From NCBI RefSeq assembly GCF_022695595.1, contig NZ_CP074380.1, forward strand, positions 7,778,501 through 7,842,500: 64,000 bases of DNA, written 5' to 3'. Below are positions 1 to 64,000 of the stretch, piece after piece. Both the position numbers and the translations under genes were made by a program. The notes beneath the pieces are model-generated. The model was not told the origin of the DNA, searched no databases, and saw only the letters and a list, made by a program, of their open reading frames with translations. How positions within the stretch are numbered: the stretch's first letter is position 1; each line of letters begins with the position of its first letter. Origin of the DNA: Streptomyces sp. MST-110588. Lineage in GTDB: Bacteria > Actinomycetota > Actinomycetes > Streptomycetales > Streptomycetaceae.

Positions 1-435
1 CGGGCCGGCGCACAGCACCCGCCCCTCCACCTCACGGTGCCCGTCCGGCCCGACCGGCAGCCCGGGGTGGAAGTCCGGCCGGTGCTGCGGCTTCCACTCC
101 CGCAGCAACGCCTCGACATTGGCGTGCCACCGGGCGTCGTCGATCGGCGCGCCGTCCTCCATCCGGTACCGCATCGCGTGCTGCTGGAGGTCGGAGGTCT
201 GCTCGATCTCGTAGACGAGGGTGCCGGGCCCGAAGCTGTGCGGTGTCCCGGCCGGTACGTACAGGGTGTGGCCGGCGTGGACGGGCAGCCGGCGCAGGAC
301 CGCGTCGAAGTCCTGGTCCAGCAGCGCCTGCCGCAGTCGGTCGCGGTCCACCCCGGGGTGTACGCCGGCCAGTGCGGTGGCGCCGGGCGGGGCGTGGAGG
401 ATGTGCCATGCCTCGGTCTTGCCGTTCGGCTCGCC
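1..435 (-). pseudogene. manA: Mannose-6-phosphate isomerase, class I, C-terminal part (interrupted)
   Basis: Minus-strand translation gives a cupin-type class I mannose-6-phosphate isomerase segment: GEPNGKTEAWHIL at its start, then LYVPAGTPHSFGPG and a YEIEQTSD stretch typical of the family's metal-binding jelly roll. These enzymes interconvert fructose-6-P and mannose-6-P in the cytoplasm. The matching N-terminal part is at 1512-1844 on the same strand, and an IS481-family element lies exactly between them. The reading frame continues off the left end of the window. It has no start of its own after the insertion, so it is probably not translated. The family call is firm; substrate specificity is not shown. 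Confidence 0.85.
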
Positions 436-440
436 CTAGT
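435..440. repeat. Left target-site duplication of the IS (CCTAGT)
   Basis: The 6-bp copy CCTAGT directly abuts the left inverted repeat and is repeated at 1511-1516. It has the CTAG core preferred by IS481-type elements. Confidence 0.85.
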
Positions 441-1510
441 TGTTCTGTTCCGGGAGGTTGTGGACGGTGACAGGGCTCACGGCTGATCGATCTTGAAATG
501 GGTGAGGGCCTTCTGGCCTGGTGTGGATTGCGACATCTGCACCAGCAACAGAAAGGCCCTCGTGGTCCACCGTAATGCACCCCTGACCGAGACAGGCCGC
601 CTGCGTCTGGCTCGCTGCGTGGTCGAGGACAACTGGCCCCTCAGGCGCGCCGCGGAACGCTTCCAGGTCTCGCCGACGACAGCCCAGCGGTGGGCTGAGC
701 GCTACCGGCGGTTCGGTGAGGCCGGGATGTGCGACCGCTCCTCCCGCCCGCGCACAAGCCCGCGCCGCACCCCCACCCGCACCGAGCGCCGCATCATCAA
801 GGTTCGTGTCCTGCGCCGCTGGGGACCAGCCCGCATCGCGGGCCTGCTGCGGCTGGTGCCCTCGACCGTGCACCGCGTGCTGACTCGCTACGGCCTGGCC
901 CGCCTCGCGCATCTGGACCGGGCAACCGGCCCTGTCATACGCCGCTACGAACGCCAACGGCCAGGCGAACTGGTCCACGTCGACATCAAGAAACTCGGCA
1001 ACATCCCCGACGGCGGCGGACACAAGGTCCTGGGCCGGCAGACAGGCCGAAAGACCCGCTCGAACGTCGGCTACAGCTACTTGCACACCGCCGTCGACGA
1101 CCACTCCCGCCTGGCCTACAGCGAGATCCACACCGACGAGAAGAAGGAAACAGCCACCAGCTTCTGGAAGCGGGCCCACGCTTTCTTCGCCGAGTGCGGC
1201 ATCACCGTCGAGCGGGTGCTGACCGACAACGGCGCCTGCTACCGCTCACACGACTGGCAAGACGAGCTGGCCCGGGCCGGGATCACGCACAAACGCACCC
1301 GGCCCTACCGGCCCCAGACCAATGGCAAGGTCGAACGCTTCAACCGCACGCTGCTGGACGAGTGGGCCTACGCCCGCCCCTACCGCTCGGAGCAGGAACG
1401 ACGCGACGCCTTCCCCGGCTGGCTCCACACCTACAATCACCACCGCGGCCACACCGCGCTGCAAGGGAAACCACCCGCCAGCCGCGTCCCCAACCTCACG
1501 GGCCAGTACA
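441..1510 (+). mobile_element. IS481-family insertion sequence, 1070 bp
   Basis: The element is bounded by imperfect terminal inverted repeats that both begin TGT. The left end starts TGTTCTGTTCCGGGAGGTTG and the right end, read inward on the other strand, starts TGTACTGGCCCGTGAGGTTG; 22 of the first 29 positions match. The flanks are identical 6-bp copies CCTAGT (435-440 and 1511-1516), the NCTAGN type of target duplication known for IS481. It carries one transposase and splits a manA-like gene. Intact ends and an intact transposase suggest a recent, possibly active copy. Confidence 0.92.
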
Positions 1511-1515
1511 CCTAG
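562..1515 (+). CDS. IS481-family transposase
   Basis: A DDE transposase of about 317 residues. The N-terminal helix-turn-helix region contains RLARCVVEDNWPLRRAAERF and SPTTAQRWAERYR. The rve-type catalytic core has VDIKKLG, VDDHSRLAYSEI (first Asp region), LTDNGACYR (second Asp) and NGKVERFNRTLLDEW (Glu). I chose the GTG at 562 because IS481 transposases start a few residues before the RLRLAR helix, and GAAAGG lies just upstream. The frame is also open back to 493. The stop codon TAG lies in the right target duplication, not inside the element. Confidence 0.93.
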   Translation: MVHRNAPLTETGRLRLARCVVEDNWPLRRAAERFQVSPTTAQRWAERYRRFGEAGMCDRSSRPRTSPRRTPTRTERRIIKVRVLRRWGPARIAGLLRLVPSTVHRVLTRYGLARLAHLDRATGPVIRRYERQRPGELVHVDIKKLGNIPDGGGHKVLGRQTGRKTRSNVGYSYLHTAVDDHSRLAYSEIHTDEKKETATSFWKRAHAFFAECGITVERVLTDNGACYRSHDWQDELARAGITHKRTRPYRPQTNGKVERFNRTLLDEWAYARPYRSEQERRDAFPGWLHTYNHHRGHTALQGKPPASRVPNLTGQYT

Positions 1516-1516
1516 T
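1511..1516. repeat. Right target-site duplication of the IS (CCTAGT)
   Basis: Second CCTAGT copy. Its TAG (1513-1515) is also the stop codon of the transposase, so the element borrows its stop from the target duplication. On the opposite strand the same CTAG supplies the TAG that ends the N-terminal manA fragment. Confidence 0.85.
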
Positions 1517-1844
1517 GCTCGCGGGCGGCGGTGTCGTCGGGGTGCAGATGCACCGGGAGCGGATGGTGGGCGTCGATGAACTTGGTCAGCAGCGGAAAGC
1601 GCGGCCCGCGCCGCCCGGGGCCGACCAGCTCATCGGGGTGCTCCTGGGTGAGCTCTCGCAGCGTACGGCCCGCCAGGGCGCCGTCGAGCACCCGCGCGCC
1701 ATTTCCCTCGACGTCGCTGACCTCCCAGGTCTCGGCCACCGGACCGTCGGGCAGCCCGGCCCGGCCGAGCCGCTCGGGGATGGCCCGGCCGCCGAAGACA
1801 TGCTGCTTGACCGGTGTGCTCAGCCGCAGTGGATACCAGTTCAC
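1512..1844 (-). pseudogene. manA: Mannose-6-phosphate isomerase, class I, N-terminal part (interrupted)
   Basis: About 110 residues from a GTG at 1844: VNWYPLRLSTPVKQHVFGG, AETWEVSD and FPLLTKFIDAHHPLPVHLHPDD, the classic class I phosphomannose isomerase N-terminus with its metal-binding LHPDD. The frame ends at a TAG created by the CTAG at the IS junction. The continuation is at 1-435. Upstream in frame lies an 18-bp tandem repeat that would encode PPFPTT units. I place the start after it because family homology begins at NWYPL. Joining the two fragments across the element leaves an in-frame TAG (CAC TAG GGC), so the pre-insertion allele may already have been broken at this codon. Confidence 0.82.
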
Positions 1845-1905
1845 GGGGACGCCCGGATCTCGACGCGGGAGGGGAGGACGGGGACCGGGGGACGGCGAAG
1901 ACGGC

Positions 1906-1959
1906 GGGAAGGGCGGAGTCGTTGGGAAGGGCGGTGTCGTCGGGAAGGGCGGAGTCGGC
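1906..1959. repeat. 18-bp tandem repeat, three copies
   Basis: Three consecutive near-identical units of the type GGGAAGGGCGGAGTCGTT, with degenerate copies on both sides. It lies just upstream of the manA start. It is not CRISPR-like because the units are contiguous. Confidence 0.85.
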
Positions 1960-2132
1960 GGGGACGGGCGCGGACGCAGGCACAGGACGAGTACACCGCG
2001 CCCGCCCGTGCCCGGCGTCCCATTACTCCGGCCACCGGCGCGTTCGCGGCGCGGTCCCGGCACGCCACCGCGTACTCCCCGCCGTTGACGCCTCGTCCGC
2101 TTCCCGGCGGTCTGGGACGGTCCCGGGCGAGC

Positions 2133-2771
2133 TCAGAAGGCGGCGACGGTGGCCGGGGCCCGCTCGGCACGGCTGAGGGCCCGGAGGACGGCGGTCGGGC
2201 CGTGGCGGCGTACGGCGAGCCGGGACAGCAGGCCGATCACCGTTGCGGCGGCACCCGGCAAGAGCACCGGCGTGGCGATGCCGACGCTGACCGCCAGGTC
2301 GTCCGAGTGCACCGCGAGTTCCATCATCCGTGTGACCAGCAGATCGTCGAGCGTCAAGGACCACGGCCCCCACAGGGGGATGCGCACCGGCCGGTCGGCG
2401 GCCGACGCCAGAACGGCGGTCAGTTCCCGTACGGCCGCGTCCACGCTCGCGGCCAGCGCCGCCGGCCCCTGCGCCGCGGTCTCCTCGCCGCCCCGCCGGA
2501 TACGTACGTTGATCTCGTCGTCGAGGCCGGCGTCGGTCCACCGCACCCGGGCGTAGTGCTCCAGGAGGGGGACGGCCGGCTCCCGCGGCACCGGCGCGGA
2601 CAGGCACTGCGGGACGGCGAGGACCTGGTAGGCCAGATGACCGGCGAGGCCGGCCACGCCGAACTCCGGCAGTGCGCTCGGGCCGCTCCACGCGGCGGCG
2701 ACCGCGGGGTCGTGCAGCAGGTCCGCGGCCGAATCGGCCGTGGCCAGGAAATCGTCGCGTACGCCGGACAT
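2133..2771 (-). CDS. Maleylpyruvate isomerase-fold (MDMPI/DinB-like) protein
   Basis: A 212-residue protein starting MSGVRDDFLATADSAADLL. The layout matches the actinobacterial mycothiol-dependent maleylpyruvate isomerase N-domain family, a four-helix DinB-like bundle: AGLAGHLAYQVL near residue 50 and DDLLVTRMMELAVHSDDLAVSVG near residue 160, with the family's metal-type histidines. Members use or are suspected to use mycothiol; many have unknown substrates. I used the internal ATG at 2771 because the upstream frame is Arg-rich and not conserved-looking. No obvious operon partner. Confidence 0.75.
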   Translation of the reverse strand: MSGVRDDFLATADSAADLLHDPAVAAAWSGPSALPEFGVAGLAGHLAYQVLAVPQCLSAPVPREPAVPLLEHYARVRWTDAGLDDEINVRIRRGGEETAAQGPAALAASVDAAVRELTAVLASAADRPVRIPLWGPWSLTLDDLLVTRMMELAVHSDDLAVSVGIATPVLLPGAAATVIGLLSRLAVRRHGPTAVLRALSRAERAPATVAAF

Positions 2772-3031
2772 CCGCACCCGCCCCCTGTACTCGCGTCTAC
2801 CCGTATGCATATCAGGCCGTGGTGCCGGTGCACATCAGGCCGTCGTGCCGGCGAGCGCCCGCCTTTCCGGGTTCTGCGGAGCCGGTGAGCCTTTGGGCAC
2901 GGGACGGCTCGGCCGGCCGGCCGGAGCGACAGCCCCGGGCCGGCCGGCCGGACGAGAGGACTCACAGGAGTCGGGAGGTCGGAGGAATCGGTGGAGTTGG
3001 GGAAGCGGGACAGGGAGGTGGAGCGGGCGGG
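2772..3031. other. Intergenic region with direct repeats
   Basis: It holds two imperfect 23-bp direct repeats around 2808-2853 (CATCAGGCCGT followed by a GTGCCGG run) and a GGCCGG-rich hairpin, annotated separately. No gene is supported. Confidence 0.5.
2909..2952 (-). terminator. GC-rich hairpin, probable terminator of the secreted-protein gene
   Basis: Two GGCCGGCCGGCCGG-type arms can fold into a long stem. They lie about 80 bp past the stop of the minus-strand secreted-protein gene. There is no T-run, as is usual in Streptomyces. Confidence 0.45.
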
Positions 3032-4465
3032 TCAGCCGCGGGGGAGCCGGACGTTGTAGACGACGCGCCCGTTCAGCTCGGGGTGCGGCCGTACGTAGCC
3101 GCGGTACGGCGACTCGTTCGCGACCCACAGCCGGCCGGTGGAGGGCCAGTAGAAGAGGTTCTCGGCCGCCGCCGGGGTCCGGCTCCACGTGTCGACGTGA
3201 CCGCCGGAGCTCCCCCGGTACAGGCAGTACGGCTCGCCGAAGGTGCGCCGGGCACCGGGACACGTCGCCGAGAAGAAGAACCGGTCACCTCTTTGGACCA
3301 CACCCTGCGGGCCGGCCAGCGGGACGCGGTAGCCCCCTTGCGCCTGGACCGTGCCGTCGTGCTCCTGGTGCAGCAGATGCGTCCGCGGACTCAGCGGCCA
3401 CCGGACCACGCGCGAGGTGGAGGAGCCTTTCTCCACGGTCACCAGCGCCGGTGAGGAGGCGGAGGTGTGGTCGATGGACGCCCCGCTGAAGCACGGCGCC
3501 TCCTCGGGCCTGCTCCCGCAGCCGTCGGAGCCGACGAAGGAGTACTGGGCGACCTGCGGCAGCGCGGCGGACTGCCAGTTGGCGCTCACCCTGCCGCGGC
3601 TGACGCCCACGCGCGAGGTGGCGGCGTTCGTGGCCCACAGATGACGCAGGTCGAAGACGTGCAGCCGCTCACTGCTGTAGAGGAACAGATGGTTGCCGTA
3701 CCAGGAGAGGGTGTCGGCGTGCCCGTGCAGCGCCTTGAACCCGCTGCCGTCGCGCCGGGGAACCACGAGCAGCGCACTGCGGTAACGAGGACGCGCGGGG
3801 GAGGTGACGTCCGTGAAGGAGACCCGCATGAAGTGGTCGATCTCCTTGGCGCCGGCCCACGGCCCCTTGCCCTTGGCGGGGGGAGCGCTGGGGTGGTCGT
3901 AGCTGGAGGCCCAGCTCGTCGCGACGATCCGCCGGCCGTTCCACCGCCCCGTACGGGGGTGGGCCTCGCCCGACCCGGTCAGGCCCTGCGGCACGTACGC
4001 CCAGCCCAGGTCGTCCGCGGACTTGTGCTTCCAGCAGAAGCCGTCCGCACCGCGCAGCGGCACCTTGGTGGGGCAGTGCGGCAGATGGACGGCGGGCCGG
4101 GAGTGGGTGTGCAGCCACTTCGTCAAGGACGCGGGGCGCAGTTGCCGGTGGTGCCGCTCCAGGGCGAGCACACGCTCCCGGTCGGAGGTGTCCAGGCGCA
4201 GGTGGAACCCGCTGGTGTCGATGGGCGAGATGACGCCGGTGGACTTGCCGCGGGGCATGGCGCTCTGCGGAACCTGCTCGTCGAGGAGGGCCTGCTGCTC
4301 ACCTTCGTGGGAGTAGGGGCGTACGTCCGCGGGCGAGGGCGCCGGGGACCGCTGCGACGTCTGTGACGTCTGCGATGTCGCCGCCGGGGCCCCGACCGTC
4401 AGGGCGGTCACGAGCGAGCTCAGTACGCCCGCGACCGCCAAATGCCGAGAGAATTTCAATTGCAC
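3032..4465 (-). CDS. Secreted protein of unknown function
   Basis: A 477-residue protein with a clear Sec signal: MQLKFSRHLAVAG, then a hydrophobic LSSLVTALTVGAPAATS stretch. The mature part begins with a Ser/Thr/Gln-rich linker and then a globular domain rich in Trp, Tyr and His, with several Cys (for example DGFCWKH, DGCGSRPEEAPCFSG, FSATCPG, EPYCLY) that probably form disulfides. Repeated blocks such as LYSSERLHVFDLRHLW resemble a beta-propeller or lectin-like extracellular fold, but no family was recognised. It starts at GTG 4465 with GGTGG upstream. Confidence 0.75.
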   Translation of the reverse strand: MQLKFSRHLAVAGVLSSLVTALTVGAPAATSQTSQTSQRSPAPSPADVRPYSHEGEQQALLDEQVPQSAMPRGKSTGVISPIDTSGFHLRLDTSDRERVLALERHHRQLRPASLTKWLHTHSRPAVHLPHCPTKVPLRGADGFCWKHKSADDLGWAYVPQGLTGSGEAHPRTGRWNGRRIVATSWASSYDHPSAPPAKGKGPWAGAKEIDHFMRVSFTDVTSPARPRYRSALLVVPRRDGSGFKALHGHADTLSWYGNHLFLYSSERLHVFDLRHLWATNAATSRVGVSRGRVSANWQSAALPQVAQYSFVGSDGCGSRPEEAPCFSGASIDHTSASSPALVTVEKGSSTSRVVRWPLSPRTHLLHQEHDGTVQAQGGYRVPLAGPQGVVQRGDRFFFSATCPGARRTFGEPYCLYRGSSGGHVDTWSRTPAAAENLFYWPSTGRLWVANESPYRGYVRPHPELNGRVVYNVRLPRG

Positions 4466-5875
4466 CAGCCACCTTTTCCGCGTTGTCCGCGTGATCCGCG
4501 TGTCCCGCGCCGCGGCTCAAAGAAAAGAGCCGCACGGGGACGCGCGAGTCGCGGAGTCACGGTGCTCCCCGGTTGGCAGCACCCTGAGATCACGGAAGGA
4601 GGATTCCACCGCTAGATCGTCGGGCGGGTGAACATCAGCCTCAACAGGCCGGTCTTCACCCAGTTGAGCTATCGGATGAGCTGTCAGGTGGACTATCGGC
4701 TGAGCTGTGGGCCGGTCTGTCGGATGAGCTGCGGGACGAGAGCCCCGAGAGTCACAAGAGCCGCGAGGGGTCGCCTTCCGCACGGGTGAGCCGCTGGGAG
4801 AGGCGGCCGAGGGAATGGGGGAAGGGCTTCGCGCTGGGGGAGACCATGAGAGGGGCCGGCCGGCGCGCTGCGCGCTGCCGCACAAGGTGGCCGCCACCGC
4901 CGGTGGCCGTGACGCCTGCGACGTCAAGGACGTCCTGCTGCCCCGGACCCTGCGCTTCGCCGGTCAGCCGGTCCCGGGCCGCCGGGCCGCTTCTCCGTAC
5001 GGCACCGGGTCCGTCCACGTCGAGGGGCCTTGGCGCCGCCGTACGGCACCAAGGCCCCGAGGGTATGAACACCATCTGCCGGCTCAACGAGACGCCGGCT
5101 TCCTTTTTCCGTGCCCGGGCCCGGGAGGGCCGAGGCGCAAGGATCGCGGATGCGTGACCGGGGACCACCTTCCAATCCGGGGCCTGCAGTACCCGGGCGG
5201 ATACGTCCTCGCCCGGGCGATCCTGATGGCGTCTGTCCTCCTTCTTGTTTCTCGTGACCAATCTGTCGTCCTGCTGAACTCCGGGATGCCCGCGGCCCCT
5301 GTGAGCCGCCGGGCCCGGCGGTCAGCGACGGGACCCCTCGGTCTTTCCGGCCCCGTCACTCCACTGCCGTGCCGCATCCCGTTCGCGGCAGTGCGTCCGT
5401 TCGTCCTTCTTGTCTGCCGCGTCCTGCTCGACGCTCGACGTCTTGGTTACGGGCACGACGTTACTCCCGTCACGCGGCCATGTCTACTTCGGCCGCGATA
5501 GATTTTCTCGTGTCGGGGAAGTCGAGACTCTGTCACCCACGTGCAGTAAACATCTGGCATATCTGCACAAGTCTGTAAACATCGACACGCTTGCGTACGT
5601 GTCCGTGCGTACCCCCGGACCGTGCGTATCCCTGACGGCGTGGCTTGCGGGTCCATCGCTCGGGGAGCGGGCCGGGGCCGGCCCCGAGTGCCACGCAACC
5701 AAAAGCACTCTTCCTCGCGTCGTGCCCATGGCACCGGAAACAGCGACCCCATCCGACCCTTCCTCACCCCTCTCCCCTCCCGCCCGTCCAAATGTATGAA
5801 TATGCAAGACGTGTACGATCCGCTGGCCCGTGCCGGGCACCGTCCGCAGCCTGACCCCATCGAGGAACACGCACC
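4466..5875. other. Long region without a supported gene
   Basis: About 1.4 kb in which several open frames exist on both strands but none has convincing composition or a recognisable domain. It contains short direct repeats near 4660-4740 (copies of ATCGGATGAGCTG-like words), an AT-richer pocket around 5520-5590 with two copies of GTAAACATC, and the promoter-proximal region of the gene at 5876. It could hold a decayed gene or a regulatory RNA. Confidence 0.4.
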
Positions 5876-6643
5876 ATGAGCAGTCCCCACCCGCCGGCCT
5901 CCCCCCAGTTCCCCACGCCCCACCCGGGTGCTCCCCAGGCTCCGTATGTGCCTCCCACGGCACCGCCGCCAGGACCGCCCGGGACGCCGTTCCCCACGGC
6001 ACCGCAGCCGCCCGGCCAACCCGGCGCGCCCGGTCACCCGGGTCCGGGCCAGCCCGGTCCCCCCGGTCCGCCCGGTGCGGCGTTCCCGACGGCGCCGCAG
6101 CCCGGCGCACCCGGCACGCCGTTCCCCACGGCGCCTCCTGCGGGCCCGGCCGGCGCCCCCTTTCCGACCGCGCCGCCGCCCGGCCCGCCCGGGGCGCCGT
6201 TCCCCACGGCCGGGCCGGTGCCGATGGGCCACGGCGTGCCCGGGGCGCAGCCGGCGTGCCGGCTCTGCGGTGCGGTTCCCGCCGTTCCGGTGACCTTCCG
6301 CGCCCACCAGGGCGTACTGCTGTGGATGCGTTTCTCCAGCCTGCAGGGCCCCTTCTGCCGGCCGTGCGGTACCGCGGTCTTCCGTGAGATGACCGGCAAG
6401 ACCCTGTGGCAGGGCTGGTGGTCGCCGCTGTCGCTGGTGCTGTTCACCCCGGGCACCCTCATCATCAACGGCGTCGCGCTCGCCCGGATCAACAAGCTGT
6501 CCGCACCTGTCCCCGGACAGCCGGGCCAGCAACTCCAGCCCGGCACGCCGGTTCTGCGCCGCCCCACTTCACTGGCCGTCATCTTGCCCTTGATATGGGC
6601 CGGCTGGGTCATCGCCAACATCATCAACGACCTGACGTCCTGA
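5876..6643 (+). CDS. Proline-rich N-terminus, C-terminal membrane protein with two CxxC pairs
   Basis: 255 residues. Residues 1-120 are a low-complexity Pro/Gly region built from repeats like GTPFPTAP and GAPFPTAP, probably a disordered cytoplasmic arm. It is followed by a zinc-ribbon-like core with CRLCG and CRPCG about 35 residues apart. Then come a hydrophobic segment (SLVLFTPGTLIINGVALARI) and a C-terminal membrane helix (LAVILPLIWAGWVIANIIND). The architecture is common in Streptomyces, but its role is unknown. ATG with GAGG upstream; monocistronic. Confidence 0.8.
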   Translation: MSSPHPPASPQFPTPHPGAPQAPYVPPTAPPPGPPGTPFPTAPQPPGQPGAPGHPGPGQPGPPGPPGAAFPTAPQPGAPGTPFPTAPPAGPAGAPFPTAPPPGPPGAPFPTAGPVPMGHGVPGAQPACRLCGAVPAVPVTFRAHQGVLLWMRFSSLQGPFCRPCGTAVFREMTGKTLWQGWWSPLSLVLFTPGTLIINGVALARINKLSAPVPGQPGQQLQPGTPVLRRPTSLAVILPLIWAGWVIANIINDLTS

Positions 6644-6760
6644 TCCTGCGCCCTGCGCCCTGTGAAACCCGATGGACGAAGTCCCGGCAGCGGAGCGTGA
6701 TGGCTCCGGTGCCGGGACTTCGCGATCGGACCGTGGTTCCAGCGGTGTGGCGTGCGGCGG

Positions 6761-8212
6761 TCAGCCCTTCGCGGCGCCGATGTTGGGGACCTGGGCGCGG
6801 ACGTAGTTGTACCAGCCGTCCCAGAATCCGTTCCGGTCGGTGCCCAGGTACTGGGAGAAGTGTTCCTGTTGCTTTCCGGGCCGCGCGTACTGCGCGGCCA
6901 CGAATCCGAAGGCGGCCTTCTCACCGTACTTCTTGGCCATGTACTGAATCGCCAGCCGCGCCAGGACGTAAATGGAGCGGCGCTCCTTGGCCGTTTTCGC
7001 GTAGAACGTCTCGGCGTCATCGGCGGGGCGTACCCAAGGGCCGAATTTGTAGCCGTCCAGCGACCGCCGGGCCTCGGCGCTCGCCCGGGCGGTGTTGTCG
7101 CGGGATTCCAGGTAACCGGCGAAACCCTCGGCGATCCAGGTGTCGGGGAAGACCGGCAGGGGGCCCCGCGAGGTGTCGTACGTGGCCACCATCGCATGGC
7201 CGATCTCGTGACGGCTGATGTCGGTGACACCCTGGCGCCACGCGCTGGAGGTGAACCGGCTCAGGGAGGAGTCCATGACGATACGGGAACCGCCGTACTG
7301 GGCCTTTTCCTCGTACTCCGCCTTGTATTTGGGCATGGCCAGGTTGACGCCGGCTTCCAGTGAGTCGTGGTCCCCGTTGCCCTTGTAGAACTTGTCGTAG
7401 ACGTTGCGCTCGGGCTCCAGCACGATCAACGCACCTTTGGACAGCCTGGTGGTGTCCGCGCCGCTGCGCTCCCACGTCCGTACGTCGTCATCCGCGGCAC
7501 GGGCCACATACGGCGCGAAACGCCGGGTGTCCGCCTGGTGCTTCTTGTCCGAGATGATCATGACGCGGCCCTTGCGGACGACCGTCATGTCCTCGTAGAC
7601 GTCCCACGGCGCCGGGTAGAACGAGCCGGGTGTGCCGAGGTACGGCTCGGTCGCGCCACGGAATCCGGTGATGACCTGGTAGTGCTCGGGCTTCGATTCG
7701 AATTCGAAGATGTACTGCTCGTAGACCGGAGCGTAGTCGATGCCCTTGATCTGGTGGACGAAGGCGACGGGCCGGCTGCCGTTTCCCGCGTTGAGTTCCT
7801 CGAACTTGGCCACCGTGAACGGCACCTTCACCAGATTGCGGAACAGCTTCCTGGCGTGCTCCTTGTTCTGTGCTCCCTCGAAGGGTTTGAGGTAGGCCGC
7901 CTCGTCCTTGTCCTTGATGGCCTTGGCGAGGGTGTCATACACCTTCTCCCGCGACATGGCGTACTCTTCGGCGGGCGTGACGTCGTGCGAGTTGAGGATA
8001 TTTCTCGCGAATATGAAGCCCACTCCGAGGACCAGGACCAGGACTATCCCCAGGACGCTGAATCCAATGATCTTCCCCGTCCTGCGGCGCGGCGGAGGCG
8101 GCGGAGCGAATGGCGGGGCGGGTGCGAAGGCGCCCGGCGGCTGCTGATGCGCGTAACCTCCGGCGTACGGCTGGTACGGGGCATTCATCTGGTGTGGAGG
8201 CTGGTCCGGCAT
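6761..8212 (-). CDS. Membrane-anchored zinc metalloprotease (HEIGH, gluzincin-like)
   Basis: 483 residues. A Pro-rich cytoplasmic start is followed by RRRTGK and one membrane helix (IIGFSVLGIVLVLVLGVGFIFA, about 48-70). A large outside domain follows. Near residue 335 it has RHEIGHAMVATYD, the HExxH zinc motif, followed about 25 residues later by WIAEGFAGYLE, whose Glu is the likely third zinc ligand as in M1/MA-clan peptidases. A leading NTF2-like region (residues 80-250) is suggested by its alternating pattern but not shown. Natural substrates are unknown. A TAGGCT -10-like box lies in the 257-bp upstream gap. Confidence 0.82.
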   Translation of the reverse strand: MPDQPPHQMNAPYQPYAGGYAHQQPPGAFAPAPPFAPPPPPRRRTGKIIGFSVLGIVLVLVLGVGFIFARNILNSHDVTPAEEYAMSREKVYDTLAKAIKDKDEAAYLKPFEGAQNKEHARKLFRNLVKVPFTVAKFEELNAGNGSRPVAFVHQIKGIDYAPVYEQYIFEFESKPEHYQVITGFRGATEPYLGTPGSFYPAPWDVYEDMTVVRKGRVMIISDKKHQADTRRFAPYVARAADDDVRTWERSGADTTRLSKGALIVLEPERNVYDKFYKGNGDHDSLEAGVNLAMPKYKAEYEEKAQYGGSRIVMDSSLSRFTSSAWRQGVTDISRHEIGHAMVATYDTSRGPLPVFPDTWIAEGFAGYLESRDNTARASAEARRSLDGYKFGPWVRPADDAETFYAKTAKERRSIYVLARLAIQYMAKKYGEKAAFGFVAAQYARPGKQQEHFSQYLGTDRNGFWDGWYNYVRAQVPNIGAAKG

Positions 8213-8469
8213 ATTCCCCCTTTGCTGGTGACAGGCGTAGGGAGCCTATCCCAGACGTCATTTGGGGGCAGCGGCCAGCCCGCATCCCGTTGCTGATCGC
8301 CCCGGAAAAGCGACGGGATGTGAAGAAAATTGGGTGACCGGCTGGATGGGTTCCGGTTTTCGGGGCCGCGTTCCACGGGCGGCAAAGGCTTCGGCCGGGC
8401 CGGCGTGCGCGCCATCGGTACGTACACCGGCCCGGCCGGATTCGGTCCGGGGCCCGCCGAACCGATCGG

Positions 8470-9930
8470 TCAGGCGGCTTCGGACAGCGCCCCTATCGTC
8501 GTTCCGCGCCGCTCGGCCCAGTTCTCCAGCGTCGTACGGCAGGCGTGGTCGAGATGGCGGAGCTGGGAGAGGTCGAGTTCCACGATCCGGTTGGGCGGAA
8601 GCGCTTCGAGCGTTTCCAGCATCCGGGGCAGGCGCAGGAAAGTCGCATAGCCGGTGATCGTGACGACGAGCCGGCCGTCGGAGGGTTCCTGGACGTCCAC
8701 GTGGATGTGAGAGGTCTCCCAGGCGATCTTGACGACGGCGAGGAGCAGGCCGAGGATGACGCCTTCGAACATGTTGGTGGTGACGATGGCGACAGCCGTC
8801 GCGGCCAGTACGACCACCTCACCGCGGTGGGCGCGCCACAGCGGCGGCAGTTCCTTGACCGGGATGAGCTTGCAGCCGGCGTGGACCAGGACACCGGCGA
8901 GGGCGGCCAGCGGGATGACACCGATCGCGGCCGGCAGGAGAGCGGCGAACAGCAGCAGCCACGCCCCGTGCAGGAAACGGGAGAGGGCGGTCTTCGCCCC
9001 GGCCTGGACATTGGCGGAGCTGCGGACGATGACGGCGGTCATGGGCAGCGCGCCGAGCACGCCGCAGACGGTGTTGCCCACGCCCTGCGCCATGAGTTCC
9101 TTGTCGTAGTCGGTACGCGGGCCGTCGTGCATACGGTCGACGGCGGCGGCACTGAACAGGCTCTCGGCCGAGGCGATCAGGGCGAAGGCGAGGACCGTGC
9201 CGACGGCGGCGAGGCTGGTCAGCGAGGCGAAGTCGGAGACCCCCGGCGGCTGGATCGCCGCCAGCAGACCCTGTACCCGGACCCGGGGAACGGCCAGGCC
9301 GGCCACGGCCGTCACAAGAGTGGCCAGGGCGACCGCGGCGAGCGGGGCGGGCACCACCTGGACCCTGCGCGGGAGTTTCTTCCACAGCACCAGGACCGCG
9401 ACGGTGCCGGCGCCCACGGCGAAGGCGGTGAGTGCGGCGCCGTCGGTGACGATCTCGGCGGCGAGCCGCGGCACGCCCGTGATCTTCTCCAGTCCGGAGC
9501 GGGACTGCGCGACACCGGCCATGGTGTAGAGCTGGCCGAAGAGCAGGACCAGTCCGATGCCGGCGAGCATGCCCTGGACGACGGCCACCGATATCGCGCG
9601 GAAGAAGCGGCCGAAGCGCAGGAAGCCCAGAGCCAGTTGGATCAGGCCCGCGGCCAGGACCAGCGCGCCGAGGGCCGTCAGGCCGAATTCCTGGACGGCC
9701 TCGAAGACCAGGACGGTCAGGCCGGCGGCCGGCCCGCTGACCTGGAGGGCGCTGCCGGGCATGGCGCCGACGACAAGACCGCCGACGATGCCGGTGATCA
9801 GGCCGAGTTCGGCGGGCACCCCCGAGGCGACGGCCACCCCCACGCACAAGGGCAGAGCCACCAGGAAGACGACGAGGGAGGCCAGGAGGTCGCGTCGCAG
9901 GAAAGCGCGATCCTTGAAAGCGGAGAGCAT
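8470..9930 (-). CDS. SulP-family inorganic anion transporter
   Basis: 486 residues starting MLSAFKDRAFLRRDLLAS. It is a multi-pass SulP/SLC26 protein: LVALPLCVGVAVASGVPAELGLITGIVGG near the N-terminus, SGPAAGLTVLVFEAV, then ALIASAESLFSAAAVDRM and GALPMTAVIVRSSANVQAGAKT, the family core motifs. A C-terminal STAS domain follows (HVDVQEPSDGRLVVTITG to RIVELDLSQLRHLDH). It lies 68 bp behind a beta-carbonic anhydrase gene on the same strand. That pairing is typical of SulP proteins that take up bicarbonate, so bicarbonate is the likely substrate. Sulfate remains possible. Confidence 0.9.
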   Translation of the reverse strand: MLSAFKDRAFLRRDLLASLVVFLVALPLCVGVAVASGVPAELGLITGIVGGLVVGAMPGSALQVSGPAAGLTVLVFEAVQEFGLTALGALVLAAGLIQLALGFLRFGRFFRAISVAVVQGMLAGIGLVLLFGQLYTMAGVAQSRSGLEKITGVPRLAAEIVTDGAALTAFAVGAGTVAVLVLWKKLPRRVQVVPAPLAAVALATLVTAVAGLAVPRVRVQGLLAAIQPPGVSDFASLTSLAAVGTVLAFALIASAESLFSAAAVDRMHDGPRTDYDKELMAQGVGNTVCGVLGALPMTAVIVRSSANVQAGAKTALSRFLHGAWLLLFAALLPAAIGVIPLAALAGVLVHAGCKLIPVKELPPLWRAHRGEVVVLAATAVAIVTTNMFEGVILGLLLAVVKIAWETSHIHVDVQEPSDGRLVVTITGYATFLRLPRMLETLEALPPNRIVELDLSQLRHLDHACRTTLENWAERRGTTIGALSEAA

Positions 9931-9998
9931 GTGATGAGGTTCCTCGGACGGCAGGAGGGGGAGGGACCGGGGAGGCCCGTGGGACGGGCGGAGGCGTT

Positions 9999-10657
9999 TC
10001 ACAGCGGCCGGAATCGCGCGTCGTCGGCCCGGTACTCGCTGACTTCGCCGGTGTGGACCTCGTAGTACCAGGCGTGCACCGACAGGGTTCCTTCCGCGAC
10101 CCGTTCCGCCACGCAGGGATGGGTGCCGAGCCGCTCCAACTGGGCCACCGCGTGCCGCTGCACCGCCTGTGCCAGGTCCGGGAGGTGGGAGGAGGCCGGG
10201 GAGGTGAGGGTGGCGGAGACGGACGAGGCGGACGAGGCGGCGGGGGAGTGCGGGGCCAGGGCCTGCGCGGACCGTGGCACCGCCCGTTCGAGCCAGCCGC
10301 GCACCGCCGGCGCGGCGGACAGGTCGTCCCCCGGACCAGAGCGCTGACCGCACCGCAGTGGGAGTGGCCGCACACGATGACGTCGCGGACGCCCAGTACC
10401 CGTACCGCGTACTCGATGGTGGCCGTCTCGCCCGTGGGGTGGTCGCTGCGGTATTCGGGCACGATGTTCCCCGCCGTACGCAGCTCGAACAGCTCGCCCG
10501 GCCGCGCGCCGGTGATCAGGGACGGCACCACACGCGCGTCGGAGCACGTGATGAACAGGACTTCCGGGCACTGCCCGGCCGCGAAGGCCCGGAACTCCTC
10601 GGCCCGTCCGGCGACGTGCGTCGCGAAGGATCGTGCGTTGTCTACCAGAGACTTCAT
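9999..10657 (-). pseudogene. Beta-carbonic anhydrase, frameshifted
   Basis: The first frame (from ATG 10657) gives a beta-carbonic anhydrase with CSDARV (zinc Cys and the Asp-Arg dyad) and CGHSHCGAVSALV (zinc His and Cys). After the codons for SALVRG the frame is lost. The family continuation, DDLSAAPAVRGWLERAV to EVSEYRADDARFRPL, resumes in another frame. One G is missing in the G-run at 10328-10332. Either the gene is newly inactivated or the base is a sequencing or assembly loss. It would hydrate CO2 to bicarbonate for the SulP transporter encoded just downstream. Confidence 0.85.
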
Positions 10658-11114
10658 GGTGGCCTTTCTCCTGCGCCCGCCAAGGTGCGAAGGGCGCGGT
10701 GTGTGCAGGTCAGCATCGGGTGTCGTGGGCGTCGGGAGCCGGCATGCCCGGTGGCCGGGAGACCTGGCCCACCGCGGCACCGTTGACGCGAGGGGCCGGC
10801 CAGGACCCAGCTCATGACGATGGGAGCCAACGCCTCGCCGCCGTACGGGAGACGAGGGAACGCTCAGGGCGCCCGGCCGCGATCGCGCCGGTCGGCTTCC
10901 GCGGTCGTCCGGCACCCGTCGTCATTCCTCAGCACAGATTCCCCCGGCAACGTGAGCCGTCGGCCAGACGTCATACGTGCTACAGCAGCGCAGCGCCGGC
11001 AATTGGCCGCGACAGCCGCTTTACTTAGAGATTACCTTAAGTGGCTAGGTCAAACACCAGTCAAATAACGGTCAAACAACGGCCACGGACAGGCTATGGA
11101 ATTGCAATGTTCAA
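10658..11114. other. Intergenic region with an AT-rich regulatory pocket
   Basis: 457 bp between the carbonic anhydrase start and the end of an MFS gene. The first 300 bp are featureless. At 11015-11110 the GC content drops sharply and an 11-bp tandem repeat is present, annotated separately. Confidence 0.5.
11050..11082. promoter_or_regulatory. Three 11-bp direct repeats, possible SARP or PhoP-type operator
   Basis: TCAAACACCAG, TCAAATAACGG and TCAAACAACGG follow each other with an exact 11-bp period. Heptamer repeats at 11-bp spacing are the known binding format of SARP and PhoP (OmpR-fold) regulators in Streptomyces. On the minus strand the units read as TTTGACC-like words upstream of the carbonic anhydrase and SulP genes, at about 390 bp from the start codon. 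The regulator is not identified. Confidence 0.45.
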
Positions 11115-12602
11115 CTAGTGGTGCGAGCCGTGCCCGCTGACGCTCCCGTGGTCGTCCTCCGCCTCGCCGATTGCCTGCGCCGCCTCCAAGTGGGCCGGCA
11201 CGGCACGCGGTGGGGCGGCCAGGGCGAGAAGCGGTACGAGTGTGACCGCGAGCAGCCCGCCAGCGATCGCCAGTACGGAGTACCCGCCGGCCGCGACGAC
11301 CAGGCCCGACGCCATCCCCCCGGTGGCACCGGCGACCGACACGCCGACGTCGACCACGCCCTGGACGGCGGCGCGGGTGGCGAGCGGGACCGAGTCGGTG
11401 ACCATGGCCGTCCCGCTGACCAGCCCGAAGTTCCAGCCCAGGCCGAGGAGTACGAGCGCGGCGGCGAGGGCCGGGACCGAGTGCGCGGGAGCCAGGGCGG
11501 CGAGCAGGCCGGCGGCCAGAAGAACGACGCCGGACGCCGCCGCGACCCGCGTCCGGCCCAGGCGGTCGACGAGCAGGCCGGTGAGCGGGGAGGGCAGGAA
11601 CATCGCCCCTACGTGGAGGGCGATGACGAGACCGGCCGTGTGGGTGTCGTGTCCATGGGCGCGCATATGGACGGGGGTCATCGTCATGATCGCGATCATC
11701 ACGAGCTGGGTGAGGATCATCACCGTGGCGCCGATGACGACACCGCGCGGGCGGGCACGGCCTGTTGGGGCTTCCTCCGGGGGCGGAGGCGGGGGAGCGG
11801 AAGGGGGTGGCTGGGCCGCGGCCCGGGTACGTGCCAGGAGCAGGGGATCGGGACGCAGCAGGCACCACAGCACGGCGGCGGCGACCGCGTAGGCGACCGC
11901 GGCCAGTACGAACGGTCCCGCGAGCCGGGGCACGGCCCAGGAGTGCGCGAGGTCTCCCGTGACGCTCACGAGGTTGGGCCCGGCGACCGCGCCGAAGGTC
12001 GTGGCGAACAGGACGGTGCTCACCGCACGCCCGCGCCGGGCCGGCGAGGCCAGGTCGGCGCCCGCGTACCGGGCCAGCAGATTGGTCGCGGTGCCGGCCC
12101 CGTACACGAGGAGGGAGAGGAACAGCAGTGGTACGTCGCCCCGGGCGGCGGCCACGACGACGCCGAGGCTGCCGAGGGCGGCGGTGAGGTACCCCAGCGC
12201 GAGGCCGGGCCTGCGGCCCCACCGCTGACAGGTCCGGCCGATGCCGACGGCGCCCAGCGCGGCCCCGCCGGTGAACAGCGCGGCGGGCACACCGGCGAGA
12301 CCGGTCGAGCCGAGCATCTCCTCGGCGAGCAGCGCGCCGACGGTGATGCCCGCGGCGAGCCCCAGGCCGCTGAGGACCTGGGCGATCACCAGGACGGACA
12401 GCACCCTTTTCTGCTCGGGGGCCTCGGGCGGCTCGGGAGCCTCGGAAGGCTCGGGCGGCTCGGAAGCCTCCGGCGGCTCGGAAGGCTCGGGAGCGCCGCA
12501 CGCTGCCGGGGATTCGTCGGGACGCCGTGCGGGCCGTGTGGCCCGGGCGGCGCCGACGGGCCCGTCGCCGGTCCCCTTTCCGATGTTCCCGGGGCGCTTC
12601 AA
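11115..12602 (-). CDS. MFS exporter, last gene of the GCIS-peptide operon
   Basis: About 495 residues. A disordered N-terminal arm of about 50 residues ends in Glu/Pro/Ser repeats (EPSEPPEASEPPEPSEAPE), followed by a 12-helix MFS core (VLVIAQVLSGLGLAAGITVG; RRGRAVSTVLFATTFGAVAGPNLV; LLVDRLGRTRVAAASGVVLLA) and a His-rich tail (GSVSGHGSHH). No ATG or GTG exists between the previous gene and the homologous core. The TTG at 12602, four bases after GGAGG, is the best start. It lies 29 bp behind the GRDP-like gene, so it is co-transcribed. It probably exports the product of the operon. The His tail may bind metal, but this is unproven. Confidence 0.82.
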   Translation of the reverse strand: MKRPGNIGKGTGDGPVGAARATRPARRPDESPAACGAPEPSEPPEASEPPEPSEAPEPPEAPEQKRVLSVLVIAQVLSGLGLAAGITVGALLAEEMLGSTGLAGVPAALFTGGAALGAVGIGRTCQRWGRRPGLALGYLTAALGSLGVVVAAARGDVPLLFLSLLVYGAGTATNLLARYAGADLASPARRGRAVSTVLFATTFGAVAGPNLVSVTGDLAHSWAVPRLAGPFVLAAVAYAVAAAVLWCLLRPDPLLLARTRAAAQPPPSAPPPPPPEEAPTGRARPRGVVIGATVMILTQLVMIAIMTMTPVHMRAHGHDTHTAGLVIALHVGAMFLPSPLTGLLVDRLGRTRVAAASGVVLLAAGLLAALAPAHSVPALAAALVLLGLGWNFGLVSGTAMVTDSVPLATRAAVQGVVDVGVSVAGATGGMASGLVVAAGGYSVLAIAGGLLAVTLVPLLALAAPPRAVPAHLEAAQAIGEAEDDHGSVSGHGSHH

Positions 12603-12631
12603 GGAGCCTCCAAGAGGGATGCGCGGATTTC

Positions 12632-13210
12632 TTATGCCGCGCCCAGCGGTTCGAGTGCCGAGATCTCCTCCAGCGTCAGATCCATCTGGTGGTGGAGGAA
12701 GCGTACGATCGTCCAGTGCGGCAGCGCGCCCTCGTCGAACGGGCCGAATTCCCGGCAGTACAGCGGAACCCAGCGCAGCGCCTCTTCGGCCGCCTGCTCC
12801 CGGCCGGGTTCGCGCTGGTATTCCTCGTACGCGATGCTCCGGTGCTCGACGAAGAACCGGCCCGGCAGCCGTTGTTCGCACAGGGCGCGGTATTCACGCG
12901 TCTGGAGAATGAGATAGTGCCAGATCTCGTCGATCTCCTGTTCCACGGGCAGGAAGAGACCGCTGAGCCGGTCGCGGTACTTCGATACGAGGTACAGGTA
13001 CCGCAGGCATTCGAGGACCTGGCGCTCGACGAATTGCCGTGCCGTGTCCGTATCCGTATCCGTGTCCGTGTCCGGGGCGTCGGCGGAGGGGGAACTACGC
13101 CGTCCGCCGGCGGCGTTCGCGGTGAAATGTGTGACCACTTCGGCGTGGAGTGCCTCGCCGAGCAGTTCCTTGAGGTCGTCGGCGGACACGTAAGACTGTG
13201 CGGTCGTCAT
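12632..13210 (-). CDS. GRDP-like (DUF1399-type) protein in the GCIS-peptide operon
   Basis: 192 residues. The core IDEIWHYLILQTREYRALC and FFVEHRSIAYEEYQR resembles the plant and bacterial glycine-rich-domain-containing-protein-like family, whose signature is a VDxxWHxxL helix followed by a conserved Cys and His. The biochemical role of that family is unknown. Residues 46-57 are an expanded TDTDTDTDT run. It sits 57 bp behind the adenylate-forming enzyme and 29 bp before the exporter, so it is likely a tailoring or accessory protein of the peptide pathway. The family assignment is by motif only. Confidence 0.65.
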   Translation of the reverse strand: MTTAQSYVSADDLKELLGEALHAEVVTHFTANAAGGRRSSPSADAPDTDTDTDTDTARQFVERQVLECLRYLYLVSKYRDRLSGLFLPVEQEIDEIWHYLILQTREYRALCEQRLPGRFFVEHRSIAYEEYQREPGREQAAEEALRWVPLYCREFGPFDEGALPHWTIVRFLHHQMDLTLEEISALEPLGAA

Positions 13211-13267
13211 GGTTCTCCCGTGCAGGGGGCGGCGAGGCTGACGCCCGGCCCGTATGCGGACGGTGTG

Positions 13268-14506
13268 TCAGTGATCGGGCGCGAGCCAGGCGTATTTTCC
13301 GGACTTTCCGATGGGAAGGTGCGAGTGATGTTCCGACCGGCAGTGGCGCCCGGTCAGTTCGGCTACGGCGCGCTCCAGCCGGGCGGTCTCCGCGGCGCTC
13401 AGCGCGGCACCGTCGAAGGTGGTGTACCGCAGTTCGGCCTTCGCCTCGCCCGTCACCCGCAACTGGTGGACGAAGACGCGAGGGGAGACGCCGCCGAGGC
13501 AGTCGTCGAGATCGCCGTGGGCCACGGGGCCGTGCGGCGTGGCGAGCAACTCCTTCTCCCGGCCGCAGAACCGGGAGATCCGCTCCGGGTCCGGGGTCCC
13601 GTCCAGGGTGCGGACACAGTCCCCCGAGCGGTACCGGATCAGTGGCATGTACGGATTGCGCACACTGGTGACGATCAGGCTGAAGATACGGCTCCCCGGG
13701 GCGACCGGAAGGAGCTCGACGCTCATTCCGTCCAGATACGGGCGGTATCGCCCCTGCCGGTCGCTGTAGTACATGTAGCCGAGTTCGGTGCTGCCGAACA
13801 GGTCGATGATCGGGCACGCGAAGTGCTGTTGCAGAAAACGCCGGACGTTGACCGGGGTGTACTCGTACGCGTGGATGATGCTCGCCGGCGGCGGAAAGTC
13901 GTCCCACAGGCCCCACTGCGTGACTTTGCGTATCAGATGCGCCAAGTGGTAGCTGGAGCAGTCCAGGTGGTACCAGCCCTGCGGATGCGCCGCCCGGGCC
14001 GTCCGGATTTCGGCGAGCATCCGCTCGACGTCGGCCCGCTCCCACAGGGCCGGATCGAGCCGCAGATTGAGGTAGCGGGTGCGCGCGTCGAGCCGCCGTT
14101 CTTCCGGATCCGGTACGGGGTCCGGCTGCGCGCCGCGTTTCTTGGCGTTGACGCGGGCGACGTGTTCGGTGGCCAGCACCGTGGTCAGTGAGACGCGTTG
14201 GCAGTTCGCGTGCCAGGTCCCGGAGATGTCCGGGTGTTCGCTCCACAACCGGTAATAGGAATTGAGCAGGAAGTACGGGGGCCGGATGATCTGCATCCGG
14301 TCGTGGTGGGTGCCCGTGGACAGTACGAACTCCGCCTTGCCGGCCGCCAGTGCGTCGGCGAGCTCCGGCGTCATCCAGTTGTCGGGGAATCCGTGGGCTA
14401 TCTCCGGCTTTTCGAGTACGGGGAAGTGGCCCCGCTCGATCGACGTGCGGTAGATCGGTATGTTCTTGATCCGGTCGACGACCTCGGCCGTCGGCTGACC
14501 GTCCAT
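13268..14506 (-). CDS. PaaK-like adenylate-forming enzyme beside a Cys-repeat peptide gene
   Basis: 412 residues from the ATG at 14506, which has GAGGG five bases upstream (a GTG two codons earlier is possible). All adenylation core motifs are visible: P-loop-like STGT at 63-66, FGSTE at 237-241, RYRSGD at 291-296 (the Asp binds ribose hydroxyls), GREKEL at 315-320, and the C-terminal lysine region GKSGKY at 400-405. Similarity is to the phenylacetate-CoA ligase / coenzyme F390 synthetase branch, enzymes that activate carboxylates as acyl-AMP. The substrate is unknown. Its place as the first enzyme after the peptide gene suggests it activates a peptide carboxylate or a small acid that is joined to the peptide. 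Confidence 0.85.
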   Translation of the reverse strand: MDGQPTAEVVDRIKNIPIYRTSIERGHFPVLEKPEIAHGFPDNWMTPELADALAAGKAEFVLSTGTHHDRMQIIRPPYFLLNSYYRLWSEHPDISGTWHANCQRVSLTTVLATEHVARVNAKKRGAQPDPVPDPEERRLDARTRYLNLRLDPALWERADVERMLAEIRTARAAHPQGWYHLDCSSYHLAHLIRKVTQWGLWDDFPPPASIIHAYEYTPVNVRRFLQQHFACPIIDLFGSTELGYMYYSDRQGRYRPYLDGMSVELLPVAPGSRIFSLIVTSVRNPYMPLIRYRSGDCVRTLDGTPDPERISRFCGREKELLATPHGPVAHGDLDDCLGGVSPRVFVHQLRVTGEAKAELRYTTFDGAALSAAETARLERAVAELTGRHCRSEHHSHLPIGKSGKYAWLAPDH

Positions 14507-14542
14507 GGTCACCCTCTGAGCGTCAGGGGAAGAAGGAGTGGG

Positions 14543-14583
14543 GAGCGGGCCGGGAGTCCGGACGGATGTGTCCCGGCCCGCTC
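14543..14583 (-). terminator. Hairpin between peptide gene and first enzyme
   Basis: Perfect 13-bp inverted repeat, GAGCGGGCCGGGA (14543-14555) and TCCCGGCCCGCTC (14571-14583), with a 15-nt loop and no T-run. It stands between the peptide stop and the adenylase start. A leaky terminator or processing stem here would give more peptide than enzyme mRNA, as is common in RiPP operons. Confidence 0.6.
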
Positions 14584-14631
14584 GGGGTGTTCACTCGGTG
14601 GTTGTTCCGGAATCGAGGGATTCGGGAAACG

Positions 14632-14725
14632 GAGTCGGACTCGGAATGGGAGTCGGACTCGGAATGGGAGTCGGACTCGGACTCGGAATGGGACTTGGAG
14701 TCGGAGCAGGAGTCGTCGTCGGACT
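14632..14725. repeat. 18-bp tandem repeat in the peptide-adenylase spacer
   Basis: Two perfect units GAGTCGGACTCGGAATGG, then a partly expanded third and degenerate copies. Read on the minus strand it would extend an overlapping frame with PSPTPI units, but that frame has no good start codon. I treat the repeat as spacer DNA. Confidence 0.75.
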
Positions 14726-14748
14726 CGAAGGAACCGGCGGTTCAGAGG

Positions 14749-14904
14749 TCAGGAGATGCAGCCGGTCTTGGGTGCCGCACTGATGCAGCCCGCCTTGGGA
14801 GCCGCGCTGATACACCCGTCCTTGGCCGCCGCCTGCGCCGAGTTGACGGCGACCCAGTTCCGCCAGATGTCGTCCTGAGCCATCTTCTTGATCAGCTTTT
14901 CCAT
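14749..14904 (-). CDS. 51-aa candidate precursor peptide with three GCIS repeats
   Basis: A small gene starting MEKLIKKMAQDDIWRNWVAV. The first 27 or so residues form a charged, amphipathic leader-like helix. The C-terminus contains AAAKDGCIS, AAPKAGCIS and AAPKTGCIS in a row, with Cys at 31, 40 and 49, exactly nine residues apart, ending on Ser. Such a leader plus a repeated core is the hallmark of multi-core RiPP precursors. ATG 14904 has GGAGG six bases upstream and a strong promoter about 60 bp away. No lanthipeptide, YcaO or radical-SAM enzyme is next to it. The first enzyme is a PaaK-like adenylase. It is a product candidate, not a proven one. Confidence 0.8.
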   Translation of the reverse strand: MEKLIKKMAQDDIWRNWVAVNSAQAAAKDGCISAAPKAGCISAAPKTGCIS

Positions 14905-14964
14905 GGTGAACCTCCGAGAGGTGTCGTATGGGTGGGAGATCAGGTGGTGGTGTGACGCGTTCAG

Positions 14965-14994
14965 ACGGTAAAGTGAACACCAAGGATGTGTCAA
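14965..14994 (-). promoter_or_regulatory. Housekeeping-type promoter of the GCIS-peptide operon
   Basis: On the minus strand a consensus TTGACA (14994-14989), an 18-bp spacer, then TACCGT (14970-14965) fit a vegetative sigma promoter. Transcription would start near 14957, giving a leader of about 50 nt before the peptide ATG. Confidence 0.7.
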
Positions 14995-15045
14995 TGACAG
15001 GTAATGCGCCGCGTTCCGATCAAGTCACCGACACGGATGGACGCG

Positions 15046-16395
15046 TCAGCCGCGCCCGGCTGTATCGCCGACGCGTCGGCCTTCGCCGGGCCGGGGCCCG
15101 GTGACCGGGATGGGAGCCAGCTTGCCGGAGCGGGCCAGAGCCGATACCGCGCCCGCGCAGACCAGCCCGGTGGCGCCGAGTACGGTCCAGGTCAGCCACC
15201 CGGCGTGGTGGGCACGGGCGAAGTCCCACAGGGCGCCGGTGGCCAGGTTGCCCACGGTGATGCCGAGCCCGGACACCGTGTTGTAGAGGCCGTAGTGAGT
15301 GGCGACCAGCTTTCCGCCGGAGAGGGAGACCACGGTGTCCATCTCCAGCGGATAGACCACCGCGCTGCCCGCGGCCAGCCCCACCACGGCCATCGCCAGG
15401 GCCGCCAGGTGCGCGGCGGTCCGCGGCGTACCGTCGGCGGCGGGGACGGCGATGGTGACCAGCGCGAGCGGGACGAATGCCAGACCCATGGCGGCCAGCC
15501 CGCGGACCATGGCCCGCGGGCCGCTCCAGCGCCGTCCGGCCCAGCCGGTCAGCCCTAGCTGCCCGGTCACCGCGACGCCGGCGGAGAGGACGAACAGGCC
15601 GCCGGTGGCCTTCGTGCCGTCGGTGCCGAGGGCGGCGTCGGCGGCCATGGGAAGGGCCAGGTAGACCTGGAAGGTCAGTACGTAGGAGCCGATCATCGCC
15701 ACCGAGAAGAGGAGGAACGGCCGGTTGGCCACCACCTGCCGCCACTGCCCCCACACCCGGTCCGCCGCCGCCGGCTCCCCGGCCCGGGCGCCGGCCCCGG
15801 CGCGGTTCCCGGCCTGTCGGCCGCCGCGGGCGGGCAGCGCCCGCCACTGGAGCACCGACAGTGCGGCGAAGACCGCCGCTGCCACCGTGCACACCAGCCG
15901 GAAGTCACCGGCCAGCAGGGCCAGCCCGACCAGCGGGCCGAGCAGCATTCCGGCCTGGTAGTAGACGTTGAAGGCGGCGAACGCCGCCACCCGTCGCTCG
16001 CCCGCCTCGACGGCCAGGTAGGCGCGTACGGCCGGGTTGAACAGGGCCCCGGCCAGCCCGGTGGCGGCCGACGCGACGATCAGGGCCGGCAGTTCGTCCA
16101 CCCAGCCCAGCAGGGCGAACCCGCCCGTACGCAGCAGGCACCCGGCCATGATCGGCGCCTTGTAGCCGTACCGGTCGGCGATCGTGCCCCCGACCAGGAA
16201 CATGCCCTGCTGGGACAGGTTGCGTATGCCCAGCACCAGTCCGACCGCCCACGCGGCCAGCCCCAGTTGGCCCGACAGATGCGCCGCCAGATAGGGCATG
16301 AGCATGTAGAAGGCGAGGTTGATGGAGAATTGGTTGGCCATCAGCATCTGCGCGGCGGGCGGGAAGGAGCGCGTGGTGCGCCACAGCGTCTTCAT
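15046..16395 (-). CDS. MFS transporter, coupled to the PLP enzyme gene
   Basis: 449 residues with 12 predicted membrane helices ([48 protein letters not shown], the MFS loop motif; [16 protein letters not shown]). A charged, repeat-containing central loop follows helix 6. The ATG overlaps the stop of the PLP gene as ATGA, so translation is coupled. It most likely exports the small molecule made by that enzyme. The fold is clear; the substrate is not. Confidence 0.85.
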
Positions 16396-17621
16396 CGGCC
16401 GCGCGCCTTCGCGCCCGCTCCCGCTCCTGGCCCTGCCCCTCTCCTCGGCCCCGCCCCTTCCTCTGCTCCCGCTCCCGCTTCCTCACCCGGTCCTGTTCCT
16501 GTTCCCGTCCCGGATTTTGGCCCCGGGCCGGCCGTCGGCCGCTCCCGTCCCCCGCCCGCAACCAGCGGATCGACCACCGTGGAGCAACGGGTCCACCGTG
16601 TCACCGTCTCCTGCGTCGGGTGGGCGATCTCCCGTGGCGCCTGCGGGGGCTGCCCGTCGAGCAACCGGTGCGCGCGGCACCAGTCGTCGTCGAACACGGT
16701 GCCGACGTAGCGCTGCGGGCCGTCGGGGAAGACCGCGGCGATCCGCGTCCTCGCCGGCAGGGTGGCCGCCAGGTGGCGGGCCGTCAGGGCGACCGCGCCC
16801 ACGCTCCAGCCACCGCTGGCGTAGCGTGCCCGGGCCAGCGCGCGGGCCGCCCACACCGCCTCGCCGGGGGCCACCCAGTGCACCTCGTCGAACAGCGCGT
16901 AATCCACGTTCCGGGGGTAGATGCTGCTGCCCAGCCCGCGCATCAGCCGGGGGGCCGCGGGCTGCCCGAAGACGGTTGAGCCGATCGCGTCCACGCCCAC
17001 CACCCGCAGGTGCGGGAAGTGCTTGCGCAGCACGCGTCCCACCCCGGCGGAATGTCCGCCGGTGCCCACGCTGACCACCAGGACGTCGATCCGTCCGAGC
17101 TGGGCGACCAGTTCGCGGGCCAGCGGCGCGTAGGCCGCCACGTTGTCGGGATTGTGGTACTGGTCCGGACACCAGGCGCCGGGGCGCTCGGCCAGCAGTC
17201 GCCCGACCAGCTCGCGGCGGGCCTGCTGCCAGCCGCCGACCGGATGCGGCGCGGACACCAGGTGCAGCTCGGCACCGTACGCTGCCAGCAGACCGCGCAT
17301 CAGCGGTTCCATGCCCGGGTCGGTGACCACCGCCAGCGGATGGCCGTAGGTGACCGCGGCCAGCGCCAGCCCCAGGCCCAGGGTGCCGGAGGTGGACTCC
17401 ACGATCGGCGCGCCGGGCAGCAGCAGACCGCGTTCGCGGGCCCGGGCGACCATGTACAGCGCGGTACGGTCCTTGATCCCGCCCGGGTTGTGCCCTTCCA
17501 GCTTGGCCCAGAAGCCGCGCCCGGCGGCGGTGAACGGCTCGCCGACCCACAGCAGCGGGGTGTCACCCACCAGGCCGGCCGGGGTACGGGAGGAGGGAAC
17601 GGTCGTGTCGAGAAAAGTCAT
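16392..17621 (-). CDS. PLP-dependent cysteine synthase-family (beta-replacement) enzyme
   Basis: 409 residues from ATG 17621 (GAGGAG eight bases upstream). It is a fold-type II PLP enzyme: GDTPLLWV near residue 20, NPGGIKDR with the PLP lysine at 50, substrate loop STSGT at 76-80, and phosphate-binding loop GTGGHSAG at 186-193. The usual Ser of NPGGSxKDR is missing and the phosphate loop has His in place of the usual Thr, so it is not a plain housekeeping CysK. The family exchanges the beta-substituent of serine or O-acetyl/phosphoserine. SbnA-like relatives make precursors such as diaminopropionate. The last 50 residues are a Gly/Pro/Ala repeat tail. Coupled to an MFS gene. Confidence 0.8.
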
Positions 17622-17768
17622 CGCGCGGAACTCCTCGTGGCCACCTGAGCGGTGGCCGCGTCGGTGAGCGGACGTGCGGACAGGACACGGCACGGCACCG
17701 CGTACGAGCCCCGCGCGACCACATGTGTGCCCACTCCGCGCGGACGCCTCACCGCGGTGCGGGGCCCG

Positions 17769-18215
17769 TCAGGCCCGCCACACCCCCAGCGCCGCCCGGA
17801 GCCGTTCGCCCAGTGGACCGGCCCGCGGCTGCCGTGCCGCTCCCGCCGCCCACCGCCCGGGCGGTGGCACCATCACGGGTACGGCGGCGACGCCGACGCA
17901 GGCCGGTGCGGCGACCGCCGCCCGCCCGCCGGACAGGCCCGGTGGATCCACCACGTCGCACTCCGGGGAGACGCCACCGTGCGAGGGCGCCGGCCCCGAC
18001 GCCCGGTCGAAGGACTCGGGCCCATCGGACGAAGCGGTCCAGGAAGCCCCCGCGAACGCGTCGGTCCGCGCTCCCGCGCCGGACTGTGGTCCGTGCGCAC
18101 ACCCCAGTACGTGCAGCACACCGACCAGCACCACGGCGAGCACCGCCGCAGCCGGACCGGTCGGCCGCCGCCCTCGGAGCGTGCTCCATACCGACACGCT
18201 GCACACCGTACGCAC
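17769..18215 (-). CDS. Small putative lipoprotein or membrane protein
   Basis: 148 residues from GTG 18215. After VRTVCSVSVWSTLRGRRP there is a hydrophobic stretch AAAVLAVVLVGVLHVLGC whose VLGC end resembles a lipobox. The rest is Ala/Pro/Gly-rich with the C-terminus LGERLRAALGVWRA. No family recognised. It lies between the isochorismatase-like and PLP genes on the same strand. Frame choice rests on the hydrophobic segment; other frames are Arg-rich shadows. Confidence 0.45.
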   Translation of the reverse strand: MRTVCSVSVWSTLRGRRPTGPAAAVLAVVLVGVLHVLGCAHGPQSGAGARTDAFAGASWTASSDGPESFDRASGPAPSHGGVSPECDVVDPPGLSGGRAAVAAPACVGVAAVPVMVPPPGRWAAGAARQPRAGPLGERLRAALGVWRA

Positions 18216-18295
18216 TCGCGCACCGAAGGACCCATAAGGCGACGCCGATTTCCGCGGGACCGGCCGAATACCGACCGGATTCCGACGCTCGGTGG

Positions 18296-18856
18296 TCACG
18301 AAGACGCGATCGCCTTGACCCAGTCGTCGACGGTGAGGACATCCGCCCACTGCGGGAACAGCCGCTCGATGAGGACCCGGTGCACCTCCGGGTCGATGTC
18401 CAGGCAGGCGTCGGACAGGACGGTGAGGCCGAAGTCCAGGTCGTTCGCCCGGCACAGGGTGGACAGCACCACAGCGCTGGTGGCGATGCCGGTGAGCACG
18501 AGGCTGTCGATACCGCGTGCCCTCAACACCACATCGAGATCGCTGCCCGAGAACGCGCTCGCCCGCCTCTTGGTGACCACCACGTCGCCCGGCCGGGGCG
18601 CGACGTCGGGGTGGATCTCGGTGCCCGGTGCGCCCTCGACGTAAAGGCCGGCCCGGGCGATGCCGGCCAGAGCCCTGTTGCGCGTGCTCACCTCGGGGAA
18701 GCCGGGACGCAGCGCGATGACCACGTAGATCACGGGGATGTCCGCCGCCCGCGCCCCGTCGATGGCTCTGCGCAGGCGTGAGAGATATCCGCGATCGCCG
18801 CCGACGAAGTCCACGATGGCCCGTTGGACGTCCATCACGAGGAGGGCACTGCTCAT
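18296..18856 (-). CDS. Isochorismatase-fold cysteine hydrolase-like protein lacking the usual Cys
   Basis: 186 residues starting MSSALLVMDVQRAIVDF, the classic isochorismatase-fold opening with its catalytic-type Asp in MDVQ. The Lys is in VVTKRRASAFSGSDLD. The nucleophile loop reads TGIATSAVVLST where the family normally has Cys near the middle of GxxTxxCV, so the classical hydrolase mechanism may be lost. A subfamily with this loop is common in actinomycetes and its function is unknown. RBS GGAG before ATG 18856. A TAGGAT -10-like box lies about 70 bp upstream, in the region shared with the divergent ThrRS leader. Confidence 0.8.
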   Translation of the reverse strand: MSSALLVMDVQRAIVDFVGGDRGYLSRLRRAIDGARAADIPVIYVVIALRPGFPEVSTRNRALAGIARAGLYVEGAPGTEIHPDVAPRPGDVVVTKRRASAFSGSDLDVVLRARGIDSLVLTGIATSAVVLSTLCRANDLDFGLTVLSDACLDIDPEVHRVLIERLFPQWADVLTVDDWVKAIASS

Positions 18857-18918
18857 GTCGTCTCCAGGATCGAAGGCGGTTCGGCCTCGCAGCCGGCCAG
18901 CGCGGGCGAAGTTCTGGT

Positions 18919-18944
18919 GTACGAATCCTATGTACGAAACCTGG
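18919..18944. promoter_or_regulatory. Direct repeat and -10 box in the divergent promoter region
   Basis: Two 13-bp direct repeats starting GTACGAATCCT and GTACGAAACCT follow each other. On the minus strand the first contains TAGGAT, a good Streptomyces -10 for the isochorismatase-like gene. The pair could be a regulator site. Confidence 0.35.
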
Positions 18945-19047
18945 GGATGGCTTGGTCTCGCCGTACCCGGCCGGTTGCGCCGCACTCCTCGAACTCCGCC
19001 CGGAGCGGCGGGAAAACGCCCGCGCGGGCACCACGGTGCCCCTGCTA

Positions 19048-19058
19048 GCCTGATCGAC
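19048..19058 (+). promoter_or_regulatory. Likely -10 region of the ThrRS leader transcript
   Basis: A TAGCCT hexamer seven bases before the leader ATG would place the transcription start at or next to the ATG, giving a leaderless leader-peptide mRNA. The -35 is not clear. Confidence 0.4.
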
Positions 19059-19112
19059 ATGGAGCGCGCCGACATGATGACGACGACGCCGGAGAGTGTC
19101 CCGGCGCGCTGA
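19059..19112 (+). CDS. 17-aa threonine-codon leader peptide
   Basis: Reads MERADMMTTTPESVPAR then TGA. Three consecutive ACG (Thr) codons at 19080-19088 precede a threonyl-tRNA synthetase gene. An 8-bp perfect inverted repeat (GCGCGCCG at 19064-19071, CGGCGCGC at 19102-19109) spans the peptide and a terminator-like hairpin follows at once. This is the arrangement of ribosome-mediated attenuation: low Thr-tRNA would stall the ribosome on the Thr codons and disturb folding. It is seen only in sequence and is untested. Confidence 0.65.
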   Translation: MERADMMTTTPESVPAR

Positions 19113-19127
19113 GAGATGTCTTGAGCC

Positions 19128-19157
19128 AAAGCCCCGGGGCGAGTGCCCCGGGGCTTT
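19128..19157 (+). terminator. Attenuator hairpin before the ThrRS gene
   Basis: Perfect 13-bp stem AAAGCCCCGGGGC / GCCCCGGGGCTTT with a GAGT loop, located 15 nt after the leader-peptide stop and 69 nt before the ThrRS start. There is no upstream plus-strand gene it could serve, so a conditional terminator for the ThrRS transcript is the simplest reading. Confidence 0.75.
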
Positions 19158-19226
19158 GCCGTGGGGCCCCGGCCGAGGGTTCGGGGCAGGTCACTCGCCC
19201 GCTTCCACGAGCACGAGGAGACCACC

Positions 19227-20453
19227 GTGTACGACCACCACAAGCTCGGCCGTGAACTGTCCCTGTTCGACACCGACCCGCTGACCGGCGCCGGACTGCC
19301 GTACTGGCTGCCCGACGGCGCGGCCGTACGGCACGCCCTGGAGGAGTACATCCGCAGCGCCGAACGGCGGGCGGGCTACCGGCACGTGTACTCACCGGTG
19401 CTCGGCAAACGCGAGCTGTACGAGATCTCGGGCCACTGGTCGCACTACAGCCAGGACATGTTCCCGCCGATGGACCTGGGTAACGAACAGGTCGTACTGC
19501 GCCCGAGCCTGTGCCCCCACCACGCGCTGATCTACCGCTCCCGCTCCCACAGCTACCGCGAACTCCCCTTGCGCATGGCCGAGTTGGGCGACATGTACCG
19601 GTCCGAGCTGTCGGGCGTACTGGGCGGGCTCTCCCGCGTACGGGCGATCCACCTGAACGACGCCCACATCTTCTGCACCCTGGAGCAGGTCGCCGAGGAA
19701 GCACAGGCCGCCCTGTCGATGATCCGCCGGGCGTACGAGGCACTTGGCATCACCCCGTCCCGCTACCGGCTCTCCCTCCCGGGCCCGGGAGGCAAGTACG
19801 TCGCCGGTCCCGAGATGTGGCAGCGGTCCACCGCCTTGCTGACCGACGTCCTCGACCGTTCCGGGCTGTCCTACGAGCGGGGTGAGGGCGAGGCCGCGTT
19901 CTACGGGCCCAAGATCGACGTCCAGGTCGCCGACGGCGCGGGCCGGGAGTCCACCCTGTCCACCGTCCAGGTCGACTTCCACCAGCCCGAGCGGTTCGAC
20001 CTGCACTACATCGGCGCGGACGGTGCCCGGCACCGGCCGGTCATGGTCCACCGCAGCGTCATCGGGAGCGTGGAGCGCGCCGTCGCCCACCTCATCGAAC
20101 AGCACGGCGGCGCCTTCCCGGCCTGGTTCGCCCCCACCCAGGTCATGATCCTGCCGGTCTCGCAGGCCCAACTGCCCGACGCCGACGCGCTCGCCCGGCG
20201 ATGCGCCGACCTCGGGCTGCGCGCCGAGACCGCCGGTCCTGGAGGCGGGAGCCTGGGAGCCCGTATCCGAAGGGCGCGCCTGGTTCCCTATCAGGCCGTC
20301 ATCGGGGCCAAGGAGGCCGCCGACCACCACGTCGCCCTGCGCCTGCGCGACGGCCGCCGCCTGGACCCGCAGCCCGTCGAGGACGCCCTCGCCCGTATAG
20401 GCGCGCTCGTCGGCTCCTACAGCACCGAACTGTGGGACGCCGCCGCCTCGTAA
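19227..20453 (+). CDS. Short threonyl-tRNA synthetase paralogue (catalytic and anticodon domains only)
   Basis: 408 residues from GTG 19227, with GAGGAG six bases upstream. It contains the class II catalytic core of ThrRS: LRPSLCPHH with zinc Cys96, motif 2 around YRSELSGVLGGLSRVR (125-139), NDAHIFC with zinc His147, FYGPKIDV (225-232), and VHRSVIGSVERA with zinc His275 and motif 3. A C-terminal anticodon-binding domain follows. The TGS and N2 editing domains of normal bacterial ThrRS (about 650 residues) are absent, so it cannot proofread Ser in cis. Extra ThrRS copies act as self-resistance in borrelidin and obafluorin producers. Its attenuator and its position beside a biosynthetic block suggest the same, or supply of Thr-tRNA. 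Confidence 0.88.
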   Translation: MYDHHKLGRELSLFDTDPLTGAGLPYWLPDGAAVRHALEEYIRSAERRAGYRHVYSPVLGKRELYEISGHWSHYSQDMFPPMDLGNEQVVLRPSLCPHHALIYRSRSHSYRELPLRMAELGDMYRSELSGVLGGLSRVRAIHLNDAHIFCTLEQVAEEAQAALSMIRRAYEALGITPSRYRLSLPGPGGKYVAGPEMWQRSTALLTDVLDRSGLSYERGEGEAAFYGPKIDVQVADGAGRESTLSTVQVDFHQPERFDLHYIGADGARHRPVMVHRSVIGSVERAVAHLIEQHGGAFPAWFAPTQVMILPVSQAQLPDADALARRCADLGLRAETAGPGGGSLGARIRRARLVPYQAVIGAKEAADHHVALRLRDGRRLDPQPVEDALARIGALVGSYSTELWDAAAS

Positions 20454-20512
20454 GGGGCGGCGATGTGTCACGCGCATCTCCTTGCACGTCGCACCCAAGG
20501 GGCCGGGCGCGT

Positions 20513-20590
20513 CCGGTCGTCTGGTCGTCCGACCGTCCGGTCGTCCGGTCGTCCGGTCGTCCGGTCGTCCGGCCGTTCGGTCGTCCGGGC
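20513..20590. repeat. 8-bp tandem repeat between convergent genes
   Basis: About ten contiguous copies of GGTCGTCC, some degenerate (GACCGTCC, GGCCGTTC). It fills the gap between the 3' ends of the ThrRS and Lrp/AsnC genes and is probably non-coding. Confidence 0.8.
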
Positions 20591-20603
20591 GTACGGACAG
20601 ACG

Positions 20604-21689
20604 TCACCCCATCCGTGCACCGGCCCGTTTGGCATAGTCGCTGACCAGGGCGGTGTCCACCCGCTGGACGCCGTCCAGCGCACCGATGCGGTCGCTGACG
20701 TAGTCGTACAGCGCCGCCTCGTCCCGGCACACCACGACCGCCATCAGATGATGGGCGCCGGTCGTCGCCCCGACGAACGCCGTCTCGGCGTCCGAGGCCA
20801 CGGCGCGGGCGACGGCCGAGATCCGGGACGGGGCGACGGTCAGCCACAGCAGGCACTGCGCCGAGAACCCGAACAACCGCGGATCGGTCTCGACGTCGAA
20901 GCGGACCGTCCGTGAACCGCGCAGCTCCGCCAGGCGGCGGCGGACGGCGGATTCGGACCAGCCGACCGCGCGGGCCAGGTCGGGGTAGGCGGTACGGCCG
21001 TCGGCGGCGAGGACGGACAGCAGCCGTCTGTCGAGCTCGGTGAGGGTGCGGGGGCGAGGCACGGCTGTGCCGCCGTGGCCGCTGCGGACACCGTGACCGG
21101 TACCGTGCTCGTCACCGGCGTCGTGGCCCTCACCGTACGTGTCACCGGCGTCGTGGCCGGCACCGTGCTCGTCACCGGCCTGGTGACCGGCACCGTGCCG
21201 TGGACCCCGTATCGCGGCGACCTGTTCGGCGGTCAGGGCCGAGGTACGACCGCGCCACCGATGGTCCATCAGGTGCCGCAGCAGCCGCTGCGCGTCCGCC
21301 TGGACCACGCGGGGATGCCGGGTCAGGGCGGCGAGCGGCACCGGGCCGCCGTCCGCCGTACGGAAGAGGCAGACGATCTCCGTGCCGCCGGAGACCAGCG
21401 CCACCCAGGCGGTGTCGGCACGCCTGGCCAGCGCGTCGACGACGGCCTGCGCGCCGTCGGGAAGGACCCGCAGCCGCACCACCCACTCGGCGCGGCCCGT
21501 GCGCCGGCTGTCGGCCACACCGGTCACCCGTACGGCACCGGAGGCGCGCAGCCGTCCGAAGCGACGGGCCACCGTGCGGTCGGAGACGTCCACAACGCCC
21601 GCGATCCTGCTGAACGGCGCCCGTCCGTCCAGTTGGAGCGCATGCACGATCCGCAGGTCCAAGGGGCTCAAGGTGACCGATTCCACCAC
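20604..21689 (-). CDS. Lrp/AsnC-family regulator with two tandem HTH units
   Basis: 361 residues. Residues 1-60 (LSPLDLRIVHALQLDGRAPFSRIAGVVDVSDRTVARRFGRL) and about 215-275 (LTELDRRLLSVLAADGRTAYPDLARAVGWSESAVRRRLAEL) are both AsnC-type winged helices, each followed by an AsnC effector-like domain. The two halves are joined by a repeat linker of GHDAGDEHG-like units expanded from about 30-bp DNA repeats. Double-Lrp regulators are frequent in Streptomyces and usually control adjacent divergent genes. Here the divergent VOC/esterase pair starts 82 bp away. Confidence 0.85.
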   Translation of the reverse strand: MVESVTLSPLDLRIVHALQLDGRAPFSRIAGVVDVSDRTVARRFGRLRASGAVRVTGVADSRRTGRAEWVVRLRVLPDGAQAVVDALARRADTAWVALVSGGTEIVCLFRTADGGPVPLAALTRHPRVVQADAQRLLRHLMDHRWRGRTSALTAEQVAAIRGPRHGAGHQAGDEHGAGHDAGDTYGEGHDAGDEHGTGHGVRSGHGGTAVPRPRTLTELDRRLLSVLAADGRTAYPDLARAVGWSESAVRRRLAELRGSRTVRFDVETDPRLFGFSAQCLLWLTVAPSRISAVARAVASDAETAFVGATTGAHHLMAVVVCRDEAALYDYVSDRIGALDGVQRVDTALVSDYAKRAGARMG

Positions 21690-21770
21690 GACAGGGTAGA
21701 CCCGTGTCGGATGACGGCGTCCAGGCGCTCACCAAGGACAGACCGGCGTCCGCCGGTCCAGGATCGTCCC

Positions 21771-22712
21771 ATGACGCAGCACACCTCACACATCCACGGT
21801 TTCCACCACACCGGCATCCTCACCCGCGACCTCGACGGACTGGAGCGCACCTACCGTTCCTTCGGCTTCACCCTCAGCCCCCGCTCCCGGCACCTGCTCG
21901 GCGAGAAGGCCGGGCAGGCGCCCGTGCCCGGCTGCACAGCCAATATGTGCGCGCTGTTCGGCGACTCGTACATAGAACTGCTGGGCATCGTGGACGAATC
22001 CGCGCCCGATCCCTGGCACACCAAGGCGATGGCGGACGAGTACGAGGGGTTCCGGATCCTGAACTTCGACAGCGACGACGCCGAGGCGGTCGACCGGCGG
22101 CTGTCCGGCGCCGGGCTGCGCACCTCGGGCGTACTGGGGCTGGAGCGCGATGTGGACACCGAGGAGGGGACCCGCACCATGCGGGCCCGTGTCGTCCACG
22201 TCGATCCGGCGACGACGCCCGAGGGCTATGTGGGTATGGCCCAGCACCTGACCCGCCGGTACGTGCACCAGCCCCGCTACCTCGGTCACCCCAACGGTGC
22301 CCACGGCATCGACGCCGTACTGATGGTGGCCGACGACGCCGACGGGGGCACCTTCGACGCGATCGTGGACCGCTACGCACGCGTCCTTGAGGTGGAGCCC
22401 CGGCGGGAAGGGGCGCTCACCGTCCTGGAGATGAAGGCCGGACGGCTGGAGATCGTCCGGGCCTCGGCGGCCGGGGACGTGCTGCCCGGTGAGCCGGCGC
22501 CGGCCGCCTCCTACCTCGCCGCCATGACGATCCTGGTCAGCGACGTCGGCGCCGCCCGCACCCTCATAGAGGACAGCGGCACCGCCACGCAGACCACGCA
22601 GGACGGTTTCTTCGTCTCCGCGCGCGACGCGTACGGCACCGGGCTCTTCTTCACCGACCGGGGCGACCGGCCCGGCCGAGGTGTCCAAGGCGCCCGGGGC
22701 GTCGCCCGATGA
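21771..22712 (+). CDS. VOC-family (glyoxalase-like) protein
   Basis: 313 residues. It has two glyoxalase-like beta-alpha modules: HHTGILTRDLDGLERTYRSFGFTLSPR at the start with SYIELLGI as the metal-type strand, and HGIDAVLMVADDADGGTFDAIVDRYARVL in the second half with RLEIVRAS. This matches the PF13468-like family of vicinal-oxygen-chelate proteins, whose reactions vary. Its TGA overlaps the next start as ATGA, so it is coupled to a carboxylesterase. The pair is probably catabolic and controlled by the divergent Lrp regulator. Confidence 0.8.
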   Translation: MTQHTSHIHGFHHTGILTRDLDGLERTYRSFGFTLSPRSRHLLGEKAGQAPVPGCTANMCALFGDSYIELLGIVDESAPDPWHTKAMADEYEGFRILNFDSDDAEAVDRRLSGAGLRTSGVLGLERDVDTEEGTRTMRARVVHVDPATTPEGYVGMAQHLTRRYVHQPRYLGHPNGAHGIDAVLMVADDADGGTFDAIVDRYARVLEVEPRREGALTVLEMKAGRLEIVRASAAGDVLPGEPAPAASYLAAMTILVSDVGAARTLIEDSGTATQTTQDGFFVSARDAYGTGLFFTDRGDRPGRGVQGARGVAR

Positions 22713-24139
22713 TCGTCGAGACGGCGGCCGGCCGGGTCCGGGGCCGGACCGATGACCTGGACGGCGTACGGAGTGACGACCCGGACGGCGTACGGAGTGA
22801 CGACCGGGTCGGTGACCGGAGCGGGGGGCCGGTCACCGCCTTCAGGGGGATCCCGTACGCGCGAGCCGAACGGTTCGCCCCACCCGGCCCGGTGAAGCCG
22901 TGGCCGGGCGTGCGGGAGGCCGACGCGCCGGGCCCGGCCGCACCGCAGCTCCCGTCGCGGCTGGAACGGGCGATGGGCCCCTTCACGGCCCCACAGTCCG
23001 AGGACTGCCTCTCGCTCAACGTATGGGCGCCCCCGGGGACCGGCCACGCGGTCCTGGTGTTCCTGCACGGCGGCGGTTTCTCCAGCGGCGCGGCCGGGCT
23101 GGGCTGGTACGACGGCGCGGAGCTCGCGGCGCAGGGCGGCATCGTCGTGGTGACCGCCGGCTACCGCCTCGGCGCGTTGGGATATCTGCGCCTGCCCGGA
23201 GTGAGCGAGGGCAACCTGGGCCTGCTCGACCAACTCGCCGCACTGCACTGGGTACGTGAGAACATCGCCGCCTTCGGTGGCGACCCCGGCAAGGTCACGG
23301 TGGCGGGCCAGTCGGCGGGCGCGTACTCCATCCTGGCACTGCTGTCGGGAACACGGGCCCGCGGGCTGTTCCGGCGGGCGATCCTGCAGAGCACACCCGC
23401 CGGGATGCTGCCGGACACCCCCGAGAAGGCCGAAGCCACCGGCGAACTGCTGCTGCGGGAACTCGGCCTGACCCCCGACCGGTCCGCGCAGCTCCTGCGG
23501 GCCCCGGTCGGTGACCTGCTGGCCGCGCAGGCCGCCGTCGCACGGCGCACCGCCCGACCGCTGAGCGCGGTGCCGCCGTTCCAGCTCGTCACGGACGGCG
23601 CGCTGGTGGCGGCCGATCCGGTACGGGCTGCGGGCGAGGGCGCGGCCAACGGCGTACAGGTCCTCCTGGGCACGACCCGCGACGAGGCCGCGGCGTTCTT
23701 CGCGGCCGACGAGCGGGTGGCGGCGCTCGGCCAGGACGACCTCGACCGCGTTGCCCACCAGTGGTTCGGTGATACCGGACGTGCTGCGCCACGTGGCCGG
23801 ACGACCACCGAGGTCGTGGTCCAGATGGCCACCGACCAGATGTTCCGGGACCCGGCGGCCCGCCTGGTACGCCTGCTCACCGAGCGCGGTGCCCCGCCGT
23901 GGCGGTACCGGTTCGACTGGAGCCCGCCGGGCAGCCCGTACGGGGCGTGCCACTGCATCGAGTTGCCGTTCGTCCTGGGGGACGCGGCGGCCTGGCGGGA
24001 CGCGCCGATGCTCGCCGGCGGCCCGCCGCCCGGCCGGCTGGTCGCCGAAGTACGCCGCTCATGGGCCGGCTTCGTCCGGGACGGCACTCCCGGCTGGCCG
24101 GCCGGCACCGGCCACCACTTCACGGGGCGTACGGACTGA
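22709..24139 (+). CDS. Type-B carboxylesterase
   Basis: 476 residues with the alpha/beta-hydrolase type-B carboxylesterase signature: FRGIPYA, EDCLSLNVWAP, oxyanion loop FLHGGGFSSG, nucleophile elbow GQSAG and GTTRDEAAAFF. The His is probably in YGACHCIELPFVLG, a variant of the usual AxHxxDLPYVF. Residues 15-30 contain a duplicated DGVRSDD unit from a 24-bp DNA repeat. It hydrolyses an unknown ester. It is translationally coupled to the VOC gene. Its last 80 bp overlap, in antisense, the 3' end of the next gene. Confidence 0.88.
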   Translation: MIVETAAGRVRGRTDDLDGVRSDDPDGVRSDDRVGDRSGGPVTAFRGIPYARAERFAPPGPVKPWPGVREADAPGPAAPQLPSRLERAMGPFTAPQSEDCLSLNVWAPPGTGHAVLVFLHGGGFSSGAAGLGWYDGAELAAQGGIVVVTAGYRLGALGYLRLPGVSEGNLGLLDQLAALHWVRENIAAFGGDPGKVTVAGQSAGAYSILALLSGTRARGLFRRAILQSTPAGMLPDTPEKAEATGELLLRELGLTPDRSAQLLRAPVGDLLAAQAAVARRTARPLSAVPPFQLVTDGALVAADPVRAAGEGAANGVQVLLGTTRDEAAAFFAADERVAALGQDDLDRVAHQWFGDTGRAAPRGRTTTEVVVQMATDQMFRDPAARLVRLLTERGAPPWRYRFDWSPPGSPYGACHCIELPFVLGDAAAWRDAPMLAGGPPPGRLVAEVRRSWAGFVRDGTPGWPAGTGHHFTGRTD

Positions 24140-25186
24140 GGCACCGGAGCCGGGGCCGGGACCCGCACCGGGAGCGTCGTCGGGGGCGCCGTTGCCGGAG
24201 ATGCTGCCCTTGGGGATGCCGTTGTCCAGGACACCGTCGTCGAAGACGACGGTCAGTGGCCGGGTGCCGGCGCGGCTGGTGGTGCGCAGATCCTCGGCGA
24301 GACGGGAGTAGAAGGCACCGGCCATGGCCCACGTGCCGCCCATGGGGTTCTCGTCGCGGGTCTGCCGCAGGGCGATGAGCGCGCCGATGACGGAACGGCC
24401 GGACAGCACCGCCCTGATCCGGCCGTTCCCCTCATCGGTGATCTCGGCGGTGGTACGGAAGTGCTCGCTGTCGGACGCGCACTCGGCCAGGAACTCCCAG
24501 GCGTCACGGTGGCACACCACGGCGACCGTCCCGGTCTTCGCCGCCGTCAGCAGCAGGACGCCGTGGTCGATGTCCTCCCGCGTCGCACGGCGGATGCCCT
24601 CGTGCATCTCTTGGGCCTCGCGTGCCTCCCGTGCTTCTTGTGTCTCGCGGGTCTCCAATGCCTCTTGCGTCCCCCGCGTCCCGCGCATTCCCCGCGTCCC
24701 CCGGACAGTGGGGGCGGTGTCCTCCTCGTTCTCCGGTGCCGGGGTATGCGTGGCACTCATGCCGATCGCGTCGTCATCCGCAGGCATGAGTGAGGCGACG
24801 CATTCGCCATCGGCACCCGGCGCATCGGTGATGTCGTCGGCGTCGGCGTCGTCGGTGTCGACATCAGTATCGGTGGAGAACACCATGTGCTCGGCGAGCG
24901 CGTCCAGCGAGCGCTGGAGCATCGCGACGGACTTCCGTATGCCGCAGACCTCCTGCCGCAGTGCCGCCAGGGCCTCGTGGGTCTCCATCGCGACGGCGGT
25001 GCCCTGATCGGCGCGGTCGCGGATCTCGTGACTCTCCGCGCGCAGGCTCGCCACCCTCGTGGTGACGGTCTCCAGTACCTCGCGCCGTGAGTCCGCCACG
25101 CTCCGGCTCAATCCGGTGAGCTGCTCGCCCAGTGCCCTGCGGCTGTCGACCAGGACCGTCATGAGCTCGCTGTTGCTGCGCGTCAC
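24059..25186 (-). CDS. Coiled-coil protein with disordered linker, function unknown
   Basis: 375 residues from GTG 25186 (GGGGG upstream). Residues 1-110 are predominantly coiled coil (RRALGEQLTGLSRSVADSRREVLETVTTRVASLRAE; EALAALRQEVCGIRKSVAMLQRSLDALAEHM). The middle is acidic and repetitive (TDTDVDTDDADADD; RGTRGMRGTRGTQEALETRETQEA). The C-terminal third is a compact domain (REDIDHGVLLLTAAKTGTVAVVCHRDAWEFLAECA; MGGTWAMAGAFYSRLAEDL) that I do not recognise. The layout resembles Streptomyces proteins proposed as cytoskeletal or nucleoid-associated scaffolds, but that is only a comparison. The 3' end overlaps the esterase gene in antisense. Confidence 0.7.
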   Translation of the reverse strand: MTRSNSELMTVLVDSRRALGEQLTGLSRSVADSRREVLETVTTRVASLRAESHEIRDRADQGTAVAMETHEALAALRQEVCGIRKSVAMLQRSLDALAEHMVFSTDTDVDTDDADADDITDAPGADGECVASLMPADDDAIGMSATHTPAPENEEDTAPTVRGTRGMRGTRGTQEALETRETQEAREAREAQEMHEGIRRATREDIDHGVLLLTAAKTGTVAVVCHRDAWEFLAECASDSEHFRTTAEITDEGNGRIRAVLSGRSVIGALIALRQTRDENPMGGTWAMAGAFYSRLAEDLRTTSRAGTRPLTVVFDDGVLDNGIPKGSISGNGAPDDAPGAGPGPGSGASVRTPREVVAGAGRPAGSAVPDEAGP

Positions 25187-25524
25187 AGGTACCCCCGTAC
25201 GGAAAGTGATCAGGCGGCGTCGACCACTACCCTGCCCGGGCGGACGGTGTGCTGATGCGCGGATGGCGCCATCGCTTCCGGAGAGGCCGAAACCAGCCCT
25301 TCGGGCCCCAACGACCCCCGCATATCGGCCACTTGCTCCGTACTGCAGCTCGCCCGACGCACACGCACACGCACGCCTATGCGGACGCGGAGGCGGGCCC
25401 GCACGCGGACGCGGAGGCGGTGCCGCGGCACGACTTCCGACGCTCCCGGCCTCATACTTTCGTTTCCACCCTCGCGACCATCGGCGGATGCGCGCCGGCA
25501 TCACCCGCCCCTAGCGTTGACGTC
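25187..25524. other. Divergent intergenic region with short repeats
   Basis: 338 bp between divergent starts. Around 25358-25425 it carries an ACACGC run and two copies of GCGGACGCGGAGGCGG. Promoters for both flanking genes must lie here, but none is convincing. Confidence 0.4.
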
Positions 25525-26541
25525 ATGCAGCCCTTGCACCGTCTCGCACCCGCACTCGCCCTGTTCCTGCTGGCCCCGTTCGTGGGCGAGTTCCTTCTCG
25601 GCAATCTCACCCTGGCCGAGTTGCCGCTCGGGCTGGTGCTGGCTCCGATGTACGGATGCGGGGCCCTGCTCGTACGGGAACTGGGAAGGCGCAGTGGCGG
25701 CGGCTGGCCGACCATGGTGCTGCTGGCGGCGGCGTACGCCCTCATGGAAGAAGGGCCCGTCGACCAACTGCTGTGGAACGACTCCTACGCGGGCACCGAC
25801 GTGCTGCACGGCGCTTCCTACCTGCCGTCCCTGGGAATGAGTGTCGAGCTGACCCAGACCGTGCTGGCGCTGCACACGATATGGAGTATCTGTGTGCCGA
25901 TCGCGCTGGTGGAGACGCTGGTTCCGGCCCGGAGCGACGAACCCTGGCTGGGCCGTACCGGGCTCCTCGCGGTGGCCTGTGCGTACGTGGCCGGGGCGGT
26001 ACTGGTCTTCTGGGGCAACTACAGCGAGGAGGGCTTCATCGCCGCACCGGCCCAGCTCATCGGCATCACGCTGGTCATCGGCGCGCTGATATCCGCCGCG
26101 TTCGCCGTGCGCGGTGTACGGCTGCCGGCGCTGCCGGGCCGTGCGCCCGCGCCGTGGCGGGTGGGCCTGGTGGCACTGCTGGTGACGAGCGCCTATTGGG
26201 GACCGCTCAACCTCGTCACCGCGGACTGGTACGCATGGGTGGGGGCCGCCGTGTGGTGTGCGGGAACGGCCGCGGGCGTGTGGTGGGTGAGCCGCTGGTC
26301 CCGGCGGCCGGGCTGGGACGCCCGTCACCGCTTCGCGCTCGCCGCCGGCGCGATGCTCACCTACACGTGGGTATCCTTCCCGCTCCGTCCCGAGTCCGGT
26401 GGCTCGGTCCGCGCCGACCTGGTGAGCAACGCCGTGTTCGCCCTGCTGGCCTGCTTGCTGCTGGTGGCGGCGGCCCGGCGGCTTCACGGCCGGCGAGGCG
26501 TGCCCCAGAGGGTGAGCAGCAACAAGGGGGCAGAGCTGTGA
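25525..26541 (+). CDS. Multi-pass integral membrane protein, unknown function
   Basis: 338 residues with eight or more membrane helices (LAPALALFLLAPFVGEFLLG; WPTMVLLAAAYALMEEG; TVLALHTIWSICVPIALVETLV; LLAVACAYVAGAVLVFWGNYS; LVSNAVFALLACLLLVAAARRL). Conserved polar residues in helices (EEGPVDQLLWN) are reminiscent of membrane enzymes or permeases, but no family was identified. The ATG at 25525 has a weak RBS. No co-oriented partner within 600 bp. Confidence 0.75.
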   Translation: MQPLHRLAPALALFLLAPFVGEFLLGNLTLAELPLGLVLAPMYGCGALLVRELGRRSGGGWPTMVLLAAAYALMEEGPVDQLLWNDSYAGTDVLHGASYLPSLGMSVELTQTVLALHTIWSICVPIALVETLVPARSDEPWLGRTGLLAVACAYVAGAVLVFWGNYSEEGFIAAPAQLIGITLVIGALISAAFAVRGVRLPALPGRAPAPWRVGLVALLVTSAYWGPLNLVTADWYAWVGAAVWCAGTAAGVWWVSRWSRRPGWDARHRFALAAGAMLTYTWVSFPLRPESGGSVRADLVSNAVFALLACLLLVAAARRLHGRRGVPQRVSSNKGAEL

Positions 26542-27201
26542 CGCTGTCTCCGCGCCTTCTGTCGGGTGCTTCAGGTTCTGGCGGGATTCTGCGCATGCCC
26601 CGGTTCGGCGCGAGCTGCGCACGGTGCCCGAGCCGCGCACGGTACGCGAGCTGCGCACGGTGCGGATTCTTCGGGTGCTGTGGCGGGCGGGCCGGGGCCG
26701 CCGTCGTCACCGGCATTCAGCCGCCGAACGGCCCCGACCGCCGCCGCCTCGTTCGTCTTCCCCGAAGAACGAGGCCAGCCGATCATGCCCACCCTTCCGC
26801 CCGCCATGCACCGACCCCGGCAACTGTCACCCGGACAGCGGACGCCCTTCCCGCCGGCGGACGGTGACGGTGAGGAGAGTGGCGGGGTGGATGTGACATG
26901 CGCCACCTTCTGACTGGTCTGTGTCGTTGCACGTTCGGAGGGAGGCGCGTTTCGCCAGGCCATCCCCCCGTGCACGAACGAAAATACGCAGAACGTGCGT
27001 GTGTACGACTTCGAACGGCGGGCGCCGAGTGATTTTTCTCGGGCGGATGTGAGTGTGGCGCCGCGGAAATCGACAGGGTGGTTCCTGAGGGCCAACGGCG
27101 CTCTCGTACGGGCGAGTTGCTCGTACCCGTATCTCATCACCACCCCCTCGACCCCTTGGCGAAGAGGATCCCGTGGTGATCACCGCAACACGGAGGTCCG
27201 T
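26542..27201. other. Region upstream of the sigma-factor operon, no supported gene
   Basis: 660 bp. Three 18-bp repeats around the word GAGCTGCGCACGGT lie at about 26605-26660. The 26900-27170 part is less GC-rich, contains a GCACGTTC/GAACGTGC inverted pair, and probably holds the promoter of the downstream operon. Open frames here look like shadows. Confidence 0.4.
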
Positions 27202-27810
27202 GTGAAAGATGGCGACGTCAAGGCCGACGGCTCGCCCCGGGACAGCGCGAGCGGTCGGCCGGCGGTCGAAGACGTGCTGAACCTGCCCCTGGACTTCGAA
27301 GCGTTCTACCTGGGCCATCAGGAGTTCTTCCACGCGTACGCCGAGATCCACCTCGGCAGCCGGCGGGCCGCGGAAGAGGTGGTGCACCAGATCTTCCTGG
27401 AGATCCTCGCCGGCTGGGACCAGCTCCTGCGGGAAGGGGACCTGGAGCAGCAGACGCTGACGGTGCTGCACCGCAGCGTCCGCCGCCGGCTGGAGGCGGA
27501 GGGCCGCGAGCCGGCCTTCGTCATCAACGGGCCGATTGCGCGTGCCCTGCGCCAGGCCCGGGACAAGCTGGAGCTGATGGAGAGCAGCAGCGGTCTGTAC
27601 GAGGCGATCACCAGGCTGCCGACCCGGCAGTTCACCGTCATCGTCCTGCGCCACCTCCTGGGGTACGAGACGTCACGGATAGCCCGGTACATGGGCCTGC
27701 ACGAGCGCACGGTCGACTACCACGGCCGTAAGGCCAAGGAACGGCTGCGGATACAGCTCGGACTCCCCGCCACCCGGCGCGGCAGGAACAAGAAAGGGAC
27801 AGCACAGTGA
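27202..27810 (+). CDS. RNA polymerase sigma factor (ECF-like)
   Basis: 202 residues from GTG 27202 with GGAGG five bases upstream. A region-2-like part (FEAFYLGHQEFFHAYAEIHLGSRRAAEEVVHQIFLEILAGWD) and a region-4 helix-turn-helix (ITRLPTRQFTVIVLRHLLGYETSRIARYMGLHERTVDYHGRKAKERL) match small sigma-70-type factors. A poorly conserved stretch separates them. The GTG of the next gene overlaps its stop (GTGA). No classical anti-sigma zinc motif is present in the partner, so it may be controlled otherwise. Confidence 0.8.
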   Translation: MKDGDVKADGSPRDSASGRPAVEDVLNLPLDFEAFYLGHQEFFHAYAEIHLGSRRAAEEVVHQIFLEILAGWDQLLREGDLEQQTLTVLHRSVRRRLEAEGREPAFVINGPIARALRQARDKLELMESSSGLYEAITRLPTRQFTVIVLRHLLGYETSRIARYMGLHERTVDYHGRKAKERLRIQLGLPATRRGRNKKGTAQ

Positions 27811-28469
27811 CAGCCACCATCGAGGACCTGTTGGCCGACGCGGCCGTGCCGGTGTCCTCCGCGGCCTCCTTCGACGTGGCCGGGGCGCTGCGCCGACTGG
27901 CCACGGACGCCGCACAGGCATCACCGCCGCCCGACATGGCCCGGGCCGCACAGGCCGGCCAGCGCCTGGCGGTGGTCTCGCGCTGGATCCTCAACGAGCC
28001 CGACGCCGCCGTGCACGTGGACCGGCTGGCCACGGACACCGTCGGTACGGAGCGGGGCGAGGAGCACCTGGACGTCGAGGGCGCGCTGGTCTTCGCGTGC
28101 CTGCTGTATCTGACCGGCCACCCCGAAAGCGCCCAGTTCTGGTGGCAGTTGGCCGCCGGGGCCGGACAGCGGGCCGCCGCGTACTGCCTCCACCTCCACC
28201 ACCTCGCCCTGGGTGAGAGCCGGGAGGCACAGCACTGGCTGCACGAGGTGACCCACTCCGTGGTGGACTCCGACGCACCGGACGAAGCCTTCCTGGCCTG
28301 CCTGGAGACGGTCGCGCTCTACGTGCGGCGGAACGGCTCGGCCGCCACCCCGCCGACCGGCGGGCTGGAGATGGAGATCGACCGCCTGGCCACGGACAAC
28401 CACTGCATCATCGTCCGCGGTCCCGACCGCCGCCTGGCCGACCGGTTGCACGACCTGGTCCGCCGCTGA
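27807..28469 (+). CDS. Sigma-operon partner protein, unknown function
   Basis: 220 residues, translationally coupled to the sigma factor. All-helical pattern: FDVAGALRRLATDAAQ at the start, GALVFACLLYLTGHPESAQFWWQLAAGAGQRAAAYCLHLHHLALGE in the middle (SEL1/TPR-like), and MEIDRLATDNHCIIVRGPDRRLADRLHDLVRR at the end. Proteins of this plan commonly follow sigma factors in Streptomyces. A regulatory role is likely but not shown. Confidence 0.7.
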   Translation: MTATIEDLLADAAVPVSSAASFDVAGALRRLATDAAQASPPPDMARAAQAGQRLAVVSRWILNEPDAAVHVDRLATDTVGTERGEEHLDVEGALVFACLLYLTGHPESAQFWWQLAAGAGQRAAAYCLHLHHLALGESREAQHWLHEVTHSVVDSDAPDEAFLACLETVALYVRRNGSAATPPTGGLEMEIDRLATDNHCIIVRGPDRRLADRLHDLVRR

Positions 28470-28501
28470 CCTTCCGCCACAGCAGAGGAGTCTGTGCCGC
28501 C

Positions 28502-28918
28502 ATGCACGACAACCCTGGCCATGGCCCGGCACGCCCGCCGCGCCCTGCCCGCCGCCTGACCCGTACGCCCCGGCACCGCTTTGCTCGCTGCCGTTCCGTC
28601 CGCTGCCGTTCCGTCCGCGGAGGTTACGTCGGTGGCGGCTGCGTCCGGCACGGTTCCGGCGGACGCGGTACGGACGGAGGGGGTAAGGAGGACCGGCGCC
28701 GCTGTGAGCGTTCCCGTCACGGCTGCCGCCATGGCGATCACCAGCGTGGTGATCGTCGCCTGTACGGTCGCAGGGGCCGGCGCGACAGAGCCGTTCGAAC
28801 GGCCCGGAGCGATCGGCACCGGCGGGCCGCACTGATCCACCTGGTGCGCGGTGTCTGCTACGGCATCGGAACCGGCGTGATCAGCCTCATCACGTTCTGG
28901 GCCCAGCACCGCCCGTGA
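28502..28918 (+). CDS. Doubtful small membrane protein
   Basis: The C-terminal segment LIHLVRGVCYGIGTGVISLITFW looks like a real membrane helix seen in many small Streptomyces proteins. The upstream part of this frame is Arg-rich and shadow-like, while the alternative frame at 28581-28835 carries another hydrophobic run (AMAITSVVIVACTVAGAG). An indel near 28800 joining the two frames would make a better protein. I give the region as one tentative gene. Confidence 0.3.
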   Translation: MHDNPGHGPARPPRPARRLTRTPRHRFARCRSVRCRSVRGGYVGGGCVRHGSGGRGTDGGGKEDRRRCERSRHGCRHGDHQRGDRRLYGRRGRRDRAVRTARSDRHRRAALIHLVRGVCYGIGTGVISLITFWAQHRP

Positions 28919-28937
28919 CAACCGGCCGGGGACCGCC

Positions 28938-30212
28938 CTACTGAGCCCGGGGCGGCCCCTGGAACACGGCCGTACGGCCGTGACCCACCGCCATGGCCGT
29001 ACGCCCGTAATCGGGGAGGGTGATGTCCTTCGCTTTGGCGAACTGCGCGGCGAGCAGGTTCCGCATCGGCCAGCGGTTCATCGAACGCATCGACGCCTCC
29101 CGCAGCCGGATGGCGAGCGCGCTGGACGGCGCGTAGCCGGCAGCACCGCCGGGCGGCAACTGCTGCGCCTGGCGCACGTAGGGGCCCATGATCCGGTCGT
29201 AGTTCCTGAACGCCACGCGGTGATCACCTTCGGCGGTGGCGAGTTCGCCGGCCAGCACATACGCACCCACCAGGGCCAGGCTGGTCCCCAGGCCCGTGAG
29301 CGGCGTCGGGCAGTACCCGGCGTCACCGAGCAGCACCACGCGGCCACGCGACCAGTGGTCGAGGCGTACCTGACCCACGGAGTCGAAGAAGAAGTCGGAC
29401 GCCGAGTGCATCGCCCGCAGCAGGAGAGGAACCTTCCAGCCCGCACCGGCGAAACGCCGGGCGATCAGCTCCCGCTGCCGCGCGGTGTCACGTCGGTCAT
29501 AGGCCAGGGGCGCCGACCGGAAGCTCAGACCGCCCTTGATCTCCCCGGGGGTCCGGCCGGGCCGGGCCGACGCCACCAGCCCACCGGGCGCGTTGAACAT
29601 CTTGAACCAGCCGTCGAGATCCCAGCTTTTGGAGTCCGGGCCGTCCTCGGTGGCGGTGAACCACGCGGTGTAGAGGCCCAGCGGGCGCATGTACTGCGAC
29701 TCGGGGCCGAAGGCCAGCGACCGCACCACGGAATGCAGCCCGTCCGCCCCGACCACCAGCCCGAAGCGGCGTGGCGCGGCGTTCTCGAAGGTGACGGTGA
29801 CCCCGGAGTCGTCCTGGTCCAGTCCGGTGACGGTGTCGTCGAAGAGGTACTCGACGTCGGGCGAAGTGGCCTCGTACAGCAATCCGCCGAGGTCACCCCG
29901 CAGTATCTCGATCTCGGAGACGATTCCCTCGCCGCCGAAGCTGTCCGCGGGCATCCGGGCGGTGATGCGGCCGGAGGCGTTGACGAGCGCGAGACCCTGC
30001 TGTGCCACGCGCAGCGCCCGCGCCCGGTCCATGAGTCCCATGCGTGCCACGACGGTGCGGGCGGCGCCCCGCAGATCGACGGCCTGGCCGCCGGGCCGGG
30101 GACCGGGCGCCCGCTCGACGACGGTGACGGAGAAGCCCGCCTTGTGTAGCCAGTAAGCCAACGCGGGCCCGGCGATGCCGCCGCCGGAAACGAGGATGTC
30201 GGTGTTCTGCAT
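28938..30212 (-). CDS. FAD-dependent monooxygenase (PHBH/UbiH-type)
   Basis: 424 residues from ATG 30212 (MQNTDILVSGGGIAGPALAYWL, the dinucleotide-binding GxGxxG variant). VVGADGLHSVVR is the DG motif and GRVVLLGDAGYCPTPLTGLGTSLALVGAYVLAGEL is the FAD-ribityl GD motif. This class hydroxylates aromatic or polyketide-like substrates, or inactivates antibiotics such as tetracyclines and rifamycins. The substrate is unknown. The upstream 331 bp hold two copies of a GCACTAGTGC palindrome, which suggests control by a TetR- or MarR-type repressor encoded elsewhere. Confidence 0.87.
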   Translation of the reverse strand: MQNTDILVSGGGIAGPALAYWLHKAGFSVTVVERAPGPRPGGQAVDLRGAARTVVARMGLMDRARALRVAQQGLALVNASGRITARMPADSFGGEGIVSEIEILRGDLGGLLYEATSPDVEYLFDDTVTGLDQDDSGVTVTFENAAPRRFGLVVGADGLHSVVRSLAFGPESQYMRPLGLYTAWFTATEDGPDSKSWDLDGWFKMFNAPGGLVASARPGRTPGEIKGGLSFRSAPLAYDRRDTARQRELIARRFAGAGWKVPLLLRAMHSASDFFFDSVGQVRLDHWSRGRVVLLGDAGYCPTPLTGLGTSLALVGAYVLAGELATAEGDHRVAFRNYDRIMGPYVRQAQQLPPGGAAGYAPSSALAIRLREASMRSMNRWPMRNLLAAQFAKAKDITLPDYGRTAMAVGHGRTAVFQGPPRAQ

Positions 30213-30286
30213 GTCCGTGAATGTACGCCGTAAACAACCGCTGGGCAACCCGAAATCTCTGGGGCGGAAGCGCCGACCAGGCACCT

Positions 30287-30302
30287 GGTGCACTAGTGCG
30301 CC
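30287..30302. promoter_or_regulatory. Palindromic operator copy 1
   Basis: GGTGCACTAG followed by TGCGCC; the inner GCACTAGTGC is a perfect 10-bp palindrome. It lies 75 bp upstream of the monooxygenase start and shares its first 14 bases with copy 2. Confidence 0.55.
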
Positions 30303-30376
30303 AGCTTTCTGACGGGCTCGGTCGGTGCGAATCGGCCTGCGGTGCGCCCGGTCGATGGCCGCAGCAAGGGGTATCT

Positions 30377-30402
30377 CGGTGCACTAGTGCGCTAGTGCAC
30401 CG
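30377..30402. promoter_or_regulatory. Palindromic operator copy 2
   Basis: Perfect inverted repeat with 11-bp arms: CGGTGCACTAG, spacer TGCG, CTAGTGCACCG. It lies between the monooxygenase and the small gene at 30544 and may control either or both. Confidence 0.65.
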
Positions 30403-30543
30403 GGGGAGCTGCCGGGAACTCAAGGGCGCGTCCGTACACGTCGTATGGAGCAGTGGCGGTTGGTCCGGCGCAACGGGGTATGCGGTGATGGACAGCGGTG
30501 ACGCAAGTCGCCGGTTCCGTTGTTCGCACCACCAGGAGTCGAG

Positions 30544-30705
30544 ATGGGTGACGAGCGTACGTCCAAGGACCCGCGTGAAGCCGTGAGCGAGCGGGACGGG
30601 AAGCCCCGCCCGCGCGGGAGCGAGAGGGACCGCAGCGCGGAGGAGGTGAACGCCGACCGGCCGTCGCTGCGGGGCGAGAAGCCGAAGAGGGCGCCCAAAC
30701 GGTAG
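30544..30705 (+). CDS. Small highly charged protein
   Basis: 53 residues, MGDERTSKDPREAVSERDG to PKRAPKR. It is almost entirely hydrophilic and probably disordered. ATG with AGGAG seven bases upstream supports translation. Such small charged proteins are common in Streptomyces; the function is unknown. Confidence 0.55.
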   Translation: MGDERTSKDPREAVSERDGKPRPRGSERDRSAEEVNADRPSLRGEKPKRAPKR

Positions 30706-30770
30706 TTCCGTACCACGCGCAGGCTCCCACCGCGCGATGAGCCGGGGAGCGGATCTGGTGGACTGCCGGC

Positions 30771-31439
30771 ATGACCGCCATGACGACGCCCCCTGAGCAC
30801 CGGATCCTTCAAGCGCTCGACCGGTTCAACGCCGCCTACCCCTGGGACCACAACGCCCACTACCACCGGTGGATCCTGCGGCAGCTCCCCAGGCGCTTCG
30901 GCAGCGCCCTGGATGTCGGCTGCGGCAGCGGTGACCTGGCACGATTGCTGGCCACCCGGGCCGGCTCGGTGGACGGCATCGACGCCGACCCGGCGATCGT
31001 CGCCCGGGCGCAGGAGCTGACCGCCCCGGCCGCCCCGGTCACCTACACCGTGGCCGACGCGCCGACCGGCTTACCGCCCGGCCCCTACGACGTCATCACC
31101 TGCGTCGCCGCTCTCCACCACCTGCCGTTCGCCGACGCGCTTACCCACTTCCGCCGGCATCTGGCACCGGGCGGCACACTGGTCGTCGTCGGTCTGGCCC
31201 GTGCGCGGACGCCCGGCGATCATCTGCTCGGGATTGCCGCCGCCCCGCTGAACGCCGCCGTCGGCTGGCTCAAGAACAAGGGCCGCGCAACGCCCCGGCC
31301 GGTGTCGATGACCGCCCCGACCAAGCCGGCGACCATGACGTTCCCCGAGGTCGTACGGGCGGCCCGCCGCGTGCTGCCCGGCGCCCGCCTGCGCCGCCGG
31401 CTGTTCTGGCGCTACACGCTGGTGTGGCACCACAGGTGA
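30771..31439 (+). CDS. Class I SAM-dependent methyltransferase
   Basis: 222 residues. SAM-binding motif I ALDVGCGSGDLARLLA near residue 45, acidic residue in VDGIDADPAIV, motif YDVITCVAALHHLPF, then LAPGGTLVVVGL. This is the UbiE/Methyltransf_11 type. The C-terminal half (DHLLGIAAAPLNAAVGWLKNKG; LRRRLFWRYTLVWHHR) matches small actinobacterial methyltransferases of unknown substrate. Start ATG 30771; a second ATG three codons on is possible. Confidence 0.85.
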   Translation: MTAMTTPPEHRILQALDRFNAAYPWDHNAHYHRWILRQLPRRFGSALDVGCGSGDLARLLATRAGSVDGIDADPAIVARAQELTAPAAPVTYTVADAPTGLPPGPYDVITCVAALHHLPFADALTHFRRHLAPGGTLVVVGLARARTPGDHLLGIAAAPLNAAVGWLKNKGRATPRPVSMTAPTKPATMTFPEVVRAARRVLPGARLRRRLFWRYTLVWHHR

Positions 31440-31626
31440 GCGGGCCGTGGCAGGCAGCGGCCGGCGCCCGCACCGAAAGGCGGTTTTCCCGGGCGTACAG
31501 CGGTTACCTGACGCGGCGAGCCCGGAGCGCCGGAGCAACTGCGGGGCGTGTGAGCGGGAAGCCGGTCATGGGCCCGGACGGCCCGGACGGCCGGGCGCGA
31601 CAGAAAGCGACAGGAGAGGACTGCTC

Positions 31627-32139
31627 ATGGTGCGCAAGAAGGTCGAAGGTGACGAGGAACAGCGGCGGGCGGCGGCACGCGAGGCCGAACGGGCCCACGA
31701 GACCCCCGGCGCCCGCCATGTGACGACCGGCGGCAGCAAGCAACGGACGCATCTGACCAGCAAGCATTCCCTGACGCACGAAGAGAAGATCGCCACCGTG
31801 CACGAGGGGAAGCAGCAGTCCGTCCCGGCTTCGGCCACCCGTCGCGAACGCGACCCGGCGGCCCGGGACGCGGAGCGGACGTTCCGGGGCCGGGGCAGCC
31901 CTGAGTACAGCGCACGGCACGAGGCGGTCTTCCGTGCCGTCGCGGACATGGAACGACAGCACGAGCCCGGCCGGGGCGCCTACCTGGACGAGGTGGCGCG
32001 GTCGGCAGATCTTCCCAAGGAGGAGACACGGGCGCTGCTGCACGACCTGACGGCCACCCACAAGCTCGTCACCGTACTGAGGGACAGCGGTGACACGCCT
32101 GATCAGGGCCCGCGCTTCGAGGTGAAGCCGGGATCGTGA
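31627..32139 (+). CDS. Basic stress-type protein with C-terminal winged-helix-like part
   Basis: 170 residues. The first 100 are charged and repetitive in character (KKVEGDEEQRRAAAREAERAHETPG; KHSLTHEEKIATVHEGKQQ). The C-terminal 70 (YSARHEAVFRAVADMER; YLDEVARSADLPKEETRALLHDLTATHKLVTVL) look like a winged helix reading RNA or DNA. GGAGAGGA precedes the ATG. No family name assigned. Confidence 0.65.
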   Translation: MVRKKVEGDEEQRRAAAREAERAHETPGARHVTTGGSKQRTHLTSKHSLTHEEKIATVHEGKQQSVPASATRRERDPAARDAERTFRGRGSPEYSARHEAVFRAVADMERQHEPGRGAYLDEVARSADLPKEETRALLHDLTATHKLVTVLRDSGDTPDQGPRFEVKPGS

Positions 32140-32302
32140 GGTCGCGGCAGAACCGCGAGACGGCGGCGGAGCTGTGAGGCGGCGGCAGGGCCGTACGGTC
32201 TGGTCGGGCCGATGAGTACGGCTCCGCGTCGTCGGCGTACTGTGCGTCCTCGTTCGTCCGTACGAGGATGGTGCTCCCGCTCCCTCCCCCCAGGAGGCGC
32301 AC

Positions 32303-32821
32303 ATGCCGTCGGACGACGAAGTCTTATGGAAGCACTGCGTCTTCCTCGGCCGGGCCGTCCTGCCCGTACTCGACCGGGAACCCTGGAGGCGCGGCAGACG
32401 GCATGAACGGTTCCGCTGCTGGAACATCCCGCCGCAGACCGGCGAGAACCTGATCGTCGTCTTCGCCGCCCTGGTCCTGCGTGCTCTGCTGACCGGCACG
32501 GCTGAAAACGGCGGCCCGCGCTCGCTGCGGACCCTCTACGGCATCCCCCTGCGCACCGTGGCCGCCGATGTGGGAAACAGGCAGGTCTACGAACTGCTGG
32601 CCGGACTTGCGACCGATGTCATCGACGAGGCGGAGCAGACCTGCATCGACGTCGTCCGACTGCTCTCCTACCGGTGCGAAGGGAGAACCGTGCGCTGGCT
32701 GCCCGGCCTCGGCAGCGAACTCCGCCACGCCTTGGGCACCGTCGCCGAACGGTCCCGCATGCCCGAGCCGGCCTGCGGGGACTTGGTGCGGTGGGCAGCC
32801 GAGGAAGGACTGACGGTTTGA
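32303..32821 (+). CDS. Hypothetical protein
   Basis: 172 residues, MPSDDEVLWKHCVFLGRAVLPVLDREPW. Mostly helical and soluble (LIVVFAALVLRALLTG; VYELLAGLATDVIDEAEQTCIDVVRLLSYRCEG). It has five Cys and no recognised motif. AGGAGG upstream of the ATG makes it a real gene. Confidence 0.6.
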   Translation: MPSDDEVLWKHCVFLGRAVLPVLDREPWRRGRRHERFRCWNIPPQTGENLIVVFAALVLRALLTGTAENGGPRSLRTLYGIPLRTVAADVGNRQVYELLAGLATDVIDEAEQTCIDVVRLLSYRCEGRTVRWLPGLGSELRHALGTVAERSRMPEPACGDLVRWAAEEGLTV

Positions 32822-32877
32822 CGGCGGAGGGACGGGGTGGGGCGGGGCGGGGCGGACGAGGGTGACGCGCCGCGACT

Positions 32878-33462
32878 TCACCACGCGCGCGTCAACATGA
32901 CGCGCCGCCGTACCAGGTCGACTGCGGCGACTCCTACGGCGACCTCGTCACCCTCTCCGATGATCCGCTCACTCTGATCGGTCAGGTCTGACGTCCCACT
33001 CACCCGGCCAAAACCCCGCAGCACTTCGCAGAGGGGCAGCAGGCCCTCGATCCCCTCGGCGACCCGCACGAAGACGCCGAACGGCACCACCTTCGTGACC
33101 TGCCCGGACAAGGTGTGTCCCACTCGGCCGGCGAAGCGTACGAGGGGATCCTCCTGGAGAGCCTTCAGCGACAGGCGCACCTGGCCGCGCCACACATCCA
33201 CGTCCAGGATCTCCCCGGTGACCCGCTGACCGGCCGTGACCACGTCCGACGGACGGCTGATCCGGGACCAGCTCAGCTCGGGAATCGTGATGAACCCGGT
33301 GCACCGGCGATCCGGTTCGCCGTCGAGACGCACGAACACACCGAAGGTGTGGGCGCTTTCCACCGTGCCCTCGTGCCTCGCGCCCAGCCGAAGCCCGAGG
33401 AGGAAGGTCCGCAGAGCCTGGTCCTGGTGAGGACCACCACCGTCGCGCACGGTCAGCGGCAT
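32878..33462 (-). CDS. Small protein with two S1 RNA-binding domains
   Basis: 194 residues. Domain 1 (GARHEGTVESAHTFGVFVRLDG to GQRVTGEILDVDVWRGQVRLSLK) and domain 2 (GHTLSGQVTKVVPFGVFVRVAEGIEGLLPLCEVL) are OB-fold S1 repeats like those of ribosomal protein S1. It is far shorter than RpsA and is probably an accessory RNA-binding protein. Its start lies 10 bp inside the end of the LysR gene upstream, so the two are co-transcribed. Confidence 0.85.
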   Translation of the reverse strand: MPLTVRDGGGPHQDQALRTFLLGLRLGARHEGTVESAHTFGVFVRLDGEPDRRCTGFITIPELSWSRISRPSDVVTAGQRVTGEILDVDVWRGQVRLSLKALQEDPLVRFAGRVGHTLSGQVTKVVPFGVFVRVAEGIEGLLPLCEVLRGFGRVSGTSDLTDQSERIIGEGDEVAVGVAAVDLVRRRVMLTRAW

Positions 33463-34379
33463 TCCGCGCAGACGTTGCCGGGGCCGTTCCCGCGTCGTAC
33501 GACTTCGGCGGCGGCCTGCGCGAAGGCGCGGGTGCGGCTGGTTTCGGTGGCGGTGCGCCAGGTCAGGCCGTACTGCAACGGTGGGGCGTCGGAGATCGGT
33601 ACGTAGGCGATGTTGGGGCGGGCGTGGTAGCGGACCTCGTGGGCGGCGGTGGGATGGACGCCCCGGCCCGCCCCGACCAGGGCGAGGAGTTCCTGCCGGG
33701 TGGTGGCGGCCGTGCCCCGCTCGACCGTCCGTCCGTCAGGGGTGGTGCGCGGAAGCAGGTGGTCGAGCCAGTAGGCGGGGACACGTCCGGAGAGGCTGAG
33801 CAGCTTCTCGGTGGCGAGATCGTCGAGCCGGACGGACGAGCGGCGGGCGAAGGGGTGCCGTGTGGAGACGGCCAGGACCCGGGTGTCGGAGATGAGGACG
33901 GGTCCGGTGGACAGGTCCGCCTCGATGACGGGGTACTGCGCCAGAAGGAGGTCGAGTTCGCCCTCGCGCAAGGAGGTCAGGGGGTCGCAGAGCGGCGTCT
34001 CGTGGAGCGACACCTCGCCGGCCGCCGGATGGCTTTCCCCGTAAAGGGTGGCGGCGGTCAGCACCAGTTCGCCCGCCAGCGGACTGGTGAAGCCGACCCG
34101 CAGCGGCTCGGCCAGACCGCGCCCGGCCGCCGCCGCCCGTGCCAGGCCCGCGCGGATGGCCTCGTACCCGGGACGTACGTCCTCCAGCAACTGCCGGCCG
34201 ACCGGCGTCAACGCCACGCGGCGGCTGGTGCGCTCGAAGAGCGCGGTGCCGATCCTCCGCTCCAGGTGCTTGACGCTCTGACTGACGCGGGCCTGGGTGA
34301 CGTGCAGTCGTTCCGCGGTGCGGCCGAAGTGCAGCTCCTGTGCGAGCGTCAGGAAGATTTCGAGATCACGACGTTCCAT
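33453..34379 (-). CDS. LysR-family transcriptional regulator
   Basis: 308 residues. N-terminal winged HTH MERRDLEIFLTLAQELHFGRTAERLHVTQARVSQSVKHLERRIG, then a periplasmic-binding-like effector domain. The start at ATG 34379 fits the family exactly. It is divergent from an SDR gene with a 71-bp gap, the usual LysR target layout, so it probably controls the SDR and itself. Confidence 0.9.
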   Translation of the reverse strand: MERRDLEIFLTLAQELHFGRTAERLHVTQARVSQSVKHLERRIGTALFERTSRRVALTPVGRQLLEDVRPGYEAIRAGLARAAAAGRGLAEPLRVGFTSPLAGELVLTAATLYGESHPAAGEVSLHETPLCDPLTSLREGELDLLLAQYPVIEADLSTGPVLISDTRVLAVSTRHPFARRSSVRLDDLATEKLLSLSGRVPAYWLDHLLPRTTPDGRTVERGTAATTRQELLALVGAGRGVHPTAAHEVRYHARPNIAYVPISDAPPLQYGLTWRTATETSRTRAFAQAAAEVVRRGNGPGNVCAECR

Positions 34380-34450
34380 AACTTCTACCTTATTGATCGT
34401 TTCGCGTTCCGTCGTTGATCGTCCCTTGGCGGTTGACGAAGCTGTACGAC

Positions 34451-35182
34451 ATGAACGCACACCTCTCCAAGCCCCTCGCCGTCATCACCGGAGCCAGCTC
34501 GGGCATCGGTGCCGCCACCGCCCGCACCCTGTCGGACCTGGGGCACCCTCTGCTCCTGCTGGCCCGCCGTATCGAACGCCTTCAGGCGCTCGGCCTCCCC
34601 GACACCCTCGCGCGGTCGGTGGACGTCACCGATGCCGACGCGGTGGCCGCCGCGGTGCAGGAGGCCGAGGCGCTGTACGGGCCGGCCGACCTGATCGTCA
34701 ACAACGCCGGAGTGATGCTGCTCGGAGCGGTGGTCAAGCAGCCGGCCGACGAATGGCAGCGGATGTTCGACGTCAATGTGCGGGGCCTGCTCAATGGCGT
34801 ACGGGCGGTCCTGCCCGGCATGACCGAACGGAACCACGGCACCATCGTCAACGTCAGCTCCGTGGCGGGCCGTAAGTCCTACCCCAACCACACCGTCTAC
34901 AGCGGCACCAAGTTCGCCGTACACGGTATGTCCGAAAGCCTCCGGGAAGAGGTCTCGCAGCACGGCATACGCGTGATCACCATCGCCCCGGGCGCGGTGG
35001 AGACCGAACTCCTCTCCCACACCACCGATGAGACGGTCAAAGCCGACTACCAGGCGTTCAAGGACTCGATCGACGTGCTGACCCCGGAGGACGTGGCCGC
35101 CGCGATCGGCTATGCCTACCAGCAGCCGCAGCGCGTCACCCTGCGCGAGATCGTGCTCGCCGCCACGGCGCAGGCCGCGTAG
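34451..35182 (+). CDS. Short-chain dehydrogenase/reductase
   Basis: 243 residues. Rossmann TGASSGIG near residue 14, NNAG in the 85-95 region, catalytic NVSSVAGRKSYPNHTVYSGTKFAVHG with Ser-Tyr-Lys, and PGAVETEL. This matches the YdfG-like classical SDRs that reduce small keto or hydroxy compounds with NADP(H). The divergent LysR is its likely regulator. Confidence 0.9.
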   Translation: MNAHLSKPLAVITGASSGIGAATARTLSDLGHPLLLLARRIERLQALGLPDTLARSVDVTDADAVAAAVQEAEALYGPADLIVNNAGVMLLGAVVKQPADEWQRMFDVNVRGLLNGVRAVLPGMTERNHGTIVNVSSVAGRKSYPNHTVYSGTKFAVHGMSESLREEVSQHGIRVITIAPGAVETELLSHTTDETVKADYQAFKDSIDVLTPEDVAAAIGYAYQQPQRVTLREIVLAATAQAA

Positions 35183-35282
35183 GCGGAGCGGAGGCGAGCC
35201 GCCGCGATCCGGGATCAGCGATAATGGACAGTACGTACATGCGTTCGATCGTGTGACTGTGGACAAGGGATCAAGGAGCAGC

Positions 35283-36350
35283 GTGGCCGGCAAGGCGGAG
35301 ATCATCACGGGCGACCCGGGACTTGTGGACCGTCTGGAAGAAGAGGCGTTCCACGACCTGCCCGGGTACGCGCCGTTCCTCGGCCACGAACTCACCCACC
35401 CCGACCAGGAAGCCGCCGACGCGGGGGAGGGGGAGGGGGACGGGAGTGCCTGTGAACTCTCCGGCCGTGGCCGGGTCCTGGCCACGGCGGTGATCCGTGA
35501 GGAGCGGCCGGTCGCCTGGGCCGAACTGATCGCGACCGACGAGGGCCATGAGCTGCGCTACACGCTCGCCGCGCGGGAAGCGGACCGGATCCGGGGCGAC
35601 GCACCGGGCGCGGAGACCACCGCGGAGGAGTTCGCCCTGGTGCGCGCGCTCGCCGGGGAACTGCTGGACTTCGCGCGGGCGAACGGTGTGAGTGAGGTGT
35701 TCTGGACCGATGACGAGGCCGACCTGAGCGCCCGTCTGGCGGCCCGCTGCCACGCCGCACCGTTCGAACTGCACCGTGTGTGGAGCACCGTGCCGTCGGT
35801 GGGTGCCGCCGCGAGCGTGAGCGTGACCTCTGCCGCTGACGAGGGCGTACGGACGGCCCCCGAGCCCCTGCCGGTGGCGGAGTACGTCGCCCTGTTCTCC
35901 GCCGACCCGGTGCTCGGCGGCCGTCCGTGGACAGCCGCCGAGGTGGCGGACTGGCACGATGTCTCGCACATGGGGCCCGGCTTCCGGCGCCTGACCGTTG
36001 ACGCGATCGACGCCCAGGGCGGCGTCCGTGCCCAACTGCCCTGCGACATCGCCGATGTCGACGACGCCGCCGACGCCGCAGACATCGCCGACGCCGACGC
36101 AAGCGCGGCGAGCGCCGAAGGAAGCGCCGAGGTGGCATCGGATGCCTTTGTCAGGCACATACCGCGCTCCCGGATCGAGCCGGGCCATCTCGCCCGGGCC
36201 CTCGCCTTCCTCGCCCTCGAACTGCGCAGCCGTTACCCCTCCGTACGTACGCTGCATGTGTACGAGGAGGACGACACCCTGGCACAGGCCCTGGCGCAGG
36301 CCGGACTCGTCACGACCGCCCGTCGCCACGGTTACCGGCTGACGCTGTGA
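35283..36350 (+). CDS. Hypothetical protein, possible degenerate tandem GNAT
   Basis: 355 residues from GTG 35283 (AAGGAG six bases upstream). Two stretches (FALVRALAGELLDFARANGVSEVFWTDDE and LARALAFLALELRSRYPSVRTLHVYEEDDTLAQALAQAGLV) look like the last helix-strand pair of GNAT acetyltransferase domains. The acetyl-CoA loop is not evident. An Ala/Asp low-complexity insert (DDAADAADIADADASAAS) interrupts the second half. Function uncertain. Confidence 0.55.
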   Translation: MAGKAEIITGDPGLVDRLEEEAFHDLPGYAPFLGHELTHPDQEAADAGEGEGDGSACELSGRGRVLATAVIREERPVAWAELIATDEGHELRYTLAAREADRIRGDAPGAETTAEEFALVRALAGELLDFARANGVSEVFWTDDEADLSARLAARCHAAPFELHRVWSTVPSVGAAASVSVTSAADEGVRTAPEPLPVAEYVALFSADPVLGGRPWTAAEVADWHDVSHMGPGFRRLTVDAIDAQGGVRAQLPCDIADVDDAADAADIADADASAASAEGSAEVASDAFVRHIPRSRIEPGHLARALAFLALELRSRYPSVRTLHVYEEDDTLAQALAQAGLVTTARRHGYRLTL

Positions 36351-36395
36351 CCGGTGACGGTGAAACGATGACCGCATGCGGCTGCTGACGGCAGA

Positions 36396-37665
36396 TCAGG
36401 GACGCGCCGCCGCATCGGCGCCGGTGTCCGGACGTGCCTCGGCCGGGGCCGGGGCGGCGGCCGTCTCCAGGGCCTCCGGCTCGTCCAGGGTGCGCAGGAG
36501 CAGCCAGCCGACGGCGGGCAGGGCGATCAACGGGGCGAGGGCGGCCTGCAGGGAGGCGGCGTCGGCCACGGTGCCGATCAGCGGGCCGGCGAGACCGCCG
36601 ACGCTGACGGCCAGGCCGAGGGTGACACCGCCGGCGGTGCCCACCCGCCGGGGCAGGTAGTCCTGGCCCAGGGTGACGTGCAGCGAGAACGGTACGTACA
36701 GGCCGGCCGACGTCAGGGCGATGCACACATAAAGCGGCGGGCCGGGTACGAACACGACGCCGGCCACCGTCAGGACGGTCAGGGCATAGGACCACCGGAC
36801 GACCGGGACCCGGCCGAAGCGGGTGGCGAGCTTCCCGCCGGCCACCGTACCCACCGCGCCCCGAGGTAGAGGACGAACAGCGCTGCCGTACCGGAGAGTT
36901 CCCCGCCGCCGGTGCGCTGGCGCGCGTACAGCGAGATGAACGCACTCAGCCCCACGAAGACGATCGAGCGGCACACGACGGCCCCGACAGCTTCAGGAAG
37001 GACGCCCAGTCGTCGCGGCCGACCACTTGGCGGCCCGTACGGGCGGTGGCCGTCGCCGGTGTGCTCGCCCCGTCACCTGCCCTGATGCCACGCAGTGCGG
37101 CCACGCAGAGTGCCGCGCCGACGAGGGCGGGGACGGCGAGCGCGGGGGTGGCGCGCAGGCCACCGGTGGCGACGACGGCGGAGACCAGCAGGGGAGCGGT
37201 GGCGAAGCCGAGATTGCCACCGACGGAGAACCAGCCCATCGCGGTGTGGCTGCCGCGGGCGGCGCCGCGTGCCACCCGCGCGGCTTCCGGGTGGTAGGCG
37301 GCGGCACCGATCCCGGACACCGCCACGACCGCGAGCGTGAGGGCGTAGGAGTCACCGAGGCCGGCGAGCGCGACTCCCACGCCGCCCATCAGCGTGCTCA
37401 CCGGCAGCAGCCACGGCATGGCCCACTTGTCGGTGAGGGCCCCGAACAACGGCTGCACCACCGAGGACAGCAGCGAAGCGGCCAGGACGATGCCGGAGGC
37501 GGCGGCGTAGGTGTAGGCGCGTTCGGCGATGAAGTACGGCAGCAGGGCGGCCACCGCTCCCTGGTAGACGTCCACGCAGGCGTGCCCCAGAGACAGCAGT
37601 CCGATGGGGCCGGTCCGTGAGGCGCGTGCGACCCCTGAGTCATGTGTGATCTTATCCGTCGGCAT
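36396..37665 (-). pseudogene. MFS transporter (Fsr-like), broken by two frameshifts
   Basis: Frame 1 from ATG 37665 gives an MFS start like the fosmidomycin-resistance (Fsr) group: LLSLGHACVDVYQGAVAALLPYF, FGALTDKWAMPWL, YHPEAARVA. The frame is lost near 36982-36985 (a C-run) and continues in a second frame (VCRSIVFVGLSAFISLYARQ). It is lost again near 36856-36860 and resumes in a third (GTVAGGKLATRFGRVPVVRW to the C-terminus). Each break equals one missing base in a GC-rich stretch. Either the gene is dead or the assembly has indels; without them it would be a full-length transporter. Divergent from an AraC regulator. Confidence 0.82.
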
Positions 37666-37718
37666 CTGTCCATCGTCATCACTCCGCCACTGGCGCGCTT
37701 CCGATAAAGTGCCAATCC

Positions 37719-38483
37719 ATGCCGGACATCCGCCACACTCCCCAGGCGCCCACCCGCACCCAGGTACTGGCCCCCGGCGAGAGCGTCGACGCCCACCGCC
37801 ACGACGACCACCAGATCATCTACGCGGGCTCCGGCGTCCTGGCCGTCACCACCGACGCGGGCACCTGGTTCGCCCCCGGCACCCGCGCCATCTGGGTCCC
37901 CGCCGGATGCGTGCACGCCCACCGTGCCAACGGGCACCTCGACCTGCACCTCCTCGGCCTGCCCCCGGACACCAACCCGCTCGGCCTCGACGCCCCCACC
38001 GTCCTGACCGTCAGCCCCCTGCTGCGCGAACTGATCCTCACCTACACCCGCGACCCGCACCACGACACGCCCGAACGGCTGCGGCTGCGCACGGTGCTCC
38101 TGGACCAGTTGCGCGCCTCGCCCCAGCAGCCCGTCCAGCTCCCCGCCCCCACCGACCCCCGCCTCGCCGCCGTCTGCGACCTCCTGCACCGCGACCCCGC
38201 GGACCCGCGCAACCTGGCCGCCCTGGCCAAGGCGGCGGGAGCCGGTGAGCGCACCCTCAGCCGCCTCTTCCGCCGCGACCTGGGCATGACCTTCCCCCAG
38301 TGGCGCACCCAACTGCGCCTGTATCACGCCCTGCGGATGCTGGCCGACGACGTACCGGTGACCACGGTCGCCCACCGCTGCGGCTGGTCCTCCACCAGCG
38401 CCTTCATCGACGTCTTCCGCTGCGCCTTCGGCTACACGCCCGGCACCCACAACCAGCGGCGTCGCGCGCGCGGACCGTTGTGA
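37719..38483 (+). CDS. AraC-family transcriptional regulator
   Basis: 254 residues. Cupin sensor domain (HRHDDHQIIYAGSGVLAVTTDAG, VPAGCVHAHRANGHLDLHLL) and a C-terminal AraC double HTH (NLAALAKAAGAGERTLSRLFRRDLGMTFPQWRTQLRLYHALRML; TTVAHRCGWSSTSAFIDVFRCAFGYTPG). This is the typical regulator of an adjacent divergent MFS gene, here the Fsr-like one 53 bp away. Confidence 0.9.
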   Translation: MPDIRHTPQAPTRTQVLAPGESVDAHRHDDHQIIYAGSGVLAVTTDAGTWFAPGTRAIWVPAGCVHAHRANGHLDLHLLGLPPDTNPLGLDAPTVLTVSPLLRELILTYTRDPHHDTPERLRLRTVLLDQLRASPQQPVQLPAPTDPRLAAVCDLLHRDPADPRNLAALAKAAGAGERTLSRLFRRDLGMTFPQWRTQLRLYHALRMLADDVPVTTVAHRCGWSSTSAFIDVFRCAFGYTPGTHNQRRRARGPL

Positions 38484-38562
38484 GGCGCGCGATATTCCAC
38501 TGGCGCCGACGTCCGCGACCGTGAGAACTTGCAGTCCACCACCGTCGACGAAGAAGACCAAG

Positions 38563-39081
38563 ATGATCCCGAACGAGCGCAACGACGTCCTGCGTCGACT
38601 CGACCACATGGCCCACGAGAGGGCTTTCGGCCGGTACATAGCAGCCGACCAGCTCATCCAGACCGGCCTGGACGCACTGCTGGCCGGGGTGGACAGCCCT
38701 TCGCTCGCCATGCTGGCCGGTCTCGGGCGGAACGAAGAACGCGAAGCACCGGAACTCTTCGATCAGGTGCTGGTCGAACTGGGGCTCTTCGTCGAGACGC
38801 CGACCGACCCCCGCGCGGTGAAGTGGGCCGAGACCTACTGGATCGCCGGCCGGATCGCGGACGGCTCTCTCGACCCCTACAACGGCGTCCATCAGCTCCG
38901 GTGGAGCCTCGTCGACGAACTCGGCCACCCCAACGACCTGATGTCTCTCATCCACTGCGGAGACGACCTGGAGACGTGGGACGAGAACTGGGGCATCTCC
39001 CAAGAGACGCTGGAGCAGGAGGTGGTCCTGGCCGCCGCGGACTTCCTGCGCAAGCGGCCACCTGGAGAGCGCACGGACTGA
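38563..39081 (+). CDS. Hypothetical acidic protein
   Basis: 172 residues from ATG 38563 (a GTG at 38521 is an alternative). MIPNERNDVLRRLDHMAHERAFGRYIAADQLIQTGLDALL, then a helical acidic body with several Trp (VKWAETYWIAGRIADG; DLETWDENWGIS). It has the look of small immunity-type or DUF proteins, but no partner toxin is seen. Function unknown. Confidence 0.6.
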   Translation: MIPNERNDVLRRLDHMAHERAFGRYIAADQLIQTGLDALLAGVDSPSLAMLAGLGRNEEREAPELFDQVLVELGLFVETPTDPRAVKWAETYWIAGRIADGSLDPYNGVHQLRWSLVDELGHPNDLMSLIHCGDDLETWDENWGISQETLEQEVVLAAADFLRKRPPGERTD

Positions 39082-39123
39082 AACGACCTGCTTCCGGCGC
39101 GCTCCTCCCCGTACGCCGCCCCC

Positions 39124-40692
39124 TCAGGCCCGGAGCCGTTCGGCCATCTTCCGTATGACCTCTACGGGAAGCGCCGGATGCCGGGCCGCCTCTTGAGCGG
39201 TCTGGTGATCCCGTAGCAGCGTGACCAATACGCCCGCGGGCAGTTCCGGATGCCCGATGGCCGCGTGGCGCACCTCGTCGCACGGATCGTCGAGCAGCCG
39301 CACCGCCGAGGCGACCGACAGGCGGGGATCGGTCGCGGCCCGCCACCGTACTTCCCGGTGGGGGTCACGGCTGAGCCGTTCCACGAGGCCGGCGGTCGAC
39401 TCCGGGTCGTCCAGGGCCAGTCGCCGCATACGCGCATCGGGGTCCTCGGCGTACCGGAGGAGGCCGTGGCGGGGGAAGTTGGGATGGCTGCGCGGCCGGT
39501 CGGGGCAACTGAGACTGCCGGTCCACCACCGCCACACCTCCATCAGCATGTCCGCGGGCGCATCGTCGCAGGACTCGGCGAGGAAGAGCCGTACGACACG
39601 GTCCTGGTCCCGGGCCAGAAGCTCGACCACGTCCGGCGGCAGACGGCGCGCGCGGGCGACGCTCCGGCGCACGAGCGGGTGGGCCGAGGCAGCCAGCCGC
39701 CGCATCGCGCCGGGGTCGCCGTGCAGTTCATGGACCCAGTCGAGCGTGGGACCGCGGTCGCCCGGACGGAAGGTGGTTCCGAGCTCCAGGACGTCCGCCC
39801 GCTGCCGCTCGGTGAGGTCGGGGCGGACGGCCACTTCGTCGCGGACCGAGGGGTCCGGGTCCCGGGCGAGAGCGGCCACCACGTCCGCCTCCAGACGAGG
39901 ATTGCCGGCGAGAGCGGCACGCAGGGCCGGCTCGGGGTGATGAACCAAGTACGCGGCCAGCTCGCGTTCCAGGAGACAGCCCCGCGCCGCCCGGTCCCCG
40001 AGCTCTTCCGAGTCGAAGACCGACCTGGGCAGCGGGTGGTCCCGATGGTGCCGGAGCAGCGCCTCGGTACGGACCTCGCCGTCCGGATCGGCGAGCAGCT
40101 CGCGCCGTACCGGCCCGGCCAGTTGTGACCAGGCGACCTGACCGACCGACTTCCGTACCGCCGGTTCGGGGTCGGTGGCCAGGGCGTGCAGCGACGCCGC
40201 GGGCAGTCCGGGAAGGCGGGCGGTCTCCGCACGGACCCGGGCGTCAGGATCGGTGGTGAGGCGCTCGTACGCGGTCGCGGTGAGCTGCGCGCCGCGGTCG
40301 GCGGCGTGCGTGACGAGGATCCACCGCCGCCCGGGGCCCTGTTCGGCCAGGATCAGACGGGACCACTGCTCGGGCGTGATGGCCGGCTGCACCTCGGCCA
40401 GCAGGTCCCGTACGTGCCACTGCGGATGGGCGATGGCCGCGTCGACGACCGTGGCCGGCAGTTCGCGCCACAGCAAGAAGTGTGACAGGCCCAGCAAACC
40501 GTGCCGTACGTCTTCGGGCGTGGCCGGGTTGCGCGCCAGTCCGTCGGCCCACAGGGTGCGCAACCGGGGTCCGGGTCCCGGGCCGCGGAACAGCCGGGCC
40601 CAGTCGGCCTCCTGCTCCTGTGCGGTCCGCGGGGCCGCCGCCTGCCGCGCGGTCCGCTCCCGCCACTCCTTGACCCGGCCCTCAGCGATCAG
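39124..40692 (-). CDS. Leucine-rich-repeat-variant (LRV/HEAT-like) protein
   Basis: Roughly 520 residues made of about 24-residue helical repeats such as LATDPEPAVRKSVGQVAWSQL, LARDPDPSVRDEVAVRPDL and LARDQDRVVRLFLAESCDD, the pattern of LRV repeats (PxxxVRxxxAxxPxLP). These are protein-interaction scaffolds. No normal start codon exists near the homologous beginning. The frame overlaps the stop of the gene upstream and the only candidate is a CTG at 40692, so the 5' end is uncertain or a base is missing. Confidence 0.75.
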   Translation of the reverse strand: MIAEGRVKEWRERTARQAAAPRTAQEQEADWARLFRGPGPGPRLRTLWADGLARNPATPEDVRHGLLGLSHFLLWRELPATVVDAAIAHPQWHVRDLLAEVQPAITPEQWSRLILAEQGPGRRWILVTHAADRGAQLTATAYERLTTDPDARVRAETARLPGLPAASLHALATDPEPAVRKSVGQVAWSQLAGPVRRELLADPDGEVRTEALLRHHRDHPLPRSVFDSEELGDRAARGCLLERELAAYLVHHPEPALRAALAGNPRLEADVVAALARDPDPSVRDEVAVRPDLTERQRADVLELGTTFRPGDRGPTLDWVHELHGDPGAMRRLAASAHPLVRRSVARARRLPPDVVELLARDQDRVVRLFLAESCDDAPADMLMEVWRWWTGSLSCPDRPRSHPNFPRHGLLRYAEDPDARMRRLALDDPESTAGLVERLSRDPHREVRWRAATDPRLSVASAVRLLDDPCDEVRHAAIGHPELPAGVLVTLLRDHQTAQEAARHPALPVEVIRKMAERLRA

Positions 40693-41119
40693 CCACCTCG
40701 TACTCCTCACACGTCGCGCCCAGCAGCGCGCCGCCGTCCGTGGAGAGGGTGACGAACTCCGGCTCCCCGGGACGGTCCCCCAGCACTCCGGCGAGATCCC
40801 ACTCGGCGGCGAGCCGGACCCGCGTCCAGCGATCGCGCCGGCCCCCACTCCCGCGCACGTTCGCGGAGACGTGGATGAGGAATTCCCCGTCCTCGCCGAT
40901 GACGTGGTGCTCCACCGCGAGCCGGTGCCACTGCCGGTTGATCTCGGCCAGCGCATCGGGCCGGTCGTCACGTATGACGTGGGCCGGCTCGGTATCGACC
41001 GAGACGAGAGGCCGCCAGGCGACCCGGGGCGGCAGTACGTCCTCGATCCGCCGGTCCGTCACGATCTCCAGGCCGGCGCGCCCCAGCAACTGCGACAACT
41101 CGTCTTCCCCACCCGTCAT
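40682..41119 (-). CDS. Hypothetical protein upstream of the LRV gene
   Basis: 145 residues, MTGGEDELSQLLGRAGLEIVTDRRIEDVLPPRV. Its mixed alpha/beta pattern (EINRQWHRLAVEHHVIGEDGEFLIHVSANVRG; VTLSTDGGALLGATCEEYEV) gives no recognised domain. Its stop overlaps the beginning of the LRV frame, so the two are likely co-expressed and possibly originally one protein. Confidence 0.6.
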   Translation of the reverse strand: MTGGEDELSQLLGRAGLEIVTDRRIEDVLPPRVAWRPLVSVDTEPAHVIRDDRPDALAEINRQWHRLAVEHHVIGEDGEFLIHVSANVRGSGGRRDRWTRVRLAAEWDLAGVLGDRPGEPEFVTLSTDGGALLGATCEEYEVADR

Positions 41120-41247
41120 GAGAGCCCATTGTGTCACCCACGTCACAGCCCTCGCGCACGAGAGGCGCGCCGGCGTCCCCGCCGACGCACCCCTCATATC
41201 CGTGCAGCTCCCTCGGCCTTCCGGCCCTCTCGGTTCAGATGGCTCCC

Positions 41248-41586
41248 TCAGCCCTCTTCCCAGTTCACACTGCCCACCCCGGTGCCTCCACTGCAGGTGG
41301 CCGCCGAACTGTCGTGGTCGCCCGGGTTGAGGGTCTTCCACGGGCCGACCTGGTCCGGCCACCAGCCGCAGACCACGGTCACGCGGAAGGCGATGGTGCG
41401 GTTGGTGTTGTTGGCACAGTCGGCCGTGCCCGTACGGCCGTCGCTGTGCGTGGTGCAGCTCAGTTCGTTGGCGGCTCCGGTCGGGCCGGCCGCGACGGCG
41501 GGGGCCGCGGCGGTCAGTGCCGCCGCGCCTCCGAGCATCAGAACGGTGACGACGGCCCCCGTGGCCATGCGCTTGCGGATCTTCAT
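41248..41586 (-). CDS. Small secreted four-cysteine protein
   Basis: 112 residues with a clear signal peptide (MKIRKRMATGAVVTVLMLGGAAALTAAAPAVAA). The mature part of about 78 residues has four Cys (LSCTTH, ADCANN, VVCGWW, ATCSGG) likely in two disulfides, plus a WWPDQVGPW aromatic patch. Common in Streptomyces as small extracellular proteins of unknown role. RBS GGAGGGA upstream. Confidence 0.75.
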   Translation of the reverse strand: MKIRKRMATGAVVTVLMLGGAAALTAAAPAVAAGPTGAANELSCTTHSDGRTGTADCANNTNRTIAFRVTVVCGWWPDQVGPWKTLNPGDHDSSAATCSGGTGVGSVNWEEG

Positions 41587-41710
41587 GATGAAGTCCCTCC
41601 GTCGTACGTGTCGTAGTGCTGACACCCGGCACACGCATCACGGGGTGCGCACGTACGACACCACTCAAAGTGACGTACGTCACATTCCCGATGCTGTGAG
41701 AAGGTGCACC

Positions 41711-42172
41711 GTGCCCATCGACTTGAACTCCCGCTCGCTTCCGCACCCGGACCAGGACCCGTGCCCCTGCCCTGCCGCGCATGCCGCCGACCCGGCGCGA
41801 CCTCGGCGGTCACGGCGTTCCGTACGGTGCGTGCCGGTACTGGCTGTCCTCGGGGTGGCCGGTGCCTTCGCCTGCGACCGGGCGGAGAAAGCCCACCTGA
41901 AGGCCGAGTGGGCGCACTGCGGAAACCTTCCGCCGAGCTGGCAGATGTACGTCTTCGCCCACGCCTCCCTGGCCTGCGGGCTGGCGGCCTTCGTCCTCCT
42001 GGTCCGGCTGGCGGCACGTGGCGGCCAGGGCGCTCCGAGCCCTTCCGGCGCCCGCTTCATCGGCCTGGCGATCGCCCTCGTACTGCTGGCCCTTGCCCTG
42101 TTCGGCGAAGCCCTCCTCGTCTGGGGCCTGTACCGGCCGGCGCCGGGCGGGCTCATCAGTTGCGCCGGATAG
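41711..42172 (+). CDS. Small membrane protein with four predicted helices
   Basis: 153 residues from GTG 41711. A Pro/Cys-containing N-terminal arm, then hydrophobic segments VPVLAVLGVAGAFACDR, QMYVFAHASLACGLAAFVLLVRL and FIGLAIALVLLALALFGEALLVWGLY. No family recognised. The start is chosen by frame and the upstream AAGG. Confidence 0.55.
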   Translation: MPIDLNSRSLPHPDQDPCPCPAAHAADPARPRRSRRSVRCVPVLAVLGVAGAFACDRAEKAHLKAEWAHCGNLPPSWQMYVFAHASLACGLAAFVLLVRLAARGGQGAPSPSGARFIGLAIALVLLALALFGEALLVWGLYRPAPGGLISCAG

Positions 42173-42236
42173 ACCGGGGCACACAGGACACCGAACGCCG
42201 TCGCGGTCTTCGCCGCCCGGCATGGCGCATGCCGCC

Positions 42237-42719
42237 CTAGCTGACCAGGATCTGGGTCGAGGACTCCTTCAGTTTCCCGTTGGCCCACCGGATCTGCCTC
42301 AGCGAGTCGGGGTGGCACCGCTGGACGGTCTCCAGCAGCTCGGTGTCCTTGAGCCCCTGTGCCGCCTGCCCGAGCATCTCCCAGTCGACCGAGACCCCTG
42401 ACGCCTTGATGTAGACCTCCCGCAGGTCGCGCAGGAGCAGCAGCGCGGCGTGCGAGCGCCGGCCGACGAGCTCGCCGGCCTTGTCCCGCAGGCGCTCGGC
42501 GGTCTTCAGTTCGTCCACCGGCTCGGGGTCGAGCCGGGCCCCGAACCGCTCGCCGGCGGCGGACAGGTCGCGTACGTGCTGCTGGGACCAGCGGGCCAGG
42601 TCCCGGGCGACGTAATGGACCTCGTGATCGGCCTGGTGCCGCTCGGAGACGCGCAGCAGCTCGTGGGCCAGGTCGTTCTCGTCGCGGTGCAGTTCGTGCA
42701 GGAGCAGACCGATCTTCAT
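42237..42719 (-). CDS. Helical protein coupled to a molybdopterin oxidoreductase
   Basis: 160 residues, MKIGLLLHELHRDENDLAHELLRVSERHQADHEVHYVARDLARWSQQHV. All-helical and rich in His and Glu; not obviously a hemerythrin. ATGA overlap with the end of the molybdopterin enzyme gene shows translational coupling. It may be a chaperone or partner subunit of that enzyme. Confidence 0.7.
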   Translation of the reverse strand: MKIGLLLHELHRDENDLAHELLRVSERHQADHEVHYVARDLARWSQQHVRDLSAAGERFGARLDPEPVDELKTAERLRDKAGELVGRRSHAALLLLRDLREVYIKASGVSVDWEMLGQAAQGLKDTELLETVQRCHPDSLRQIRWANGKLKESSTQILVS

Positions 42720-45253
42720 CGCACGCCTCCGGACGACGAGGGGCTGAACGTCTCCTCCGGCGCAGGGCCGGGCGTCTTGTCTGCCGCAGGGCTGAACGTC
42801 TCGTCCGGTGAAGGAACGAGCGCTTCCTCCGCCCGGGCGTCCGGCCCGCCGGTGGTCGGGGGCACGCCGTCGGTGACAGGGGCGGACGCCGTCCCGGTCG
42901 GCGCGGGGGAGGGGCCACCGGCGGCCTCGACGAGGCGCAGTGCAGCCGCCGCCGTCTTGAAGAGGGGCTGCTTGGAGGGGGGATCCCAGTCGGTGAGGGT
43001 GAGTTCGTTGGCCGCCCGGCCCGCGCCGTCCGGTTCGTGTCCGGCGCCGGTGTCCCAGTAGCCGTAATGGAAGGGGAGGAACAGCACGCCGTCACGGATG
43101 CCGCTGATCCGCAGCCGGGCCCGGACGCTGCCGCGCGCGGTGCGCACCTCGACCAGGTCCCCTTCACCGAGCCCGCCGGCCGCCGCGTCACGGGCGGAGC
43201 ACTCCACCCACACCTCGGGGGCCGCCGCCTGCAACTGAGGAGCGCGGGCGGTCTTGGCGCGGGTGTGGAAGTGGAACAGCGTACGGCCGGTGGTCAGTAC
43301 GTACGGGAAGTCCCCGCTGGGCTGCTCGTGCGGCGGCAGGTAGCCGGCGGCCTTGACGACGGCCTTGCCGGACGGATTCATCGCCTTGTACTCGGCCGGC
43401 TCCAGCGGCGCGCCGGTGACCAGGTCGCGGCCGTAACTCTCGCAGTACCCCGGATCGCTCCAGAACCCGCCGTCGGCATAGAGGCGCTCGGTGCCGTCGG
43501 GGTGCTCCTCGTTGCACGGCCACTGGATGCCCCCGCGCTCGCGGAGCTTGTCATAGGTGATGCCGGTGTAGTCGCACGGACGCCCGCGGCTGCACTCCTT
43601 CCACGCCTCGAACGCCGACTCCGCGTCGTGCCACTTCACCAGCGGCTGACCGTCCATGTCCGCCAGGCCCAGCCGGCGGGCGTAGTCCAGGAAGATGTCC
43701 AGGTCCGGGCGGGCCTCGCCGGGCGGCTCGACGGCCTTCTCCGACAGGTGCACCGTACGGTCGGCGTTGGTGAACGTACCGGTCTTCTCCCCCCACGTCG
43801 CCGCCGGCAGCACCACATCGGCGAGCTGCGCGGTCTCGGTGAGGAACAGGTCCTGCACCACGAGCAGCAGGCGCTCCTGGGACAGCACGGAGCGGATACG
43901 GCGCAGTTCCGGCAGGGAGACGGCCGGATTGGTGCCGCTGATCCACAGCAGGCGGATGGAGCCCTCCTCCACGTACCGGATCATCTGCATGGCGTGGGTG
44001 GGCGGCGAGTAGTGGGGGATCCGCACCGGGTCCAGGTTCCACACCCGCGCCAGGTCCTTGACGTGCTCGTCGTTGGACCAGTTGCGAAAACCCGGCAGAT
44101 CACCGTCGGCCCCGCACTCGCGGGTGTTCTGGGCCGTGGGCTGGCCGTTCATCTGCAACACCCCGCAGCCCGGTCTGCCGAGCATGCCGCGCACCAGGTG
44201 GAGGTTGTTCACCTGGACCGCGGCGGCCGTCGCCTGGTGGGACTGGTAGAAGCCCTGAAGCACCGTGGAGAACAGCCGCCGCGCACCGCCGAGCAGCCGT
44301 GCCGCCTCCCGGATCCGCTCCGCCGGCACATCACAGATCTCCTCCGCCCGCTCGGGCGGGTACTCCTTGACGCGTTCGCTCAGCTCCTCGAAGCCGACGA
44401 CATGGCGGTCGATGTACTCCCGGTCGATCCAGCCGTTCCCGATGACCTCGTGCAACAGCCCGTTCATCAGCGCCACGTTGGTACCGGGCCGGGGAGCCAG
44501 ATGTACGGCAGCCGCCCGGGCGACCGGCGTCATCCGGGGATCGACGCAGATCACCGTGGGCGGACGAGGCCCCGCGAGCCGGTCCAGCACCCGCATCCAC
44601 AACACGCTCTGCGTCTCGGCCATGTTGTGGCCGAACAGCGCGATCACCTCCGCGTGGTCGATGTCGGCGTACGAGCCGGGCTGCCCGTCGCAGGCGAAGG
44701 ACTCCTTCAGCGCCGCCGCCGCGGTGGCCGTGCACAGCCGGGTGTTGCCGTCCACGTGGTTGGTGCCGATGCCGCCGTGCGCGATCACCCCGAGGGTGTA
44801 GTACTCCTCGGCGAAGAGCTGGCCGGTGGTGTAGAAACCGATCGCGCTGGGCCCCTGCGTCTGGAGCAGCTCCCGGGTCCGGGCGACGACGCGGTCCATC
44901 GCGGTGTCCCAGTCGCACTCCACCAGACGCCCGCCCTCGCGGACCAGCGGCCGGGTCAGCCGGTCGGGGGAGGCGTTGGCCTGCCAGCCGAACAGGTCCT
45001 TGGGGCCGAGCCGGCCGCGGTTGACACGGTCCCGCGCCAGGCCGCGGACGCCGGCCATCCGCCCGTCCTTCACCGCGATCTCCATGGCGTCGCCGTTGGA
45101 GTGCAGGATGGACGCCGTCGGCACCCACCGGTCCACCTGACCGGCGGTGATCCCGGGCGCGAGGTAGGTGTCCACCCGTACCGGCCACGGCTCACCGGGA
45201 CCGTACGGTGTACGGGTTCCCCACGGCTCGGCGATCCGGTCCCTGTGGGTCAT
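42716..45253 (-). CDS. Molybdopterin-dependent oxidoreductase without the N-terminal Fe-S cysteines
   Basis: 845 residues of the nitrate reductase / formate dehydrogenase alpha type: GPSAIGFYTTGQLFAEEYY, DIDHAEVIALFGHNMAETQSVLW, RLLWISGTNPAVSLPEL, ADVVLPAATWGEKTGTFTNADRTV, and a C-terminal molybdopterin dinucleotide-binding domain (YVLTTGRTLFHFHTRAKT; VRARLRISGIRDGVLFLPFHYGYWD). Where NasA or FdhF have four Cys for a [4Fe-4S] cluster this protein has WVPTASILHSNG, so electrons must pass differently. The last 50 residues are a repeat tail of DETFSP-like units. Probably cytoplasmic because no Tat signal is seen. The substrate is unknown. Confidence 0.85.
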   Translation of the reverse strand: MTHRDRIAEPWGTRTPYGPGEPWPVRVDTYLAPGITAGQVDRWVPTASILHSNGDAMEIAVKDGRMAGVRGLARDRVNRGRLGPKDLFGWQANASPDRLTRPLVREGGRLVECDWDTAMDRVVARTRELLQTQGPSAIGFYTTGQLFAEEYYTLGVIAHGGIGTNHVDGNTRLCTATAAAALKESFACDGQPGSYADIDHAEVIALFGHNMAETQSVLWMRVLDRLAGPRPPTVICVDPRMTPVARAAAVHLAPRPGTNVALMNGLLHEVIGNGWIDREYIDRHVVGFEELSERVKEYPPERAEEICDVPAERIREAARLLGGARRLFSTVLQGFYQSHQATAAAVQVNNLHLVRGMLGRPGCGVLQMNGQPTAQNTRECGADGDLPGFRNWSNDEHVKDLARVWNLDPVRIPHYSPPTHAMQMIRYVEEGSIRLLWISGTNPAVSLPELRRIRSVLSQERLLLVVQDLFLTETAQLADVVLPAATWGEKTGTFTNADRTVHLSEKAVEPPGEARPDLDIFLDYARRLGLADMDGQPLVKWHDAESAFEAWKECSRGRPCDYTGITYDKLRERGGIQWPCNEEHPDGTERLYADGGFWSDPGYCESYGRDLVTGAPLEPAEYKAMNPSGKAVVKAAGYLPPHEQPSGDFPYVLTTGRTLFHFHTRAKTARAPQLQAAAPEVWVECSARDAAAGGLGEGDLVEVRTARGSVRARLRISGIRDGVLFLPFHYGYWDTGAGHEPDGAGRAANELTLTDWDPPSKQPLFKTAAAALRLVEAAGGPSPAPTGTASAPVTDGVPPTTGGPDARAEEALVPSPDETFSPAADKTPGPAPEETFSPSSSGGVR

Positions 45254-45648
45254 GTGCGCCCTCCTTCACGCTCCTTCACGCTCCTTCACGCGGCGATCGG
45301 GCACGGCGCCGCCGCCGACGGTGTCACCGTTCCACAGGCGTCCCCGCCGCGCCCCGCAACACGCGCGCCGACGGCCCGGGGTCCCTCCGGCGCGCGGTTC
45401 CGCCCGGTGCGACGGGATACGGAGGGCCGCGTGCCCTTTTGTCCCGTCGCTCGTTTGGCCCGTACGACGCGCCCAGCGCTCCTGGCAGACCGCGCCCCGC
45501 TCGTTCCACGGACGGCCTGCCACCCGCTGTCCGCCGCCCCGGGCGGCGCGCTGCGGGACCGGGGCGGCCGGGCTTTCCGTTCGGGATACGGGCCGCCGGT
45601 CAGCGTCGGTTGCCCGGTGCGTCATCTCGGGAAGACGAAGGACCACAC
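45254..45648. other. Divergent intergenic region
   Basis: 395 bp between the molybdopterin enzyme and chaplin starts. CTCCTTCACG is repeated three times near 45261-45290. The chaplin promoter should lie near 45560-45630, but no consensus box is clear. Confidence 0.4.
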
Positions 45649-46503
45649 GTGCAGCAGATCGTGAAACAGAGCGTGCTCGTCGTCGCCGCGGCGACCGGCG
45701 TTCTCGCGAGCGTGGGAGGAACCGCCCACGCCGACTCCATCGCAGGAGGACAGACCGTCAACTCCCCGGGCGTGATCGCGGGCAACCTGCTTCAGGTGCC
45801 GGTCCACGTACCGCTCAACCTGTGCGGGAACACCGTCGATATCATCGGCCTGCTCAACCCCGCCTTCGGCAACCGCTGCATCAACCCTGGCGGCTATCAC
45901 GCTCCGCCCAGGGACCAGCAGCCGCCGGAACACGAGCCGCCGGGACACAAGCCCTCCGGACACGGACCTTCCGGAGACAAGCCTTCCGGAGACAAGCCCC
46001 CTGGCCACAAGCCCTCCGGCCACAAGCCCTCCGGCCACAAGCCCCCGGAGCACCACGCTCCGCCCGAGCACCACAAGCCCCCTGAGCATCACACCCCGTC
46101 CGGGCATCAGACTCCCGGACACCACAATCCGCCGGGTGAACAGCCTCCCGGTCACCACACCACGCCGGGGCACACCCCTCCCGGTCAGCAGCCGCCCGGA
46201 CACACCCCTCCCGGGCAGCCGGACGCGACCGGGCACGAGCCGCCCGGACCGCAGCCACCGTCCGGGGAGGCAGGGCCGGGCGATCCCCGGGGCCCTGCCC
46301 CCGCGGCCGGCGGGGCGTCGTCGTACGGCGCTTCGGCAGGGCAGCCGGGCGGGCAGTGGGTCAGGAGGGTCGGGGCGCTCGCGCAGTCACCGTCGCTCGC
46401 TCGAACGGGAGCCGGTGAGCTGGGCACTGCCGCCGGGGCCAGCGTCTTTCTCCTGCTCGGGGGAGTAGTGCTCGTCCGGCGCGGTCGCGCCGGGCGTCGC
46501 TGA
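45649..46503 (+). CDS. Cell-wall-anchored chaplin with one chaplin domain
   Basis: 284 residues from GTG 45649. Signal peptide 1-28 (VVAAATGVLASVGGTAHA), then one chaplin domain at 29-80 (DSIAGGQTVNSPGVIAGNLLQ; Cys59 and Cys77 in NLCGN and NRCIN). A long disordered region of HKPSG, HHTPS and PPGH repeats follows. The C-terminus has LARTG, a hydrophobic helix and RRGRAGRR, a class E sortase (LAxTG) signal. Long chaplins cover aerial hyphae and are linked to peptidoglycan; those of S. coelicolor carry two chaplin domains, this one only one. It would be developmentally expressed and exported. Confidence 0.9.
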   Translation: MQQIVKQSVLVVAAATGVLASVGGTAHADSIAGGQTVNSPGVIAGNLLQVPVHVPLNLCGNTVDIIGLLNPAFGNRCINPGGYHAPPRDQQPPEHEPPGHKPSGHGPSGDKPSGDKPPGHKPSGHKPSGHKPPEHHAPPEHHKPPEHHTPSGHQTPGHHNPPGEQPPGHHTTPGHTPPGQQPPGHTPPGQPDATGHEPPGPQPPSGEAGPGDPRGPAPAAGGASSYGASAGQPGGQWVRRVGALAQSPSLARTGAGELGTAAGASVFLLLGGVVLVRRGRAGRR

Positions 46504-46653
46504 CCTGGTGCGGACGGGCGCGGGGGCGGGGCCGGTGGTCCGGCTCCGCGCCCGCGCGTCCAGTCCGGTGCCGCGGTCTGTCGGTCTGCCGACTGCCGGT
46601 ATGCCGTGTGCCGGTCTGTGGCGTGTGATCTGCGGTGCGGCCGTACCTGGTGG

Positions 46654-47481
46654 TCAGACGGTCCAGTGGCGGGGCCGCTGGAGGACGGCCGGGATCCTGG
46701 TGGCCCGATCGCCGCGCGCGGCGTTGAGCTGGGCCTGCGTCAGGAAGATCGCGCCGGTCAGATCCGCGCCGGCCAGATCGGCGTCGCGCAGGTCGGCGCC
46801 GATCAGGTCGGCATCGCGCAGATCGGCGCCGGAGAGATCGGCGGCGATCAGACAGGCCCCGCGCATGCTGGCCCCCCGCAGCTTGGCCCCGCGCAGGCGG
46901 GCGCCCAGGAGGTCGGCGCCGCGGTGGTTCTTCTTGCGGCCCGGTACCGCGGCGCGGGCCAGTTCACTGGCGCGCAGCAGGAGCGCGTTCACCTCCGCGC
47001 GCAATGCGGGCACGTCCGCCGCCAGAAGGGCCTCGGCGGTGTCCCGGGTGAGGGCGTCCAGCCGGTCGTAGGCCCGGCGCAGATCGCGATGGACGGGCCG
47101 GGCCGCCGCGAGGTCCAGCGCCTCGGCGGCGTACCGCAGCAGCTCGTGAAGCTGCCGTACGACGGGGAAGACCTCGTACATCGTGCAGGCCGAATCCGGC
47201 TCCGCCCGCCAGCTCCGTCCCTTGAAGGTGACCTGGGAGACCTTCTGGCCGGCCCCGAAGCAGTCGAAGACCGTACAGCCCGTGTAACCGCTCTCGCGCA
47301 GCCGCTCATGGATCGTGCAGCGGAAGTCTTCCTGGAGGTTGCCGCACGGGGTGCCCGCGGCCTTGTCCGCGGCGAAGTCCGCCGAGCGCGCGAAGGGCAG
47401 CGCGACGCAGCACAGGCCGAAGCAGTTCCCGCAGTCGGCCTGGAGGTCGGCATGGGCGGCGTGGCGGGTCTGCTCTGACAA
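46654..47481 (-). CDS. Cys-cluster plus pentapeptide-repeat protein
   Basis: 275 residues from TTG 47481 (AGGAG ten bases upstream). Residues 1-75 carry a dense Cys cluster (DCGNCFGLCCVALPF, GTPCG, FRCTIHERL, GCTVFDCFG), likely binding zinc or an Fe-S cluster. The middle is a helical linker. About 190-260 is a pentapeptide-repeat helix (GADLLGARLRGAKLRGASM; DLSGADLRDADLIGADL), the right-handed fold of DNA-mimic proteins such as Qnr and MfpA. The combination recurs in Streptomyces with unknown function. Confidence 0.82.
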   Translation of the reverse strand: MSEQTRHAAHADLQADCGNCFGLCCVALPFARSADFAADKAAGTPCGNLQEDFRCTIHERLRESGYTGCTVFDCFGAGQKVSQVTFKGRSWRAEPDSACTMYEVFPVVRQLHELLRYAAEALDLAAARPVHRDLRRAYDRLDALTRDTAEALLAADVPALRAEVNALLLRASELARAAVPGRKKNHRGADLLGARLRGAKLRGASMRGACLIAADLSGADLRDADLIGADLRDADLAGADLTGAIFLTQAQLNAARGDRATRIPAVLQRPRHWTV

Positions 47482-47765
47482 GGCGCTCGTTCTCCTGGTA
47501 CGCGGGCGGTGGTGCACCTCCCGTGATCACCCGTAGCGCATGATCCCGGGCGCCGGAACGGGAAGCGGTCAATTCTAGACCACCGACGCGGCGCGTACGG
47601 TACGAGGTGCCCTACGCGCCGGGGAGACGCTGAACCGGCCCGGGCGAAGAGCGGATCGGCGCAACGCCGTATGCCGTCACCATGCCGACGGCATACGGAC
47701 GATCACCAGGGCCGGCGCAATGCGGGCGCATCCGGAATGTGCGGCGGGCCCGGTCGCCGGGTGGT

Positions 47766-48764
47766 TCACAGCACGCCCTGGATGTCCTCCAGCGCCGGCA
47801 GGACCCGCTGCCTGGGCATCATGTGCCGGGCCCAGCCGGGGACGGACCGCAGGGAGTAGAACCGGCGCAGCCAGCGGTCCCGGCCGTCGTAACGCGGGGT
47901 GAATCCGCTGCGGCCGTGCGCCGCGACGTGGTTGTCGACCACGACCAGCTCGCCGGGCTCCAGCACCACGTCGTGGCAGACGGCCTCCAGGGCCTCGGCC
48001 AGCGCCTTGAGCGCCGCGGTCGCCTCCGCGCCGGCCGCGTGTGTGGTGTGGGAGTGGAAGCGCATGAAGGGGCGGTCATGCGGTCCGAAGATGGCGGGGT
48101 GCGGCCCGGAGCGGGGCACCGGAAGGGTGCTGCCCCGGGTGAAGGACGCCGCGTAGGAGGTGTAGAACTGCGGCGTGCGCAGGATCGCGAGCTGTTCGGC
48201 CGTCAGGTGCCGGACGGCCCGGCGTACCGAGGCGACGCGGGTGGCCGCGGTGCGTTCGTGGTCCTGGCGTACGCACAACAGACCCAGGTAGTCCGGGCGC
48301 AGCGGGTGGTGGGCGTTCTCGGTGTGGAAGTCGAAGGCCACCGACCCGCTGTTCTCGATCCGCCGCTCCTCCCCGCGCACCGGATGTACGTCGTGGATCA
48401 GGGCCCCGTCCTTCTCTTCCTGGTAACCGACGAGCGAGCCGAGCAGATCCGCCACGAGCGTGAGCGTGCCGTCGGTGGGATGGCCGTCGAGGGTTCCGGA
48501 ATGGTGGACGGCGGGGGTGTCGGGCAGGTCTCCGAGAGTGACGCCGCGCAGCAGGAAGAACCCCGAGTCCGCATTCCCTGCATTTCCCTCGGCGAAATCG
48601 AGCAGGGCGCCACGTACGGCTCGGGGCAGATCGAGCAGCAGGCCGGGAAGCGCCGAGGCGGACGCCTGTGCGGTGCCGACGGCCAGTGTCGAGAGCTGCC
48701 AGAGCCTATGGGATTCGGCCTCGGAGAGCTGATGGGCGTGCTGCTGCGTGAGGGAGGTGGTCAC
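47766..48764 (-). CDS. Fe(II)/2-oxoglutarate oxygenase, VioC/AsnO-type amino-acid hydroxylase
   Basis: 332 residues from GTG 48764. Clavaminate-synthase-like fold: FDFHTENAHHPLRPDYLGLLC with iron ligands His147 and Glu149, distal His283 in DNHVAAHGRSGFTPR, and Arg297 for 2-oxoglutarate in GRDRWLRR. This set, including the HxE rather than HxD triad, defines the free L-arginine / L-asparagine beta-hydroxylases (VioC, OrfP, AsnO). No NRPS is beside it. A LysE/RhtB amino-acid exporter lies upstream on the same strand, so it may make a secreted hydroxy-amino acid. Substrate not predictable from the motif alone. Confidence 0.88.
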   Translation of the reverse strand: MTTSLTQQHAHQLSEAESHRLWQLSTLAVGTAQASASALPGLLLDLPRAVRGALLDFAEGNAGNADSGFFLLRGVTLGDLPDTPAVHHSGTLDGHPTDGTLTLVADLLGSLVGYQEEKDGALIHDVHPVRGEERRIENSGSVAFDFHTENAHHPLRPDYLGLLCVRQDHERTAATRVASVRRAVRHLTAEQLAILRTPQFYTSYAASFTRGSTLPVPRSGPHPAIFGPHDRPFMRFHSHTTHAAGAEATAALKALAEALEAVCHDVVLEPGELVVVDNHVAAHGRSGFTPRYDGRDRWLRRFYSLRSVPGWARHMMPRQRVLPALEDIQGVL

Positions 48765-49448
48765 GGTGTTGCCTTCTTCCTGATATTTCACGGCCGGGCC
48801 GCTCCACGTCTTCAACCGGCCGGGGAGGGATCCGGGCTTCGAGAACGCGGAAAGTCGCACACATGCGATGAAGAAGAGGCATCGTGCCGCTCGCCGCCAG
48901 AGAAAGGAGAGAATGCGCCGGAATCGCGCGTCACGCTAGAGAATTCATTTCCGGCATGTCAACGAAAGATTTTGGTCACCGGACACCGGGTATATGCTGC
49001 CGCTGAAACGCGCCATTCATCCGTGAATGGAATGATGCAAGCGGTGTGCGGCTTTCCGTTGCTTGAGAGGTGCTACGACGCTCATGGGGCACGGGTGATC
49101 CGTGATGTTCCTGGTGCGAGCGGGGCCATCGGGCAGGCACATGACAGAAAGCCTTGTGGAGGCAACCGTGCTCCGGCTGGCCGTGACCGCGCTGCGCGCT
49201 GCCCGCCACCCACTTTTCGGTCATTCGGTGAACGGCGGCCTCGCGATCATTGCCGGGAGGATGTCCGAAAAGACGTCATAATTGGCTGGATCACGCTGCC
49301 CGAGAGGGAATACGATCGCGCTTGCTCGTTACCGGGTTACCGGCTTGCCCCATATGGGTGACCATGCTGCCGCGCAGTGGGCGTCGGGAGAACCGGAGAG
49401 CGTACGGCGCTTTCTGAACACCCGTCGGTCTCCCCGCCGGCTCGTCAC
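48765..49448. other. AT-richer intergenic region
   Basis: 684 bp whose GC content is visibly lower from about 48860 to 49330. It contains promoters for the oxygenase gene and one possible small gene at 49141. No inverted repeats of note. Confidence 0.45.
49141..49281 (+). CDS. Possible 46-aa small protein
   Basis: MTESLVEATVLRLAVTALRA, then ARHPLFGHSVNGGLAIIAGR and a short tail ending in TAA. Amphipathic helical start with a hydrophobic end. The upstream RBS is weak (GGCAGG) and codon third positions are not strongly GC, so it may be chance or recently acquired. Reported because it lies in an unusually AT-rich gap. Confidence 0.25.
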   Translation: MTESLVEATVLRLAVTALRAARHPLFGHSVNGGLAIIAGRMSEKTS

Positions 49449-50117
49449 TCAGTCGCCGAGGGCCAGCCGGACGCCGAACGCGGCGATGACCGTACCGCTG
49501 ATCCGGTCCAGGACGCGGCGTGCCGAGGGGCGCTGAAGGGTGCCGCGGAACGCCCGGGCGAAGGAGATCAGTACGACCGACCAGAGCGAGGCGAGCGCGA
49601 TATGCACCCCGGCCAGCGCGGTGCCGGTCACCAGATGCGCGGATCCGGCGGGCATGAACTGCGGCAGGGTGGCCATGTAGAAGGCGCCCATCTTGGGGTT
49701 GAGCAGATTCGTCAGGACGCCCCGCCGCCAGCCGCCGAGGAAGCGGTCGTCGGCATCCGGCCCGTCCGCCGCATCCGTCCCCTCCGGCGCACCGGGGGAG
49801 GCGGGATCCGCCTCGGCCGGGCCGCGGCGCAGGGCCGACACCAGGATCCGGCCTCCCATCCACACCAGATACGCGGCCCCCGCCCAGCGGAGCACCGCGT
49901 AGGCGAGGTGCGAGGCGGTCAGCAGAGCGGTGATGCCCAGCGAGCTGAGCGCGCCCCATATGAGGGTGCCGGTCTGGATGCCGAGGACCACGCCCCAGGC
50001 GCGCTTGCGCTGTCCGAGCGCGGCGGTGCGCAGGATCAAGGCGGTGTCGAGGCCGGGCGTGAGCGTGAGAAGTCCGACGATCAGCGCGAAGGACCCCAGT
50101 GCGGATGCGGAGATCAT
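49449..50117 (-). CDS. LysE/RhtB-family amino-acid exporter
   Basis: 222 residues with six membrane helices. LIVGLLTLTPGLDTALILRTAALGQRKRAWGVVLGIQTGTLIWG is the LysE/RhtB opening with its conserved TPGxD motif. NLLNPKMGAFYMATLPQFMP is the second signature. A charged loop (GPAEADPASPGAPEGTDAADGPDADD) lies in the middle. The family exports Lys, Arg, Thr or homoserine and analogues. No LysR partner adjoins it. Confidence 0.9.
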   Translation of the reverse strand: MISASALGSFALIVGLLTLTPGLDTALILRTAALGQRKRAWGVVLGIQTGTLIWGALSSLGITALLTASHLAYAVLRWAGAAYLVWMGGRILVSALRRGPAEADPASPGAPEGTDAADGPDADDRFLGGWRRGVLTNLLNPKMGAFYMATLPQFMPAGSAHLVTGTALAGVHIALASLWSVVLISFARAFRGTLQRPSARRVLDRISGTVIAAFGVRLALGD

Positions 50118-50286
50118 GAGTGATCACAGTAATGCCGCAGCCGCCAACTGCCTAAGATCTGCCCGAAATCGGGCAGGAATCTGCTGCTTCACCGACCGGG
50201 CGATGGAGGCGGAGCTGCAAAAGGATGCGACATAGAGGTGCGTAGAGGGCGAAGTCGAAGATAACGGCCGTGGTTGGGCGATTCCC

Positions 50287-50994
50287 TCACTCCTTCTCGC
50301 CGAGCTGCACCGCCAGCCCGTCGAGCAGGTAGTCCAGGCCGGTGGTGAAGCTCCCGTCCCAGTCGTCGTCGTAGAGGTAGCCTCCGGCGGCCAGGGTCGG
50401 GTACCGGTCGCGGCGGGCCCGCAACTGCTCCTGCCCGGCCCGGCGTTCCGCGTCGGTGATGTGCAGGGCCGATTCGGAGGCCGCGGATCCCATGACGTGG
50501 TTGTAGAGCGCCCAGGTCGCCGCGGAGAGCCCCTTCCCGGTGAAGCCGGCGCGGACCAGCGTCGCCTGCAAAACCTCCATCCACCCCAGGAAGTTCGGAC
50601 CGATGGTGGGCCGGCGCCGGGCCGGGACGGCGGCGGCCCATGGGTGCCGCAGCAGCGCGCCCCGCCACGCGGTCATGACCGCGGTGATGTCTTCCCGCCA
50701 GTCCGCCGCCTGCCCCGCCCCCGGGGGCACTTCTCCGAAGATCGCATCGACGGCGAGGTCGATCACGTCGTCCTTCGTGTCGACGTGCCAGTACAGCGAC
50801 GGGGCGACGACGCCGAGGCGCTCGGCGAGCCGTCGCATGGTGAGCCGCTCGATGCCCTCCTCGTCGAGCAGGGCGACGGCGGCCTCGACGATGCGTGCGC
50901 GGGACAGCGGCGGTTCGCCCTTGGATGTGCGACGGGGCCGTAGCCAGACGCTCCGCACCTGGTCGTCTTCTCGCCGGTCGCGCTCGCTCGCCAC
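50287..50994 (-). CDS. TetR-family repressor of the adjacent efflux gene
   Basis: 235 residues from GTG 50994. HTH: LSRARIVEAAVALLDEEGIERLTMRRLAERLGVVAPSLYWHVDTKDDVIDL, the TetR/AcrR signature, with a TetR_C-type ligand domain (AVMTAWRGALLRHPWAAAV; GYLYDDDWDGSFTTGLDYLLDGL). Divergent from a DHA2 exporter, with two CTAAC-type operator copies between them. This is the classical drug-sensing repressor and pump pair. Confidence 0.9.
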   Translation of the reverse strand: MASERDRREDDQVRSVWLRPRRTSKGEPPLSRARIVEAAVALLDEEGIERLTMRRLAERLGVVAPSLYWHVDTKDDVIDLAVDAIFGEVPPGAGQAADWREDITAVMTAWRGALLRHPWAAAVPARRRPTIGPNFLGWMEVLQATLVRAGFTGKGLSAATWALYNHVMGSAASESALHITDAERRAGQEQLRARRDRYPTLAAGGYLYDDDWDGSFTTGLDYLLDGLAVQLGEKE

Positions 50995-51104
50995 GATCTT
51001 CCTCGCCCTCGTCCTCGCCCTTGGCCGGAGCGCCGCCGCGCGCCGTCCGTATCGCCTTTGATCATCCTGCCGTCCAGGCAAGTGTAGTACGGTGTTCGCA
51101 CAAT

Positions 51105-51138
51105 CTAACAACGTTCGCCCGCCCTCTAACGACGTTAG
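51105..51138. promoter_or_regulatory. Double TetR operator
   Basis: CTAACGACGTTAG (51126-51138) is a perfect palindrome around a central A. CTAACAACGTTCG (51105-51117) is a partial copy with centres 21 bp apart, two helical turns. The sites lie 12 bp before the DHA2 exporter start and downstream of the likely promoter. Confidence 0.75.
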
Positions 51139-51150
51139 GTAAATGGCAGG

Positions 51151-52626
51151 ATGCTGACGGACACGAACGACTTGGACACCTCCCCGGCTTCCGTACGGCA
51201 GCGTCGATGGATGCTGCCGGCGGTGAGCGCGGCCCAGCTCATGGTGGTTCTGGACGGCACGATCGTGAACATCGCGCTGCCCTCGGCGCAGCGCGCGCTC
51301 GGCATGTCCGATGCGAGCCGGCAATGGGCGATCACCGCGTACGCCCTGGCCTTCGGCGGACTGCTGCTGATCGGCGGCAGGGTCAGCAGCGCGCTGGGCC
51401 ACCGGCGTACGTTCCTCATCGGCCTGATCGGCTTCGCCGCGTCCTCGGCGCTCGGCGGAGCCGCGGTCGGCCCCGACATGCTGTTCGTCGCCCGCGCTTT
51501 ACAAGGGGTGTTCGCCGCCGTCCTCGTTCCCGCCGGGCTGTCCTTGCTGACGATCACCTTTACCGAGCCGGAAGAACGGGGCCGGGCGTTTGGCGTGTTC
51601 GCCGCCGTCGGTGCCGCGGGGGCGGCCGTCGGCCTGGTCGCCGGGGGACTGCTGACCGAGTACGTCACCTGGCGCTGGTGCCTCTACATCAACGCCCCCA
51701 TCGCGTTGCTCGCCGTCCTCGGTACGGCCTTCGTCCCACGGGACGCCCGGCGGTCCGCCCGCGGTGGCGGCCGTCTCGACATCACGGGCGCCGTGCTGAG
51801 CACCGCGGGCTTCTCGGCCGTGGTCTACGCCGTCAACGAAGCCGAGCCGCTGGGGTGGAGCGCGCCGAAGGTGCTCGTCCTGCTGGCCGCCGGAGTCCTC
51901 CTCCTGGCCGCGTTCACCGCCGTCGAGATACGGGCCCGCGACCCCCTGCTGCCGATACGGGTACTCGCGCACCGCGCCCGCGCCGGCGCGTTCGCCTCGA
52001 TCACCTTGATGTTCGTCGCGATGTTCGGCTTCTACCTGTTCATGAGCTACTACACCCAGACGGTCCTCGGCTGCTCGCCGGTCCAGGCGGGTCTGACGCT
52101 GCTCGTCAACGCCCTGGCCGCCCTGGTCGGCGCGACCCTGATCGCCGGAAGACTGCACGGGCGCGTCCCACCCGCCCTGCTCATCCTGCCGGGCCTGCTG
52201 TCCGCGGCCGTCGGCATCTTCATCCTGACCCGCCTCACGCCGCACAGCACCGGCATCTTCCCCTGCTACCTGGTGCCCGCGCTGCTGCTCACCGGTCTCG
52301 GCCTCGGCTGTGTCATGCCTCCGACCGCGAGCCTGGCCACCGCGGACGTGCCCCAGCACGCCGTCGGCGCCGCATCAGCGGCCTACAACGCCTCCCAGCA
52401 GCTCGGAGCCGCGATCGGCACCGCCCTGTTCAACACCCTCGCGGCCGGCGCCGCCGCCTCCTACCCCACCTCGGCCGAATACGCCGCCCCCGCCGCGGCC
52501 TCCGTACACGGCTACACCACCGCCCTGACCGTCGCCTTCGCCCTCCTCATGGCCGCCATGTGCATAGCCGCCCCCTTGACCACGGCCCGTACCACTCGGT
52601 CTCCCGCCCGATCCCCACACCGCTGA
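51151..52626 (+). CDS. DHA2-family (14-TMS) MFS drug exporter
   Basis: 491 residues. The DHA2 hallmarks are LMVVLDGTIVNIALPSAQRAL (motif D1), WAITAYALAFGGLLLIGGRVSSALGHRR (motif A) and ALQGVFAAVLVPAGLSLLTITF with ERGRAFGVF (motif C region). Fourteen helices by pattern. Such proton-driven pumps export dyes, antibiotics or endogenous metabolites (EmrB/QacA/ActA types). Repressed by the divergent TetR. Confidence 0.92.
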   Translation: MLTDTNDLDTSPASVRQRRWMLPAVSAAQLMVVLDGTIVNIALPSAQRALGMSDASRQWAITAYALAFGGLLLIGGRVSSALGHRRTFLIGLIGFAASSALGGAAVGPDMLFVARALQGVFAAVLVPAGLSLLTITFTEPEERGRAFGVFAAVGAAGAAVGLVAGGLLTEYVTWRWCLYINAPIALLAVLGTAFVPRDARRSARGGGRLDITGAVLSTAGFSAVVYAVNEAEPLGWSAPKVLVLLAAGVLLLAAFTAVEIRARDPLLPIRVLAHRARAGAFASITLMFVAMFGFYLFMSYYTQTVLGCSPVQAGLTLLVNALAALVGATLIAGRLHGRVPPALLILPGLLSAAVGIFILTRLTPHSTGIFPCYLVPALLLTGLGLGCVMPPTASLATADVPQHAVGAASAAYNASQQLGAAIGTALFNTLAAGAAASYPTSAEYAAPAAASVHGYTTALTVAFALLMAAMCIAAPLTTARTTRSPARSPHR

Positions 52627-52823
52627 CCCCGAAGAACTCCCGAACCCCTAACACCTCACGAGAAAAGGAAGTTCCGGCCGGAGCGCATGGCCCCAGGAAC
52701 GCACTGCGGCCATGCGCTCCGGAAGCCGCCGCCCACCGCCGGAACCAACACCTCTGCCACCACTCCCGCTTCCCCGCTCTGCTCAAGAAGCGCTGCTTTT
52801 CGAGGTCACCGGAGGAGGCGGTC

Positions 52824-53723
52824 TCAGCTCCCTGCCAGCACCGCCCGGATCACGTACCGGGCATTGCACGCCATCGCCGGGTTCGTCTCCCGGTAGTAGG
52901 GCAGCGCGATCAGTGCCTGCGAGAGCGTTCGCCCGCGCCCGCGCATCCAGGTCGCGTCGTCCACATCGAGCGCTTCGCGGAAGACCTGCCGCGCGTCGGC
53001 CGACAGCAGATTCCACGCCGGGAACAGGTCGCAGGCCGGATCGCCCACGCCCATGCACCCGAAGTCGATCACCGAGGTCAGCCTGCCATCCTCCACCAGC
53101 AGATTGCCCGGCATCAGATCGGCATGCAGCCACACCGGCGGCCCGTCCCAGTCCGGGGCACGCAGCGCGTCCTCCCATACGGCGGTCACGGCATCGCAGT
53201 CGACGCCCTCCTGCGGGATCCCGCGCAGCTCCTCGATCGCCGCCCGGGTCTCCGCGTCGAGCGAGGCGAGCGGCCCGCCACGGTGAGCCGCCGGCGCTCC
53301 CGGCAGGGTGATGCTCCGCATAGCGGCCACGAACTCGGCCAGATCCTTGGCCAGCAGCACGGGCTCACTCAGCGCCCCCGCCTCGGGATTCTCCCCCGCC
53401 AGCCACCGGTACACCGACCACGGCCACGGATGGCCCTCGACGGGTTTCCCGGCTCCGAGCACCTCGGGGACGGCCGTGGACAGCCGGGGACCGAGACGGG
53501 GCAGCCACTCCTGCTCCCTCGACACGTCCTCGGCGCCGCCGTCGACCAGCGGCAGCCGTACGACCATCTCCTCACCCAGCCGGTACATGGCGTTGACCGT
53601 GCCGCCGGACGCCAACCGCCGCACCGCCATCCCCGCCCACTGCGGGAACTGCCCGGCGACCAGCCGCCGTACGAGGTCCTCGTCGATGGGATGCAGACCG
53701 GCATGCATCTGTCCTGTGTTCAT
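52824..53723 (-). CDS. Aminoglycoside phosphotransferase (APH)-fold kinase
   Basis: 299 residues. Eukaryotic-like kinase fold: SGGTVNAMYRLGEEMVVRLPL (ATP-binding), catalytic WLHADLMPGNLLV (Brenner motif HxDxxxxN) and metal site VIDFGCMGVGDPACDLFPAW. The closest type is the APH family of small-molecule kinases, which includes macrolide and aminoglycoside kinases. The substrate is unknown and it may be housekeeping. It starts at ATG 53723. Confidence 0.88.
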   Translation of the reverse strand: MNTGQMHAGLHPIDEDLVRRLVAGQFPQWAGMAVRRLASGGTVNAMYRLGEEMVVRLPLVDGGAEDVSREQEWLPRLGPRLSTAVPEVLGAGKPVEGHPWPWSVYRWLAGENPEAGALSEPVLLAKDLAEFVAAMRSITLPGAPAAHRGGPLASLDAETRAAIEELRGIPQEGVDCDAVTAVWEDALRAPDWDGPPVWLHADLMPGNLLVEDGRLTSVIDFGCMGVGDPACDLFPAWNLLSADARQVFREALDVDDATWMRGRGRTLSQALIALPYYRETNPAMACNARYVIRAVLAGS

Positions 53724-53967
53724 GAGGCGCCATCCGATCGCCGGACGCGGGCGAGCGTCAAACGCTTTACAGGGGCCTGCCCACTCGCGGCGACCCGTAT
53801 CGCGTGCAGACCGCACGACCCCGCCGGCGGAAGACCGGACTTCGTGGCCCGCCCGATGCGGCCCCGGCCGACGCGTTCCGTGACGATCCACATCGGCCCA
53901 GCTCAGACCCCGATGCGACAGAAGGCCGCGATCCTCCGTACCATGCGCATGGTCGTCGAGGGGAACG

Positions 53968-54591
53968 GTGCGGACAGTGCAGGAGCGAGCGGTCAAGACG
54001 CGTGAACGTATCCTTTACGCAGCCTCTGAGCTATTCGACGAGTGCGGGTTCAGCGCCGCGAGCATCAGCAAGATCATGAAGCGTGCCAGGGTCACTCGGG
54101 GAGCGATGTTCTTTCACTTCCCCTCCAAGGAGGCCCTGGCGCACGCCGTGATGATCGAGCAGGGCAACGGACTGGAACTGCCGTCCGGCGAGGACGGGCT
54201 GCAACGGCTGGTCGACATCACGCTGTACCTCGCGGGTGAACTCCAGACCAACCCGCTGCTGCGGGCCGGAGTGCGCCTGGCTATCGAGCAGGGGGTCTTC
54301 GGCGCACGGGACGACTCCCCGTACCGGTACTGGGCAGAGGAGTTCGCCGGACAACTGCGCGCCGCGCGGAAGAAGGGCGAACTGCTGCCGGAGGTGGACG
54401 TGGAGGAGCTGGCCTGGATGCTGGTGGGCTCCTACTCCGGCACCCAGCTCCTCTCGCAGATCTCCGTCGGCCGGGCCGACCTCCACCAGCGGGTGACCGT
54501 GCTGTGGCGGTACCTGCTGCCGGGCATCGCCGTCCCCGCCGTCCTGCCGCTGGTGACCTTCAGCGGGCAGTGGGACCGCGCGGCGGCGTGA
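53968..54591 (+). CDS. Gamma-butyrolactone-receptor-type TetR regulator (ScbR/ArpA-like)
   Basis: 207 residues. HTH region QERAVKTRERILYAASELFDE and ISKIMKRARVTRGAMFFHF with FPSKEALAHAV, which match the ArpA/ScbR autoregulator-receptor family more closely than generic TetRs. The ligand domain (LYLAGELQTNPLLRAGVRLAIEQG; WAEEFAGQLRAARKKGELLPEVDVEELAWMLVGSYSG) has the typical length. Such proteins repress antibiotic or regulator genes until a butyrolactone or related hormone binds. No AfsA-type synthase is in the window. GTG at 53968 or 53977. Confidence 0.85.
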   Translation: MRTVQERAVKTRERILYAASELFDECGFSAASISKIMKRARVTRGAMFFHFPSKEALAHAVMIEQGNGLELPSGEDGLQRLVDITLYLAGELQTNPLLRAGVRLAIEQGVFGARDDSPYRYWAEEFAGQLRAARKKGELLPEVDVEELAWMLVGSYSGTQLLSQISVGRADLHQRVTVLWRYLLPGIAVPAVLPLVTFSGQWDRAAA

Positions 54592-54716
54592 GTGGAGCGG
54601 ATCCAGCGGTGGGAGGAGTGGCGGCGGCCGGGACCCGGGGGAGGCCACGGACGACACCCGGACGGCCGTCCTGGCTGCCCTGTCAGAGGTGGGAAGAAGC
54701 CAGAAGACGATACGCG

Positions 54717-55262
54717 TCAGAATGCCATTCCGGTCAGCTTGAGCAGACGGCACCAATCGTTGTCCGCCACATCCTCCGGGGGCAGGCCGGCCAGATCCCG
54801 GAAGCGATCGGTGACGACCCATCCGGTGAAGAAATCACTCATGGTGTCGGCGATCCGCTCCAATCGGCAGCCGGTGTACCAGAGCACTCCGTCGTCCGGC
54901 ACCCGCCATACGCTGCCGTCCTGTTCATTCACCCACAGCGGGTTGCTTGCCGCCTGGCCGAAGCAGAAGAAGTGTGACGTATCGGGGAGACGGCAGCCAT
55001 CAAGTGGCTCGGCGTGGGCAAGGAGCTCGGACATCCGGCGGTCCGGCAGGACGTCGCTGCCGAACAACTGGGTCGAGTAATCCAGGTGCATGCCGTCGGC
55101 GATGGCCAGTATCTCGGCAACACCGGCCGGTATGCCGTTCGCCATCTGCCACGGACCGGCCCCTGACGGAATGTCGGGCGCCCACAACTGGTGCTCCTCG
55201 CGGTGTTCTCCGAGGGCGTCACGGAGCCTGGCCACGAGCAGAGGAATGCCGGAGGCGGTCAT
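54717..55262 (-). CDS. SMI1/KNR4 (SUKH)-like protein
   Basis: 181 residues from ATG 55262. PAGVAEILAIADGMHLDYSTQLFGSDVLPDRRM resembles the SUKH core in which an acidic loop and a G-x-x-[LF] strand recur; SNPLWVNEQDGSVWRV and WCRLLKLTGM add support. SUKH proteins are frequent immunity proteins against nuclease toxins. No toxin is adjacent, although a secreted NucA/NucB-type nuclease lies 3.6 kb away. Confidence 0.6.
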   Translation of the reverse strand: MTASGIPLLVARLRDALGEHREEHQLWAPDIPSGAGPWQMANGIPAGVAEILAIADGMHLDYSTQLFGSDVLPDRRMSELLAHAEPLDGCRLPDTSHFFCFGQAASNPLWVNEQDGSVWRVPDDGVLWYTGCRLERIADTMSDFFTGWVVTDRFRDLAGLPPEDVADNDWCRLLKLTGMAF

Positions 55263-55403
55263 TTTTTTCACTCCACCCTGGTATTGGGTCGTGTCCGGTG
55301 CCGGGGAGTTCTTCACGCTCCGTCATCCTAGGCCGGGTACGCGCGGTGTCCGGCTTGCTCCCGGCTGCTTTCCGCGTAGTCCAGGAAAAGGGAAGAGGCG
55401 CCG

Positions 55404-55928
55404 TTGACGAATGACGTGCCCCGCGGCCCGGCGCCGTGGCTTCGGCTGCTCCGCGGTATCTCTCCCGCGCGCCGCGGCTTCGTACTCGCCTGGTGGGGTT
55501 TCACCGTCACCTTCGGCGGCCTGCGCCTGCTGACCTGGCTCGTACACATCGATGCCGCCGGCGTGGGCGACGTCCGGGCCGGTGGCGTACATCTCCACCA
55601 TTACGTATGGGGCATCCTGCTCCTCATCGCCGTCGCCGCCGCCGGTCTGGTCAAGCACTCCCCGCGCTGGCGGGCGTGGATGGGGCTGGCCTTCGGTGTC
55701 GGACTGGCGCTGGTGGTCGACGAGGCGGCTCTGCTCATCAGCCTGGAGGATGTGTACTGGGACAGCGAGGGCGGCATCAGCATCGCGCTGGCCATTTCCC
55801 TCATCGGCGTGGTGGGGGGCGTCCTTGCGATCACTCGGCGCGGCACGGGCCGGTCATCGAAGTCGGAGGAACCGAAGTCGGAGGAACGGAAGTCGGAGGA
55901 ATCGAAGTCGGAGGAAGAAGAGCGCTGA
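55404..55928 (+). CDS. Four-helix membrane protein with KSEE repeat tail
   Basis: 174 residues from TTG 55404 (GGAAGAGG upstream). Hydrophobic segments RGFVLAWWGFTVTFGGLRLLTWLV, HHYVWGILLLIAVAAAGLV, WMGLAFGVGLALVVDEAALLI and ISIALAISLIGVVGGVLAI. The HLHHYVWG motif and the in-membrane Asp/Glu (VVDEAALL) recur in a family of actinobacterial integral membrane proteins of unknown function. The C-terminal tail is four KSEEx units from a 15-bp tandem DNA repeat. Confidence 0.7.
   Translation: MTNDVPRGPAPWLRLLRGISPARRGFVLAWWGFTVTFGGLRLLTWLVHIDAAGVGDVRAGGVHLHHYVWGILLLIAVAAAGLVKHSPRWRAWMGLAFGVGLALVVDEAALLISLEDVYWDSEGGISIALAISLIGVVGGVLAITRRGTGRSSKSEEPKSEERKSEESKSEEEER
55859..55918. repeat. 15-bp tandem repeat, four copies
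   Basis: Four units of the type GAAGTCGGAGGAACC, coding for KSEE in the tail of the membrane protein gene. Confidence 0.85.
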
Positions 55929-56196
55929 CGTCCGCCGAGGACCGTTACGGCTCCGGTCGCCGTCCGCCTACCGGCACCGGTCCGCAACGGCCCGGCCCGT
56001 ACGGAGCCATGGCCCGCGCGTCGAGTACTCTCACCTCCGTCCTCCCGGGAGGGCTCCGTAGCGCAGACCGCTCACGCGGGTGCGTTCCTGATGTCTCCGG
56101 CCTGCCCTCCGGAACTCTGCCCGGCCGTCCACCGACATTGACCCGAAGCCGGACGAAAGCCGCCCGGTTCGTACCGATCACGGAAGATTCGCGCTC

Positions 56197-56553
56197 ATGG
56201 AAATCTGGATCAACCCGGCGTGCTCCAAGTGCCAGTCGGCGCTGTCGTTGCTGGACACCGAGGACGTGCACTACACGGTCCGTCACTACCTTGAGGAGCC
56301 GCCGACCGTGGCGGAGCTTGAGGACGTGCTGCAACGGCTGGACCTGGAGCCGTGGGACATCGCCAGGCTCGGCGAACCGGCCGCGGCCGACCTGGGTGTG
56401 GCGTCCTGGCCCCGTGACCCGGCACACCGGGCCCGGTGGATCGAGGCGCTGGCGGCTCACCCCGTCCTGATCCAGCGGCCGATCATCACCGCCGACGACG
56501 GGACGACGGTGGTGGCCCGGACGCCGGAGGCGGTGCGGTCGGTCCTGCCGTAG
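56197..56553 (+). CDS. ArsC/Spx-family thioredoxin-fold protein
   Basis: 118 residues. MEIWINPACSKCQSALSLL has the redox CxxC at 10-13, and HPVLIQRPIITADDGTTVVARTPEAV is the ArsC-type RP motif followed by the final strand. E. coli-type ArsC has CGTSR, whereas this SKCQ form is common in actinobacterial arsenate reductase-like proteins. Could reduce arsenate or simply be Spx/YffB-like. No ars genes adjoin. Confidence 0.8.
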   Translation: MEIWINPACSKCQSALSLLDTEDVHYTVRHYLEEPPTVAELEDVLQRLDLEPWDIARLGEPAAADLGVASWPRDPAHRARWIEALAAHPVLIQRPIITADDGTTVVARTPEAVRSVLP

Positions 56554-56746
56554 CGGCTGGGCCACGGCATCGCACCGTACAACCAGCGTCGCCGGGCGGC
56601 GGCGGGGCCGGATCCGTACGGGCGTACGGGGCCGCCGCCCACCCCTCCGGGTACGGCTTGCCGACGGGCTCCGCCGGTCCGTGTGAGAGCCGCGTGGTGA
56701 TCCACGTATTGGCGAGCCCTTGATGCTGCCTGGCACGATGCGACGC

Positions 56747-58474
56747 ATGGCGCAGGAATCACAGGAGACACAGCGGAAACAAGCAGCCCATCAGAAGCAG
56801 GCGGCGCAGGAGATACAGGCGCACGGGGAGGCGCTCGTCGCCGCCGCGCGGGCCGGTGACACGGAGGCAGCTCGTCGGCACACCGATTTCTTCGTGCTCC
56901 GCGGGCATGTGGACGAAGGAATCCCGTACTGGGAGCAGGCGGCGGCGGCCGGTGACGCCTTTTCGCACTACACCCTGGCCCGGTACCGGAAGGTCCGCGG
57001 AGACCGGCCGGCGGCCGACGCGCTCTACCGTGCCGTTGCCGACCGGCACGCCGGATGCGCCTACGGACTGGGCGTACTGCTCAAGGAGAACGGTGATCCG
57101 GAGGCCGCCGAATGGTTTCGGCGCGGCTGGGAAGACGGCCGTCATCTCGACTGCAAGATCGAGCTGGGCAAGCTGCTCGCGGCTCAGGGGCGCCTGGAGG
57201 AGGCGGCAAAATTCCTCATGAGCGACGTCGAGCTGGGCGACATCGCGGTCTTCCGTTGGGTAAAGCTCTTCGAATCGATCCGCGCGGACTTCGACAGCGT
57301 CGCGGCGGGGCTGGACGCCGCCGAGGCCGCCGGGGACGCGGACGCCGCGGAGGAGGCGCTGCGCCCGCTGTTCGACCTGGAACAGCACTTCCGTGACTAC
57401 CCGGGCCTGATCCCCGAAGCCGCCGGCTACTACCGCCGGGCCGCCGCGCTCAGTCCCTCCGCCCGGGTGGACCAGGCCGTGTTCCTGGAGGCCACCGGCA
57501 CCGAGGCGTCCTGGCCCGAGGCGCGCGGACTGCTGCTCCAGGCCCACCAGGAGGGGTACGACGGTGCGGCGTACGTCCTGGGCGTGCTGCACGAGCAGCG
57601 CGGCGACCTCGGTGACGCGGAGCACTGGTACGGCCTGGCGGCCACCGGCGGGCATCCGGCGGCCCGGTGGAACCTGGGGCTCCTGTGCAAGCGGCAACGG
57701 CGTCTGGAGGAGGCCGAGCGCTGGTTGCGGGAGGTCGGGGAGGATGACGAGGACGTCGTCGAGCAGCTCGCCCGGATCGCCGCGCTCCGCGAGAGCGGCG
57801 AGGCCGGGCCGGGCAAGGACCTGCGCAGACTGCCCGGGCTGCGCGAGCGGGCCGAGGCGGGTGACGTCCATGCCTCGTACGCGTACGGGAAGATCCTCGG
57901 CGACTGGGCCGGCGCGGACGCCCGCCACCTCCTCCGCTGGATCGAGCCCGCCGCGCTGGCGGGCGACCCGCAGGCGGCGTACGACCTTGCGGAGCTCCAC
58001 AACACGCTGCGCGCGCCCGGCCCGCGCGACCACTGGTACCGCAAGGCCGCCGAGGCGGGTCACCACGAGGCGTGCCAGCAGATGGGCTGGCTGTCCGAAT
58101 ACCACCGGGACTACCAGGAGGCCGAGCGCTGGTATGTGCGGGCGGCCGGTGACGGTTCGCCGCTGCACGCCATGTTCGCGGGCAAGCTCAAGGCCCAGCG
58201 CGGCGCGTACAGCGAAGCAGAACCGTATCTGCGTACGGCCTGGGAGGAGGGCGGCGACTTCGAGTACGGGACGGAGGCCGCCGGATACTACGGACTGGTC
58301 CTGCATCGTCTGGGGCGCCTGACGGAGGCCGTCGAGCCGCTGCGGACGGCCGCCGCGCGCTGGGAGGAGGACGTGTACGCCCGCTACGGCATGGACGACC
58401 TGAACGTCCTGGCACGCATGGCCGACCCGGAGGAGGAACTGGCGGCGGTGGAAGCGGCGCTGGCCAAGGCATGA
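56747..58474 (+). CDS. Tetratricopeptide/Sel1-repeat protein
   Basis: 575 residues from ATG 56747. After a Gln/Lys-rich N-terminus the protein is a solenoid of Sel1/TPR helix pairs: DAFSHYTLARYRKVRGDRPAADALYRAVADRHAGCAYGLGVLLKENGDPEAAEWFRRG, ARWNLGLLCKRQRRLEEAERWLREV, ACQQMGWLSEYHRDYQEAERWYVRAA. A scaffold for protein interaction; partners unknown. Confidence 0.85.
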   Translation: MAQESQETQRKQAAHQKQAAQEIQAHGEALVAAARAGDTEAARRHTDFFVLRGHVDEGIPYWEQAAAAGDAFSHYTLARYRKVRGDRPAADALYRAVADRHAGCAYGLGVLLKENGDPEAAEWFRRGWEDGRHLDCKIELGKLLAAQGRLEEAAKFLMSDVELGDIAVFRWVKLFESIRADFDSVAAGLDAAEAAGDADAAEEALRPLFDLEQHFRDYPGLIPEAAGYYRRAAALSPSARVDQAVFLEATGTEASWPEARGLLLQAHQEGYDGAAYVLGVLHEQRGDLGDAEHWYGLAATGGHPAARWNLGLLCKRQRRLEEAERWLREVGEDDEDVVEQLARIAALRESGEAGPGKDLRRLPGLRERAEAGDVHASYAYGKILGDWAGADARHLLRWIEPAALAGDPQAAYDLAELHNTLRAPGPRDHWYRKAAEAGHHEACQQMGWLSEYHRDYQEAERWYVRAAGDGSPLHAMFAGKLKAQRGAYSEAEPYLRTAWEEGGDFEYGTEAAGYYGLVLHRLGRLTEAVEPLRTAAARWEEDVYARYGMDDLNVLARMADPEEELAAVEAALAKA

Positions 58475-58841
58475 CACCGCGGGCCGGGCGGACCACCGAA
58501 GTCCTTGTCCCCGCCCGGCCCGCCCATTGGTCCTCGCGACGCCGTACCCATGCCTACGCCAGGCAGCTACCCGTTCCCGTGCCGGGCGGTACGTCCGCCG
58601 AGTCCCCAGGTGACGGCTCACCATCCGGCAGTGGCAGTGGCAGTGGCAGGAGCGATGCGAGGGGCCCTGAGTGGTCGCCCCCGGCTTCCGTTTGCGGAGA
58701 GTTGGCGCGTATTCGTGTCGGATCCGCTGTTCGACTTTCAGGGGGTGTTGACCCTCCCGCCACGCGGGCACCACCGTGTCCATGTCAAGCCATCAAACGG
58801 CCCAGAGGTTCCGGGCCGATGGCCCAACGGGAGGAAGAGCC
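58475..58841. other. Intergenic region, no supported gene
   Basis: 367 bp with a short GGCAGT run near 58630 and an AT-richer pocket near 58700-58745 that may hold the promoter of the secreted nuclease gene. Confidence 0.4.
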
Positions 58842-60044
58842 GTGAAAGCATCCCTTGCACGGGCAGGCACCGCCGTACTGGCCGCCGCCGCACTGCTGTT
58901 ACCGCTGAACGCCGCCACCAGCGCCGCCGCCCACACCGTCGACGGCGCCCAGGCCGCCGGCAGCGGTGGCGGCGGCCTGCGGGCCGTACTGGCCCAGCCG
59001 CCGGAACTGGAACGCGCCCACCACGACGAGGCGAGCGCCGGGCCCTCCGACGGTGGCGGCGTGGCCGCGCAGGCGATCACCTGTCCCAAGGGCAGATACG
59101 ACTTCGACCGTACGGAGTCGTGCTCCAACTACGACACCACGATCAACTACTACCTCAACGGCACCTGGCGGGGTAAGGCCGACCTCCACGTGGAGACCAC
59201 GGTCAAGCTGGACCCGCGCAACCGCTACACGTCCACGTACACCGCGGCGATGACCCTGACCAACCCGCCGCCGACCGTACCCGAGGCGTTGGCGTCCACC
59301 GCCACCGTGAGCATCAACTGCAACACCTGCGTGGCCACCAGCAACCCCGGCCCCCGCGCGCTGATACCCGGCACCCGGCAGAGCTTCGAGATGGCGGTCT
59401 CCAGCCCCGGCCGGTCCCTGGTCAGCGAGGGAGTGGTGCTCCAGGGCACCATCAAGACCCCACGGCACACCGACTCCACCGCCAACCTGGGTCCGGTGTT
59501 CCGCCCCCGGTGCGACAGCACCGCGCGGGTCACCGACGCCCGCACCGGCGGGTGTGTGTACCCGCAGTTCACGCCCACCTGGCAGTTGAACGTCAGGGAC
59601 AACGACGTGGCCGCCGTGGCTTGGCACGTCGACTGGGCACAGCGCAACCTGAACCACCCGTGGGGCGTGAAGGGCAAGGGCTATCCGCTGCACCGCACGT
59701 TCGACCAGGCGTTGCAGCGGGAGAACCGCCGCGAAGCCTGCGTACGCGGTGTGCCCCGTCCGCCGAACTCCGGCGGCCAGTCCTGCGACGAGTACCCCAT
59801 GGCGCAGACCCACGAGGGCGCCAGCAAGAACTCGGACTACAGTTGCCACTTCCTCAACGCCCGGCAGAACTCCAAGGAGGGCAGCCTGCGCAAGTCGTAC
59901 CTGAACAGCCAGCGGGTGCTGGAGTGGGACGCGTTCTGGGTAGGGGTGGTCAAGCCCGTCGGTGCGAAGGCGCCCGCCCAATACCGCACGGGCGGCGCGG
60001 GCGCGCTGGGGCCGGTCGGCTGCGGACAGGACCTCAACCCGTGA
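58842..60044 (+). CDS. Secreted NucA/NucB-type deoxyribonuclease
   Basis: 400 residues from GTG 58842 (GGGAGGAAG upstream). Signal peptide VKASLARAGTAVLAAAALLLPLNAATSAAAHT. The middle is an extracellular beta-rich region with paired Cys. The C-terminal domain carries RREACVRGVPRPPNSGGQSC, DEYPMAQTHEGA and YSCHFLNARQN, closely resembling the NucA/NucB DNase motif (C..CDEYPFAxTxEG) of Bacillus sporulation and competence nucleases. It would act outside the cell on DNA. The downstream small gene may be its partner. Confidence 0.82.
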   Translation: MKASLARAGTAVLAAAALLLPLNAATSAAAHTVDGAQAAGSGGGGLRAVLAQPPELERAHHDEASAGPSDGGGVAAQAITCPKGRYDFDRTESCSNYDTTINYYLNGTWRGKADLHVETTVKLDPRNRYTSTYTAAMTLTNPPPTVPEALASTATVSINCNTCVATSNPGPRALIPGTRQSFEMAVSSPGRSLVSEGVVLQGTIKTPRHTDSTANLGPVFRPRCDSTARVTDARTGGCVYPQFTPTWQLNVRDNDVAAVAWHVDWAQRNLNHPWGVKGKGYPLHRTFDQALQRENRREACVRGVPRPPNSGGQSCDEYPMAQTHEGASKNSDYSCHFLNARQNSKEGSLRKSYLNSQRVLEWDAFWVGVVKPVGAKAPAQYRTGGAGALGPVGCGQDLNP

Positions 60045-60197
60045 GCCGTTCCTCCCCCGGCCCGTCTGACGGAAGGTAGGCAAGGCCGCGGCGGCGGGGG
60101 CAGACTCCCTCTCCGGGGCCTGCCCCGCCCCCTCGCCGCCCCGCCCGACGCTTCCCGGCCCCGTCCGCCTCCGCCGCCCGGAAAGGATTCCCGGCCC

Positions 60198-60710
60198 ATG
60201 CCTCAGTTGATCCGGCGCGCCACCGCGCCACAGGTGTCCATCGACGCGTCCACCGTCGACCTGGTGGACGAAAGCCTGGTCGCCGAGTTCGAGCCCGACT
60301 GGTCGCACAACGGCCTGCTGGACGTTCATCCCGACGGCGGCGCGGCGAAGATCTTGTGCGGGCAGGAGGTCGGCTGCATCGCCGTCACCGCCGAACTGTG
60401 GGACGGCGCACCGCCGTTGGACCCGGGGCCCTGGCAGGACGTCGCGGAGATGTCGGTGCACTGGCCGAGCGCGCTGCTGGACTTCGGCACCACCACCGAG
60501 GGTGCGGAAGAGACCGGCAGCACCGCTCTGACGCTGCCGGGCCCCGGCGACTACCGCGTACGGGTCTGCGGCCGGAACCGCGACGACGGCGACCCCCGGG
60601 AGGACGACGCTCCCGTGGAGGAATACCTGATCCAGCTCTGGCCCGCCCCCACGACCGGGCCCGAGATCCACAAGGCGACCAGCAAGTACGGAACCCTGTG
60701 GACCCAATAG
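60198..60710 (+). CDS. Hypothetical protein downstream of the secreted nuclease
   Basis: 170 residues, MPQLIRRATAPQVSIDASTVDLVDESLVAEFEPDW. A beta-rich soluble protein with a DYRVRVCGRNRDDGDPREDD segment and acidic composition. No signal peptide. Being acidic, cytoplasmic and downstream of a nuclease fits an immunity role, but no such family was recognised. Confidence 0.6.
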   Translation: MPQLIRRATAPQVSIDASTVDLVDESLVAEFEPDWSHNGLLDVHPDGGAAKILCGQEVGCIAVTAELWDGAPPLDPGPWQDVAEMSVHWPSALLDFGTTTEGAEETGSTALTLPGPGDYRVRVCGRNRDDGDPREDDAPVEEYLIQLWPAPTTGPEIHKATSKYGTLWTQ

Positions 60711-60770
60711 GCCGGCCGCACTCCCGTCACCCGCAGCGGTGGCACGCGCGGCGGCCGGCCCGGCCGCCCG

Positions 60771-61532
60771 TTACCCGGCCGAGCCGGTGGCCGGGGGCAC
60801 CTCCAGGACGAAGAACAGGAAGCACATGCCGGCCGAGAGGCGCTGGAAGTCGTCGGGGTACAGCTCGCGGCCGGCCGGATCGGGCTGTGGCTCGCTGATG
60901 ACGGCCAGGCGGAAGCCGGCCGTGGTGAAGGCGTCGGTCATCGCGTGCAGCGGCCTGCGCCAGAAGGTCATCGGGGCGGGCTGTCCCACCAGGTCGGCCC
61001 AGTCGTCGGTGTAGCTGGTGGTCGCGGAGTAGTCGGGCCGAGGATGGTGGATCGCGTAGTCCACGAAAGGGTGCTGCACCGACGCGATCAGTCGGCCGCC
61101 GGGCCTGAGCACCCGCCGCATCTCGGCCAGCGCCGGCCCCCAGTCCTCCAGATAGTGCAGGACCAGCGACGCGAGGACATCGTCGAACGCGCCGTCGGCG
61201 AACGGCAGCGGGTCGCTCAGGTCGGCCACGCGCAGGTCCGCGTCGGCCCCCAGCCGCCGCCGCGCCAGCTCCAGCATCCCGGCGCTGGAGTCGATACCGG
61301 TGACGAGGGCACCCCGATCACGTAACGCGGCGAACAGGGGACCGGAGCCGCAGCCGGCGTCGAGGATCCGGCGGCCGGCCACGGCCCCGGCGAGGGACAG
61401 CATCGCGGGCCGCTCGTAATAGGCGTTGATGAGACTGGTCTCGCTCAGGGCCGAGTACGCCTCGGCGAAGCTGTCATAGTTGTTCACCTCGGCCGGAGTT
61501 GCGGTCGGGGCCTGTTCTTCGGCGGTGGACAT
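60771..61532 (-). CDS. Class I SAM-dependent methyltransferase (UbiE-like)
   Basis: 253 residues. Motif I RRILDAGCGSGPLFAALRDRGA, GIDSSAGMLELARRRLG, LPFADGAFDDVLASLVLHYLEDW and LRPGGRLIASVQHPF are canonical Methyltransf_11 motifs. The C-terminal HPFVDYAIHHPRPDYSATTSYTD extension is typical of small-molecule O-methyltransferases in this family. Substrate unknown; no biosynthetic partner adjoins. Confidence 0.88.
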   Translation of the reverse strand: MSTAEEQAPTATPAEVNNYDSFAEAYSALSETSLINAYYERPAMLSLAGAVAGRRILDAGCGSGPLFAALRDRGALVTGIDSSAGMLELARRRLGADADLRVADLSDPLPFADGAFDDVLASLVLHYLEDWGPALAEMRRVLRPGGRLIASVQHPFVDYAIHHPRPDYSATTSYTDDWADLVGQPAPMTFWRRPLHAMTDAFTTAGFRLAVISEPQPDPAGRELYPDDFQRLSAGMCFLFFVLEVPPATGSAG

Positions 61533-61800
61533 GCGGCGGTCTCCGTCTCGTCATTTCGACAGTTTGCACCGGGATCATTTCGCACCGGCGTCGTACCGGT
61601 GATCGACGATGTTCAGTACGCCCCGGTTCCGCGCTCCTGGACGAGGAGTGGGCGTGGGCACCGCAGATCTCCCACGCCTGCACCATGACGACCGCCTGTT
61701 CCTGTCTGTTCCTGCTGTTCCCTGCCGGTTCGGTCGCCGCCGCGTTCGTGTTGTCCGGGCACGGGTTCCCCGCTCGATTGCGGGAATTGACGAGGTACGC

Positions 61801-62649
61801 CTATCCGGCGCTGTGGCCGGCGCCGGCCCCGGCCCCGGTTCCGGTCCCGGCTTCGGTGCCGTCCCCGTCCGGGCCGGGCGTGTCCAGTCCCAGACCGCGG
61901 CGGATCGCGATCTCCACGGGGGAGTAGGCGCCGTCGGCCCGCTCCAGCTCGTACGGCGCGGCCGGCAGCAGCGGCGGCTGGGCCATGAAGCGCGGCCGTA
62001 CCCCGTGGTGCGGCTGCGCCGCGTGCACCAGAAACGGATGGCACAAAAAGACGTCGCCCGGGGACCCGGTGGCCAGGGCGACGTCCCGGTGGTCGGACGC
62101 CGCCACCAGATCCGGCGCCAGGGCCAGCCCGCCGGCCCCGTCCTCCCCGTACTCCTCCAGCACCTTCGGCACGTCCAGATGGGAGCCGACCCGGATCCGG
62201 GTCGGGGCGTCCTCCTCCCCCACCTCGCTGAACAAGAACAGCATCAGCAGCGCCCGGCCCCGGGAGCGCAGGTTGGTGAAGTACCAGCTCTCCCCCTCCG
62301 GCAGATAGCTCCCCTCGATGTGCCAGCCCGCGTCGTCCGGCTCCTCCGGATGCGGGAACCGCAGCGGGAAGGTGCCCAGCGAATAGCGCGGCTCCCAGCG
62401 CCCCGCGCCGACGAGCAGGTCGTACGCACGATGCAGCGCCGGGGAGTTGGGAGCGGCGGCGAACGGCCCCTGCCCCATGCCCGGCACCCAGTGCACGGGC
62501 CGCGTCCATGTCGCCGGATCGTCCGGGTCACAGCCCGTCTCCCGCCACAGCAGCCGCGCGCAGTCCGCGGCCACCCGCGGCGCCACGGCACCCTCCAGCT
62601 TCACGAAGCCGTCACGCAGGAAACGGGATACCAAAGTCGTGTCATCCAT
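61801..62649 (-). CDS. Phytanoyl-CoA dioxygenase (PhyH)-family oxygenase
   Basis: 282 residues from ATG 62649. PhyH fold: DGFVKLEGAVAPRVAADCARLLW at the start, WHIEGSYLP with an iron His-x-Glu pair near residue 107, RVGSHLDVP, and GDVFLCHPFLVHAAQPHHGVRPRFM carrying the distal His and the 2-oxoglutarate Arg. The Gly/Thr/Ala tail (EAGTGTGAGAGAGHS) is a repeat expansion. PhyH enzymes hydroxylate or halogenate small molecules. Divergent from the 63-kb peptide locus, possibly related to it. Confidence 0.85.
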   Translation of the reverse strand: MDDTTLVSRFLRDGFVKLEGAVAPRVAADCARLLWRETGCDPDDPATWTRPVHWVPGMGQGPFAAAPNSPALHRAYDLLVGAGRWEPRYSLGTFPLRFPHPEEPDDAGWHIEGSYLPEGESWYFTNLRSRGRALLMLFLFSEVGEEDAPTRIRVGSHLDVPKVLEEYGEDGAGGLALAPDLVAASDHRDVALATGSPGDVFLCHPFLVHAAQPHHGVRPRFMAQPPLLPAAPYELERADGAYSPVEIAIRRGLGLDTPGPDGDGTEAGTGTGAGAGAGHSAG

Positions 62650-63080
62650 GCCCCCATCGTCCGGCGACACCGACCCCGGCCACCCGACACTTCCCGTACC
62701 GTCTTCGTCGGGTGCGCACCGAGCCCTCTCTGCTCCGACGATCCTCGATGTCGTGCAGGAAGACGTCTGCGACCTGCGATAGTCCAGATCATGGAATTGC
62801 TGGACACGATGATCACGGGCGAGGACTGTGCGTGCGCGGATCAGCCCCGTACGGCGAGCGGTACGGCAACAAAGCAGTGGCCATGGCTCGTCGATGTGCA
62901 CGGCGAGCTCCGTGGAGGGATGCGCTGCCCACAGGGAGCCTATGTGACGGTTCACTTACCCAATACGCCGTACGGGTGGTTAGGGCGCGATTTCCCGGGA
63001 TTCGGCATCTTTTCGACAGCAGGTGGTCCAGGAAGTGGCATACATGCCTGTGATCACTGATGGAGAGGAGGTGACGACCC
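62650..63080. other. Region upstream of the 31-aa peptide gene
   Basis: 431 bp containing a doubtful open frame (annotated separately) and, at 62930-63000, an AT-richer stretch that could hold the peptide promoter (for example TTCACTTACC and GGTTAGGG words). Confidence 0.4.
62791..63060 (+). CDS. Doubtful small ORF before the peptide gene
   Basis: 89 residues, MELLDTMITGEDCACADQPRTAS with an unusual CAC pair and a final ACDH. No RBS consensus and mixed codon usage; it ends 20 bp before the peptide start. It could be a short leader, a second peptide, or a chance frame. Confidence 0.2.
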   Translation: MELLDTMITGEDCACADQPRTASGTATKQWPWLVDVHGELRGGMRCPQGAYVTVHLPNTPYGWLGRDFPGFGIFSTAGGPGSGIHACDH

Positions 63081-63176
63081 ATGCGCAAGGTCGCGATGAA
63101 CGCTCAAGCGGCGGTCCGGAAAGACCGCCGTCCCGGGTACTACATCTACAAGTTCCAAGGGGGCCCGGTGAAGTGA
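63081..63176 (+). CDS. 31-aa candidate RiPP precursor beside a SagB-type gene
   Basis: MRKVAMNAQAAVRKDRRPGY, then YIYKFQGGPVK and TGA. Basic leader-like N-terminus and a tyrosine-rich C-terminus (GYYIYKFQGG) without Cys, Ser or Thr, so azole formation is not possible on it. GAGGAGG about ten bases upstream. The next gene 115 bp on is a SagB-type flavin dehydrogenase, a common partner of modified peptides. After the stop the coding end repeats as CCGGTGAAGTGAG. Candidate only. Confidence 0.65.
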   Translation: MRKVAMNAQAAVRKDRRPGYYIYKFQGGPVK

Positions 63177-63291
63177 GTCCGGTGAAGTGAGCCCCTGGGG
63201 CGGGCGGCAGCCGCACCCATGCGGGGAGACCGCAGGTCAGGCGCCGGTCGCCCCTCCCTCCCTGCCCCGGTCCGCAATCGCTGGAGTCGCC

Positions 63292-64000
63292 GTGCGTTAC
63301 CGCCGTTCCCGTTGTCTGACCTGCTACTGGCGCGACGGCCTGTTCATCGTCCACCCCTATCCCCACGGCACTCCCACCTCCCTGCATCCGGTGGCCGTCG
63401 AGGTCTGCTCCGCGTTCGAGGAATGGGCCGTGCCCGCCGAGGCCGCCAAGGTGCTCGACCACCTCACGCCCGAGACCGTCCAGGAGGCCGTGGCCGTCCT
63501 CACGGAGGCCGGGGTGCTGCTGGCCGAGGACAGCCCGGACGCCGACCGTGACGAGGAGATCGACCGCCACTGGGCCGCCTGGTCGCCCGAGGCGTCGTTC
63601 CTCCATTACGCCACGCAGAACGACTACCTCGAATCGCCCTATACGCGCGACACCCTAGACACACCCAATATGCCCGATGCGCCCGATACCCGGGTCAACG
63701 ACGAGGACCCCGACGCGGCGCCGGACGCGACCCGGCTGCCGCCGCTGTTCACCGGCTACCCGGACGCCCCGCGGCTGCCGCTGCCCCGCTCCCGTGCCGG
63801 CCTGCACGCTCCGTACGAGCAGGTGCTCCACAGCCGTCGTACGCACCGTGACTTCAGCCCGGCCCCCGTGTCGATGACGGCTCTGGCCACCTTGCTCTCC
63901 ACGGTCTTCGGCCCGGTGGACTTCATCGACAGCGGCCACGGGGCGCTCTACCGCCGCACCAGCCCCTCCGGCGGCTCCCGACAGGAGCTCGACGCCTACG
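63292..64000 (+). CDS. SagB-type FMN-dependent dehydrogenase (partial)
   Basis: Incomplete at the right edge; 236 residues seen from GTG 63292. An N-terminal helical domain (LHPVAVEVCSAFEEWAVPAEAAKVLDHLTPETVQEAVAVLTEAGVLL) resembles the leader-reading part of SagB/peptide-maturation proteins. Then come HSRRTHRDFSPAPVSMTALATLL (flavin-binding RRSxRxF-type motif) and RRTSPSGGSRQELDAY, the nitroreductase-fold SPSGGxR motif. SagB enzymes oxidise thiazolines or, in other pathways, peptide side chains. A linker of DTLDTPNMPDAPDT units is a repeat expansion. Confidence 0.85.
   Translation, partial: MRYRRSRCLTCYWRDGLFIVHPYPHGTPTSLHPVAVEVCSAFEEWAVPAEAAKVLDHLTPETVQEAVAVLTEAGVLLAEDSPDADRDEEIDRHWAAWSPEASFLHYATQNDYLESPYTRDTLDTPNMPDAPDTRVNDEDPDAAPDATRLPPLFTGYPDAPRLPLPRSRAGLHAPYEQVLHSRRTHRDFSPAPVSMTALATLLSTVFGPVDFIDSGHGALYRRTSPSGGSRQELDAY

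Follow-up and report, generated by a model that had tools for sequence, protein, structure and literature searches.

A Tandem-Repeat Peptide and a PaaK-Type Ligase Form a Probable RiPP-Like Operon of an Undescribed Class in Streptomyces

We describe an operon of Streptomyces sp. MST-110588 that probably belongs to an undescribed class of RiPP-like biosynthetic systems (a probability of roughly 70% in our judgment), in which a ribosomal precursor peptide would be served by a PaaK-type ligase, a helical partner protein and export through an MFS protein. The operon lies on the minus strand of the window, the 64,000-nt stretch of DNA that was analyzed (G000, C1:7778501-7842500; genome of 7.9 Mb). 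The peptide and the ligase are linked in every relative that we retained, and the sequence of the peptide is conserved from Streptomyces to Paraburkholderia.

Organization and Expression Signals of the Operon

The first gene encodes a precursor-like peptide of 51 amino acids, defined by its open reading frame and its conservation in relatives. As the initial sequence-only reading had stated, the frame runs from 14904 to 14749 on the minus strand (14749..14904) and places cysteines at residues 31, 40 and 49. The leader, MEKLIKKMAQDDIWRNWVAVNSAQAAA, is followed by the repeats KDGCIS (residues 28-33, 14806..14823), KAGCIS (residues 37-42, 14779..14796) and KTGCIS (residues 46-51, 14752..14769), all on the minus strand, with the stop codon directly after the third. 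Behind the peptide gene and on the same strand, again as first described, are a PaaK-type adenylate-forming ligase of 412 amino acids (13268..14506, best start ATG at 14506), an all-helical protein of 192 amino acids (12632..13210) and an MFS exporter (11115..12602; PF07690, 4.7e-32) with a probable TTG start at 12602. The gap between ligase and helical protein is 57 nt and that between helical protein and exporter is about 29 nt. Just upstream of the operon, the gene of an MdtH-like MFS protein shares 4 nt with that of a cysteine-synthase/SbnA-like PLP enzyme (15046-17693, minus strand). These were excluded from the system: the former had no match in any of 80 related loci and the latter had a weak match in one (L080).

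The peptide gene had been described as standing behind a near-consensus promoter. A consensus promoter scan of the window detected no sigma-70 site, and it was the comparison of loci that identified the promoter, TTGACA-N18-TACCGT with CTTGG inside the spacer (14965..14994, minus strand). A TTGACA-N18-TACnTT-like layout with a CTTGG-like spacer was found in 69 of 81 loci; the 12 loci without an exact match include both Paraburkholderia. For background, a slightly looser pattern occurred in 15 of 1600 random 300-nt windows. A GGAGG-like ribosome site precedes the start codon in 80 of the 81 peptide genes. The gap between peptide and ligase, which measures 60-344 nt across loci, contains a strong hairpin in the window (14543..14583, minus strand; 60-nt folding against shuffles), and a 60-nt hairpin with z < -2 was present in this gap in 69 of 81 loci (median z of -3.4, from 12 dinucleotide shuffles per locus). 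This hairpin is possibly an attenuator or an mRNA stabilizer; it is consistent with the precursor being produced at higher levels than its enzyme, and a role in mRNA stability is equally possible. Imperfect short tandem repeats (gagtcggactcggaatgg) were also seen by eye at 14600-14720, within the 242-nt gap of the window.

Distribution and Linkage

Full-length relatives of the ligase (E < 1e-180) were found in 36 of 295 sampled Streptomyces genomes (~12%), the next-best matches in these genomes being generic and under 35 bits. Loci fetched from the 36 positive genomes carried the peptide 5' of the ligase in 30 of 30 cases. A scan of named genomes yielded 113 relatives, and we retained the 80 best loci; this set shares some members with the first one. 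Across the best 80 of 113 loci, the peptide is always encoded on the strand of the ligase and 49-354 nt upstream of it, the ligase is always present (by selection), and the helical protein is present in 79, the contig ending at the one locus that lacks it (L100). The co-occurrence of repeat peptide, adenylase and helical protein proposed from the window was thereby recovered. Relatives without the peptide were looked for and none was found, either in the 80 loci or in the 36 ligase-positive genomes, all of which matched a peptide profile in a whole-genome search, each just upstream of the ligase. Among 36 ligase-negative genomes that we chose from the 259, the same profile matched one (G003); this match is weak, out of frame and inside a gene that we called LysR-like from its sequence, and it was discarded.

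Carriers of the operon include strains bearing the names S. griseus, S. rimosus and S. noursei. A ligase profile at 1e-30 matched nothing but its own genome among 396 genomes drawn phylum-wide, so the cases in Kitasatospora, Kutzneria and Paraburkholderia appear sporadic. Two Paraburkholderia species (L106 and L110) possess the core, with ligases 65-66% identical, and these sequences suggest a transfer between phyla. In L110, an AraC-type regulator is located upstream of the core.

The MFS type of the window was matched in 60 of the best 80 of 113 loci and was adjacent downstream in 58. The match lies elsewhere in the locus in L077 and L091, and in L048 and L085 it covers a short piece. A different MFS protein occupies the same place in L106, and an ORF of equal length stands at the exporter position in L110; in the remaining loci, no kin of the window MFS was found next to the core.

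Conservation of the Peptide

We compared 81 coding sequences (80 loci and the window), which encode 79 distinct peptides. A leader followed by tandem cores had been proposed for the window peptide, and its relatives do present a conserved leader and two to four repeats. The repeat had been given as AAPKxGCIS; a repeated unit is indeed there, but the conserved part is K-x-G-C-[IV]-S and the AAP part is variable. Among 238 repeats that keep G-C, the residue two positions before G is K in 235, T in 2 and R in 1, and G-C is followed by I-S in 225, V-S in 12 and I-C in 1. At the variable position between K and G we found S, D, A, T, N, E and a few other residues, and the inter-repeat linkers vary as well, mostly spanning two to nine residues with the Lys counted in. 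When counting the repeats with G-C kept, 68 peptides have three copies, six have four and five have two. The repeated Cys pattern is kept in nearly all relatives, with occasional breaks (GYIS in L044, GRAS in L052 and GRIS in L021, the last from another locus set). Since a few peptides have lost one Cys, some repeats may not be functional. In 76 of 79 peptides the last residue is the Ser of a repeat, intact or decayed, and three peptides end on Ser-Arg. The latter (L070, L094 and L099) end in GCISR rather than the usual GCIS, and chemistry at the C-terminal Ser would require them to lose one residue.

The leader evolved with a dN/dS of ~0.43 (1492 of 1500 sampled pairs), and its residues L3, W13, W16, N20 and S21 are conserved from Streptomyces through to Paraburkholderia (numbered by the first row of A3, without Met). 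The Ser of the repeats is encoded by both codon families (158 AGY and 85 TCN). The 24 ligases that we compared are rich in Arg (983 R vs 188 K); a near-absolute Lys in the repeats amid such Arg-rich proteins suggests that the amine itself matters, or that a Lys-specific protease is involved.

Among the matches listed, the database names of the peptide were "hypothetical" or "uncharacterized protein", with one "linalool dehydratase/isomerase domain". A SicP-family match (E of 0.001, 18.7 bits vs a cut-off of 99) is weak and was taken as chance. An NHLP-type leader was likewise rejected on scores under the cut-off: the NHLP-related RiPP profile TIGR04509 gave 13.1 bits vs 34 for the window peptide and reached 2 of 32 members among its relatives at E up to 1.

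The Ligase and Its Helical Partner

The ligase is predicted to adopt the two-domain fold of the PaaK/ANL adenylate-forming superfamily, and adenylation motifs are conserved in 24 ligase sequences, including an invariant C-terminal K404; the roles that we assign to these motifs, that of the C-terminal Lys included, are presumed ones. The enzyme can therefore be considered a complete PaaK-type adenylase, as had been claimed. Residues 62-78, which correspond to the phosphate-loop motif, have a pLDDT below 50 in the model. The ligase scores far under every curated family cut-off (17.4 bits vs 646.3 for the phenylacetate-CoA ligase PaaK profile TIGR02155), so that its substrate is unreadable from its kin. 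PaaK1, NatL2, ClxA and AjiA1 share its fold over nearly the whole length as well as the adenylation motifs, and PaaK1-type ligases are ~14-19% identical to it in structural alignments. NatL2, AjiA1 and ClxA reportedly act as PaaK-type ligases of benzoxazole pathways. For NatL2, this role is also reported elsewhere (PMC7204872). The structures of PaaK1, NatL2 and ClxA were solved with small aromatic acids, according to their entry titles. Unlike PaaK1, NatL2, AjiA1 and ClxA, the window ligase is partnered with a ribosomal peptide gene.

The partner protein had been called GRDP-like, a name that corresponds to a precomputed database label (PF27765.1), whereas a Pfam-A search of the window protein returned no family. 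Its model is all-alpha (pLDDT of 83.5, pTM of 0.80), and its invariant residues include H98, C111, H123 and H165. Searches of the PDB by sequence and by fold gave no match, which does not in itself prove a new fold. Ligase and helical protein form one reading frame in a single case (L093, Streptomyces sp. WAC 01529), and their genes overlap in L037, L042 and L076.

A homologue of the helical protein (E of 2e-33) was detected in an actinobacterial genome of another family (G828), where it follows a 34-aa ORF (L150 7394-7498). Its neighbors are an aminotransferase-like ORF (called from sequence), an FAD monooxygenase, a radical SAM protein of the RiPP-maturation family TIGR03975 (613.7 bits vs a cut-off of 281.85) and a MATE exporter. 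This candidate RiPP-like cluster (L150 7394-14161, plus strand) is kept in a congener (G1089; L165 3359-10131, minus strand), with 29 of 34 residues of the short ORF conserved by our own count, identities of 82%, 85% and 86% for the helical protein, the radical SAM protein and the exporter, respectively, and the aminotransferase-like ORF retained as judged by eye. Because the helical family occurs with two unrelated sets of enzymes, each time next to a short ORF, it is likely a precursor-handling protein. No such setting was seen, judging from ORF starts, in nine regions with remote homologues (~21-46 bits), several of which lie beside ORFs that we take to be HTH-, DUF397- or kinase-like; the helical superfamily as a whole is thus not bound to RiPPs.

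Recurrent Neighbors

After the operon genes, the commonest neighbors were SulP proteins (45 loci) and carbonic anhydrases (36 loci), the next family reaching 15 loci. In the window these are an anion transporter of 486 amino acids (8470..9930, minus strand), presumably of the SulP family, and a carbonic anhydrase gene (9999..10657, minus strand) that we take to be of the beta type. The latter is split between two reading frames near 10340, a break that may reflect a pseudogene, a frameshift or a sequencing error. In a direct search, 52 of 80 loci had at least one of the two within 8 kb (both in 45) and 28 had neither, some of these because of a contig end. Their placement varies, on the same strand downstream or upstream, or on the opposite strand upstream or downstream. 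Both proteins were matched in 72 of 72 genomes of the genus tested; their presence alone is therefore uninformative and single adjacencies may be accidents, so that only repeated adjacency counts. We built a tree of 65 SulP proteins (44 adjacent copies, the window copy and 20 non-adjacent copies that we picked; 3 of 47 adjacent copies were left out as short) with a quick method and no bootstrap. The adjacent copies fail to cluster as a single group. On this tree the non-adjacent label requires 10 changes, of which well-supported branches force at least 7, compared with 17.4 for shuffled labels, which indicates that much of the adjacency is inherited. The repeated adjacency would argue for a link to the operon via bicarbonate, zinc or self-protection. 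No report of this pairing was found in the literature searched.

The other recurrent neighbors (9-15 loci each) scan as transporter, two-component, HypX-like and other household-type proteins; being largely restricted to two locus groups, they appear to reflect shared gene order. One of them, a formyltransferase/enoyl-CoA-hydratase protein that is presumably HypX-like (L107 7624-9429 and kin), occurs upstream on the opposite strand in 12 of 80 loci, which all belong to a single group. Proteases and regulators are not recurrent members of the operon across the 80 loci, and we saw no gene for making an acid in the families recurring beside the core. Searches of defense (PADLOC), phage (PHROGs) and Rfam families gave nothing usable.

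The usual RiPP maturation enzymes had been said to be missing. Enzymes of lanthipeptides, YcaO, radical SAM, lasso peptides and graspetides were indeed absent from the six window proteins scanned and from ten representatives of further neighbor families recurring in 9-15 of 80 loci, a range that mostly leaves out rarer neighbors; two of the ten had no Pfam match.

A Model for the Operon and Its Alternatives

In the model that we favor, the 51-aa peptide would be a ribosomal precursor with a recognition leader of ~27 residues and then two to four K-x-G-C-[IV]-S cores. The PaaK-type enzyme, with its predicted ANL fold, would use ATP to adenylate a carboxylate and would couple the acyl group either to the cores or inside them. 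The helical protein would act with the ligase, most likely as a leader-binding or core-presenting factor. Host proteases would then free the repeated units and the MFS protein would carry them out. Since no acid-making gene recurs beside the core, the acid would be a household metabolite or the peptide's own C-terminus. Two chemistries can be envisioned: a common acid could acylate the fixed Lys, Cys or Ser, or the C-terminal Ser carboxylate could be adenylated and a ring closed, for example with the Lys in its own K-x-G-C-I-S unit. A bolder version, which we regard as improbable, would make this the first RiPP class with an ANL ligase: the C-terminal Ser carboxylate of each released K-x-G-C-[IV]-S unit, or that of the whole precursor, would be adenylated and closed onto the conserved Lys, the resulting small macrolactams with a free Cys thiol would bind zinc and act on carbonic anhydrase, and carbonic anhydrase and a bicarbonate-type SulP would have been recruited several times as self-protection.

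Several points count against a RiPP-like operon: no protease or regulator recurs, the MFS gene is adjacent in just 58 of 80 loci, the ligase falls short of all curated cut-offs, its model is uncertain at the phosphate loop, a few peptides have lost a Cys and the fusion is a single case. The peptide could instead be a carrier or scaffold whose Cys thiols are loaded with a small acid by the ligase, the exported product then being a small molecule rather than the peptide. Nearly every repeat has a Cys, and the ligase shares the fold of enzymes whose structures were determined with small aromatic acids; a thiol carrier, however, would need neither tandem sites nor a nearly fixed Lys, no further biosynthetic enzyme recurs across loci, and we find this reading unlikely. 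Carbonic anhydrase, a zinc enzyme, and SulP as neighbors, together with the repeated Cys, could also point to a peptide for zinc handling or thiol signaling, with little or no modification and with the ligase performing a side task. We consider this very unlikely: the peptide has two to four Cys, one a repeat, and peptide and ligase were always together in the 72 genomes tested.

A short ORF and a strong hairpin before the ligase gene are also what would be expected if the ORF were a Cys-rich regulatory leader peptide that attenuates the ligase gene, the hairpin being the attenuator. Yet conservation from Streptomyces to Paraburkholderia extends beyond the Cys codons to W, N-S, K, G and S, Ser is kept through both AGY and TCN codons, and the peptide gene almost always has its own ribosome site; such regulation seems highly improbable to us. 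Returning to the RiPP-like operon, the sequence-only reading had proposed an adenylase-peptide RiPP system. Leader and cores, constant linkage and the lack of the usual enzymes all stand, and action of the enzyme on the peptide would be a candidate step beyond them. The fixed Lys of the repeats, the hairpin, the adenylase-helical fusion and the recurrent carbonic anhydrase and SulP add to what had been proposed.

Placement among RiPPs

The operon encodes a precursor-like peptide with a conserved leader and core beside a candidate modifying enzyme, one of the general traits of RiPP systems, and the proteins scanned assign it to none of the lanthipeptide, YcaO, radical SAM, lasso or graspetide classes. 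The best reading is that it works like a RiPP pathway, as a RiPP-like class outside the known classes tested. Tandem-core RiPPs exist, such as microviridin-type graspetides and cyanobactins, and they likewise combine a leader and repeated cores with an ATP-using enzyme and an exporter. In contrast to the ATP-grasp or YcaO enzymes of graspetides and cyanobactins, the ATP enzyme of the window has an ANL/PaaK fold, and its operon has no recurrent protease gene. To our knowledge, the ANL/PaaK fold is not known as a RiPP class enzyme. PEARL scaffolds reportedly undergo ATP-linked chemistry on a small peptide, similar to what is proposed here. PEARLs are annotated as lantibiotic dehydratases (PMC11212132), whereas the window ligase is PaaK-like. 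The candidate RiPP families that decRiPPter found in Streptomyces are likewise operons of the accessory genome that combine a short precursor with unusual enzymes, but its strict filter demanded a peptidase and a regulator, both lacking here (PMC7794033). The main text of that study contains neither "phenylacetate" nor "adenyl", and the family may be listed in its supplementary tables (PMC7794033). We found no published report of the operon in the literature searched, a scope that excludes most subscription papers.

If the ligase acts on the peptide, it would bring a new fold among RiPP class enzymes, and the homologue of its helical partner would mark a further type of RiPP-like cluster. The system is small, with three genes and a putative 51-aa substrate, and both the ligase and the helical protein would then be usable as handles for genome mining.

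What the first reader, a model, noticed from the sequence alone, without database searches (positions are those of the whole stretch)
11115..14994. Candidate new RiPP system: a three-repeat GCIS peptide with a PaaK-like adenylating enzyme
Seen: a 51-aa peptide gene behind a near-consensus promoter, with Cys at 31, 40 and 49 in AAPKxGCIS repeats. It is followed in one operon by a complete PaaK/F390-synthetase-like adenylase, a GRDP-like protein and an MFS exporter. Known: RiPP precursors often have a leader plus tandem cores. None of the usual maturation enzymes (LanM/LanB, YcaO, radical SAM, lasso) is present. Inferred: the adenylase activates the peptide C-terminus or a small acid linked to the Cys/Ser repeats, a chemistry I do not know from described classes.
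Basis: partly seen in the sequence, partly recalled or inferred. Interest (0 to 1): 0.9.

Follow-up and report, generated by a model that had tools for sequence, protein, structure and literature searches.

The report
Undescribed cysteine-repeat RiPP-like peptide operon
Bacteria from three phyla keep a small operon that makes a short peptide with repeated Lys-x-Gly-Cys-Ile-Ser units together with an ATP-using ligase and a helper protein, which looks like a peptide natural-product pathway of a kind not found in the papers searched.

Summary
The 51-aa ORF (14904..14749, minus) is a conserved precursor: a leader with invariant W14, W17 and N21 (15 diverse precursors) plus 2-7 tandem K-x-G-C-[I/V]-S units. 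It stands upstream of the PaaK-like adenylase and the GRDP-like protein in 51 of 51 genome loci from Streptomyces, Pseudonocardiaceae, Nocardia, Burkholderiaceae and Sorangium, in 4 of 4 further distinct loci down to 47% adenylase identity, and in 35 of 36 Streptomyces genomes entered through the GRDP-like profile; the last contig ends there. In 857 kb of six-frame translation the motif occurs only in 51 frames, always repeated. Adenylase and GRDP-like protein co-vary (r = 0.92). The adenylase has the ANL catalytic motifs and a PaaK fold. No known RiPP enzyme was found in the operon, and ten paper searches listed no description. I conclude: a probable new RiPP class in which an ANL ligase acylates the repeated core. 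The acid, the acceptor residue and the GRDP-like protein's role are unproven; activation of the precursor's own C-terminus is unlikely because that end varies.

The parts
14989..14994 (-). -35 element TTGACA of the operon promoter
   Evidence: read; element of this kind in 39 of 41 Streptomyces upstream regions
14965..14970 (-). -10 element TACCGT (18-nt spacer)
14911..14915 (-). Shine-Dalgarno GGAGG, 6 nt before the ATG
14749..14904 (-). precursor peptide CDS (51 aa plus stop)
   Evidence: 64 homologues in the protein database
14824..14904 (-). leader part, residues 1-27 (M1, W14, W17, N21 invariant in 15 diverse precursors)
14806..14823 (-). core unit 1, K28-D-G-C31-I-S33
14779..14796 (-). 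core unit 2, K37-A-G-C40-I-S42
14752..14769 (-). core unit 3, K46-T-G-C49-I-S51
14513..14748 (-). 236-nt gap; most relatives have a strong stem-loop right after the precursor stop, the window does not (z -1.1) and has a low-complexity GGAGTC-type repeat instead
13268..14512 (-). ANL-superfamily adenylate-forming ligase, PaaK-like (STGT 65-68, GSTE 240-243, RYxxGD 293-298, R318, SGK 404-406)
12632..13210 (-). GRDP-like all-helical protein; D94, E95, W97, H98, T104, Y107, C111, H123 identical in 177 of 177 aligned rows
11115..12605 (-). MFS transporter, probable exporter (start codon uncertain)
   Evidence: an MFS gene in the same locus in 46 of 51 loci

Best explanation
A RiPP-type pathway. The first gene makes a leader plus tandem K-x-G-C-[I/V]-S cores, probably in excess over the enzymes. 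The PaaK-like ligase adenylates a carboxylic acid (probably a primary metabolite, since no acid-making gene was found to travel with it; possibly an alpha-amino acid) and passes the acyl group to a side chain of the core (Cys thiol first choice, then Ser hydroxyl or Lys amine), perhaps as the first of two steps, the GRDP-like protein being the obligate partner that binds the peptide or completes the bond. Proteolysis at the Lys/Arg-rich linkers then releases repeat units, which an MFS pump exports. Shown: conserved precursor, gene order, strict three-gene linkage, ANL motifs and fold. Inferred: that the peptide is the ligase's substrate, the acceptor residue, the role of the GRDP-like protein, the proteolysis and the export.
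Against: No modified peptide, ligase activity or mutant is known. The ligase could act on a free small molecule. No protease gene was found to be conserved with the system. The GRDP-like protein has no solved relative by sequence or Foldseek and no assigned chemistry, so a catalytic role is a guess. The loci were picked by exact words of this ligase and are one family, so 51 of 51 is not 51 independent events. No acceptor residue can be told from sequence: K, G, C, I/V and S are all nearly fixed. The window itself lacks the stem-loop (z -1.1).
Confidence: 0.55

Rival explanations
1. Carrier-peptide pathway: the Cys-repeat peptide is a reusable scaffold on which the ligase loads a small acid, which is elaborated and released, so the peptide itself is not the product (logic of PEARL/TglA or LysW carriers, recalled).
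For: Several identical Cys sites with a stand-alone ligase suit loading; many ANL ligases make thioesters (recalled); a flavin monooxygenase that could tailor a small molecule sits by the system or its MFS gene in 10 of 51 loci.
Against: Known carriers (recalled) use one fixed end of the scaffold, whereas here the C-terminus varies and unit number runs from 2 to 7. Apart from an MFS pump, no further gene was found constant across the lineages.
Confidence: 0.15
2. Metal-handling peptide: unmodified or lightly modified multi-thiol peptide that is exported to bind a metal, with the ligase making a capping group and the GRDP-like protein (invariant D/E/H/C/H) inserting or sensing metal.
For: 2-7 thiols per short peptide; D94, E95, H98, C111 and H123 in 177 of 177 GRDP rows; MFS pump; a molybdate/sulfate-type ABC transporter (ABC_tran with TOBE) and a solute-binding protein lie farther out in some Streptomyces loci (clusters of 12 and 6 genes, the former including other ABC proteins; one member of each scanned).
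Against: No metal gene was found constant across lineages (not every neighbour was annotated). Thiols are 6 or more positions apart rather than in CxC or CxxC pairs.
Confidence: 0.12
3. Regulatory leader peptide: a translated attenuator whose repeated Cys/Ile/Ser codons sense charged tRNA and control the ligase operon.
For: Short ORF upstream of enzymes, repeated residues, stem-loop in the gap of most relatives.
Against: The non-repeat leader is conserved in amino acids across three phyla; Gly and Ser codons are freely exchanged; no Rfam hit in 11000-15200; the window has no clear stem-loop.
Confidence: 0.03
4. The peptide is an unmodified secreted signal and the ligase serves an unrelated pathway in the same operon.
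For: Nothing direct; no modification has been seen.
Against: Strict three-gene linkage and co-variation in distant lineages make an unrelated partner unlikely.
Confidence: 0.06

Closest known systems
NatL2 / AjiA1 / ClxA PaaK-type ligases (PDB 6siw, 6wuq, 9s45)
   Same: PaaK-like fold and adenylate-forming motifs; NatL2 joins acyl-AMP directly to a second molecule without CoA and works with a zinc partner (PMC7204872, passages seen).
   Different: 15-18% identical in the structural alignments; NatL2 and ClxA are solved with small aryl acids; here the ligase is tied to a ribosomal peptide and the partner is a GRDP-like protein, not an amidohydrolase.
PaaK phenylacetate-CoA ligase (PDB 2y27); coenzyme F390 synthetase (recalled)
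   Different: Far below the PaaK cut-off (17.4 of 646.3 bits).
Multi-core RiPP precursors (cyanobactin, microviridin, dikaritin types; recalled)
   Same: N-terminal leader and tandem near-identical cores.
   Different: No maturation enzyme of described classes found in the operon; core sequence K-x-G-C-[I/V]-S.
Pearlins / TglA, peptide aminoacyl-tRNA ligases (recalled)
   Same: Would share the idea of adding an acyl or aminoacyl unit to a ribosomal peptide.
   Different: ATP-dependent ANL ligase instead of a tRNA-dependent LanB-like enzyme; many internal sites instead of the C-terminus.
GRDP-like (glycine-rich domain-containing) proteins of plants, giant viruses and bacteria
   Same: Model's best BFVD match is a GRDP-like protein of Harvfovirus (probability 1.00, TM 0.63 by target, E 0.14); W-H...T..Y..C...H signature shared with distant bacterial homologues L109, L110, L112.
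   Different: No glycine-rich tail; no Pfam hit.

Membership tests
RiPP (general) | gene-encoded precursor with leader and core region | tested here: met
   leader and 2-7 core units in 60 distinct precursors, A3
RiPP (general) | dedicated enzyme genes genetically linked to the precursor | tested here: met
   51 of 51 loci; 35 of 36 by the second entry
RiPP (general) | post-translationally modified product | not testable with these tools
   needs mass spectrometry
Described RiPP classes (LanM/LanB, YcaO, radical SAM, lasso, ATP-grasp) | hallmark maturation enzyme in the operon | tested here: not met
   Pfam and NCBIfam on 9 operon and neighbour proteins of the window and Pfam on 20 neighbour proteins of relatives show none; the precursor reaches no RiPP-precursor model cut-off (NHLP-related peptide 13.1 of 34 bits)
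ANL superfamily, PaaK-like branch (ligase) | fold | tested here: met
ANL superfamily, PaaK-like branch (ligase) | P-loop, GSTE, RY..GD and SGK catalytic motifs | tested here: met
   identical in 177 of 177 rows (rows overlap between database proteins and loci)
ANL superfamily, PaaK-like branch (ligase) | Pfam AMP-binding (PF00501) hit | tested here: not met
   0 hits for the window protein, best E 0.15 in 2 of 18 members: divergent branch
PaaK (phenylacetate-CoA ligase) proper | NCBIfam TIGR02155 score over cut-off | tested here: not met
   17.4 against 646.3 bits
GRDP-like family | Pfam domain hit | tested here: not met
   0 families for the window protein, 1 of 18 members with an unrelated E 0.042 hit; database proteins carry precomputed PF27765, which is absent from the copy here
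GRDP-like family | fold and W-H/T/Y/C/H signature | tested here: inconclusive
   BFVD top hit named GRDP-like, probability 1.00 but E 0.14; signature shared with L109, L110, L112
NatL2-type benzoxazole system | zinc amidohydrolase partner | tested here: not met
   no amidohydrolase among the window proteins scanned or the neighbours scanned in 7 and 3 relatives
Transcription-attenuation leader peptide | conserved regulatory codons with free leader sequence | tested here: not met
   leader amino acids conserved, core codons exchanged

The most novel reading that the evidence does not exclude
A new RiPP class, present in Actinomycetota, Burkholderiaceae and Myxococcota, whose class-defining enzyme is an ANL (PaaK-like) adenylate-forming ligase that acylates or aminoacylates each K-x-G-C-[I/V]-S unit of a multi-core precursor directly at the expense of ATP, with a GRDP-like protein as obligate partner: a chemistry not described for ribosomal peptides in the papers searched, and what would be a first function for a bacterial GRDP-like domain.
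Probability: 0.4. Interest if true: 0.87.

Novelty: new variant of a known kind. Interest (0 to 1): 0.78.

Why it matters
If right, it adds a RiPP class that class-based genome mining would probably overlook, because precursor, ligase and GRDP-like protein have no Pfam hit over cut-off in the copy used. About one in eight of the sampled Streptomyces genomes holds it (36 of 295, the window's own included), and relatives sit in Myxococcota and Burkholderiaceae. It gives a genetically minimal (three-gene) test case for ATP-driven acylation of internal peptide sites and a handle on the function of bacterial GRDP-like proteins.

Full report
What was checked. The window lies at 7,778,501-7,842,500 of a 7.9-Mb single-contig genome. 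The order is precursor, ligase, GRDP-like protein, MFS transporter. Of these only the MFS has a Pfam hit over cut-off.

Relatives. A scan of one genome per species with exact words of the ligase gave 51 loci: 29 Streptomyces, 8 Nocardia, 6 Pseudonocardiaceae, 4 Burkholderiaceae, 4 Sorangium. In all 51 a short ORF of the same design lies upstream of the ligase, and the GRDP-like gene follows the ligase in all 51. Because that search was keyed on the ligase, a second entry was made with the GRDP-like profile. Of 295 Streptomyces genomes, 37 have a hit at 1e-10 or better and 36 a strong one (E of 1e-74 or less, the window's own included). In 35 of the 36 the ligase and a full-length precursor are present (window); the 36th (G411) begins at a contig end. 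The 37th (G471, E 3.6e-11) is a different GRDP-like protein without ligase or peptide.

Wider samples. These show a sparse distribution. In the phylum sample 9 of 396 genomes match the GRDP profile at 0.001, but only the window's own strongly; the other 8 (E 5e-7 to 5e-4) are distant GRDP-like proteins. With the ligase profile: 1 of 282 in the phylum of Sorangium and 1 of 274 in the class of Paraburkholderia, in both cases the centre genome itself; 2 of 151 in the family of Nocardia, centre included; 7 of 200 in the family of Amycolatopsis, centre included, one of them weak (G1589, E 3e-16). The first look scored only part of the candidates, so these are lower bounds. Five strong hits other than the centres and the Kutzneria genome already seen were read, and all have the three genes; one of them (L139) is the same sequence as L036. 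The most divergent, L138, has a ligase 47% identical and a precursor MSTIVQMMTQDANWSKWLEANGAASEGCISKPGCISKPGCISDK.

The precursor. Sixty distinct full precursors carry 2 to 7 units; in 15 diverse ones M1, W14, W17 and N21 of the leader are invariant. Around 187 Cys: Lys at -3 in 180, Gly at -1 in 187, Ile 177 or Val 10 at +1, Ser at +2 in 187. The set was chosen by the pattern GC[IV]S twice, so part of this is by construction. Departures: the seven units without Lys are first units of Sorangium, Paraburkholderia and Burkholderia precursors (counted by eye in the list); L138 (first unit) and L150 (second unit, AAPAGCIS) also lack it; L014 has one GYIS unit and L100 one GRIS unit. Ser codons split AGY 79 to TCN 98 and all Gly codons occur, so amino acids rather than DNA are selected. 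A count of K.GC[IV]S in six frames of 856,777 bp found it in 51 frames, each with 2 or more copies. The C-terminus is GCIS or GCVS in 52 of 60 and otherwise CISR, SKG, QAG, KAG, RSS or RGS. The protein database gave 64 homologues of the window precursor. Each of 14 genomes searched with A3 has one precursor locus; G693 has one further weak match elsewhere (E 0.006).

Regulatory anatomy. In 39 of 41 distinct Streptomyces upstream regions TTGAC[A/G/T]-N17/18-TAnnnT precedes the precursor; 28 of these 39 have CTTGG in the spacer. The gap to the ligase is roughly 49-462 nt in 62 sequences (ligase starts guessed). The first 80 nt after the precursor stop fold with z of -2 or less in 51 of 62 sequences (median -3.4, simple shuffles), against 3 of 62 random 80-nt stretches of the same loci; the window (z -1.1) is one of the 11 exceptions. 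An excess of precursor transcript over enzymes is the usual reading (inference).

Co-variation, spread and neighbours. Ligase and GRDP distances correlate at 0.92 over 56 loci (55 different; permuted maximum 0.20). The ligase tree, rooted at the midpoint only, places Sorangium next to a genome from the family of Amycolatopsis among actinobacterial rows (support 97/84), as expected from horizontal transfer. An MFS gene of one of several subfamilies lies in the locus in 46 of 51: 26 of 29 Streptomyces, 8 of 8 Nocardia, 5 of 6 Pseudonocardiaceae, 3 of 4 Burkholderiaceae, 4 of 4 Sorangium. A flavin monooxygenase (NCBIfam best hit PtlE, a Baeyer-Villiger type by recall, below cut-off) is adjacent in 8 loci and next to the MFS gene in 2 more. 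A carbonic anhydrase and/or SulP gene lies within about 8-9 kb in 24 of 29 Streptomyces loci in at least three arrangements; 8 genomes of the genus gave 3-11 and 2-10 matches to these families. Other recurrent neighbours, each in one to a few clades, are a HypX-like formyltransferase/enoyl-CoA hydratase fusion, an amino-acid permease, an F420H2 quinone reductase, an ABC transporter with TOBE domain, a solute-binding protein, regulators, an FAD-binding protein and an acetyltransferase; not every neighbour was annotated.

Verdict. The three-gene system is real, conserved and, as far as ten paper searches go, undescribed. RiPP is the best reading (about 0.8 in my judgement); ATP-driven acylation of the core by the ligase is the best mechanism (0.55).

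Noticed in passing
window 9999-10657 (-): Beta-carbonic anhydrase gene whose N-terminal part and C-terminal part (Pro_CA E 8.8e-8) lie in different frames: a disrupted or mis-sequenced copy, next to a SulP transporter (8470-9942, -).
   Followed up: partly
L004-L054 (Streptomyces loci), L138, L033: Carbonic anhydrase and/or SulP genes near the system in 24 of 29 Streptomyces loci in at least three arrangements, also both in L138 and a distant carbonic anhydrase match in L033; meaning unknown.
   Followed up: partly
L032:11081-12769, L033, L034, L042, L035, L036, L038, L040, L028, L054: A flavin monooxygenase related to PtlE travels with the system's MFS gene in Sorangium, Pseudonocardiaceae and two Streptomyces loci.
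   Followed up: partly
L109:4479-5111, L110:2838-3338, L112:4886-5686, L114:5047-5505: Distant bacterial GRDP-like proteins end in Cys-bearing tails (e.g. GCGSGGGCGSSCGGG, CNSGDGKCC, CDSDCG), perhaps substrates in cis.
   Followed up: no
L021:5606-7339 and 8 other Streptomyces loci (cluster 7): A HypX-like protein (formyl transferase plus enoyl-CoA hydratase domains in the one scanned) is divergently encoded just upstream of the precursor in 9 Streptomyces loci of related species; one-carbon link or mere synteny.
   Followed up: no
window 14625-14738: Low-complexity GGAGTC/GGACTC/GGAATG repeat between precursor and ligase where most relatives have a strong stem-loop.
   Followed up: no
window 15046-20453: Separate-looking group: MFS (15046-16395), SbnA-like PLP enzyme (16392-17618), isochorismatase (18296-18838) and a short threonyl-tRNA synthetase-like protein (19212-20453, profile match from position 166 on), possibly a small biosynthetic or resistance cluster; not found with the peptide operon elsewhere.
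   Followed up: no
L143:4429-5733: Distant PaaK-like ligase between an NRPS-like gene and a PLP-enzyme-like gene (by eye); no GRDP-like gene or repeat peptide found.
   Followed up: no
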